Positions 1 through 35,101 of a stretch of 35,101 nt of DNA are shown here, piece by piece. Source of the stretch: Pseudomonadales bacterium. Its GTDB lineage: Bacteria > Pseudomonadota > Gammaproteobacteria > Pseudomonadales > Pseudohongiellaceae. The notes under the pieces were generated by a model that worked only from the letters and a program-made list of their open reading frames with translations, was not told the DNA's origin and ran no database searches. Location: contig JALEHB010000203.1 in the NCBI GenBank assembly GCA_022763285.1, positions 1 through 35,101 of the forward strand. The letters run 5' to 3'. The translations under genes and the position numbers were made by a program. The first letter of the stretch is position 1; each line of letters begins with the position of its first letter.

Positions 1-1222
1 CATCGGCGATCTCTTCCAGCAGAAGGTATTGCAGACCGGGGTCATTCTGGGCCCGATAGGCTGCCAGCAATAAATCGATGGACTCGCTGCTGCCGATATC
101 GGCCAGGGTATCTGCCACCTCTTCCAGTAATGCCGGTTCCGTGGTTTCCAGCAGTTCCTGCAAGACCGGCAGGGTCAGCTCCGGGTCCCAACGATCCATC
201 TCGTCGACAATCTCGGCGCGAATGGCAACTGCTGCCTCCTCATCCCGGGCGATGGCCAGTAATTGTTCCCGGGCAGCATCGTCATTGCGGTCCAGCAATA
301 CAATCACCGCATTATTGCGGACTTCTTCACTGGGATCGCTGTCTGCCAGCTCCAGCAATCTGTCGGTGACGGCAGCTCCGGGGATGTCTTCCAGTAGCAG
401 CACGATGCGACTGCGTAGTTGCGGGTCAGCACTGCTGTCCAGGCGCTGGATCAGCAGGTCTGCTGCTCGTTGGTCATAGCGCAGGGCAGCAAGCACGGTC
501 AGTAATTCATCGTCCACGGAGCTGCGGCTACGGTATCGGGCCCGGTCTTCAAAGCTTTCACGGACGCTTTCGGCAATACGGCGGGCGTTTTCCACCGACT
601 CTCGCAGAATGTCCGGATCCATCGCCTCATCCAGATCGATTTCTATCTCGCCATCGGCAGCAATAAAGACCCCGGGGGGCAGAGGCGGGATCTCGGGGAC
701 ATTGATGTCTTCACGAAATACCCTGACCCGCTCCATGGCCAGCTCGGCCCGGTCCAGGGCCCGGGCCACCGTCTCGCTGATATCCTGATCGTCGAAGTCA
801 AAATCGAAATCAAAATCCAGTTCGGGATCGCCCACGGCCAGAAATTCCAGCTGTGACAGAAATTCCGGATTACCCCGGTCGGCAAGGCTGGAAGCAAGCA
901 ATAGTAACTTGGCCCGGGCGTCGGAAGTCCAGGAACTCTGGGGCCAGTTGCTCATGAACTGCTGGTAGCATTCGAATTGTGCCTGCTGGTCGCTACTGAG
1001 CTGTTCCAGGGCATAGCAATTCCAGAATGCCGCATCATCGGCCCAGGCGCTGTCGGCAAACTGCTGTTGAAAGTCAGCGAAGTGATCGCTTGCCTGCTGC
1101 CACTGCTGCTGCAGAATTAGCTGATAGCCCTGTCGATAGTTGTCATTGTCCTCCTGTGAGAGAACAGGCAGTGCAGTTGCTGATAACAGGCCTATGGAAA
1201 GTGCCAGGAGTCTTTTTTTCAT
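1..1222 (-). CDS. Secreted HEAT-repeat protein, C-terminus beyond window
   Basis: An open frame runs on the minus strand from an ATG at 1220-1222 to the left edge without a stop, so at least 407 residues are visible and the C-terminus is missing. The start is preceded by GATGAGG at suitable spacing. Residues 1-23 form a Sec signal peptide ending near VLSQ. Residues about 24-110 are helical, rich in Q, W and A, and TPR-like. An acidic stretch FDFDFDFDD lies near residue 135. From about residue 230 to the edge there are repeated helical pairs with HEAT-repeat character (for example DPSEEVRNNAVIVLLD). The gene starts 26 bp after the anti-sigma gene in the same direction, so it is probably the third gene of a sigma/anti-sigma operon and may be its effector or sensor partner in the periplasm. 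The HEAT call is from repeat pattern only; the exact function is unknown. Confidence 0.8.
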   Translation of the reverse strand, partial: MKKRLLALSIGLLSATALPVLSQEDNDNYRQGYQLILQQQWQQASDHFADFQQQFADSAWADDAAFWNCYALEQLSSDQQAQFECYQQFMSNWPQSSWTSDARAKLLLLASSLADRGNPEFLSQLEFLAVGDPELDFDFDFDFDDQDISETVARALDRAELAMERVRVFREDINVPEIPPLPPGVFIAADGEIEIDLDEAMDPDILRESVENARRIAESVRESFEDRARYRSRSSVDDELLTVLAALRYDQRAADLLIQRLDSSADPQLRSRIVLLLEDIPGAAVTDRLLELADSDPSEEVRNNAVIVLLDRNDDAAREQLLAIARDEEAAVAIRAEIVDEMDRWDPELTLPVLQELLETTEPALLEEVADTLADIGSSESIDLLLAAYRAQNDPGLQYLLLEEIAD

Positions 1223-1248
1223 GGATTTACCTCATCTCTGTAAATGCG

Positions 1249-2013
1249 CTAGATCACTTGTGCTTGATTGCGCATTTCCATCAGTCTGATTTTCAGAAGC
1301 ACACTGTTGTCTTCCATATATTGCTGCAGTAACTGCACGCCTTCTTCCATATTGGATTCATCCAGATTGGCAATCTGCAACAACATGAATTCGATATCTC
1401 TCAACAGGCGTGACTGTCCGGAACTGAAACTGTCATTCATATCATTGCTCATGAAATTGGCCTGCAATGCCATATCACGGGCGAAAGTCTGTTGCACCGG
1501 CACCATGGCGGTATTGTTGGCTTCGGTATTGGCCACGGTCATCAGCAAAGTCTCGACCCGGTTCAGGTAATTCAGCAGCTCCGGAGCAATAGCCGGATTG
1601 CTGGCCAGCTCGCTGACTGTATCCCCGCCACCGGTTTCAGTTTGGGGACCGATGGGGAGTATGGAAATAAACAACAGCAGACAGGCCGCCATGGCTATCC
1701 CGCCAGCAAGCCAGGGTGCCGGCCGAAAGCGCCGCGCCTGACTGCGATAGCGATCGGCATCGATACTGTCCAGTGCCGGTTCGATGTTTTCCCAGAGCGA
1801 GTCCAGTTGCACCCGCTCCGGTATATCATCGAAATTTCCACTGGCCAGGCCCTGGCCTTCGAGGTAGTTCTTGCCGGCCTGCAAGTCATCAAGCAGGTCC
1901 CGGCAATGCTGGCAATGCTCAATATGTTGCTGCAATGCCTGCTGCTGTTCGGAGGGCAAGTCTCCGTAGAGGCCGTCGGCAATCAGCAGCTGGCTGGCTT
2001 CACAACTCAACAT
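1249..2013 (-). CDS. Membrane anti-sigma factor with ZAS zinc finger
   Basis: 254 residues. The cytoplasmic N-terminus has C4 and the motif H30-x3-C34-x2-C37, the zinc-binding anti-sigma (ZAS, zf-HC2) pattern that holds an ECF sigma factor inactive. One transmembrane segment follows at about residues 101-122 (WLAGGIAMAACLLLFISILP), then a periplasmic C-terminal domain of about 130 residues rich in N, Q and M that I do not recognise. The ATG at 2011-2013 overlaps the 3' end of the sigma gene by 7 bp, with GGGAG just upstream, so the two are translationally coupled. The inference is that signal sensing by the periplasmic part, or proteolysis, releases the sigma factor. Family assignment is firm; the signal is unknown. 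Confidence 0.88.
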   Translation of the reverse strand: MLSCEASQLLIADGLYGDLPSEQQQALQQHIEHCQHCRDLLDDLQAGKNYLEGQGLASGNFDDIPERVQLDSLWENIEPALDSIDADRYRSQARRFRPAPWLAGGIAMAACLLLFISILPIGPQTETGGGDTVSELASNPAIAPELLNYLNRVETLLMTVANTEANNTAMVPVQQTFARDMALQANFMSNDMNDSFSSGQSRLLRDIEFMLLQIANLDESNMEEGVQLLQQYMEDNSVLLKIRLMEMRNQAQVI

Positions 2014-2639
2014 GTTTCGATCTCCCGAATCAGGTAGCTGCTGTCGAGCCGCTCTCGTAGTTTACGGATGGCGCGAAACAGAATGTTTTTGACTGTGCCC
2101 TCGGAGCGATTCACCACCAGAGCAATCTCGCGCAGTTTGAAGTTCTGCATATGGCGCAGGGTGAATACGGTCTTTTCAAAGGGGCTGAGGCAATTCAGTG
2201 CCCGCTGGATCTCCTGGCCCAACTGACTGTTTTGCAGTTCACCGTCACTGCGCCGGCCAGGATTGCTGTCCACCACTTCGGCGTCAGGGTCGGATGCCCG
2301 TGCCAGTTGCAGATGCCGCTTCTGCTGCCGTTGGACATCGATAGCCGCAAGATAGCTGATGCGATAGAGCCAGGTGGATAGCAGACAGTCGCCGCGGAAA
2401 TCCGGCAATGCCCGGTAGGCCTTGATAAAGGCCTCCTGGACAATATCCTCTGCCAGAGAGGCCTCACCGATCACCGAACGTGCCACGGTAAACATCTTCT
2501 GCTTATTGGCGTCGACGATCTGCTGAAAGGCCTGCCGATCACCTCTGGCTGCGGCCCTGGCCAGCTGGCGGTCGGCCTTCAGCGCCAATTGCCGGTCGCT
2601 CTGGCGGTCCTGAAGTGAATGAATACTGGCGCTGTCCAT
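2007..2639 (-). CDS. ECF-type RNA polymerase sigma factor
   Basis: 210 residues, the usual size for a group IV (ECF) sigma-70 factor. Region 2 lies at about residues 28-108, with the core-binding helix DIVQEAFIKAYRAL (65-78) and the -10 recognition segment STWLYRISYLAAID. Region 4 lies at about 145-198, with the helix-turn-helix around LREIALVVNRSEGTVKN. A D/Q-rich linker (about 117-144) separates them. The N-terminus carries the tripeptide DRQ four times within the first 36 residues (11-13, 15-17, 23-25, 34-36), which is unusual and may be an extension outside the folded domain. It is first in a tight operon with its anti-sigma factor and a HEAT-repeat protein. ECF factors commonly activate their own promoter; the 150 bp upstream (2640-2791) should hold it, but I see no convincing -35/-10 pair. 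Subgroup not assigned. Confidence 0.92.
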   Translation of the reverse strand: MDSASIHSLQDRQSDRQLALKADRQLARAAARGDRQAFQQIVDANKQKMFTVARSVIGEASLAEDIVQEAFIKAYRALPDFRGDCLLSTWLYRISYLAAIDVQRQQKRHLQLARASDPDAEVVDSNPGRRSDGELQNSQLGQEIQRALNCLSPFEKTVFTLRHMQNFKLREIALVVNRSEGTVKNILFRAIRKLRERLDSSYLIREIETC

Positions 2640-2791
2640 AATCCTGAATCTTGCCCCTTTAGTATTCAGACGGATACTGCCTGGAAAGGTTTGCAGCGGG
2701 GGCGACTAAATAAAGGACTTTTTTGGCGCTCTGGACAGCTTACCCAGGGCGGGCACAGCGCCGGTCAGGTCTGCGCCAGCCCCGGCCTGGC

Positions 2792-5023
2792 TCAGGGCTG
2801 CCAGGCATAGCTGAATTTGGCAAACAGGGTGCGGTTGGTCTGTTCTATGGAGTCAAAATTGTCGTCCTGGAAACCGGCATCGGAGTAGCCGATAAAGAAG
2901 CGGGTTGCGGCATTGACCTTGTAGCTGTACAGCAGCTGGGTGGTCAGTTCCTTGCTTCGGCTCTGTACCGGGCGCAGATAGAGGTCGGGGTTGCGATCAT
3001 TGTCGATATACTGGGCGGTGAAGCGTACGAAGGCCCGGTTGTTGAACTGGTAGGTCAGTTCCGCATCGGTCAGGGCGGCGTTGAACAGGCGTCCGCCATC
3101 CACATCGAATTTCTGTTTCACGTATTCCAGATCGACCTCCAGATGGCGACCCCAGCGGAAGCTGACTTCCGGTCCCAGGCGGGTGGAACGGCCAAGGCGG
3201 GTATTGGCAAAATCAACGATATCCTCAACCCTGGCATACATGCCCAATTCCAGACCGGCGGAAGGTGAAAAGCTGAAAGAGAGTTGATTGAATTGCTCAT
3301 CGAAGTACTGCCCATTCCAGTAAGTACGGCTGCCGCCGAACAGCCCGTCAAGCCGCGACTGCAGAGGGCCGTCGATATTGACGAAGACCTCGAATTCTTC
3401 TTCCAGTTCGAAGCCGGACTGGTCGTGGGTGATGTCATAGTCCAGGGCGACGCGCACCCGACTGAGAAAACTGTCACCGTCGCGGCGCCAGCTATGTCCC
3501 ACCCGGGTCACGAAATAGCTGTAGTCCACCCGTGAGATGAAACCCAGGTCGGCACGAAAATCTGCGCCCACATCGGTATAGGCCATCCATACATCCCAGC
3601 GCCGGTCATTGTGGCGGTATTCAATGAAATTGAAGTTGTCACTGAGACTGGCGGCCTGGTTGAAATTGTTCTGAATCTGCTGGGGATAGTCGGTTTCCGA
3701 GCGCATGGTTTGCAGGGTAAACACATCGGCATCGGTAGGCCTGAGCACGGCGTCGATACTGGTCACGGTATTGTTATAGCCGTCGCCGCGGCGGTCAGTC
3801 ACCAGGGCACCAATGCTGGATGCGCCAAACACATCGTAGCGATAGCGAGCAATGGAAACATCGCTTTGCATGTCACCCAGCGATGCCAGCCTGGAACTGA
3901 GGCTGCCTGGCATCAGAAAGCTGGTTTGTTCATCCCGGGCATTGAGCAGGCCGAAGGAATGCCGGCCGCTCTTGCCGGTGAGTTTGGCGCCGTATTCGGG
4001 ATCGGCAATATTGCGGGTATGCACCAGGTTCTGGGCCGTGTCGAAATAGTCGGAACCGTCGAGGAAAAAGGTGCGCCGCTCGGGAAAATAGAGACTGAAG
4101 GTGTTGTTGATATCGAGCTGTGCGCTATCGGCTTCCACCTGGGAAAAATCGGGATTGAGGGTGGCATTCAGGTACAGATCCTGATTGATGCCCCAGCGTA
4201 CATCGACGCCGCCGTCGGGATCGATATCTTCACTCTGCCAGCCAGTGCCACTGGCAGGGTCGCGGGTTTCTATGGCGCTGGCAGTGATGGTGGGGATGAT
4301 TTCCAGATTGCGACTGCGTTCGAGATCGGCAAAGCCCTCTGCCTTGCCGATCTGGCAGAGATAGCAGGCTATATCCCGATCACGGGGTTTGCTGGCAATG
4401 CGGTTGCGTCGATCACGGGGATAATGACGCACCAGATCGATGCCCCAGGTCTGGGCGCCCTCGGAGCGGGTGAAGCGCAGTTGCTTCAGGGGAATGGCCA
4501 TTTCCACCATATAACCGGTGTCGGTGATCTGGCCGGCACTGTCCCAGATCGCGTTCCAGGAATCATCTTCGTTGCCATTGATGTCGTCCTGGATGGCGTC
4601 AGTTTGGACACCCAGGGGATTCACCAGAAATTCATAGGCCCGGCGTTCGTCATTGAAGGTGTCCAGCACGATACCTACCCAGTCATCGTCCCAGACTGTA
4701 TCGCGGTCGCGATAGAAGGCGCGGATCTGATCGGGTTCAGGGTCATCGGCAATGAAGGCCACGTACAGCACTTCACCGTCTTCCATCAACAGTCCGCGGG
4801 CAGATACCGCCGCTTCGATGGCATCGCCGGGCTGGAATTCAATATTGACGTCAATCACGGTGGCCCGTTGCCATTCCGCCGCCTCGACATTGCCATCAAT
4901 ATCCGGCGCAGTACTGATGCGGGGAATTTCGTAATTGTAATCCTGTGCCTGGGCAAGGCCTGGAAAAAGCAGACAGAGACACAGGACTGAGCGGGTCAAT
5001 CTGGAGCAGGGAGAAAAATTCAT
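2792..5023 (-). CDS. DUF5916 / CBM9-like outer-membrane beta-barrel protein
   Basis: 743 residues from the ATG at 5021-5023. A longer reading from a TTG at 5068 is rejected because the ATG gives a clean Sec signal peptide (basic MNFSPCSRLTR, hydrophobic core, cleavage at LAQA/QDYN). Residues about 28-220 match the carbohydrate-binding family 9-like domain found at the front of DUF5916 proteins (PDIDGNVEAAEW; later WGIDLVRHYPRDRR). The rest alternates aromatic and polar residues as in an outer-membrane beta-barrel and ends LFAKFSYAWQP, a typical final strand. The segment SLYFPERRTFFLDGSDYF is characteristic of the DUF5916 family. Family members sit in the outer membrane of Gram-negative bacteria; their substrate is unknown and I do not infer one. 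It lies 152 bp upstream of the ECF sigma gene on the same strand, so readthrough or regulation by that sigma factor is possible but unproven. Confidence 0.87.
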   Translation of the reverse strand: MNFSPCSRLTRSVLCLCLLFPGLAQAQDYNYEIPRISTAPDIDGNVEAAEWQRATVIDVNIEFQPGDAIEAAVSARGLLMEDGEVLYVAFIADDPEPDQIRAFYRDRDTVWDDDWVGIVLDTFNDERRAYEFLVNPLGVQTDAIQDDINGNEDDSWNAIWDSAGQITDTGYMVEMAIPLKQLRFTRSEGAQTWGIDLVRHYPRDRRNRIASKPRDRDIACYLCQIGKAEGFADLERSRNLEIIPTITASAIETRDPASGTGWQSEDIDPDGGVDVRWGINQDLYLNATLNPDFSQVEADSAQLDINNTFSLYFPERRTFFLDGSDYFDTAQNLVHTRNIADPEYGAKLTGKSGRHSFGLLNARDEQTSFLMPGSLSSRLASLGDMQSDVSIARYRYDVFGASSIGALVTDRRGDGYNNTVTSIDAVLRPTDADVFTLQTMRSETDYPQQIQNNFNQAASLSDNFNFIEYRHNDRRWDVWMAYTDVGADFRADLGFISRVDYSYFVTRVGHSWRRDGDSFLSRVRVALDYDITHDQSGFELEEEFEVFVNIDGPLQSRLDGLFGGSRTYWNGQYFDEQFNQLSFSFSPSAGLELGMYARVEDIVDFANTRLGRSTRLGPEVSFRWGRHLEVDLEYVKQKFDVDGGRLFNAALTDAELTYQFNNRAFVRFTAQYIDNDRNPDLYLRPVQSRSKELTTQLLYSYKVNAATRFFIGYSDAGFQDDNFDSIEQTNRTLFAKFSYAWQP

Positions 5024-5160
5024 AAATACTGTTCTTGTTGTAATGATGCCGATGTGGAGGCGCCGCAATTTTGGCAGACCCGCCCATTTCAGGCAAACCG
5101 GTGCTCTTTATTGCTTTGACGCCTGTCGGGCAGCAAAGGTTGCAATGCAAATGGCAGGCA

Positions 5161-5187
5161 AAAAAAACGGGAGCCAGGCTCCCGTTT
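5161..5187 (-). terminator. Intrinsic terminator after the selenoprotein gene
   Basis: A GC-rich inverted repeat (ACGGGAGCC, loop around A5176, GGCTCCCGT) is flanked on the plus strand by a run of A from 5160. Read on the minus strand this is a strong hairpin followed by eight U. It lies 26 bp past the TAG stop of the redox protein and before the DUF5916 gene, so it should end the lepB/redox-protein transcript. Confidence 0.85.
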
Positions 5188-5213
5188 CTGTTTATTAACG
5201 CCAGGTCGCTAGG

Positions 5214-5798
5214 CTATTGCCCGGCCATTTCTGCGGCGGCCTCCACAATGAAGTCGAAGTCGGGCCGATCACGATAGCTCTCTTCGGCGAATTTGTAGCG
5301 GATGATACCGTCAGGGCTGAGCAGGAATATCCCCGGGTAGGGCACACCATAGGCACGACTACCGGGTTCGTACTCGGTGTTCAGAATCCCCAGACGATTC
5401 ACATGGCTGATGTCCTCGTCATGAAGCAGGGTGAATTCCACCCCCCGGTCCAGTTCCACTTCCTTGAGGAAGTCCACCGGATCGTAAGTCATGGCGGCGA
5501 CATTGATGCCCAGTTCCTCGAACTGGTCGCTAATCTCTATCAGCTGCACGAGCTGAGCAGTACAGAAGGGTCACCAGTCGAAGGAGCGACTGAGCATGAA
5601 CAACAGTCCATTCTCACCCACCAGATCCTCGAACTGGCGTAAGTCGCCATTCTGGTCCTGGGCCGACAGCTCCGGCAATGCGGCTCCAACTGGATAATCC
5701 GGCGCCCAGACAAAGTCCTGGGCCAGCGCCAGCTGCGAGCAGGCCCACAGGCCGGCACTGAACAGCAGTATTAACAGTTTATTGGTTTTTTTGCCCAT
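5214..5798 (-). CDS. Thioredoxin-fold/peroxiredoxin-like selenoprotein (in-frame TGA read as Sec)
   Basis: Two minus-strand ORFs (5798-5574 and 5570-5214) lie in one frame, separated only by a TGA at 5573-5571. Read through, they give 194 residues. Residues 1-27 are a signal peptide (LALAQ end; a lipobox-like LWAC is also present), so the protein is periplasmic. The TGA falls at residue 76 in FDW-U-PFCTAQL, which aligns with the CPxC redox motif (SxDWCPxCxAQL) of AhpC/TSA-related redoxins; the resolving Cys is C79, giving UxxC. The segment after the TGA continues the fold without a break (NVAAMTYDP, then GVPYPGIFLLSPDGIIRYKF). The start ATG at 5796-5798 follows AAGGGAG. It lies 91 bp after lepB on the same strand. 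Known family: UxxC Prx-like selenoproteins occur in marine bacteria. Inference: a thiol-disulfide oxidoreductase or peroxidase. The alternative, a pseudogene caused by a nonsense mutation, is less likely because the stop sits exactly at the catalytic residue. Confidence 0.82.
5535..5567 (-). promoter_or_regulatory. Candidate bacterial SECIS hairpin
   Basis: Immediately 3' of the TGA the mRNA can fold into an apical hairpin UCAGCU-CGUGC-AGCUGA (5556-5540) on a short lower stem UUCU/AGAG, with a 7-nt/1-nt internal loop. The apical loop has 5 nt with G in the second position and starts 21 nt after the UGA. These values fit the published bacterial SECIS model: small apical loop, a G in its first two bases, and 16-37 nt from the UGA. 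The hairpin lies within the coding sequence, as bacterial SECIS elements do, and would recruit SelB with Sec-tRNA. Confidence 0.6.
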
Positions 5799-5889
5799 CG
5801 CGGCTCCCTTGGTTTGGAATTGTCCTTACTAAACCCGCATCGGGCGGATTTTCTTTCAGCCGATTGCCGGCGTGTTAAGGAAAAAGGGA

Positions 5890-6585
5890 TTACTCGATTG
5901 CCGCCAGGAAACGTTCGCCCCGGGGCAGGTAGTTGTTGTGGCTGTCGAGGGAGAATACCACCGAGCTGGAACGGCCAATGATTTCTTCTCTGGGGATAAA
6001 ACTGTAAACACGGCTGTCGGCGCTGTTGTCACGATTGTCCCCCAGCACAAAATACTGGTCATCCGGCACGATGGTGGGACCATAGGAACGGCTGGAGCGA
6101 TTCACGAAACCGCTGAGGACCTGAGCCTGATGGCTGCGCTGCTCCAGTTCCTCGATCAGGATAATGGCATCGCCTTCCCGGTCCAGTACCTCATAATGGG
6201 CCGCCTCACCGTTAATCACCAGGGCATTGTTCTGCATATAGATGGTATCGCCGGGCAGCCCCACAATGCGTTTCACCAAACGCTTGCCCGCCCGTTTGCT
6301 GTCAATTATGACCACATCACCACGCTGGGGATCGCCGGTTTCGGCCAGGGAAATCTCGGTAAAGGGAATCTTGACGTCATAGGCCAGCTTGTTGACCCAG
6401 ACCTTGTCACCATCCAGCAGGGTGGGTTGCATGGAGGCACCGGAAATGGAGCTGAGATCGGCTATGGCACTCTTGAAGAAGACGATGGAACAAAGCAAAA
6501 AGATAAACTGCCGGTTGTCTTTCCAGAAATGATTGAGGGAAGACAGCAGGCGTTGGCCGAGGGGAAGCTTTGCGGGATCGTGCAT
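5890..6585 (-). CDS. lepB: Signal peptidase I
   Basis: 231 residues from the ATG at 6583-6585, preceded by AAGG. Upstream in-frame starts would extend into the divergent lhr gene and give sequence without LepB character. One N-terminal transmembrane segment (about 26-42) anchors the enzyme in the inner membrane with its catalytic domain in the periplasm. Box B is SGASMQPTL with nucleophile Ser51. Box D is KRLVKRIVGLPGD with general-base Lys105. Box E is GDNRDNSADSR (182-192). This S26 protease removes signal peptides from Sec and Tat substrates. It is shorter than the E. coli enzyme, having one rather than two membrane segments, as in many other proteobacteria. It is transcribed towards the selenoprotein gene and is divergent from lhr. 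Whether this is the only LepB in the genome cannot be told here. Confidence 0.93.
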   Translation of the reverse strand: MHDPAKLPLGQRLLSSLNHFWKDNRQFIFLLCSIVFFKSAIADLSSISGASMQPTLLDGDKVWVNKLAYDVKIPFTEISLAETGDPQRGDVVIIDSKRAGKRLVKRIVGLPGDTIYMQNNALVINGEAAHYEVLDREGDAIILIEELEQRSHQAQVLSGFVNRSSRSYGPTIVPDDQYFVLGDNRDNSADSRVYSFIPREEIIGRSSSVVFSLDSHNNYLPRGERFLAAIE

Positions 6586-6778
6586 AAGTCGCCTTTCAAA
6601 CAGGTCATGCGGATAAAGAATCAAATTAGCCTTGCCGGCAGGGCATGTCAATCGCAGCTCACCGCAGGATTCGGCAATCAGCCGGACCTGACCCGCGATC
6701 TGCCGATGTGCCTTGCAAAGCGCCAGCGCCTTCAATAACCTGTATAGCCGTACAGTGCCCGTCGAGCTGTCACCGTCT

Positions 6779-9700
6779 ATGTCACTTGCCAATTTCCATC
6801 CCGCCTGCCAGAACTGGTTTCGGTCCCGCTTCGGCGAGCCCACACCGGCACAAGCCCAGGCCTGGCCCGCCATCCAGGCGGGTAAACATACCCTTATTTC
6901 GGCCCCCACCGGCAGCGGCAAGACTCTGGCCGCCTTCTATGCCGCCATTGATGAACTGGTGAAGAAAGGCCTGAACAATCAATTGCAGGACGGGGTTCAG
7001 CTGCTTTATGTCTCACCGCTCAAAGCCCTCAGTAACGATATCCAGAAAAACCTCGAGCAGCCGCTTGACGGGATTGCCGAGCAGCTGCATCTCGTGGGCT
7101 CGCCGCCGGTGGATATTCGCGTGGCGGTGCGAACCGGCGATACGCCGGCCAATGAACGGCAGAAGATGGCGAAAAATCCCCCCCATATTCTGGTAACTAC
7201 GCCGGAATCCCTGTATCTGCTCCTCAGCAGCGCCAGTGGCCGGGCCATGCTGGCCTCGGTCAGCAGCCTGATTATTGATGAAATCCATGCCTTGCTGGGT
7301 GACAAGCGGGGCTCCCATCTGGCCCTGTCGGTGGAACGGCTGGCCCATCTGGTGGCTCGCGAGAATGGCCAGCATCTGCAGCGCATTGGTTTGTCAGCCA
7401 CCCAGAAACCCATCGAAATGGTGGCAAATTATCTGGTGGGGAACCCTTCAGAGTCACAACAGGCCGATTGTGTCATTGTAGACACAGGGTTTCGCCGCGC
7501 CATGGAGATCAATCTGGAAGTCCCGGGCTCGCCATTGACCGCCCTGATGAGCAATGAAGTCTGGGAGGAGCTCTACGAGCGCCTAGTAACGCTCATTAAT
7601 AATCATGAGACAACTCTGGTATTCGTCAATACCCGGCGCCTGTCGGAGCGCCTGGCACTGGCCCTGACCGACCGCCTCGGGGAAGGAGCTGTCTCGGCTC
7701 ACCATGGCAGTATGAGCAAGGATCACCGCCACAGTGCCGAGCAGAATCTCAAACAGGGCAAGCTCAAGGTTCTGGTGGCCACCGCCTCCATGGAGCTGGG
7801 TATCGATGTGGGCTCGGTGGATCTGGTGGTGCAGTTTTCATCGCCGAAAAGCATTGCCACGTTTTTGCAGCGGGTGGGCCGCTCCGGTCACTCCGTCAAA
7901 GGCACACCAAAAGGAGTGCTGTTTCCCCTGACCCGGGATGACCTGGTGGAATCGGCTGCCCTGATTCACAGCATTCGAAGTGGCGAACTGGACGCCATCG
8001 TCATGCCGGAAAAGCCGGCGGATATTCTCGCCCAGCAAATCGTCGCCGAAGTGTCCTCACCCTCGGCCAGTGATGAAGCTTGGGCACTGGATGATATGTA
8101 TGCGCTGCTGCGCCGTGCCTACCCCTACCGTAATCTGGATAGAGATGAGTTCGACAGTATCATCGCCATGCTGGCCGAAGGCTATAGCAGTCGGCGTGGG
8201 AGACGTGGCGCTCATTTGCATCTCGATGCGGTCAACAAGCGCATTCGGGCTCGCCGCGGTGCCAATCTCATAGCCCTGACCAATGGCGGGGCTATCCCGG
8301 ATATGTTCGATTACCAGGTGGTACTGGACCCGGAAGACACCGTGGTGGGCACGCTCAATGAGGATTTTGCCCTGGAAGCCCTGCCGGGTGATGTCTTCAC
8401 CCTCGGCACTCACTCCTGGCAGTTACTGCGTATCGATGGTCTGAAGGTGAGGGTGCGGGACGCCGAAGGCATGCCGCCCACGATTCCGTTCTGGTTTGGT
8501 GAAGGCCCGGGTCGCAGCCGTGAGTTGTCCGAATCGGTGTCCAGACTCAAGGCCACTATCGCCGAACTGCTGATCAATGACTCTGCCAATGCCGCGGTAC
8601 AGTTTTGTGTGGACGCCATTGGCCTGCCGCGCTCGGCCGCCACCCAGATGGTGGAATACCTGCAGACAGGCATGCAGGCCCTGGGCGTGATGCCCACGCG
8701 GGATACCCTGGTGATGGAGCGTTTCTTCGATGAAGTGGGCGACATGCATGTGGTGATTCATTCCCCCTTCGGCAGCCGCCTCAATCGCGGCTGGGGTCTG
8801 GCCCTGCGCAAACGCTTTTGTCGCTCATTCAATTTCGAATTACAGGCAGCGGCCAATGAAGACAGCATCGTCATCTCTTTGGGCTCGGTCCACAGCTTTG
8901 TGCTGGACGAAGTGTTTCGCTATTTGCAGAGCGCATCGGTGCGCGAGGTGCTGATTCAGGCCATGCTGGATGCGCCCATGTTTGAAGTACGCTGGCGCTG
9001 GAATGCCACTCGCTCATTGGCAATCCAGCGCAATCGCAGTGGCAAGCGGGTTCCCCCGCAGTTCCAGCGTATGGATGCCGAAGACCTGGTGGCCCATGTC
9101 TTCCCGGACCAGATTGCCTGCCAGGAAAACATTACCGGTAAACGGGAAGTACCGAAGCACCCACTGGTGGACCAGACCGTCCATGATTGTCTGACCGAAG
9201 CCATGGATATCGACGAGTTGGAAAGCCTGGTGGCAGCAATCGAGGCCAATGAAAAGGAACTGGTGGCCAAAGACCTGCGTGAGCCCTCGCCCTTTGCCCA
9301 GGAAATCATTAACGCCCGGCCCTATGCCTTTCTCGATGATGCGCCCTTTGAAGAAAGGCGCACCAATGCCATACGTCACCGACGCTGGACTGACCCCGAT
9401 GAGGCCAGGGACTACAGCCAGCTCGACCCGGAGGCCATCGCCCGGGTAAAAGAAGAGGCCTGGCCCACGGTGACTCGCAGTGAAGAACTCCATGATGCGC
9501 TTTTAAGCCTGGCCTTCGTCAATGATGAGGAATTCAAACAGCAGAGCTGGGATGCTTTCATGGTCAGTCTGCAGGCAGAAAACCGGGCCCTGCGGGTGGA
9601 CAACGGCAGCCAGGGCCTGTGGATTGCCGCCGAGCAGGCAGCCCGTTTCAAAGTGCTGTTTCCCGACTTTGAGCTACCTGACAGTTTGCCCCAGGCCCTG

Positions 9701-11215
9701 CGTCATTGTGATGAATCAGCGGAAACGGCCATGCGGGAAATCATCCGCTGCCGCCTGGAAGGTTTGGGGCCGGTGACTGCTGCAGAGCTGGCAGCCGCGC
9801 TCGGTGTAGAGCTGGCGGCCTGCGATGCGGCACTGATTGCCCTGGAAGTGGAAGGCTTTGCCTTTCAGGGACATTTCACACCCGGCAGCGCCGGGCAGCA
9901 GGCGCCTGTGCAGTGGTGTGAACGCCGCTTGCTGCAGCGAATTCACCGTTACACCATCGATGCCCATCGCCGCGCCATCAAGCCGGTTTCCCTGCAAACC
10001 TATACTGAGTTTCTGTTTCAGCGTCATCAATTACAGGCGGTCGACAGCGGGCAGGGCAGCGGGGCCAACGGTCTGGATGGACAAACACGTCTGATGTCCT
10101 GCTTTGCCCTGCTGGATGGTGTCTCGGTGCCGGCTGTGAGTTGGGAGGCAGATCTCTATCCGGCCCGTATCCGCAATTATGATCCCAACTGGCTGGACAT
10201 GCTCTGCATCAGTGGCCGGGCCAGTTGGGGGCGCTATTCCCTGCCGCTGGCAAATCGGCGCAATTTGCAACGCAAGCGCAGTGCCGGCCCGGTGCGCAGC
10301 ACGCCGATCACCCTGAGTCAGCGCAGTAATCTGGATATCTGGCAGGCACTGGCCCGGGAGCAAGGCAGTGAATCACCATCCCTGCAAATGAGTGAACTGG
10401 CAAGCAAGGTGGAGCAGGTACTGCAGCAAATGGGCGCCAGTTTCTTCGATGAATTGCTGCGGCACAGTGGTTTGTTGCGAGCCCAGCTGGAGGAAGCACT
10501 GGCAGAGCTGGTGAGTCTGGGGCGGGTCAGCAGTGACAGCTTTACCGGGCTGCGGGCCTTGCTGATGTCCAGCAAACACAAACAGCGGGCCCAGCGGCGG
10601 CGCGGTGGGCGCGCCATGTTTGGTCTTGAAGATGCTGGTCGCTGGAGTCTGTTGAATACCTTTGAGCAGCAGCAGAATGATCAGGCTGTCGCCGGTAAAT
10701 CAGCGAATCAGCCGCTGGATGAGGAGCAGCTCAGGCGCCTGCTTGGCATCTATCTGCAACGCTGGGGAGTGCTGAGCCGGGCAGTGATTGACCGTGAGAG
10801 TCTGGCGCCGCCCTGGCGCGTTCTGCTACCGGTGCTGCGGCGCATGGAGTTGCAGGGCAGCCTGCGGGGCGGTCGATTTATTGCCGGCATCGGTGGTGAA
10901 CAATTTGCTGAACAGGAAACAGTGGAGGCGCTGCGCAAACTCAACAGGGAGCAGCAGAACTCAGCCCGGCCTTATTACTGTATTGCCGCTGTGGATCCGG
11001 TCAATCTGGTAAACCTGCTTTTACCGGGCCGCAAACTGGCGCGGCTGGCGGGTAATCGGGTTCTCTATCAGGGAGGCATTCCGGTGGCAATGCTGGAGGG
11101 CGGCGAAGTGCATTTTCTCAGGAACGTGGCGAGTGAGGAGCAGTGGTCATTGCAGCAGATGCTGCTGAAACGGGTCTATCCGCCTGCCCTGCGCAGCTAT
11201 ATCGGCAAGCATTGA
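6779..11215 (+). CDS. lhr: Lhr-type long ATP-dependent helicase (Lhr-Core plus C-terminal domain)
   Basis: 1478 residues from the ATG at 6779; the TTG at 6713 is less likely because Lhr proteins begin shortly before the Q-motif-like [15 protein letters not shown]2 helicase motifs are intact: Walker A APTGSGKT (42-49), motif Ia VSPLKAL, Walker B DEIH (167-170), motif III SAT, motif [10 protein letters not shown] (364-371). The winged-helix and beta-barrel parts of the Lhr core follow to about residue 860. The remaining 600 or so residues match the large C-terminal domain of E. coli Lhr, which is 1538 residues, so this is the full-length type. Lhr enzymes are 3'-5' translocating helicases that unwind DNA and RNA:DNA hybrids and are linked to DNA repair; uracil-DNA glycosylase activity has been reported for the C-terminal part. 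It stands alone, divergent from lepB with 193 bp between them. I see no defect in the motifs. Confidence 0.93.
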
Positions 11216-11261
11216 TCAAGTCGCCGGGGATCTTGAGCGTTGCCAGTCCGGTTTCAACAGG

Positions 11262-11300
11262 CATAAAAAATCCCGTCGCCCAAGGCCTGGCCGACGGGAT
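11262..11300 (-). terminator. Terminator-like hairpin, U-tract on the minus strand
   Basis: ATCCCGTCG (11270-11278) pairs with CGACGGGAT (11292-11300), and a run of six A (11265-11270) precedes it on the plus strand. Only the minus strand therefore gives hairpin plus U-tract. It lies 46 bp past the lhr stop and could weakly stop lhr as well, but the plus strand lacks a T-run. No minus-strand gene lies nearby upstream for it to serve. Confidence 0.6.
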
Positions 11301-11321
11301 CCTCTACGTATGGGAGCAACA

Positions 11322-11337
11322 GAACAGCGAACTGTTC
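11322..11337. repeat. 16-bp perfect inverted repeat (hairpin with CGAA loop)
   Basis: GAACAG (11322-11327), CGAA, CTGTTC (11332-11337). As RNA it is a 6-bp stem with a CGAA tetraloop, extendable by GGAG (11313-11316) with CTCC across an internal loop. As DNA it could be an operator. It lies between the lhr terminator-like hairpin and the leader of the small ORF. Confidence 0.5.
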
Positions 11338-11338
11338 T

Positions 11339-11493
11339 CCTCCAGTTAGTCCAAACCTACTCGAAACTACTCAAACCGGTTGGAATGAATTCGATCAGGC
11401 GGAATAACCGGAGGCTCCCCTAATAGATTGACTATTGATGGGATCACCTCCTTTTCATCCAGGGTAGCATCGAATGCCAGGAGGTCCCCCCTG
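11339..11493 (+). promoter_or_regulatory. Structured 5' leader with alternating CCTCC/GGAGG blocks and 16S-tail mimic
   Basis: Four blocks alternate along the plus strand: CCTCC (11339-11343), GGAGG (11410-11414), CCTCC inside GGATCACCTCCTT (11441-11453), and the Shine-Dalgarno AGGAGGT (11479-11485) ahead of the ATG at 11494. The third block pairs perfectly with the Shine-Dalgarno (ACCTCCT/AGGAGGT, with GGG/CCC beyond a small bulge) and can instead pair with the second block. Pairings 1:2 with 3:4 would hide the ribosome site; pairing 2:3 would free it. The 13-nt third block is identical to the 3' end of 16S rRNA (GGATCACCTCCTT). These are direct sequence facts; that the leader is a regulatory switch is inference. 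No known riboswitch consensus was recognised. Confidence 0.4.
11357..11376 (+). repeat. Tandem 10-bp direct repeat CTACTC(G/A)AA
   Basis: CTACTCGAAA (11357-11366) is followed directly by CTACTCAAAC (11367-11376). The 9-mer CTACTCAAA occurs again at 11743-11751, where its first part forms the 3' arm of a hairpin just before the PilZ gene. Function unknown; it could be a protein or RNA binding site. Confidence 0.5.
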
Positions 11494-11727
11494 ATGGAAC
11501 CACTAACATATACCTGTGATTTTTATACCCCAGCTTTGCAGCTCTGTAAAGAAAGAATTCCCCAAGGATTGGGCTGCCCAATCCCACCCAATAGCTTGGA
11601 TTTGCTACAAAAAATCATTGTCAGGAATGAGTACGAGGTCACATTAATATTTAAAGATTTTCGTATTCTGGAAGCCTGTAGCGCCAGGAAGCACTTTAAC
11701 AATGGAAAGCCTGGTGCGATGCCCTGA
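11494..11727 (+). CDS. Small hypothetical protein, 77 residues
   Basis: The ATG at 11494 has a perfect Shine-Dalgarno AGGAGGT at 11479-11485, about the best in this window. The predicted protein begins MEPLTYTCDFYTPALQ and contains four cysteines, no membrane segment, no signal peptide and no motif I recognise. The codons are visibly richer in A+T (for example ATATTTAAAGATTTT) than those of the neighbours, suggesting either a young or transferred gene, or a chance ORF in an intergenic region. An upstream in-frame ATG at 11428 would start inside the structured leader and lacks a ribosome site. It lies 48 bp before the PilZ gene on the same strand. Support is the ribosome site only; codon statistics or homologues are needed. 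Confidence 0.4.
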   Translation: MEPLTYTCDFYTPALQLCKERIPQGLGCPIPPNSLDLLQKIIVRNEYEVTLIFKDFRILEACSARKHFNNGKPGAMP

Positions 11728-11749
11728 GTAGCGTTTTTGTGTCTACTCA
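11725..11749 (+). repeat. Hairpin TGAGTAG/CTACTCA before the PilZ gene
   Basis: TGAGTAG (11725-11731) and CTACTCA (11743-11749) form a 7-bp stem with an 11-nt T-rich loop. It overlaps the TGA stop of the small ORF and ends 26 bp before the PilZ start. Both arms are low in G+C and no T-run follows, so it is unlikely to be a terminator. The 5' arm could also pair with the tandem CTACTC repeats at 11357-11376. Confidence 0.4.
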
Positions 11750-11775
11750 AAGCTGTATCAAGGAGGGAAAGGGCA

Positions 11776-12126
11776 ATGATTGAAAGACGAGAACATCGAC
11801 GGGTCGAAGTCGATTACTGGGCCAGTCTCAAGCATCCTCTGCTTGGCACCATGACCGGAAGCGTCAGGGATCTTTCATTAAGCGGTCTGGCTATTGAACT
11901 TGATGAAGACGTGAACTTCTTCGTGATGATGGAGCTGGACGTGCACATTCATGGCGATGGCTGGGACGACACCATGCCGGCATTGGTGGTCCAGGTTGTT
12001 CGGGTTAATCAGAGAGAAGTGGCACTTCGCTTCATAGATGAGTCTGAAGACAGCTATGGTATGGGCAGTGAAGCAGAGTTCGGATTTACCCTCGCCGAAA
12101 CAGATGATATCCAGTTGCGGGCCTGA
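11776..12126 (+). CDS. PilZ-domain c-di-GMP-binding protein
   Basis: 116 residues from the ATG at 11776, preceded by AAGGAGGG. A GTG-started frame from 11737 exists but would begin inside a hairpin. The c-di-GMP motifs are complete: an RxxxR motif near the N-terminus (RREHRR, residues 4-9) and D32-x-S34-x-x-G37 (RDLSLSGLAI). The rest is a small beta-barrel with an acidic tail; there is no second domain, signal peptide or membrane segment, so it is a stand-alone cytoplasmic receptor. Such proteins translate c-di-GMP level into motility, adhesion or polysaccharide output through partner proteins. The partner cannot be inferred: no flagellar, pilus or cellulose gene is nearby, and the next gene (DUF6164) converges on it. 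Confidence 0.9.
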   Translation: MIERREHRRVEVDYWASLKHPLLGTMTGSVRDLSLSGLAIELDEDVNFFVMMELDVHIHGDGWDDTMPALVVQVVRVNQREVALRFIDESEDSYGMGSEAEFGFTLAETDDIQLRA

Positions 12127-12144
12127 ATCGATCGGGCTCGCTAG

Positions 12145-12507
12145 CTAGTCAAAACTCAGGAAGTAAACCAGCGACAGATAAAGGACCACCGCCACCATTG
12201 CCAGATAGCTGAGAAACCGGAAAGGACTCTCCCGAAAATAATCCCAGCTACTGCGCGCCTCACCCCTCTGCTTGCTTTGCAGATACTGCTCACGTATTCG
12301 CACAGCCCGTTGCAGCTGATAGTCATCCAGTAAGTCACGGGCTCTGGAAAAATCCTCATCATTGTTAATCCAGAGGGCTGGCATGGAAATACCCCAGTTG
12401 CCCGGCGAGGTTTCGAAATAGCCGATATCATGATCATCCAGCAGCTGCCTTACTTCTTCGGCCTCATCATCGGGGACGTCGCGCAGTCGAAACAGGAGCC
12501 TGGACAT
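12145..12507 (-). CDS. DUF6164 family membrane-anchored protein
   Basis: 120 residues from the ATG at 12505-12507. An upstream in-frame ATG (12573) is possible, but members I recall begin at the equivalent of MSRLLFRLRDVPDDEAEEVR. The N-terminal 70 residues resemble a small alpha/beta putative-signal-transducing domain (LLDDHDIGYFETSPGNWGIS, then ALWINNDEDFSRARDLLDDY). A basic helix (RIREQYLQSKQRGEAR) follows, and then one C-terminal transmembrane segment (FLSYLAMVAVVLYLSLVYFL). This is a tail-anchored layout with the soluble part in the cytoplasm. Function is unknown. The gene converges on the PilZ gene with 18 bp between stops and is divergent from the TraB/GumN gene. Confidence 0.75.
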   Translation of the reverse strand: MSRLLFRLRDVPDDEAEEVRQLLDDHDIGYFETSPGNWGISMPALWINNDEDFSRARDLLDDYQLQRAVRIREQYLQSKQRGEARSSWDYFRESPFRFLSYLAMVAVVLYLSLVYFLSFD

Positions 12508-12656
12508 TTGGGAACACTTCGCAGTGGGTAGTTGGCGGAGGGTGAGGGTGACATTCTTGTCAATCAGGTGCATCCTACCGATACTGTGCCGGGCTGTAAA
12601 TCAGGCGCGGGCAGAGCATTCAGGCAGTACAGCAAACTGAAAAACAGGATCCGCTT

Positions 12657-13535
12657 ATGGGAGATTTATTGAAAACCTCAGCCGCAGGTATCGCATCGCT
12701 GCTGCTGGCTGTTGTGGCAAATCCCGCTTCGGCAGACAGTTCGGTCTGGCGTGTGAGCGAGGGGTCGAGCACCCTGTATCTGGGTGGTACTGTGCATTTG
12801 TTGAGGCCGAGTGACTATCCCTTGCCGGAAGAATTTGAAACAGCCTATAACGCCGCCGATGAACTGGTGTTTGAAACCGATCTCAGCTCCATGGGTGATC
12901 TGGCGACCCAGGCCCAAATGCTGGCGGAACTGACCTATAACGATGCGAGAACCCTGCAATCGGTACTCAATGAACAAGCCTATGCTGCACTAGAGGAATA
13001 TACCGCGTCGGTGGGTTTGCCCATCAGCATGATGCAGAAGTTCAAACCAGGCATGGTAATCAGCACCCTGCAGGTGATGCAGTTTCAAAGCATGGGCTTC
13101 ACCCCGGAAGGGGTGGATGCGTATTTTAATGAGCGCGCCCTGGGTGACGGCAAGGCTCTTGCAGCCCTGGAAACCGTGCAGGAACAGATAGGTTTCCTGG
13201 CCGCCATGGGTGAGGGCAACGAAAGCGAATTTATCCTGTTGTCATTGTCAGACCTGGAAGAGTCTGACGCCATGATGGAAGATATGATCAGTGCCTGGCG
13301 TGAAGGCAACACCCGACAGCTGTCTGACATGTTCGTCGATGATATGCGTGAGCAGGCACCAGAGATTTATGAATCCCTGCTGCGCAGCCGGAATCTGGCC
13401 TGGTTGCCGCAGATAGAGTCCATGCTGGCCGATGCCAATACCGAGTTCGTGCTGGTGGGGGCAGCCCATCTGGTGGGAGAGGACGGACTGTTGGCCATGC
13501 TGACAGCGGCAGGCTATGAGGTGGAAAAGCTCTGA
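12657..13535 (+). CDS. TraB/GumN family protein
   Basis: 292 residues with a Sec signal peptide (cleavage near NPASA/DSS, about residue 26), so exported. The family landmarks are present: LYLGGTVHLL with the GTxH motif at residues 44-47, an acidic E-T-D (FETDL) shortly after, and the C-terminal FVLVGAAHLVGEDG with the second conserved His. TraB/GumN proteins share a fold with EreA/ChaN-type proteins and the Tiki metalloproteases; the GTxH and C-terminal His are the proposed metal ligands. Whether bacterial GumN-like members are proteases is not settled. The ATG at 12657 has AGGATC upstream. The gene stands alone and ends at a bidirectional terminator. Confidence 0.9.
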   Translation: MGDLLKTSAAGIASLLLAVVANPASADSSVWRVSEGSSTLYLGGTVHLLRPSDYPLPEEFETAYNAADELVFETDLSSMGDLATQAQMLAELTYNDARTLQSVLNEQAYAALEEYTASVGLPISMMQKFKPGMVISTLQVMQFQSMGFTPEGVDAYFNERALGDGKALAALETVQEQIGFLAAMGEGNESEFILLSLSDLEESDAMMEDMISAWREGNTRQLSDMFVDDMREQAPEIYESLLRSRNLAWLPQIESMLADANTEFVLVGAAHLVGEDGLLAMLTAAGYEVEKL

Positions 13536-13575
13536 GCAAGGGCTGAATCTCTGGCGAAAGGCTCGAAACAGGCAT

Positions 13576-13605
13576 AAAAAAAGGAGACCCAGGGTCTCCT
13601 TTTTT
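13576..13605. terminator. Bidirectional intrinsic terminator
   Basis: AAGGAGACC (13581-13589) and GGTCTCCTT (13593-13601) form a 9-bp stem with loop CAG, flanked by an A-run on the left and a T-run on the right. It therefore works for the TraB/GumN gene on plus and the small SutA-like gene on minus, which converge here. Confidence 0.92.
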
Positions 13606-13625
13606 GTTGTTGCAATTCCGGGCTG

Positions 13626-13802
13626 TCAGGAACTGGTTTTGTGGCTCAGGACGATCTGCCTGGGACCACTGGTCGAAGTCTGACCACTGACGCCGGAAGG
13701 GATTTGCTGCACCTTGCCACCGGCTTTCAAAAACGCTTCGACATGCTCTTCTAGATCAGCACGGTTGCTGACCGGTGCGTCCTTTTTTGCTTTATTCGCC
13801 AT
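13626..13802 (-). CDS. Small SutA-like protein (58 residues)
   Basis: 58 residues from the ATG at 13800-13802, with AAAAGG upstream. A longer GTG/TTG-started reading of 66 residues is less likely. The N-terminus is basic (MANKAKKD). The core EEHVEAFLKAGGKVQQIPSG resembles the C-terminal region of Pseudomonas SutA (EEFLSRGGKVQEI), a small RNA-polymerase-binding protein active in slow growth. Unlike SutA, it lacks the long acidic N-terminal tail, and its C-terminus is S/T-rich. This resemblance is recalled by eye and may only define a broader small-protein family. The gene ends at the bidirectional terminator. The presence of the core motif makes it a real gene; the function is uncertain. Confidence 0.6.
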   Translation of the reverse strand: MANKAKKDAPVSNRADLEEHVEAFLKAGGKVQQIPSGVSGQTSTSGPRQIVLSHKTSS

Positions 13803-13908
13803 AACTACCTTTTCTCGAACGGTCAAAACTCCCCATTATACACGAAGAGGCCTGACCGGGCTATTCAATTGACGGGACTCAGTGTCCGGTCAACGCAGCT
13901 TCACCCGT

Positions 13909-14217
13909 TTAGCGGGCTTTGGAACCAAGGCGTTTGCGCGGGCGAATGAAATAATCCGAATAGTAGTCTTCCGGCAATTCGCCGATCATTTCATCCAGTG
14001 ATGTTTTGTAAATAACTTTCATCTTGGCCAGCAATTCCAGATCCAGATGGCAGCCATAGTTGCGAACCGTTTCAATGTCCTCCAACTGTTTGCGGGAGAT
14101 TCCAAGCAGGCGTGCGCCTTCGTTCATGGAATAACCTGCATTGAGGCGCAGCTGGCGAATATTCTTTTTCACGGTAACGGTGATAGGTGAAAACTTTGAA
14201 AATTGTGGATGGCTCAT
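13909..14217 (-). CDS. XRE-type helix-turn-helix DNA-binding protein
   Basis: 102 residues from the ATG at 14215-14217; another in-frame ATG at 14244 would add nine residues. A Cro/CI-type helix-turn-helix spans about residues 15-72: IRQLRLNAGYSMNEGARLLGISRKQLEDIE, followed by LDLELLAKMKVIYKTSLDEMI, the usual five-helix pattern. The C-terminus is aromatic then basic (EDYYSDYFIRPRKRLGSKAR) without a recognisable ligand domain. It is monocistronic. Two inverted repeats in its upstream region (14299-14324) could be its operators. Target genes are unknown; no phage or toxin-antitoxin partner lies next to it. Confidence 0.82.
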   Translation of the reverse strand: MSHPQFSKFSPITVTVKKNIRQLRLNAGYSMNEGARLLGISRKQLEDIETVRNYGCHLDLELLAKMKVIYKTSLDEMIGELPEDYYSDYFIRPRKRLGSKAR

Positions 14218-14298
14218 AGTGTATATACCCCCGGGGCCGGTCATTCTCGGCCAAGCCCGGTTTTTCCCTCTAATCTTGTGGTCCTGTTAGGTGTATTC

Positions 14299-14324
14299 GG
14301 AACTCCTGGTTCCTGATCATCAGG
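14299..14324. promoter_or_regulatory. Two overlapping palindromes upstream of the XRE gene
   Basis: GGAAC-TCCTG-GTTCC (14299-14313) and CCTGAT-C-ATCAGG (14312-14324) overlap by two bases, about 85-110 bp upstream of the regulator start. Spacing and symmetry suit an operator for a dimeric repressor such as the XRE protein itself. No promoter elements were identified with confidence. Confidence 0.3.
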
Positions 14325-14367
14325 TGCTACAACAAAAAACACCAGCAAATTCACGGTAGCACAGGGG

Positions 14368-14401
14368 CCGCCAATTTCTAATGGTTTCTTGAAATTGCCG
14401 G
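14368..14401 (-). terminator. Hairpin downstream of the 14462-17825 gene pair
   Basis: CCG-c-CAATTTC (14368-14378) pairs with GAAATTG-c-CGG (14391-14401), with one C/C mismatch and a 12-nt loop. It lies about 60 bp past the stop of the minus-strand gene at 14462. No U-tract follows in either direction, so it is at most an RNA-stabilising 3' end or a factor-dependent terminator. Confidence 0.3.
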
Positions 14402-14461
14402 GACGCCTCGCTGCTATTTAATAATCTAGTCAATTCAAGCTGCAAATTTCAAAACAGAAAC

Positions 14462-15490
14462 TCACTGGCCGGACTTCAATTTCGCCAGCAGCCTGCCGAA
14501 GCTTCTTTTGAGCCAACGTTCCGTCGCGGTTTCACGACTGAAATCGAAATGCATGGCTGCATTATTCATAAAAGGGGCCATGTGCTGCCTGATATAGGTC
14601 AAGGCGCCGGCTTCGGAAATGCCCGCCAGGGTATTTTTGTAGTCTGTCAGAATTATCTCATCAAGAAAATGATAGCCGGTCTTACCCATGGCGCCGACGG
14701 TACCGGCACTGAGTTGTGTCGCTGTTGCTGCGTGAACCGAAAGAATCCCCAGTACCTCGCTGACAGAGAGGCCCTGCTTTCTGGCAACCAGATTGATCTG
14801 GCTCCACAGTGCTTCAAAACGGGGCATCAGATTATTGGAATGCTCAGCCAGGCGGGAAGTGGTTGCGCGCAGTTCATCGGCCAGTTGCTTGATCTCTTCC
14901 CGTGAAAGCGGTGGGGTATCGATGGCCGTGGCGCCCTGCCGACCCATATCATGAACAGCCTGGAGTACCTGTTCCAGGGATTCCGGATTGGCGTCTTCAG
15001 AAATCACTGCGTTTTCTTTCAGGTAGTGAACCAGTCGATTTAAAAACACCTGACCACCACGGGCGGTATCGGAAGCAATGGCAAACACCCAGACCGGACT
15101 CAGGTGCATGGTTAAAAGCCCGGCGGTCTCGAGACTGGTGCCGAGCATCTTGCGCTGAACGAAACGTTCCTTGAGTTCCTGATCGCTATGTTCTGCTTCG
15201 ACACCGGCGATGTTGCGAATCAAAAAGGCCTGAAACATGCCCAGAGTGAAACGATAACTACTGGTACTTTGCAGGGCGGTTGGAAGCAGGGTTTGACTCA
15301 GCAGCATGGTGGAGCCGCCAATCAGGGCACTCAAGGCCCGGGCGCTGCGCTCCGGAAAGGACAATCCCAGGCGCAGATAGCGACTGAGCCGATCGGTATA
15401 GCTTTGCCTGGACTCATGCAGTGCTGGCAGTTGCGGTAAAGTGACCGGGGCCTGATCGGCTTCGGGGTCCCCGGGTCGTTCAGTGCTCAT
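14462..15490 (-). CDS. Hypothetical helical protein paired with a cyclase-like gene
   Basis: 342 residues; I do not recognise the family. The N-terminus (MSTERPGDPEADQAP) looks disordered. The rest is predicted largely helical by eye, with moderately hydrophobic stretches around 53-74 (ALSALIGGSTMLLSQTLLP) and 95-135 that could associate with a membrane. A central part is rich in L and E (LTREE-like, coiled coil possible around 180-235). A conserved-looking segment follows (LSVHAATATQLSAGTVGAMG). The C-terminus is basic (ERWLKRSFGRLLAKLKSGQ) and could be an amphipathic helix. It starts 22 bp after the cyclase-like gene on the same strand, so the two are almost certainly cotranscribed and may act together. 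No signal peptide or catalytic motif is visible. Confidence 0.8.
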   Translation of the reverse strand: MSTERPGDPEADQAPVTLPQLPALHESRQSYTDRLSRYLRLGLSFPERSARALSALIGGSTMLLSQTLLPTALQSTSSYRFTLGMFQAFLIRNIAGVEAEHSDQELKERFVQRKMLGTSLETAGLLTMHLSPVWVFAIASDTARGGQVFLNRLVHYLKENAVISEDANPESLEQVLQAVHDMGRQGATAIDTPPLSREEIKQLADELRATTSRLAEHSNNLMPRFEALWSQINLVARKQGLSVSEVLGILSVHAATATQLSAGTVGAMGKTGYHFLDEIILTDYKNTLAGISEAGALTYIRQHMAPFMNNAAMHFDFSRETATERWLKRSFGRLLAKLKSGQ

Positions 15491-15512
15491 AAGAGTGTGT
15501 CCACAGCAAGGG

Positions 15513-17825
15513 TCAACTATCGCTATTGTCTTGCTTGTTGCTGGCCGCTTCCAGAACCACCGGCAGAACTTTGCGATTCACCACAACTTCATAATAACTT
15601 TCGCTGCTGTGGGGGTCTTCATGGATATTGTCATCTTTCCACAATCCAATCTTTCCCTCCCGGATCACCAGATCTTTTTTGCGACCCTTGGCATCCGGGT
15701 ACTGACCCACATGGAACAGGTAGCTGTCATTGTTCAGTTTCATCCGCAGACTTTTGAGGTTAATCTCTTTCTGCAGTTTGGCAAAGGCTGCATCATCGAG
15801 ATTAATGCCATTGACGTTATAGCGCAGGTAGTGCTGGCCTTTTTCGCCCTTCTGACTGTCACCTTCAGCTATTCTCAGCACGTCGACATTAAACAGGCCC
15901 TTCTTGAGCGCTGCGCGGAGATTCCAGGAACAGCCTGACATCCGGTCAGCCAGGCCGATGGCGCCTGAAATCATGATGGGGTGATCACCATCATAAAGAA
16001 AGCGCGGGGCTTCATCGGAATAGCAGATACCCACACCCAGTTCCAGCAAGGGCAGACCCATCTGTGTGGAGTAGCGATTATTGGAACTTGTAATCTTGAT
16101 CATATCCCGGGCATAACCGCAGGCGCGGGCGACGGAGTACCATTGCTGTGGTGCATTCTCGTGTTCGAGAAAACTGAGAATAATGGCATCCCCCTCGATA
16201 AAAACCTTGTTGGCACCATAGGTCTCAAGAATCTTGTTGATGGGATTGAAAAAGCGCATGCTGAAATAGGAAGCAGGGTTGAGGCCCTTGGCCTGCAACT
16301 CGTCGGTGACGGTGGTGGAGCCCCGGACATCTGCCTTGAGAATGGTGTGGTGGCAGATACGGGCATCGTCCTGCTCTATCTCGTTACTGGTGGGCAACTG
16401 GTAGAGTGTGCCGGCAGATCTCGACAGTCGGATATCATCCTCGGTAGTGAGTATGCTGATCCGGTTGAAGGAGCGGTGGGCAAAGCGGAAAAATTTCAGT
16501 TTGCGGCGGTAGGAAGACACATCCTGAAGCAGGCCCAGTATGTCTTCGCTATTGGCGCGGGCCACTTTCTCTTCAATGTCGCTGCGCAAATTCTCGAGGG
16601 TACGAACCTGCTCTACATTCAGGCTATTGCCCTGATTAAGCCCTTCAGTAAGTTTGTCGAGGTTTATCTGGCCCGAAAGATACTGGCACAGTGCTTTGAG
16701 ATCCAGATGTTCGGTAATGGCACTGCTCAAATTACGTCGCATGTAGTGGGAAGCCAGCATCTGTGACAAGCGCTTCTCCTTTTTTAGCAGACGCGCGAAG
16801 GCAGTTAACAATTTTCCTTGGGTCCTGATCTCCCGCTTGACCGTCCAGCGCTCCCTGAAATTCAGATCCTTGCGTACTTCGCCGTACCACTGTTGACTGA
16901 CCCTGGAGTCAAACAGCCTGGCCACGGTGGCCGGCTCATCAAACCAGCAGAAGTTTTCACTGATCTCTGACTTGCTGTCGTGGGCTGGACCCAGAAAGGG
17001 TTGGGTCAGCAGCAACCCGCCCAGTTCATCGTGAATCTCACTGGCGGAAGTTTCCTTGTTTCTATCGCTTTTAACAGCGCTGATTTGCAGGCCTTTGAGG
17101 CGCTTGTTAAAAAGCTGTTCGAGTTTGTCATTGATACTGATGAAACCCTGGTCATCAGTGCTGGAGCTGAACATGGAGAATTCATTGATCAGCAGGGGCA
17201 GGGCACTGAGTTCAGAAACATAGAGCAATGGATTCAGCAGGGCTTCGGTAACCAGGCTGCTGTGCTGATCCTGGTACTGTTCACGAATGGCCTTGAGCTG
17301 TCTCTCCTCGACTTTCGCCAGCTGGCCGAACAGGGTCCTGTTCACACTGTACAAAATGGCATCGTAATTCTTGCGTAGCCAGAACAGCCGCTGCTGGGTA
17401 GCCAGGGCTTCCGACGAGCCCTTGTTGCGGTGTTCGGCCAGGCGGGCGGACACCTGACGAATTTCATTGTCCAACCTGGCCCTCACAGTCATCAGCAGGT
17501 ACTTGATAGGGGCAAACTGCAGCAGATAGATTTCCTGGTTGGTCAGATCTGTTTGCACCCGATGTACCAGTACTGTCATCAGATCAAGATACTTTTCCCG
17601 GAATTTGTCATACAGCTTGGAGTTGTCCCACTGCTTGGGTCTGGGTACGGCAAGTTGGGAAACCAGTAATTGGGCCAGTTTGCGGGTGTCGGAGGTAAAG
17701 CGGCGACTGAGGCGAACATCGATATGATAGTTATCGATGCCCCGTGACAGGGAGTCACTGGAAATATGCAGCGAGAATTCCTGCTCGGTATTTTCAAACA
17801 AACTGCGTTCTTTAGAGGAAGTCAT
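15513..17825 (-). CDS. Large protein with C-terminal divergent class III nucleotidyl-cyclase domain
   Basis: 770 residues. Residues 1 to about 485 are soluble, helical, rich in K, R, L and Q, without membrane segments or a recognised domain. From about 493 there is a class III adenylate/guanylate cyclase fold: KADVRGSTTVTDEL holds the first metal Asp (D499), and KVFIEGDAIILSF holds the second (D546), 47 residues later as usual. The third motif, normally GDxVNxAAR with the adenine-binding Asp and the transition-state Asn, reads SGAIGLADRM (620-629), so both residues appear replaced while the following Arg is kept. The enzyme may thus have altered specificity, or be a nucleotide-binding or inactive cyclase-like module. 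Start at ATG 17823-17825; no strong ribosome site. First gene of a two-gene unit. The cyclase fold call is good; activity is uncertain. Confidence 0.8.
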   Translation of the reverse strand: MTSSKERSLFENTEQEFSLHISSDSLSRGIDNYHIDVRLSRRFTSDTRKLAQLLVSQLAVPRPKQWDNSKLYDKFREKYLDLMTVLVHRVQTDLTNQEIYLLQFAPIKYLLMTVRARLDNEIRQVSARLAEHRNKGSSEALATQQRLFWLRKNYDAILYSVNRTLFGQLAKVEERQLKAIREQYQDQHSSLVTEALLNPLLYVSELSALPLLINEFSMFSSSTDDQGFISINDKLEQLFNKRLKGLQISAVKSDRNKETSASEIHDELGGLLLTQPFLGPAHDSKSEISENFCWFDEPATVARLFDSRVSQQWYGEVRKDLNFRERWTVKREIRTQGKLLTAFARLLKKEKRLSQMLASHYMRRNLSSAITEHLDLKALCQYLSGQINLDKLTEGLNQGNSLNVEQVRTLENLRSDIEEKVARANSEDILGLLQDVSSYRRKLKFFRFAHRSFNRISILTTEDDIRLSRSAGTLYQLPTSNEIEQDDARICHHTILKADVRGSTTVTDELQAKGLNPASYFSMRFFNPINKILETYGANKVFIEGDAIILSFLEHENAPQQWYSVARACGYARDMIKITSSNNRYSTQMGLPLLELGVGICYSDEAPRFLYDGDHPIMISGAIGLADRMSGCSWNLRAALKKGLFNVDVLRIAEGDSQKGEKGQHYLRYNVNGINLDDAAFAKLQKEINLKSLRMKLNNDSYLFHVGQYPDAKGRKKDLVIREGKIGLWKDDNIHEDPHSSESYYEVVVNRKVLPVVLEAASNKQDNSDS

Positions 17826-17956
17826 CGGGAGCGTTTGCCATTGCTTATTGTTGTTCTACTCCCAATACGGAGCCGTTAAAGCTTGAACTGTATCGCAGTA
17901 TTGGAATCTGAACTGAAGATACCAGAAATGAACCGCTAATTTGTGACCACTGGCAC

Positions 17957-17962
17957 ATTATA
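17957..17962 (-). promoter_or_regulatory. Candidate -10 box for the cyclase-like operon
   Basis: On the minus strand CTGTATAATGTGCC contains a consensus TATAAT (17962-17957) in an A+T-rich stretch. The -35 region at 17-bp spacing (TGCTGA) is a poor match. Transcription would start near 17950, giving a leader of about 125 nt. The remaining bases of 17826-18074 show nothing else I can name. Confidence 0.35.
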
Positions 17963-18074
17963 CAGAAAATACTTATAAATCAGCAGCTTGAGAATTAGCT
18001 GCCGGAAGTTTTGATTTTGGGAAGGGCTACCAGAACTGGGGCCAGCTCGGCAGATCTACTACAAGATATTGGGT

Positions 18075-18602
18075 TTATTCCGGCACATTGCCTGCAGGCG
18101 AGATATTGCGGGAAAAATCCCGCATAAAAAGCTTGGCCAGCCGCAGTATTTTGCGGTGCCGGAAATAGCCAGGCAGGGCGGCGCCGGTGTTGATGAATTC
18201 TGTATGCAGTTGCAGGTCGATACTGTCAGCTTGCTGGCTTTGGTTTTGTTGATCCTTTTGCCGCTCCTTTTGTTGGTCCTTGAGCTGAAAACTCAATCCG
18301 CAGCGCAAGCCCCTGTCGTTGATTTCGAAATCCAGCCTGCGCTCAGGTTCCCAGTAAAGGATTTCCCAGGTCTGATGTTCACCCCGATAGTTCAGTTGCA
18401 GTTTGCTGCCGCGGCCAGCCTGGCCACTATCCAGTTGTTGCAGGGACCGGATTCCGCTAAACCAGGTTGGCCAGCGCTCAAATTCGCTGAGCTGCTTCCA
18501 GACCAGTGAGGCACAATCAGGCCGGGGACCGAGGCACAGGCTGAAAAAGGCTTGCTCGACCCCAGCCTGGTCTGATTGCGGATTGACAGTCTCAAGATTC
18601 AT
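18075..18602 (-). CDS. SRPBCC (START-like) superfamily protein
   Basis: 175 residues from the ATG at 18600-18602. The open frame extends further upstream, but those residues show no domain character and the later ATG starts a few residues before the fold. The segment ASLVWKQLSEFERWPTWFSGIRSLQQLD, followed by GSKLQLNYRGEHQTWEILYWEPERRLDFEI, is the typical N-terminal helix and beta-sheet of polyketide-cyclase/SRPBCC proteins, which hold a hydrophobic ligand in a deep cavity. A Q/K/D-rich insertion (KDQQKERQKDQQNQSQQ) interrupts the sheet and looks like an expanded loop. The ligand is unknown. The gene is divergent from the molybdoenzyme gene, with 289 bp between starts. Ribosome site weak; the start is uncertain. 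Confidence 0.65.
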   Translation of the reverse strand: MNLETVNPQSDQAGVEQAFFSLCLGPRPDCASLVWKQLSEFERWPTWFSGIRSLQQLDSGQAGRGSKLQLNYRGEHQTWEILYWEPERRLDFEINDRGLRCGLSFQLKDQQKERQKDQQNQSQQADSIDLQLHTEFINTGAALPGYFRHRKILRLAKLFMRDFSRNISPAGNVPE

Positions 18603-18891
18603 GCCTTGGCCCTGAAGCTTTTGCAAATGATCATCGGCTTGAGCCAGTATTCCGTCAGGCAGCCTTGCCAGGGCCGGATTGCAGACCCCGATTGTGGGCG
18701 CAGGGCTGGCAGGCCAGCGAGGTCCTGATATGCTATTGTAAGACTCAAATCGTGGGGGCCATAGCCTGCCGCAGTTTGCCGATTTCCAGTCGGCTGAATC
18801 TGGCACGGGCCGGGCTCAGCCGAGCAGACCATTGGCCAGGCCGTCTACACCCGCATTGCCCATGAATACCGACAATAAGAGAGACAATATC

Positions 18892-20049
18892 ATGAATCCA
18901 GAAGATGAAGGTCGACGCAAGGTCCTGAAGGGTGCCCTGGGCACCGGTGTATTGGCGGCAGTATCGTCGCCGGGTTTTATTCTGCCAGCCCTGGCCCAGG
19001 GAGAGCGCCTGGTTCCCTTTACGGATGTGCCGGACACGTTTCAGGTGCGCGACGTGCGCCCCAATTCGACCCATTACCTGGATACCCGCGAGATCGACAG
19101 CTTCCTGACCGACAATGACGACTTCTATCTGGTCCAGCACTATGGCCAGCCCGAGATCGACAATGCCGACTGGCGATTGCGGATCACCGGCATGGTGGAC
19201 AATGAGATTGAGCTGTCACTGGCTGATCTCATGGGTCGGCAGGCCCGGGAAGAAATCGTTGGCTTTGAATGTGGCGGCAACGGTCAGCGTCTGTTTCACG
19301 GCTTGATTGGCAATGCCAATTGGCGAGGTACGTCCCTGGCTTCACTGTTGCGTGAAGCCGGTATTCAGGAAGGTGCCAAGGAGGTGGTCTTTTTTGGCGC
19401 CGATGTTGCCACCGAGGAGATTCGCGGTCGGGAGGTGGACAAGGCCTTCGCTCGCAGCCTGTCTGTGCCCGACGCCATGCGCGAGGACAACATGCTGGCC
19501 TGGGCCATGAATGGTGAACCTTTACCCCATTATCACGGCAAGCCGGTGCGTCTGCTGGTGCCAGGCTGGTATGGCGTCGCCAACGTCAAATGGCTGACCC
19601 AGATCCATGTGCAGGATACCCGCTATATGGGTCGCTTCATGGGGCGGGACTATGTGACCCTGAAGAAGGAAAATGTCGGCGGTGTGGAGCGCTGGGTGGA
19701 AAACTCGGTGACCACCATGAACCTCAAATCGGCAGTCATTCGGGTGACCGAACTGGGTGGCAACTACCGCATCACCGGATTCGCCCTGAACGATGGCACC
19801 GAACTGGACCGGGTGGAAATCAGCATCGACGGTGGCCCCTGGCAGCGAGCGCAAATGGATCCCAACAATAGCCGCTATTCCTGGAAGCTCTTTCATCTGG
19901 ATTGGGACGATCCTGCCCCCGGTGAACACAGCATTGTCTCCCGCGTCATTGATGTGGACGGCAATGTGCAGGCCACCCAGGACGAGTTGCCTGAGAAGGT
20001 CAGTTACTGGGAAGACTTCGGCCAGTTCACCCGCACCGTCCGTGTCTAG
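18892..20049 (+). CDS. Sulfite-oxidase-family molybdenum enzyme, Tat-exported
   Basis: 385 residues from the ATG at 18892 (AAGAGAG upstream). Two earlier in-frame ATGs (18832, 18862) would only lengthen the n-region. The N-terminus has a twin-arginine motif (GRRKVLKG, residues 7-14), hydrophobic core and cleavage near LPALA/Q, so the folded cofactor-loaded enzyme is exported to the periplasm. The molybdopterin domain includes GFECGGNGQRL with the Mo-ligand Cys127, and PVRLLVPGWYGVANVKWL. The C-terminal part (about 280-385; VEISIDGGPW, DVDGNVQ) is the Mo-co dimerisation domain. There is no heme domain, so an external cytochrome would take the electrons. Sulfite is the usual substrate, but this family includes other oxidations; no cytochrome gene is adjacent. 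polB follows 31 bp downstream. Confidence 0.88.
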   Translation: MNPEDEGRRKVLKGALGTGVLAAVSSPGFILPALAQGERLVPFTDVPDTFQVRDVRPNSTHYLDTREIDSFLTDNDDFYLVQHYGQPEIDNADWRLRITGMVDNEIELSLADLMGRQAREEIVGFECGGNGQRLFHGLIGNANWRGTSLASLLREAGIQEGAKEVVFFGADVATEEIRGREVDKAFARSLSVPDAMREDNMLAWAMNGEPLPHYHGKPVRLLVPGWYGVANVKWLTQIHVQDTRYMGRFMGRDYVTLKKENVGGVERWVENSVTTMNLKSAVIRVTELGGNYRITGFALNDGTELDRVEISIDGGPWQRAQMDPNNSRYSWKLFHLDWDDPAPGEHSIVSRVIDVDGNVQATQDELPEKVSYWEDFGQFTRTVRV

Positions 20050-20080
20050 GCACTGAGGCCGTCAAGCAGTAAAGGGCGTC

Positions 20081-22480
20081 TTGGCTGAGGAACAGGAATC
20101 TGCCATTGCCGGGTTTATCATTACCCGGCAGTGGCAGGAAAGCGATCGGGGTATACTCCTCAGCTTCTGGCTCGCCACCAAGCGTGGGCCATTGCGCCTG
20201 CAGATTGATGCCCAGGAAGCAGTCTGCTTTGTCCCCAGCCAGCATCGCCAGCGTGTTCAGCAGCAACTGCAGCAACTTGGCAATTGGCGCTCCCGGCCCA
20301 GCAGTCTCAAGGACTTTTCCCGACAGCCGGTAGATACCCTGTATTTCAGCAGCCGGCGGCAATTGCTGGAGGCATGTGATCGCCTGCGACAGGCCGGCAT
20401 TGCGGTGCTGGAAGCAGACATCAAACCCACCGACCGCTTCCTGATGGAGCGATTCATCACCGGAGGTGTGCAGCTCAGCGCTGCCTTGAGGCAGCGCAAG
20501 GGCTATCTGGAGGCCAGCAACGCCCGCCTTAAAGCGCTCGAGTACCGGCCCCGACTCAAAGCCCTGTCTATCGATATCGAAACCGATCTCTATGCCAGTC
20601 AGCTGTATTCCATCGCCTGTTTCGCCGATGGCCTGGCCCGTGTCTGTATGATCGCGCCCGAGCCCGAAGCCGGCAGCAGCCAGACCCTGAAAGATGAGCA
20701 GGGTGAAAGCTTCAGGCTCGACTACTATGCCAATGAGGCAGAGCTGCTACAGGCCTTTGTGGAACTGGTGGCCGACTATGATCCGGACCTGATCATGGGC
20801 TGGAATGTAGTGAACTTCGATCTGCGCTGTCTGCAGGATTTCGCCGACCGGGCCGGCATGAGTCTGCCCCTTGGGCGGGCGGGGCAGAAAATGCAGTGGC
20901 GGCAGGCCCGGGATAACAAGGATCGCCATTATGTCCTGATCCCGGGTCGGGCGGTGCTGGATGGCATCGAGTTATTGCGCTCGGCCACCTACAGTTTTGA
21001 AAGTTTCTCGCTGGAAACTGTGTCCAGGCAATTGCTGAACCGGGGCAAACTGGTGGAGGATGTGGATCAGCGGGGCCATGAAATTACTGAACAGTTCCAG
21101 CAGGACAAACCGGCCCTGGCAGCCTATAACCTGGAAGACTGTCGTCTGGTCTGGGATATCTTTCAGCAGGAGAATCTGCTGGAGTTTGCGGTCGAGCGCA
21201 GCCTGCTCACCGGGTTGGAGCTGGACCGTTATGGTGGATCGGTGGCAGCCCTGGATTTTCTTTACCTGCCCAGACTGCATCGCCAGGGATATGTGGCGCC
21301 GGCCATTGGCCAACAGCAGAGTGACAATATCAGCCCCGGTGGTTATGTCATGCAGTCTATCCCCGGTATCCATGACAATGTGGCGGTCCTGGATTTCAAG
21401 AGCCTGTATCCCAGCATCATCCGCACCTTCAGGGTTGATCCTCTGGCTCTGGTTCGGGGACTGCAGTCTGACGACGCAATACCCGGTTATGACGGCGGCG
21501 TTTTCGCCAGGGAAGAAGCTATTCTGCCAGGCCTGATTGAGACTCTGTGGGCAGCACGGGATCGGGCCAAGCAACAGCACAATCAGGAATTGTCCCAGGC
21601 CATCAAGATCATCATGAATTCCTTTTATGGTGTACTTGGCACCCGCGCCTGCCGATTCCTTGATGCAAGACTGGTCAGTTCCATCACCAAACGTGGTCAT
21701 CAGATCATCATTGAAAGCAAACAACAGATAGAGAAGCAGGGCTATCAGGTCATCTACGGAGATACAGATTCGGTATTTGTCCTCATCGGTAGCGATAAAG
21801 CCGATTCCACAGAAGCCACAGAAGCCATCGCCCGCAAGCTGGCCGACAGCCTGAATCAGTACTGGCAGGACAAACTGGCAACTGACTATCAGTTAGAGAG
21901 CTTTCTGGAGATGGAATTTGAAACCCTCTATACCCGCTTTCTGATGCCTACTATTCGCGGTTCCGATGCCGGCAGCAAGAAGCGCTATGCCGGCATGACC
22001 AGCGATGGCGCCTTGCTGTTCAAGGGGCTTGAATCGGTGCGCAGCGACTGGTCCCTGCTGGCCCGGCAATTCCAGCAGCGCCTGTATGAGAAAATCTTTA
22101 CCGGCCAGGAGTATCGAAGCTATATCCAGGGTCTGGTGCAGGACTTGCGAGCCGGAAAATTCGAGGCTGAACTGGTACTGCGCAAGCGCCTGCGCCGCAA
22201 ACTGCAGGATTATGTGAAAAATGTTCCGCCTCATGTGCAGGCGGCCCGCAAGGCCGAGGCGATCCGGCGTGAAAGGGGCCTGCCCGGTTTGTATGAGTCC
22301 GGAGGTTGGATAGAATACCTGATGACCAGTAGCGGACCCGAACCACGTCAGTACCGGCAATCAGCCATCGACTATGATTTCTATATTGAGAAACAGCTGG
22401 CACCCATCGCCGATGCTATTCTGATCTTTGAAGGCCAGTCGATGGAGAAGGTGTTGACGCAACAGATTGGTCTGTTCTGA
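20081..22480 (+). CDS. polB: DNA polymerase II (family B)
   Basis: 799 residues (E. coli Pol II has 783), using a TTG start at 20081 with AAAGGG upstream; the first ATG in frame would remove much of the N-terminal domain. The 3'-5' exonuclease motifs are intact: ExoI SIDIETD (D165, E167), ExoII GWNVVNFDL, ExoIII YNLEDCRLV. The polymerase motifs are motif A DFKSLYPSII (D438 onwards), motif B IKIIMNSFYGVLGT, and motif C YGDTDS (559-564). Pol II is an SOS-inducible, proofreading enzyme used in replication restart and lesion bypass in E. coli. Here the gene lies 31 bp after the molybdoenzyme gene, so it may be read from that promoter; I see no LexA box in the short gap. Full-length and apparently functional. 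Confidence 0.96.
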   Translation: MAEEQESAIAGFIITRQWQESDRGILLSFWLATKRGPLRLQIDAQEAVCFVPSQHRQRVQQQLQQLGNWRSRPSSLKDFSRQPVDTLYFSSRRQLLEACDRLRQAGIAVLEADIKPTDRFLMERFITGGVQLSAALRQRKGYLEASNARLKALEYRPRLKALSIDIETDLYASQLYSIACFADGLARVCMIAPEPEAGSSQTLKDEQGESFRLDYYANEAELLQAFVELVADYDPDLIMGWNVVNFDLRCLQDFADRAGMSLPLGRAGQKMQWRQARDNKDRHYVLIPGRAVLDGIELLRSATYSFESFSLETVSRQLLNRGKLVEDVDQRGHEITEQFQQDKPALAAYNLEDCRLVWDIFQQENLLEFAVERSLLTGLELDRYGGSVAALDFLYLPRLHRQGYVAPAIGQQQSDNISPGGYVMQSIPGIHDNVAVLDFKSLYPSIIRTFRVDPLALVRGLQSDDAIPGYDGGVFAREEAILPGLIETLWAARDRAKQQHNQELSQAIKIIMNSFYGVLGTRACRFLDARLVSSITKRGHQIIIESKQQIEKQGYQVIYGDTDSVFVLIGSDKADSTEATEAIARKLADSLNQYWQDKLATDYQLESFLEMEFETLYTRFLMPTIRGSDAGSKKRYAGMTSDGALLFKGLESVRSDWSLLARQFQQRLYEKIFTGQEYRSYIQGLVQDLRAGKFEAELVLRKRLRRKLQDYVKNVPPHVQAARKAEAIRRERGLPGLYESGGWIEYLMTSSGPEPRQYRQSAIDYDFYIEKQLAPIADAILIFEGQSMEKVLTQQIGLF

Positions 22481-22546
22481 AGAAACCATTGCCTGTCAGC
22501 CAGCAAGCTGCCGGAATCGCCAATCGCCACAGGAGGCAAAAGTAGT

Positions 22547-23062
22547 ATGACAACGTATCTGGTACTGACAGTAATCGGGGACGACAAGCCCGGTCTGGTG
22601 GAATCCCTGTCCCAGGTTGTGGCTGACCATGGCGGCAACTGGCAGGAAAGCAGCATGTCACAACTGGCTGGCAAATTTGCCGGTATTCTCAGGGTCAGTG
22701 TCAGCGATGAGCGGGCCGATGAGCTTGTCAAAGCACTGGGCCAGCTGGATGACCGTTTGAAGCTGGTAATCGAGCGTGTCGATGAAGACGAGCAGGCGGC
22801 CGCAGCTACTGCCGTGTCTCTGTCCCTGGTGGGCAATGACAGGCCTGGTATCGTGCGCGAAATCTCCCATGTGCTGGCCTCACTGGGCGTCAATGTTGAG
22901 CAACTGAGTACCGAATGCGCCCCGGCACCCATGAGCAGTGAAATATTGTTCAAGGCAAAAGCCAGTCTGCAGACACCCGCTGGCCTGGAACTGGAAAGGC
23001 TGCAGCAGGCACTGGAAAACCTGGCCGATGATCTGATGGTGGAACTGGGCAAGCCCGATTGA
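22547..23062 (+). CDS. gcvR: GcvR-like protein with two ACT domains
   Basis: 171 residues with a strong ribosome site (AGGAGGC) before the ATG at 22547. ACT domain 1 covers about residues 4-75 (LVLTVIGDDKPGLVESLSQVV). ACT domain 2 covers about 88-165 (VSLSLVGNDRPGIVREISHVL). Both have the D-(D/R)-(K)PG(L/I)V ligand-binding loop. In E. coli GcvR (190 residues) two such domains sense glycine and, with GcvA, control the glycine-cleavage operon. Here no gcv gene is near, so the role is inferred from architecture only; many gammaproteobacteria carry this gene as a stand-alone. It follows polB by 66 bp and converges on the imelysin gene. Confidence 0.82.
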   Translation: MTTYLVLTVIGDDKPGLVESLSQVVADHGGNWQESSMSQLAGKFAGILRVSVSDERADELVKALGQLDDRLKLVIERVDEDEQAAAATAVSLSLVGNDRPGIVREISHVLASLGVNVEQLSTECAPAPMSSEILFKAKASLQTPAGLELERLQQALENLADDLMVELGKPD

Positions 23063-23075
23063 GAGACGCGGGGTT

Positions 23076-24347
23076 TCAGGCCCGGGACAGGGCTCCCAGG
23101 TTTTGCTGAATCTGCTGCAGATGCTCGATCAGATTGGTCAGCAAATTGATGCACTCAACAATCTCGAATTCCGCCGCCATGGCAGCCTCTGGTGATTGCG
23201 GCGCCTGAATATCACTGTACAGCAATACCAGACATTCCTTGCTGGCCGCCAGGTTCGGATAGAACAATGCCTCAAAATCGGCTGACAACTGCACCAGCAG
23301 GGTATCCAGGCTACGGTCTTCAAAGCCAGGCTCACCCAACAACAACTCTTCAATACTGGCCAGTTGACTGACCACAACATTCTGACTGCTGCGGCTGTAG
23401 GGCGCATGAATGCTGTCATGGTAGTCACCATTGAGCAGCGGATAGAGCGAACGCACCAGAAATTCTTCGCTCAGCAGGCTGGTAACAGCGCCCAGTGCCT
23501 GGCTGAGAAGCAGCGTCGGCGATACATCGGCCAGGGCGGCCTGTCTCTGGACCATGGCCTGGGAGAAGAGTTCGCGATTCTGCTGAAAATCCGCATACAA
23601 TATATCCACCAGCAGTTTCAGATAGCGCCTTCGTCTGTTATTGGGTAATTGCTCCCGTGACAGACCGTCCTCCAGCTGCTGCTGGCTGAGATTGTTGCTG
23701 GCGGCAAAGGCTGACGCCGACCGGGGCTGCGTTGGATCGGCGCCCCAGAGCAGAAACTCCAGCACATGAAAGCCAAGGGCGGCCTCCGACAGATCGAACT
23801 GGCCATGGATCTGCCGCAGACTTTCTGCGGTCAGCAACACAGTCATGTCATTGACAATGCCGCTGCCCGCGAAGTCCGGTACCGAATCGACATAGCCGGG
23901 CAGAATGGGCCAATGGTTAATGCTGTAGTCCAGCGCCTGTAGCTGCAGGCTTAGCTCGGCGCTGGCAAATTGTCCGGCATGGTATTGATGCAGCAGGCGC
24001 CGTTCATAGGCAGAGTGGGCGGTCAGCCAGGCCTGTCGGGCCGCGTCCAGATTGGCCTCGCTACTGTTTGCCAGCAGTGCATCAATGGCTTGCCGCAGTG
24101 AGGCGATGGCCTGATCGGCTTCACTGTAGTCCTGTTGAGCCTGGCGCAGATAGTCGGCACTCAGCTCCCGGATGCGTGCCTGCTGGACATTGTTCAGCAG
24201 GCTGGCAGTCTCCATGCCAAACTGTTCGGTATGGCCGGGGGTGGCAGGTTCCGGCCTGTCGGATTCAGAGCAGCGCCACAGGCCTAGTGCCAGGGGCAGC
24301 AGTAGCGCCTGCAACAGATATCGCTTCACAGTGCCGGTGCTTTTCAT
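23076..24347 (-). CDS. Imelysin (M75) family exported protein
   Basis: 423 residues. The N-terminus has a signal sequence ending LALGLWRC; the Cys could be lipidated although Arg at -1 is unusual, so lipoprotein status is uncertain. The family motif GxHxxE is present as GFHVLEFLLWG (G192, H194, E197), and INHWPILPGYVD is the other imelysin signature. The body is two helical bundles. Imelysin proteins are periplasmic or outer-membrane proteins tied to iron uptake (often Fur-regulated); despite the peptidase name most members are thought to bind iron or a ligand rather than cleave protein. No di-heme peroxidase, EfeO/EfeB or TonB receptor gene is adjacent, which differs from the usual clusters. 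A HAD phosphatase gene lies 34 bp upstream on the same strand. Confidence 0.85.
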   Translation of the reverse strand: MKSTGTVKRYLLQALLLPLALGLWRCSESDRPEPATPGHTEQFGMETASLLNNVQQARIRELSADYLRQAQQDYSEADQAIASLRQAIDALLANSSEANLDAARQAWLTAHSAYERRLLHQYHAGQFASAELSLQLQALDYSINHWPILPGYVDSVPDFAGSGIVNDMTVLLTAESLRQIHGQFDLSEAALGFHVLEFLLWGADPTQPRSASAFAASNNLSQQQLEDGLSREQLPNNRRRRYLKLLVDILYADFQQNRELFSQAMVQRQAALADVSPTLLLSQALGAVTSLLSEEFLVRSLYPLLNGDYHDSIHAPYSRSSQNVVVSQLASIEELLLGEPGFEDRSLDTLLVQLSADFEALFYPNLAASKECLVLLYSDIQAPQSPEAAMAAEFEIVECINLLTNLIEHLQQIQQNLGALSRA

Positions 24348-24381
24348 GCTCTCAGCTCATCTCCTCAGCCCATATCACCGA

Positions 24382-25062
24382 TCATGTCCTAAGGCTGATT
24401 CGTTTCCAGTTGCGGTCGCAGGCGATCTGTTCGAGTTTTTCGTCGGCATCCACGGCAATGGCTTCGCTGACTTTTTCCAGCAGCGGCAGGTCATTGCTGG
24501 AATCACTGTAGAAGATACTGTTCTGCAGGCTCAGTCCGTCCTCCTCGGCCAGGGCGGAGGCGGCCAGCCAGTCCTGCAGGCGGGTGACCTTGCCCTGTTG
24601 ATAGCAGGGTGTGCCCTTGATGCGCCCGGTAGCCCGCCCGTCTTCATAGTGCAGGTCGGTGGCGATCAGCAGGTCCGCGCCATAGGCAGCGGCAATGGGA
24701 CTGGTGAGAAAGGAATTGGTGGCGGTGATTATCAGGCAATAATCACCGGCATTCCTGTGGCTATCGAACAGTTCAATGGAAGCCGGGCTCATCAGGCCAC
24801 GAATCTTGCTGTCAAAATACTCTTCCCGCAGCTGGCACTGTTCGGCGGCCGACAGCATCACCACCGGCCCCATGGTGAAAGCGACATAAGCGTCTATATC
24901 CAGCCTGGCCTCGACATAACTCTGATAGAAAGCATCATTGCTGGCGCGGTGCTTTTCGGCATCCACCAGGCCCTTGTCGATGAGAAATTCACCCCAGGCA
25001 TGATCGCTGTCGCCTGCCAGCAGGGTATTGTCGAGGTCAAACAGTGCAAGTTTTCGGGACAT
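24382..25062 (-). CDS. HAD-IB family phosphatase (SerB-like)
   Basis: 226 residues from the ATG at 25060-25062. Motif I is FDLDNTLLAGDSD with nucleophile D9 and acid/base D11. Motif II is LIITATN. A Lys follows in QQGKVTRL, and motif IV is YSDSSNDLPLLE. The helical cap lies between motifs I and II, as in subfamily IB, which includes phosphoserine phosphatase. In pseudomonads a close relative sits in the same place beside rppH and ptsP, and some relatives act as histidinol-phosphate phosphatases; the substrate here cannot be decided from sequence. The gene is divergent from rppH and runs towards the imelysin gene. Confidence 0.88.
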   Translation of the reverse strand: MSRKLALFDLDNTLLAGDSDHAWGEFLIDKGLVDAEKHRASNDAFYQSYVEARLDIDAYVAFTMGPVVMLSAAEQCQLREEYFDSKIRGLMSPASIELFDSHRNAGDYCLIITATNSFLTSPIAAAYGADLLIATDLHYEDGRATGRIKGTPCYQQGKVTRLQDWLAASALAEEDGLSLQNSIFYSDSSNDLPLLEKVSEAIAVDADEKLEQIACDRNWKRISLRT

Positions 25063-25193
25063 GGAAGTACTTCTGTCAAAAAGCCCCATTATAGCCTACT
25101 GCGGGTGGGGGAATTTCAGGCTTGTGGGCCTGATACCCCGGCAGGGCACCCGAAGGCTGCCAACGGGGTCTGGCGAGAGAAATACCTGAATCG

Positions 25194-25244
25194 GTCGAAT
25201 ACTTTCTATCTTATTGATTATTCGAAATAAATGATCTATTCGAC
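25194..25244. repeat. Inverted repeat GTCGAATA...TATTCGAC between HAD and rppH genes
   Basis: GTCGAATA (25194-25201) and TATTCGAC (25237-25244) are perfect 8-bp inverted copies, 35 bp apart, and the A+T-rich centre contains another TATTCGAAATA. The stretch lies between the divergent HAD and rppH genes, so it may be a regulator site or cruciform-forming element. The other bases of 25063-25327 show only a possible TATATT -10 box near 25292 for rppH. Confidence 0.4.
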
Positions 25245-25327
25245 GGCTCCGCCCAAAGTCTTCGCGCATGGCGCCGGGAAACAATTCTGGGGTATATTTG
25301 TCTAACCAATTCAGTTGATAGAAAGAA

Positions 25328-25816
25328 ATGATTGATTCAGAGGGCTACCGACCGAATGTCGGCATAGTGATCTGCAATACGCAGGGCGAATTGCTATGGG
25401 CCAAACGGATCGGGCAGAAGGCCTGGCAGTTTCCCCAGGGCGGTATCAAGGTCAATGAGTCTCTTGAGGACGCCTTGTACCGGGAGCTGGATGAAGAGGT
25501 TGGTCTGGGCCCGGACGATGTTCGGGTATTACACAAGACCAGTGACTGGCTGCATTACCGCCTGCCGGAAAATTATATCCGCTATCATCGTGATCCACTG
25601 TGTATCGGGCAAAAACAGAAGTGGTTTCTGCTCAGCCTGGAGAGCGATGACAGCAAAGTTGAACTGAGCAAGTCCGGTGTGCCGGAATTCGATGACTGGC
25701 GTTGGGTGAACTACTGGTACCCTGTCGAACAGGTGATTGAATTCAAGCGTGACGTGTACCGCCGGGCCCTGGAAGAAATGGCAGATCCGCTAAAAGAGTA
25801 CGTTAAAAAATTATAA
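25328..25816 (+). CDS. rppH: RNA pyrophosphohydrolase (Nudix)
   Basis: 162 residues, typical for RppH. It begins [15 protein letters not shown], the family's conserved start. The Nudix box at residues 38-60 ([20 protein letters not shown], then VGL) contains the metal-binding REL-EE core. [14 protein letters not shown] precedes it, as in E. coli RppH. The enzyme removes pyrophosphate from 5'-triphosphate mRNA, which opens the transcript to RNase E decay. It is followed after 161 bp by ptsP, the same order as in many gammaproteobacteria. Confidence 0.96.
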
Positions 25817-25977
25817 AAGATCTGGCACAAGCCTGAAGATAGTCCCGGTTTCCTTTTCGATGTGCAGCTTGCACTTGTTCGGATACTGAACGAGTACCGC
25901 CGTCGTGGGCGCCGGGATTCCCTTTAGCGCCATGAAGCACAGGCTGCTGGCCTGGCAATCAAGTCTGAGAGAAGAGC

Positions 25978-28251
25978 ATGCTAGAACAACTGCGCAGCAT
26001 TGTTCAGGAAGTCAACGCGGCCCGAGACCTGCAGTCGGCTCTGGACATAATTGTCGGCCGGGTCCGCAAAACCCTCGGCACGCAGGTGTGTTCCATCTTT
26101 CTTTTCGACAAGGACATCAACAGCCATGTGTTAATGGCCTCCGAGGGCCTGCGCCAGGAATCCATCGGTCATGTCAGCCTGGAAGTCGGTGAGGGGCTGG
26201 TTGGCCTGGTAGCCAAGCACGCCGAGCCAATCAATTTGCAGGATGCCTCGCTGCATCCCAGTTTCCATTACTTGCAGGAAACCGGGGAAGAAGAATTCCA
26301 TGCCTTTCTGGGTGTGCCCATTATTCATCACCGGGCAGTGCTTGGCGTGCTGGTGGTTCAGCATGAAGAAAAACGCCGCTTCGACGAGGCGGAGGAAGCT
26401 TTCCTGGTCACGCTTTCTGCCCAGCTTGCCGCAGTCATCGCCCATGCTGAAGCCACCGGTGCTATCGAGGGTGTCAGCCCCTCCGGTCACAAGACCTCGG
26501 ATACTGCCTTTGCCGGCGTATCTGGCTCCTCTGGCGTTGCCATCGGCAAGGTGGTAGTGGTTTTTCCCCACGCCGACCTGAGCCAGATACCCGACCGGCC
26601 AGCCGCTGATATCGATCAGGAGATCAAGTACTTTAAAACCGCTCTGGATGCCGTGCGCCATGACATCGGCGAGTTGCATGGCAAGTTGGCCGGTCGGGTT
26701 GCCGAGGAAGAGCGCCAGCTTTTCGACGCCTATCTGCATATGCTGGACGATTCGGCACTGGGCAATGAAGTCGTGGAGCGCATCCGTCAGGGCCACTGGG
26801 CCCAGGGCGCCCTTGCCTGGGTCGCCAATGAACATGTGCGGCGTTTTGAGTCCATGAATGATGATTACCTCAGTGAGCGGGCAGTTGATATCAAGGAACT
26901 CTGTTCACGGGTCCTGTTCTATCTGCAGGACAGGGGCAAGGTGGAAACCGTATATAACGACGATACCATTCTGGTCAGCGAAGAGCTTACCGCTGCCATG
27001 CTGGCCGAGGTTCCAAAGGACAAACTCAAGGGTCTGGTCTCAGTGAAGGGGTCAGGTAACTCACATGTAGCGATTCTGGCGCGGACCATGGGCATTCCCA
27101 CGGTCATGGGCGTGCTCGATCTGCCCTTCAGTCAGCTCGATGGCAGGGAAGTCATCGTCGATGGCTACAAAGGTGAAGTCATTTCAAATCCATCCGATGA
27201 GCTGCGGGAACGTTATCTCAGCACCATCAAGGAGCAGGATGAACTGATCGCCGGTCTTGAAAATCTCAAGGATGAGGTCTGTCAGACTGCCGATGAACAC
27301 CGGGTTCATCTCTGGGTCAATACCGGTCTGATGTCTGATGTGATGCATTCCATCGATCAGGGCGCCGAGGGTATTGGTCTGTTCCGTACCGAAGTGCCTT
27401 TCCTGCTGGCGGAACGCTTTCCCTCGGAGCAGGAACAAACAGCCATTTACCGGGAACAGCTGCAGGCCTTTGCGCCCAAGGTTGTCACCATGCGCACACT
27501 CGATATCGGTGGCGACAAGGCCTTGTCCTATTTTCCCATTGATGAAGCGAACCCCTTTCTCGGCTGGCGCGGTATCAGGGTGACACTTGACCATCCGGAG
27601 ATTTTCATGGCCCAGGTACGAGCCATGTTACGGGCCAGCATAGGCCTTGAGAATTTGCAGATCATGCTGCCCATGATCAGCAATATCTACGAAGTAAGCT
27701 CGGCCCTGCAATTGATCAAGCGAGCCCACCGGGAATTGTTGCAGGAAGGGCTGGATGTGCGCTTCCCGCCAATTGGTGTGATGATCGAATTACCCGCTGC
27801 GGTTTACCAGACCCGGGCACTGGCCAGGCTGGTGGATTTTGTTTCGGTGGGCAGTAATGACCTCACCCAGTATCTGCTGGCGGTGGATCGCAATAATCCC
27901 CGGGTAGCCCATCTCTACAGTGCCTTTCATCCGGCGGTACTGAATGCGCTCTATCAGGTGGTCAGCCAGGCTCAGGAAGAGGGCAAGCCGGTGAGTATTT
28001 GCGGTGAGATGGCTGGCGATCCGGGCGCCGCAGTATTGCTGGTGGCCATGGGCTTCGATGTGTTGTCCATGAATGCCATGACCCTGCTGAAAGTGAAATC
28101 GGTTATCCGTTCCATCTCTCTTGATGCAGCCCAGGATTTACTGGATCAGGTCATGCAAATGGACGACGCCCAGACCATTCGCAGCGCCGTGGACCTGGCG
28201 CTTTACAATGCCGGTGTCGACCGCCTGCTGCGCTCTTCCCGTACCAACTAG
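25978..28251 (+). CDS. ptsP: Phosphoenolpyruvate phosphotransferase PtsP (EI-Ntr)
   Basis: 757 residues. An N-terminal GAF domain (about 1-155; VCSIFLFDKDINSHVLMASEGL) is followed by the PTS enzyme I domains: the HPr/NPr-binding helical part (about 175-300), the phospho-His swivel with GSGNSHVAILARTMGIPTVM (active H363), and the C-terminal PEP-binding barrel (GLFRTEVPFL; LDIGGDKAL; GSNDLTQYLLAVDRNNP; CGEMAGDP). PtsP takes phosphate from PEP and passes it to NPr and then EIIA-Ntr, a regulatory chain that senses nitrogen (glutamine via GAF) and affects potassium transport, stress and virulence traits. The start ATG at 25978 follows GAGAGAAGAG. The partners ptsO and ptsN are not in the window. 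Confidence 0.96.
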   Translation: MLEQLRSIVQEVNAARDLQSALDIIVGRVRKTLGTQVCSIFLFDKDINSHVLMASEGLRQESIGHVSLEVGEGLVGLVAKHAEPINLQDASLHPSFHYLQETGEEEFHAFLGVPIIHHRAVLGVLVVQHEEKRRFDEAEEAFLVTLSAQLAAVIAHAEATGAIEGVSPSGHKTSDTAFAGVSGSSGVAIGKVVVVFPHADLSQIPDRPAADIDQEIKYFKTALDAVRHDIGELHGKLAGRVAEEERQLFDAYLHMLDDSALGNEVVERIRQGHWAQGALAWVANEHVRRFESMNDDYLSERAVDIKELCSRVLFYLQDRGKVETVYNDDTILVSEELTAAMLAEVPKDKLKGLVSVKGSGNSHVAILARTMGIPTVMGVLDLPFSQLDGREVIVDGYKGEVISNPSDELRERYLSTIKEQDELIAGLENLKDEVCQTADEHRVHLWVNTGLMSDVMHSIDQGAEGIGLFRTEVPFLLAERFPSEQEQTAIYREQLQAFAPKVVTMRTLDIGGDKALSYFPIDEANPFLGWRGIRVTLDHPEIFMAQVRAMLRASIGLENLQIMLPMISNIYEVSSALQLIKRAHRELLQEGLDVRFPPIGVMIELPAAVYQTRALARLVDFVSVGSNDLTQYLLAVDRNNPRVAHLYSAFHPAVLNALYQVVSQAQEEGKPVSICGEMAGDPGAAVLLVAMGFDVLSMNAMTLLKVKSVIRSISLDAAQDLLDQVMQMDDAQTIRSAVDLALYNAGVDRLLRSSRTN

Positions 28252-28264
28252 TTGCAGCCGGGAC

Positions 28265-28831
28265 TCAATCGGGCAAGCAGTCTTCTCTTTGCAAACGATA
28301 AAGCACGTGCTCGGACAAGGGGCTGTCCGGTGACAGGCGTGGATGGAGAAAAGTCTCCGGGCAGGCACGCATACCGAGCCTGATCATCACGGCAATGGAG
28401 CGGCTGTTTTGACAGGCAGTGAAGGAATACAGCTCTGACAGCGCCAGGCGGGTAAAGGCGAAGTCCAGGGCGGCTCTGGCGGCTTCGCTGGCCAGACCCT
28501 GACCCCAGGCACTGCGGGCCAGGCGCCAGCCGATTTCCACTGCAGATTCACCCTTTGACAAAAAGGGCATGTCGCTGAAATTCTGCAAACCGGTGAAACC
28601 AATAAAGGCGCCGTCGCTCTTGCGTTCCAGCGCCCACAGGCCCCAGCCCTGCTCGAGAATCTGCCGGCCCAGTTTTTCTGCCAGCTTATTGCTTTCGGTG
28701 GCCGACAGTGTGGCCGGGAAATGCGCCATCACTTCAGCATCGGCGTTGAGGGCGGCAAAGGCGGGCAGATCAGACTGTTGCCACTGTCGCAGTATAAGAC
28801 GCTCGGTGTCCAGTTCAGTGGCAGCGCTCAT
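28265..28831 (-). CDS. GNAT family N-acetyltransferase (RimJ/RimL-like)
   Basis: 188 residues. It opens with LDTERLILRQWQQSDLPAFAAL, the usual start of the Acetyltransf_3 (RimJ/RimL) group. The central IGFTGL strand, GWRLARSAWGQGLASEAARA with the acetyl-CoA-binding Q/R-x-x-G-x-A-like loop, and ACQNSRSIAVMIRLGM complete the fold. Members acetylate N-termini, small molecules or antibiotics; the substrate is unknown. It starts 20 bp after the carbonic anhydrase stop on the same strand and may be the last gene of an NRDE - ferritin-like - carbonic anhydrase - GNAT operon. It converges on ptsP with 13 bp between stops. Confidence 0.9.
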   Translation of the reverse strand: MSAATELDTERLILRQWQQSDLPAFAALNADAEVMAHFPATLSATESNKLAEKLGRQILEQGWGLWALERKSDGAFIGFTGLQNFSDMPFLSKGESAVEIGWRLARSAWGQGLASEAARAALDFAFTRLALSELYSFTACQNSRSIAVMIRLGMRACPETFLHPRLSPDSPLSEHVLYRLQREDCLPD

Positions 28832-28851
28832 GACATGACAGGATCGGGCAA

Positions 28852-29460
28852 TCAGTCGTCAAAAAATTCGACGATGCCGCTATCAAGATCATATTCAGCA
28901 CCGACGATTTTTAATCCGTCATTCTCAATCAGTTGCTCAAGAATTTCGGAGCCATGTTGCAATTGACGGACTGAGGCATCGATATTGGCGCGGACGGCTG
29001 CCTTATACAGTGCCTCCGGATCATAGGCTGAGCCATCAAGCAGTGGTTCGATATGCGGACTGATACGGCTGACGATGGAATGGAGGTTCGGAGAGCGTTG
29101 TTCCGAAGGCTGCTGCAGTTGCTTGATGGAAGCACCGACGGCGCCACAACGACTGTGACCCATGACCACTACCAGACGGGTTCCGAATTGTTCAGCGGCG
29201 AATTCGATACTGCCAATCTGGGAAGGTGCGACAATATTACCCGCCACCCGGATGACAAACAGATCCCCCAGGCCTTGTTGAAAAACAAGTTCGGCCGGAG
29301 CGCGTGAATCAGAGCATCCCAAAATTATGGCAAAGGGGCTCTGGGTATCTGCCAGCTCACTGCGGCGCTGCGCATCCATTTCAATGCGAACCTGGTTCTG
29401 CTCAACGAAATCGCGATTGCCCTGTTTGAGACGGGCCAGTGCCTGGTCAGCATCAATCAT
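28852..29460 (-). CDS. Beta-class carbonic anhydrase
   Basis: 202 residues from the ATG at 29458-29460; a TTG at 29472 would add four residues. Zinc ligands are C49, H102 and C105, and the catalytic dyad is D51-R53, in the motifs CSDSRAP and MGHSRCGAVG. It interconverts CO2 and bicarbonate, and presumably is cytoplasmic as no signal peptide is seen. The start codon overlaps the stop of the ferritin-like gene by 8 bp, so the two are translationally coupled. Coupling a carbonic anhydrase with an encapsulated-ferritin homologue is not a pairing I know. Family and active site are clear. Confidence 0.95.
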   Translation of the reverse strand: MIDADQALARLKQGNRDFVEQNQVRIEMDAQRRSELADTQSPFAIILGCSDSRAPAELVFQQGLGDLFVIRVAGNIVAPSQIGSIEFAAEQFGTRLVVVMGHSRCGAVGASIKQLQQPSEQRSPNLHSIVSRISPHIEPLLDGSAYDPEALYKAAVRANIDASVRQLQHGSEILEQLIENDGLKIVGAEYDLDSGIVEFFDD

Positions 29461-29746
29461 GATGATGGCCAATGGGTCCTTCCGTGAACAGGTAGTCTTT
29501 CAATTCGTCATTCAGCACCGGATCACGGCGGCGTATCCACTCCAGCACCATGGCGGCGTGTTCCTTTTCTTCATCGCGATTGTGAATCAGGATTTTCTTT
29601 AATTCCTCATCCTTGCAGGCATCGACGCGCTGGTTGTACCAGTCTACTGCTTCCAGCTCTTCCATCAGGGAAGTGATGGCACGGTGCATGTCCCGTGTTT
29701 CATCGCTGAGTTCTTCAATGGGTTCATGATAGCCTTCATTCGCCAT
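29453..29746 (-). CDS. Encapsulated-ferritin-like (EncFtn) protein without cargo peptide
   Basis: 97 residues with a strong ribosome site (GAGGAGA). It closely resembles Rhodospirillum rubrum EncFtn as I recall it: HRAITSLMEELEAVDWYNQR and HNRDEEKEHAAMVLEWIRR are nearly the same in both. The ferroxidase residues E30, E60 and H63 (E32, E62 and H65 in R. rubrum), the entry-site E29 and E32, and W36/Y37 are all kept. EncFtn is a two-helix protein that forms an annular decamer, oxidises Fe(II) and normally works inside an encapsulin nanocompartment. Here the protein ends TEGPIGHHHD, without the C-terminal targeting peptide, and no encapsulin gene is adjacent; the following gene is a carbonic anhydrase overlapping by 8 bp. 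The family call is firm; a free-standing role is inferred. Confidence 0.88.
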   Translation of the reverse strand: MANEGYHEPIEELSDETRDMHRAITSLMEELEAVDWYNQRVDACKDEELKKILIHNRDEEKEHAAMVLEWIRRRDPVLNDELKDYLFTEGPIGHHHD

Positions 29747-29799
29747 GGTGCTCTCCTCTGTCAGGGCCGGTTTTCAACAATTCTATGTGAATACCGGGG

Positions 29800-30594
29800 T
29801 TAATGCGATGCAGTCTGAGGCCTGGCCGGCAACTGGAAAAAGTGACAGCTTTGCAGCTCTGCCTGCTCATTGAAATTACGCTCGCCAAAGCGATGTTGCC
29901 CATCGGCTGCCAGAATCAGCCCCGTGGAGCAGCGGGTGCCATAGAGCCGTTCGGGGTTGTGAATAAAGGCCGAAGACAGCTTGCGCTCCAACTCCAGTGG
30001 CACGCCGGTATCCGGCAGTTCGGAATCGGCGGCCCGCTTTCGGTCTGAGAGCAGGCCGAGCAGGGCATCGCTGCTGAGTTTGTCAGGCTCTGCCAGCAGC
30101 TTCTGCAGACGCTGGCGCGCGGCATTCACCTTGGGCCAGTCGCTATTGAGCTCGCCATTGGACAGACCGTAAAGACCCGGTTCCAGGGTTTCAATCCGGT
30201 CGAGCAAATTGTTGGCATAGACCATCTCAAGGCCATCGCTGACCAGCAGATTAAAACCGGCAAAATCGCCAAAGTGGCTGCGCAGTTGCTGACAAAACTC
30301 AGCCGGGGAACTATCGCAGGCCAGGAATTCACGGGTCAGGTCGCCGCGTGAGCGAGGACGTAACTCCGGCTGGGAGGGGTCACGAATATTGGTGGCGGCA
30401 GCAAAGCGTCCCTGGCGGGTGATTCCCAGCCAGGTGCCATTAGCAATCAGGTCACGACCCGCCAGAATCTGCGGGTGATCCTCCTGCCAGAAGGCCGCTT
30501 CCGCTGTCGGGCGCGTGTAGAACTCATCCCGATTGGCGCTGAGGACCAGGGGAAACCCGGGCAGTAGCTGGTGGGCAAAAACGATAAGACACAT
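29800..30594 (-). CDS. NRDE (TANGO2-like) family protein
   Basis: 264 residues from the ATG at 30592-30594. The family is named for NRDE, seen here in LVLSANRDEFYTRPT, and members start with MC as here (MCLIVFAH); Cys2 may become the N-terminal nucleophile, as in Ntn hydrolases. Further landmarks are GTWLGITRQGRFAAATN and SNGELNSDWPKV. The eukaryotic homologue TANGO2 is linked to mitochondrial and heme/lipid metabolism; bacterial members have been proposed as heme-handling proteins (HtpA-like), but the role here is unknown. It is divergent from lgt (158 bp) and lies 53 bp upstream of the ferritin-like gene on the same strand, so it could lead a four-gene unit. Confidence 0.9.
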   Translation of the reverse strand: MCLIVFAHQLLPGFPLVLSANRDEFYTRPTAEAAFWQEDHPQILAGRDLIANGTWLGITRQGRFAAATNIRDPSQPELRPRSRGDLTREFLACDSSPAEFCQQLRSHFGDFAGFNLLVSDGLEMVYANNLLDRIETLEPGLYGLSNGELNSDWPKVNAARQRLQKLLAEPDKLSSDALLGLLSDRKRAADSELPDTGVPLELERKLSSAFIHNPERLYGTRCSTGLILAADGQHRFGERNFNEQAELQSCHFFQLPARPQTASH

Positions 30595-30752
30595 CACGGC
30601 AATGTTAGCCTGTCGCGAGTCGCCAGAGAAGTCGCTTGCCGGACTTTGCTGCTGACTACCGCAGCCCTGTTGTCGGTAAGCTGCCAATAGACTTCGACAT
30701 GACTTTCCTTATACTGGGCCACAGAATTTTTTACTGTCAGGATCAGGCTTTC

Positions 30753-31556
30753 ATGTTGACCTACCCCGATATAGATCCCGTTGCCTTTGCCATCGGCCCC
30801 CTGACCGTGCATTGGTACGGCATCATGTATATCGTCGCCTTTGGCGGTGCCTGGGCGCTGGCCAGCTATCGGGGCAAGCGAAGCGAGCTGCCCTGGAGCA
30901 GTGAACAGGTATCAGACCTGGTTTTCTATGGTGCCCTGGGCGCCGTGCTGGGCGGCCGTTTCGGTTCTGTGATCTTCTACAATTTCGATCGTTTCCTGGC
31001 CGACCCCCTGTGGCTGCTGCGGGTCTGGGAAGGTGGCATGTCCTTCCATGGCGGCTTCCTGGGTGTGTTGCTGGCCATGTACCTCTATAGCCGCTCCATC
31101 AAGCGGGATTTCTGGTCTACCATGGATTTTATTGCCCCCATGGTGCCCTTTGGTCTGGGTGCCGGGCGGATTGGCAATTTTATCGGTGGTGAGCTCTGGG
31201 GCCGGCCCACAGAGATGCCCTGGGGCATGGTATTTCCCCATGTCGACAGCCTGGCCAGACATCCCTCGCAACTTTATCAGGCCCTGCTGGAGGGACTGTT
31301 GCTGTTCACCATCGTTTGGCTGTTTTCCGCCAAACCCAGGCCCCGGCTGGCGGTTTCCGGCCTGTTCGCCCTGTGCTATGGCAGCTTCCGCTTCTTTGTG
31401 GAGTTTTTCCGCCAACCGGATGAGCAACTCGGTTTTATTGCCTTCAATTGGCTCACAATGGGACAATTGCTGTCCTTGCCAATGATTATTGCGGGTGCTG
31501 TGTTTCTGGGCCTTGCCTACAACAATCAGGGGCGCTTCAGTTTCAATCGATCCTGA
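30753..31556 (+). CDS. lgt: Prolipoprotein diacylglyceryl transferase
   Basis: 267 residues from the ATG at 30753 (AGGATCAGG upstream); an earlier start at 30636 would add unrelated sequence. Inner-membrane protein with about seven transmembrane segments. The signature [20 protein letters not shown] is the Lgt motif, and MSFHGGFLG holds the catalytic His region. Lgt transfers diacylglycerol from phosphatidylglycerol to the lipobox Cys of prolipoproteins, the first step of lipoprotein maturation. thyA follows after 34 bp, a pairing common in gammaproteobacteria. Confidence 0.96.
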
Positions 31557-31590
31557 ACCGAATCCACTCAACGAGAGACCGACTGACGTT

Positions 31591-32442
31591 ATGCATCAAT
31601 ACCTGGCACTTTGCCAACGCATCATTGACGAAGGAGTCTGGGTAGAGAACGAGCGTACCGGCAAGAAATGCCTGACGGTCATCAATGCCGACCTCGAATA
31701 CGATGTGGCCGGTAACCAGTTTCCCATCATTACCACCCGCAAAAGCTACTGGAAAGCCGCCATCGCCGAGCTGTTGGGCTATTTGCGAGGCTATGACAAC
31801 GCTGCCGATTTTCGGGCGCTGGGTACCAAAAGCTGGGATGCCAATGCCAATCTCAATGAGGCCTGGCTGGCCAATCCTGTGCGCAAAGGCGAGGATGACA
31901 TGGGTCGGGTCTATGGTGTGCAGGGTCGACGCTGGCGCAAGCCCGACGGCAGCAGCCTGGATCAGTTGCGCAAGATCGTCGACAACCTCGACAAGGGCCT
32001 CGATGATCGCGGTGAGATTCTGACTTTCTATAACCCCGGCGAGTTTGAACTGGGTTGCCTCAGGCCCTGTATGCACACCCATAATTTCTCCCTGCTGGGA
32101 GACACGCTCTATCTCACCAGCTATCAGCGTAGTTGTGATGTACCCCTGGGGCTGAACTTCAATCAGATTCAGGTGTTCACCCTGTTGGCACTGATGGCAC
32201 AGATTACCGGCAAGCAGGCAGGCACCGCATACCACAAGGTGGTCAATGCCCATATCTATGAAGACCAGCTGGAGCTGATGCGTTCGGTGCAATTGCAGCG
32301 GGATCCTTTTGATCCGCCGCAGTTGCATATCAACCCCGACATCAAGTCACTGGAAGATCTCGAAACCTGGGTGAGCCTGGATGACTTCAGAGTCGAGGGT
32401 TATCAGCATCATGAGCCGATTGCCTATCCATTTTCTGTCTGA
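31591..32442 (+). CDS. thyA: Thymidylate synthase
   Basis: 283 residues from the ATG at 31591; the frame is open further upstream into lgt but this start ([20 protein letters not shown]) matches the family, with GAGAGA upstream. The catalytic Cys is C160 in [14 protein letters not shown], followed by [15 protein letters not shown], which binds dUMP. It converts dUMP to dTMP with methylene-tetrahydrofolate, yielding dihydrofolate that the next gene's product recycles. This is the Vibrio/Shewanella-like 283-residue form rather than the short E. coli form. Confidence 0.96.
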
Positions 32443-32499
32443 TCTCTTGACCCTGAGCCTTGATCTCGCACCTCTGAAACCCGACCGCACGAGTTTTTT

Positions 32500-33009
32500 A
32501 TGAAGTTATCCCTGATTTGTGCCATGGCCGAGAATCGCGTCATTGGCCGAAATAACAGTTTGCCCTGGCACCTTTCTGAAGACCTGAAATACTTCAAGCG
32601 GGTCACCATGGGCAGCCCCATTATCATGGGTCGTAAAACCTGGGAATCCATCGGCAGGCCCTTGCCCGGACGCAGCAATATTGTAGTGACCCGCAACAAG
32701 GACTATCAGGCCGAGGGCGCCAAAGTGGTGGAGTCCCTGCCGGCCGCCATCAGTCTGGCCGAGAGTATCGCTCTGATAGACGGCTCTGAAGAAGCCTTTG
32801 TGATTGGTGGCGCGGAGCTCTACCGGCTGGCTCTGCCGGAAGCGGACTGTTTTCATCTGACCCGGGTTCATGCCGAGGTAGAGGGTGACACCCGGCTGGA
32901 TGATTTCGATGAATCCCGTTGGCAGGAAGTCTGGCGAGAGGATTTCGAGCGCAACGAAACCAATCCCTACAACTACAGTATCTGCAAGTTGCAGCGCAGG
33001 GAGTCCTGA
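32500..33009 (+). CDS. folA: Dihydrofolate reductase
   Basis: 169 residues, close to the usual 160-170. It opens MKLSLICAMAENRVIGRNNS with the substrate-loop pattern, then LPWHLSEDLKYFKRVT (acidic active-site E about 27), IIMGRKTWESIG, NIVVTRN and FVIGGAELY (NADPH binding). It reduces dihydrofolate with NADPH and is the target of trimethoprim; nothing in the sequence suggests resistance. It lies 57 bp after thyA, so lgt-thyA-folA is probably one transcript, and it converges on argA with 12 bp between stops. Confidence 0.96.
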   Translation: MKLSLICAMAENRVIGRNNSLPWHLSEDLKYFKRVTMGSPIIMGRKTWESIGRPLPGRSNIVVTRNKDYQAEGAKVVESLPAAISLAESIALIDGSEEAFVIGGAELYRLALPEADCFHLTRVHAEVEGDTRLDDFDESRWQEVWREDFERNETNPYNYSICKLQRRES

Positions 33010-33021
33010 GCCGCCAGTGCT

Positions 33022-34344
33022 TTAAAGCTGTTTGCTGAACACCTTGGAATTGCGCTGAAAATTGTAGAGCCGTTGTCGCTGCTCCGGCAGGGCATCGGGA
33101 CTACAGGGGCTGAAGCCATGTTCCTGAAACCAGTGTGCCGCCACCGTGGTCAACACGAACAGGGTGTCCAGACCCTTGCGCTGGGCCAGCTTCTCCAGAC
33201 TCTGAAGCAATCTGCTGCCCATGTCATTCCGTTGATAGGCAGGGTCTATGGCAATACAGGCCAGTTCTCCAGCGCTGTCGCTGATCGGATACAGGGCGGC
33301 GCAGGCGACGATGGAACCTTCCAGTTCAATAACCTGAAAATTACTGATCTCGTTTTCCAGCAACTCTCTTGAACGCTCCACCAGTGTCCCGGCCTGCTCC
33401 AAAGGTTTGATCAGGGCAAGAATGCCGGGCACATCGCTGATATTGGCGGCGCGCAGCAGATCAAAACTGTCCTTGCTCAACAGGGACCCGGACCCCTGAC
33501 GGGTAAACAGTTCCTGTAACAGTGCCCCGTTTTCCCGAAACGAGATCAGGTGCAGGCGTTTGACGCCGCTGGCATAGGCATGCAGTGCTGCCTGCAGGGC
33601 ATGGGCGACACAATAGGCCTCATTGTCATCCTGACCCCTGGCCTGCTCCATATAGTTCTGGGCATCACTCTCGCTGAGAGAGCTGACCAGTTGGCCTTCA
33701 CTGTCCATCACCCCCCGGGTAGGCAGCATCAGAATCAGTTTTTCTGCCTGCAGGGCAATGGCCACTTCGGTGGCCACTTCCTCGGCGGACAGATTGAAAA
33801 CCTCACCGGTTACCGAATAGCCAAGATTGGACACCAACACCAGATTATCGCTATCCAGTTGCTGGCGTATGGCCTGCTGATGGATGCGTCGTACCTTGCC
33901 GGTGAAGTGATAATCGACACCATCGTGTACACCCACCGGCCGGGCAGTGACAAAATTACCCTGTACCACACGCACATCGGCACCATGCATGGGCGAATTG
34001 CTGAGGCCCATGGTAAACAGCGCTTGTAGTTTGATACTTAGTCCCGCCACCACCTGCTTGATGGTTTCCATGCTTTGTGGCTCGGTAATGCGCAGATCGC
34101 GGTGATAATGGCATGCCAGACCCGCCGCCTTGAGGCTGTCGCTGATCTGGGGTCGGGAACCATGCACCAGCACCAACTTGATGCCAAGACTGCGCAGCAG
34201 CGACAGGTCAAAGATGATATTGGACAGATTGTCATCTTCCAGGGCTTCACCGCTGAGAAGCACCACAAAGGTTTTGCCACGATGGGCATTGATATAGGTA
34301 CTTGATGACCGGAACCAGTCGATGAGATGGGGCTTATCACTCAT
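33022..34344 (-). CDS. argA: Amino-acid N-acetyltransferase (N-acetylglutamate synthase)
   Basis: 440 residues, the usual length for gammaproteobacterial ArgA. An N-terminal amino-acid-kinase-like domain (about 1-290; RGKTFVVLLSGEAL, IKLVLVHGSRPQI, LVSNLGYSVTGEVFNL) carries the arginine-feedback site. A C-terminal GNAT domain (about 295-440; ACIAIDPAYQRNDMGSRLL) does the catalysis. It makes N-acetylglutamate from glutamate and acetyl-CoA, the first step of arginine synthesis. The ATG overlaps the argE stop by one base (TAATG), so translation is coupled. Confidence 0.96.
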   Translation of the reverse strand: MSDKPHLIDWFRSSSTYINAHRGKTFVVLLSGEALEDDNLSNIIFDLSLLRSLGIKLVLVHGSRPQISDSLKAAGLACHYHRDLRITEPQSMETIKQVVAGLSIKLQALFTMGLSNSPMHGADVRVVQGNFVTARPVGVHDGVDYHFTGKVRRIHQQAIRQQLDSDNLVLVSNLGYSVTGEVFNLSAEEVATEVAIALQAEKLILMLPTRGVMDSEGQLVSSLSESDAQNYMEQARGQDDNEAYCVAHALQAALHAYASGVKRLHLISFRENGALLQELFTRQGSGSLLSKDSFDLLRAANISDVPGILALIKPLEQAGTLVERSRELLENEISNFQVIELEGSIVACAALYPISDSAGELACIAIDPAYQRNDMGSRLLQSLEKLAQRKGLDTLFVLTTVAAHWFQEHGFSPCSPDALPEQRQRLYNFQRNSKVFSKQL

Positions 34345-35101
34345 TATTCTTTCTCTTCAAGACAATGTTCGCTAATCAGCTGGCGCAGCACGGTAATACA
34401 GGGTTCTATCATGTCCTGGCTGACGTATTCATCGGGCTGATGGGCCTGATCAATATTACCTGGCCCCATGATGATGGTGTCCATACCCAGTTCCTGCAGG
34501 AAAGGCCCCTCGGTGCCAAAGCCGACACTGATTCCGGAGTGGCCGCTGAGTCGTTCGGCGGTTTTCAGCAGATCACTGTGCTCATCGGTAAAAAAAGCCG
34601 GTATGCCGGTGAACAGGGGTTTCATTTCGAAGCCGATTCCCAGGGGCTCGGTGATTCGGGACACTCGTGCCTTGATGTCGGCCCTGACATCATCAATATA
34701 CATGCCGGGCATCAGTCTGAGGTCAAACTCCAGTTCACAATGGCCACAGATGCGGTTGGGATTATCGCCGCCGTGAATGCAGCCGAGATTCAGGGTCGGG
34801 TAGGGGATATCAAACAGCTCGTTGTGAAACTGCTGCTTGAGTTCCTGGCGATAGCGCATCAATTCACCGATGACCAGATGCATGGCATCCAGAGCATTGT
34901 TGCCAAGAGCAGGGTCGGAGGAATGACCGCTTTGACCCAACAGGCAAATCGAGTCCATGATCATGCCCTTGTGACTGCGTACCGGTTGCAGGCCCGTGGG
35001 TTCGCCAATGACCGCCGAGCGCGCCCTGGGCCGACCCATTTCTGCCAGACAGCGCGCACCTTCCATGGAGGTTTCCTCATCGGCTGTCGCCAGCACGATC
35101 A
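34344..35101 (-). CDS. argE: Acetylornithine deacetylase, 5' end outside window
   Basis: About 252 C-terminal residues are visible; the frame continues past the right edge. It is an M20 peptidase-family enzyme: ATADEETSMEGA contains the catalytic Glu pair, LLGQSGHSSDPALGNNALD is the start of the dimerisation (lid) domain with its His, and FGTEGPFLQELG and GPGNIDQAHQPDEYV hold the last metal-ligand His. It removes acetate from N-acetylornithine to give ornithine. With argA it supports a linear (ArgE) acetyl route. The TAA stop overlaps the argA ATG by one base. DapE is the main alternative, but the argA coupling and the QPDEYV ending favour ArgE. Confidence 0.92.
   Translation of the reverse strand, partial: IVLATADEETSMEGARCLAEMGRPRARSAVIGEPTGLQPVRSHKGMIMDSICLLGQSGHSSDPALGNNALDAMHLVIGELMRYRQELKQQFHNELFDIPYPTLNLGCIHGGDNPNRICGHCELEFDLRLMPGMYIDDVRADIKARVSRITEPLGIGFEMKPLFTGIPAFFTDEHSDLLKTAERLSGHSGISVGFGTEGPFLQELGMDTIIMGPGNIDQAHQPDEYVSQDMIEPCITVLRQLISEHCLEEKE

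Follow-up and report, generated by a model that had tools for sequence, protein, structure and literature searches.

A redoxin gene of the Pseudohongiellaceae with an in-frame TGA probably decoded as selenocysteine

The window analyzed here is a 35,101-nucleotide stretch (contig JALEHB010000203.1) from a bacterium of the family Pseudohongiellaceae, order Pseudomonadales, and its minus strand carries an AhpC/TSA redoxin gene interrupted by a mid-gene TGA. From sequence comparisons, we judge this codon to be decoded as selenocysteine (Sec), and the gene to encode a genuine selenoprotein, with a probability of roughly 0.96. The redoxin is a further, well-supported Prx-like UxxC selenoprotein of a type known from ocean bacteria, since UxxC Prx-like selenoproteins of PF00578 have already been published (Prx-like 1 in Table 2 of PMC2398784, Table 1 of PMC13188914, PMC9312934, and PMC1088965, each as excerpted); the likeness lies in the shared Pfam family and UxxC motif and is drawn by description. 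In the portions of these sources consulted, an ocean survey of 2008 lists 225 Sec sequences as Prx-like 1 (PMC2398784) and 22 Prx-like UxxC Sec sequences are given for the Sargasso Sea. No paper on a selenoprotein in Pseudohongiella or on selenocysteine in Pseudohongiellaceae was found in the literature searched. The comparison adds a near-frozen SECIS with covariation, a correlation of the state of the codon with the presence of Sec genes, and one lineage that possibly regained Sec.

The redoxin gene and its predicted product

Reading the minus strand through the TGA gives 75 codons from the ATG, the TGA itself, and 118 further codons before a TAG (Table 1). The initial annotation had described two in-frame open reading frames split by this TGA, as the translation bears out, and had expected gene callers to report a 75-residue piece and a GTG-started 111-residue piece; both appear exactly so in the mechanical ORF list (5571-5798 and 5214-5549). 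The read-through protein matched PF00578 (AhpC-TSA) at 71.1 bits (cut-off 26 bits; E 1.1e-19) over residues 37-168, a span that includes the TGA, and also matched PF08534 at a lower 43.8 bits (cut-off 26.6). Searched alone, the 111-residue piece matched PF00578 at 8.8e-10, and the 75-residue piece matched no Pfam family at E up to 1.

Table 1. Features of the redoxin locus and its neighbors within the window
Feature	Position	Strand	Evidence
Predicted selenoprotein gene, 194-residue AhpC/TSA redoxin, Sec at codon 76	5214..5798	-	Translation with TGA as U; PF00578 1.1e-19; same TGA in 67 orthologues including the window gene
Likely ribosome-binding site, AGGGAG	5804..5809	-	By eye
Probable signal peptide, residues 1-26, cut about ALA/QD	5721..5798	-	By eye only
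TGA codon 76, probably read as selenocysteine	5571..5573	-	67/88 orthologues TGA, 21/88 TGC/TGT; Sec genes in genome
Cys79 codon, final residue of U-P-F-C active site	5562..5564	-	TGT/TGC in 88/88 orthologues
Predicted SECIS hairpin, stem UCAGCU/AGCUGA, loop CGUGC	5540..5556	-	Silent-site near-invariance; covariation, absent in Cys genes
Stop TAG of redoxin gene	5216-5214	-	
Signal peptidase (S26) gene, upstream neighbor	5890..6921	-	PF10502 7.4e-41; relatives in 38/75 fetched loci
DUF5916/CBM9-like protein, downstream neighbor	2792..5068	-	PF19313 3.5e-15, PF06452 6.7e-12; relatives in 32/75 fetched loci

The 75 related-locus records come mostly from Gammaproteobacteria metagenome assemblies, several of them titled Pseudohongiella. 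An Lhr-like helicase gene lay near the redoxin in 37 of these loci, many of which are cut by contig ends, and none of the recurring neighbors suggested a redox partner. The listed TTG start of the signal peptidase gene is possibly too far upstream.

A structure model, in which residue 76 was written as Cys, had a mean pLDDT of 86.9 (below 50 for residues 1-23) and placed the start of a helix at residue 77. Its best matches among solved structures were BCP/PrxQ, AhpE, and Prx6-type peroxiredoxins, with Foldseek E values of 1e-12 to 1e-10 for BCP/PrxQ and AhpE. In a profile alignment, U76 fell on the first Cys of ResA chain 3c71 (C-P-H-C), pairing U-P-x-C with C-P-x-C; we take 3c71 to be an engineered active-site form of ResA. 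In a second alignment, to the AhpC/TSA protein 5enu, U76 fell on the Thr of T-P-G-C and C79 on its Cys. Model and alignments together point to a peroxiredoxin-like fold with a thioredoxin-type U-x-x-C site. The protein shares its overall fold with the BCP/PrxQ and AhpE peroxiredoxins but has UxxC where they have TxxC; conversely, the WCPxC site of ResA-type thiol-disulfide oxidoreductases aligns residue for residue (chain 3c71), but the window protein has Sec for the first Cys and its best fold matches are peroxiredoxins.

Such a fold could mean that the Sec protein acts as a peroxidase instead of a disulfide oxidoreductase, as both its top structural matches and the alignment of C79 to the T-P-G-C Cys would allow. 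However, the typical peroxiredoxin PxxxTxxC is replaced by S72-x-x-x-U76-x-x-C79, with U76-P-F-C79 standing in place of TxxC/TxxU, U-P-x-C aligns with ResA, and fused paralogues carry a DsbD_N-like domain (see below), and we consider peroxidase action rather unlikely. Because U-P-x-C falls on the C-P-H-C of ResA in the profile alignments, the preferred reading is a thioredoxin-like disulfide reductase in which Sec would be the attacking residue. The second Cys, C79, is kept as the initial annotation had stated, giving UPFC; its proposed role as the resolving Cys would hold if the protein works like thioredoxin, although the peroxiredoxin alignment gives C79 a different counterpart.

Two other described groups come close. 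The "Redoxin family protein" selenoproteins (PF08534, UxxC; Table 1 of PMC13188914, as excerpted) have the UxxC motif and a PF08534 match in common with the window protein, which scores higher on PF00578; this likeness is again by description. A related profile, that of the SelL-related redox protein (NF040769), gave 44.8 bits, below the family cut-off of 120. The motif of SelL is UxxU, whereas that of the window protein is UxxC.

By eye, the N-terminus shows a K-rich start, a hydrophobic core, and ALA-Q, and a start of the mature part resembling AQDFVWAPDFPVG was seen again in relatives. From this putative signal peptide, judged by eye, we infer that the redoxin is probably exported and periplasmic; its substrate, electron donor, and redox role we likewise infer. 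Pieced together from these parts, SelB with Sec-tRNA would bind a hairpin beyond the UGA and the ribosome would place selenocysteine at position 76. The 194-residue product would be exported and function as a Prx-like thiol/selenol-disulfide oxidoreductase with a UxxC site, in which Sec76 would attack, Cys79 would close a selenenylsulfide, and a DsbD-like relay would restore the redoxin; Sec-less orthologues would use Cys76.

A second, longer (~400 aa) seleno-redoxin family with UPYC or UPPC was also seen (L105:986-2125, L106:971-2179, and L226-L230), with more than one copy in certain genomes of the genus and none seen in the window genome. All four paralogues scanned have a C-terminal DsbD_N-like domain (PF11412, E 2e-5 to 6e-8), three of them over the cut-off, and these fused proteins hint at a DsbD-like electron partner. 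One locus holds two different TGA-containing redoxin genes, L227:905-2110 (+) and L227:2250-3020 (-), convergent and with ends ~140 bases apart; the latter has hydrophobic stretches ahead of its redoxin domain.

Codon 76 in relatives and the Sec machinery

A search of the home family found a match in 128 of 137 genomes, and the strongest rows carried one TGA. At E 3.4e-58 or better, 70 rows had an internal TGA and all 70 were fetched: 67 had it at codon 76, and three (L080, L082, and L083) had Cys there and a TGA elsewhere. Among the 88 orthologues read, the window's included (three partial rows, G035, G097, and G101, fall outside this count), codon 76 was TGA in 67 and TGC/TGT in 21, a proportion that does not give the true TGA:Cys ratio because only 18 of the 35 TGA-less rows at the same E were fetched. 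The TGA therefore lies where the initial annotation had placed the family's first Cys of CPxC, since this column is Cys in 21 orthologues. The 67 TGA-bearing orthologues come from as many genomes, each representing one species, and every one has at least 113 open codons past the TGA and an end stop. A check of relatives for a TGA at other positions or for inactivating mutations did not speak against the selenoprotein, with the same codon used and open frames beyond. An order-wide search gave matches at E 1e-20 or better in 43 of 390 genomes; the 18 TGA genes read there (families f40, f4, and f47) have TGA at the same place, 16 with U-P-x-C, one with U-S-F-C (L200), and one with U-G-Y-C (L212, fetched as well). 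Another order-level region fetched, L232, showed no motif on reading.

In two records titled Klebsiella pneumoniae and Rhodoferax (L177 and L187), the family's redoxin gene was found, and the titles look wrong. The frames of L009, L068, L073, L074, and L086 contain the Sec TGA and also end at TGA, so that TGA seems to carry two meanings within a single gene; the case of L086 is doubtful, being unusually long with 214 residues past the Sec codon.

The Sec machinery that the initial annotation had predicted was found complete in the window genome, a 3.40 Mb draft of 293 contigs (91.5% complete). In a profile search, selB (333.1 bits, cut-off 242.25) and selA (581.6 bits, cut-off 267.9) were found on the same contig, C140, selD on C291 (266.2 bits, cut-off 125), and tRNA-Sec on C282 (65.1 bits, cut-off 47; tRNA-SeC with anticodon tca by ARAGORN). 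Pfam confirmed selA and selB. With all four above their cut-offs, the objection that the machinery might be absent falls away. Within the window, neither Rfam at gathering scores nor ARAGORN gave a match or a tRNA, respectively, and formate dehydrogenase alpha (TIGR01553), a usual Sec client, was not found in the window genome. The selD gene (G000:C291:2232-3119; also L111 and L235) lies inside a 771-codon open frame in which oxidoreductase-like sequence, judged by eye, precedes it; this frame resembles the Ndh-SelD fusions described in the excerpted PMC2398784. The gene directly upstream of selB (L032:1890-3278) is permease-like and resembles, by eye, an L-lactate permease.

Among the 137 genomes of the family, 93 yielded selA and 86 yielded tRNA-Sec. 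Both were present in 56 of the 67 TGA genomes, selA only in six, tRNA-Sec only in five, and in none were both missing; since many genomes are incomplete drafts, these lone absences can be explained by incompleteness. The 21 Cys genomes comprised 13 with neither gene and eight with both. Codon state at position 76 tracks the Sec system, although the eight genomes that have the system and still use Cys count against the selenoprotein reading.

These results bear on three other explanations of the TGA. It could be a real stop between two separate proteins, or be subject to ordinary regulatory UGA readthrough, and a GTG start does lie 22-24 bases beyond it; in selenoprotein genes, too, some ribosomes stop at UGA. 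However, the first piece alone matches no Pfam family and stops just short of the active site, and the codon follows selA and tRNA-Sec; we therefore reject two separate genes and consider a functional stop very improbable. In a draft of 293 contigs a single TGA could also be a sequencing error, or the mark of a pseudogene, but its conservation in 67 one-per-species genomes, with frames open to a final stop in all, together with the silent-site constraint just downstream (see below), speaks against this, and we give it next to no weight. Genome-wide reassignment of TGA to Trp or another residue would equally leave the frame open, but is rejected, as having a negligible chance of being correct, on the strength of the Cys of homologues at codon 76, the preceding Trp codon (TGG in 88/88 orthologues), the five TGA-terminated frames, and the full Sec system with its tca tRNA-Sec.

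A predicted SECIS hairpin downstream of the TGA

The hairpin located 15-31 bases past the UGA is, on the comparative evidence, predicted to be a bacterial SECIS element. In the excerpted PMC1088965, bacterial SECIS elements are marked by a guanosine in a small apical loop directly downstream of the UGA; the apical loop here is of five bases, CGUGC, and contains a G. The 15-base core, CAGCTCGTGCAGCTG (5541-5555, minus strand), spans positions +16 to +30 downstream of the TGA and occurs as an exact copy once in the 3.4 Mb draft genome, at the redoxin gene. Unlike in the Cys orthologues, the core is near-invariant in TGA orthologues, silent positions included. Its Leu is encoded by CTC in 66 of 67 TGA genes versus 2 of 21 Cys genes, and the next codon is GTG in 66 of 67 versus 0 of 21, with 16 of the 21 Cys orthologues having Gln or Glu at this position.

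Covariation was assessed in three alignments. In the home family (A1; 66 of the 67 TGA genes, 47 distinct, L085 omitted), two pairs had two-sided changes, a level matched by 5 of 500 shuffles. A wider set of 50 TGA genes (A3; 25 of the 67 with variants kept, 18 order-level relatives, and seven fused paralogues, omitting L085, L237, and the second L227 gene) had 12 cells changed on both sides, by G-C/A-U and C-G/U-A swaps, and 98.0% of its cells paired, neither of which was reached in 500 shuffles; the choice of genes favored variants, however, and changes are shared among relatives. Two other measures in the same set fell within the shuffles, namely pairs with two-sided change (237/500 as high) and further pair types (450/500). 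The loop G (column 25) was kept in all 50. The 31 Cys genes (A4; 21 of the family and 10 order-level, L231 omitted) were 76.8% paired, with no covariation excess.

Folding of single sequences was less telling. The initial annotation had proposed a hairpin with SECIS-like geometry; one can form at 5556-5540 and has comparative support, but its energy in the window sequence is no better than that of shuffles (5535-5573; z -0.07, 77 of 200 shuffles folding as well), so the case for a SECIS rests on comparison. An alternative fold of 45 bases of the window reached -8.8 kcal/mol versus -6.8 kcal/mol for the chosen hairpin, and the core pair probability was ~0.37 in the window sequence; among the 67 TGA genes it exceeded 0.5 in 40, and among the 21 Cys genes in seven. 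When synonymous codons were randomized, the signal that emerged was weak (mean z -1.0 for the 67 TGA genes, -0.58 for the 21 Cys genes). For the 67 TGA genes RNAalifold picked another helix, CUGUA/UGCAG, which we rejected: although 99.6% of its cells pair, it has no two-sided changes, and its median energy over the 67 genes is -2.0 versus -6.7 kcal/mol for the chosen hairpin.

Gain and loss of Sec within the family

On a tree of 118 proteins (omitting L231, L237, both L227 genes, L226, and L228-L230), the Sec/Cys label required 4 changes versus 27.7 for shuffled labels; order-level placements are unsure, some branches being long. Sec occurs in families f40, f4, and f47 and in the home family, and Cys in the ten f41 orthologues read and in two home-family groups. 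One TGA orthologue, L085, grouped with Cys genes, and its genome has selA and tRNA-Sec. At the expected place of its SECIS (L085:1184-1228), the codons are unlike the usual SECIS; since 18 of 200 shuffles fold as well as these 45 bases (z -1.45), the element stays a candidate. An independent gain of Sec in L085 is possible. We tentatively suggest, as somewhat less probable than its opposite, that the hairpin shapes the protein, Q-L-V-Q-L past the active site having been frozen by the need for the RNA in the home-family Sec lineage, and that the L085/G051 lineage regained Sec with a signal built from its own codons. If true, Sec was lost and then regained within one family, with a separately evolved SECIS.

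Since the ORF list splits the redoxin gene and relatives share the TGA, a seleno-enzyme with Sec in its active site may be hidden from annotation across the family, of which most is known through metagenome assemblies. The many close Sec and Cys orthologues offer a natural set for studying the timing and cause of the replacement of Cys by Sec, as well as the constraint that a protein bears when its coding sequence also contains an RNA signal.
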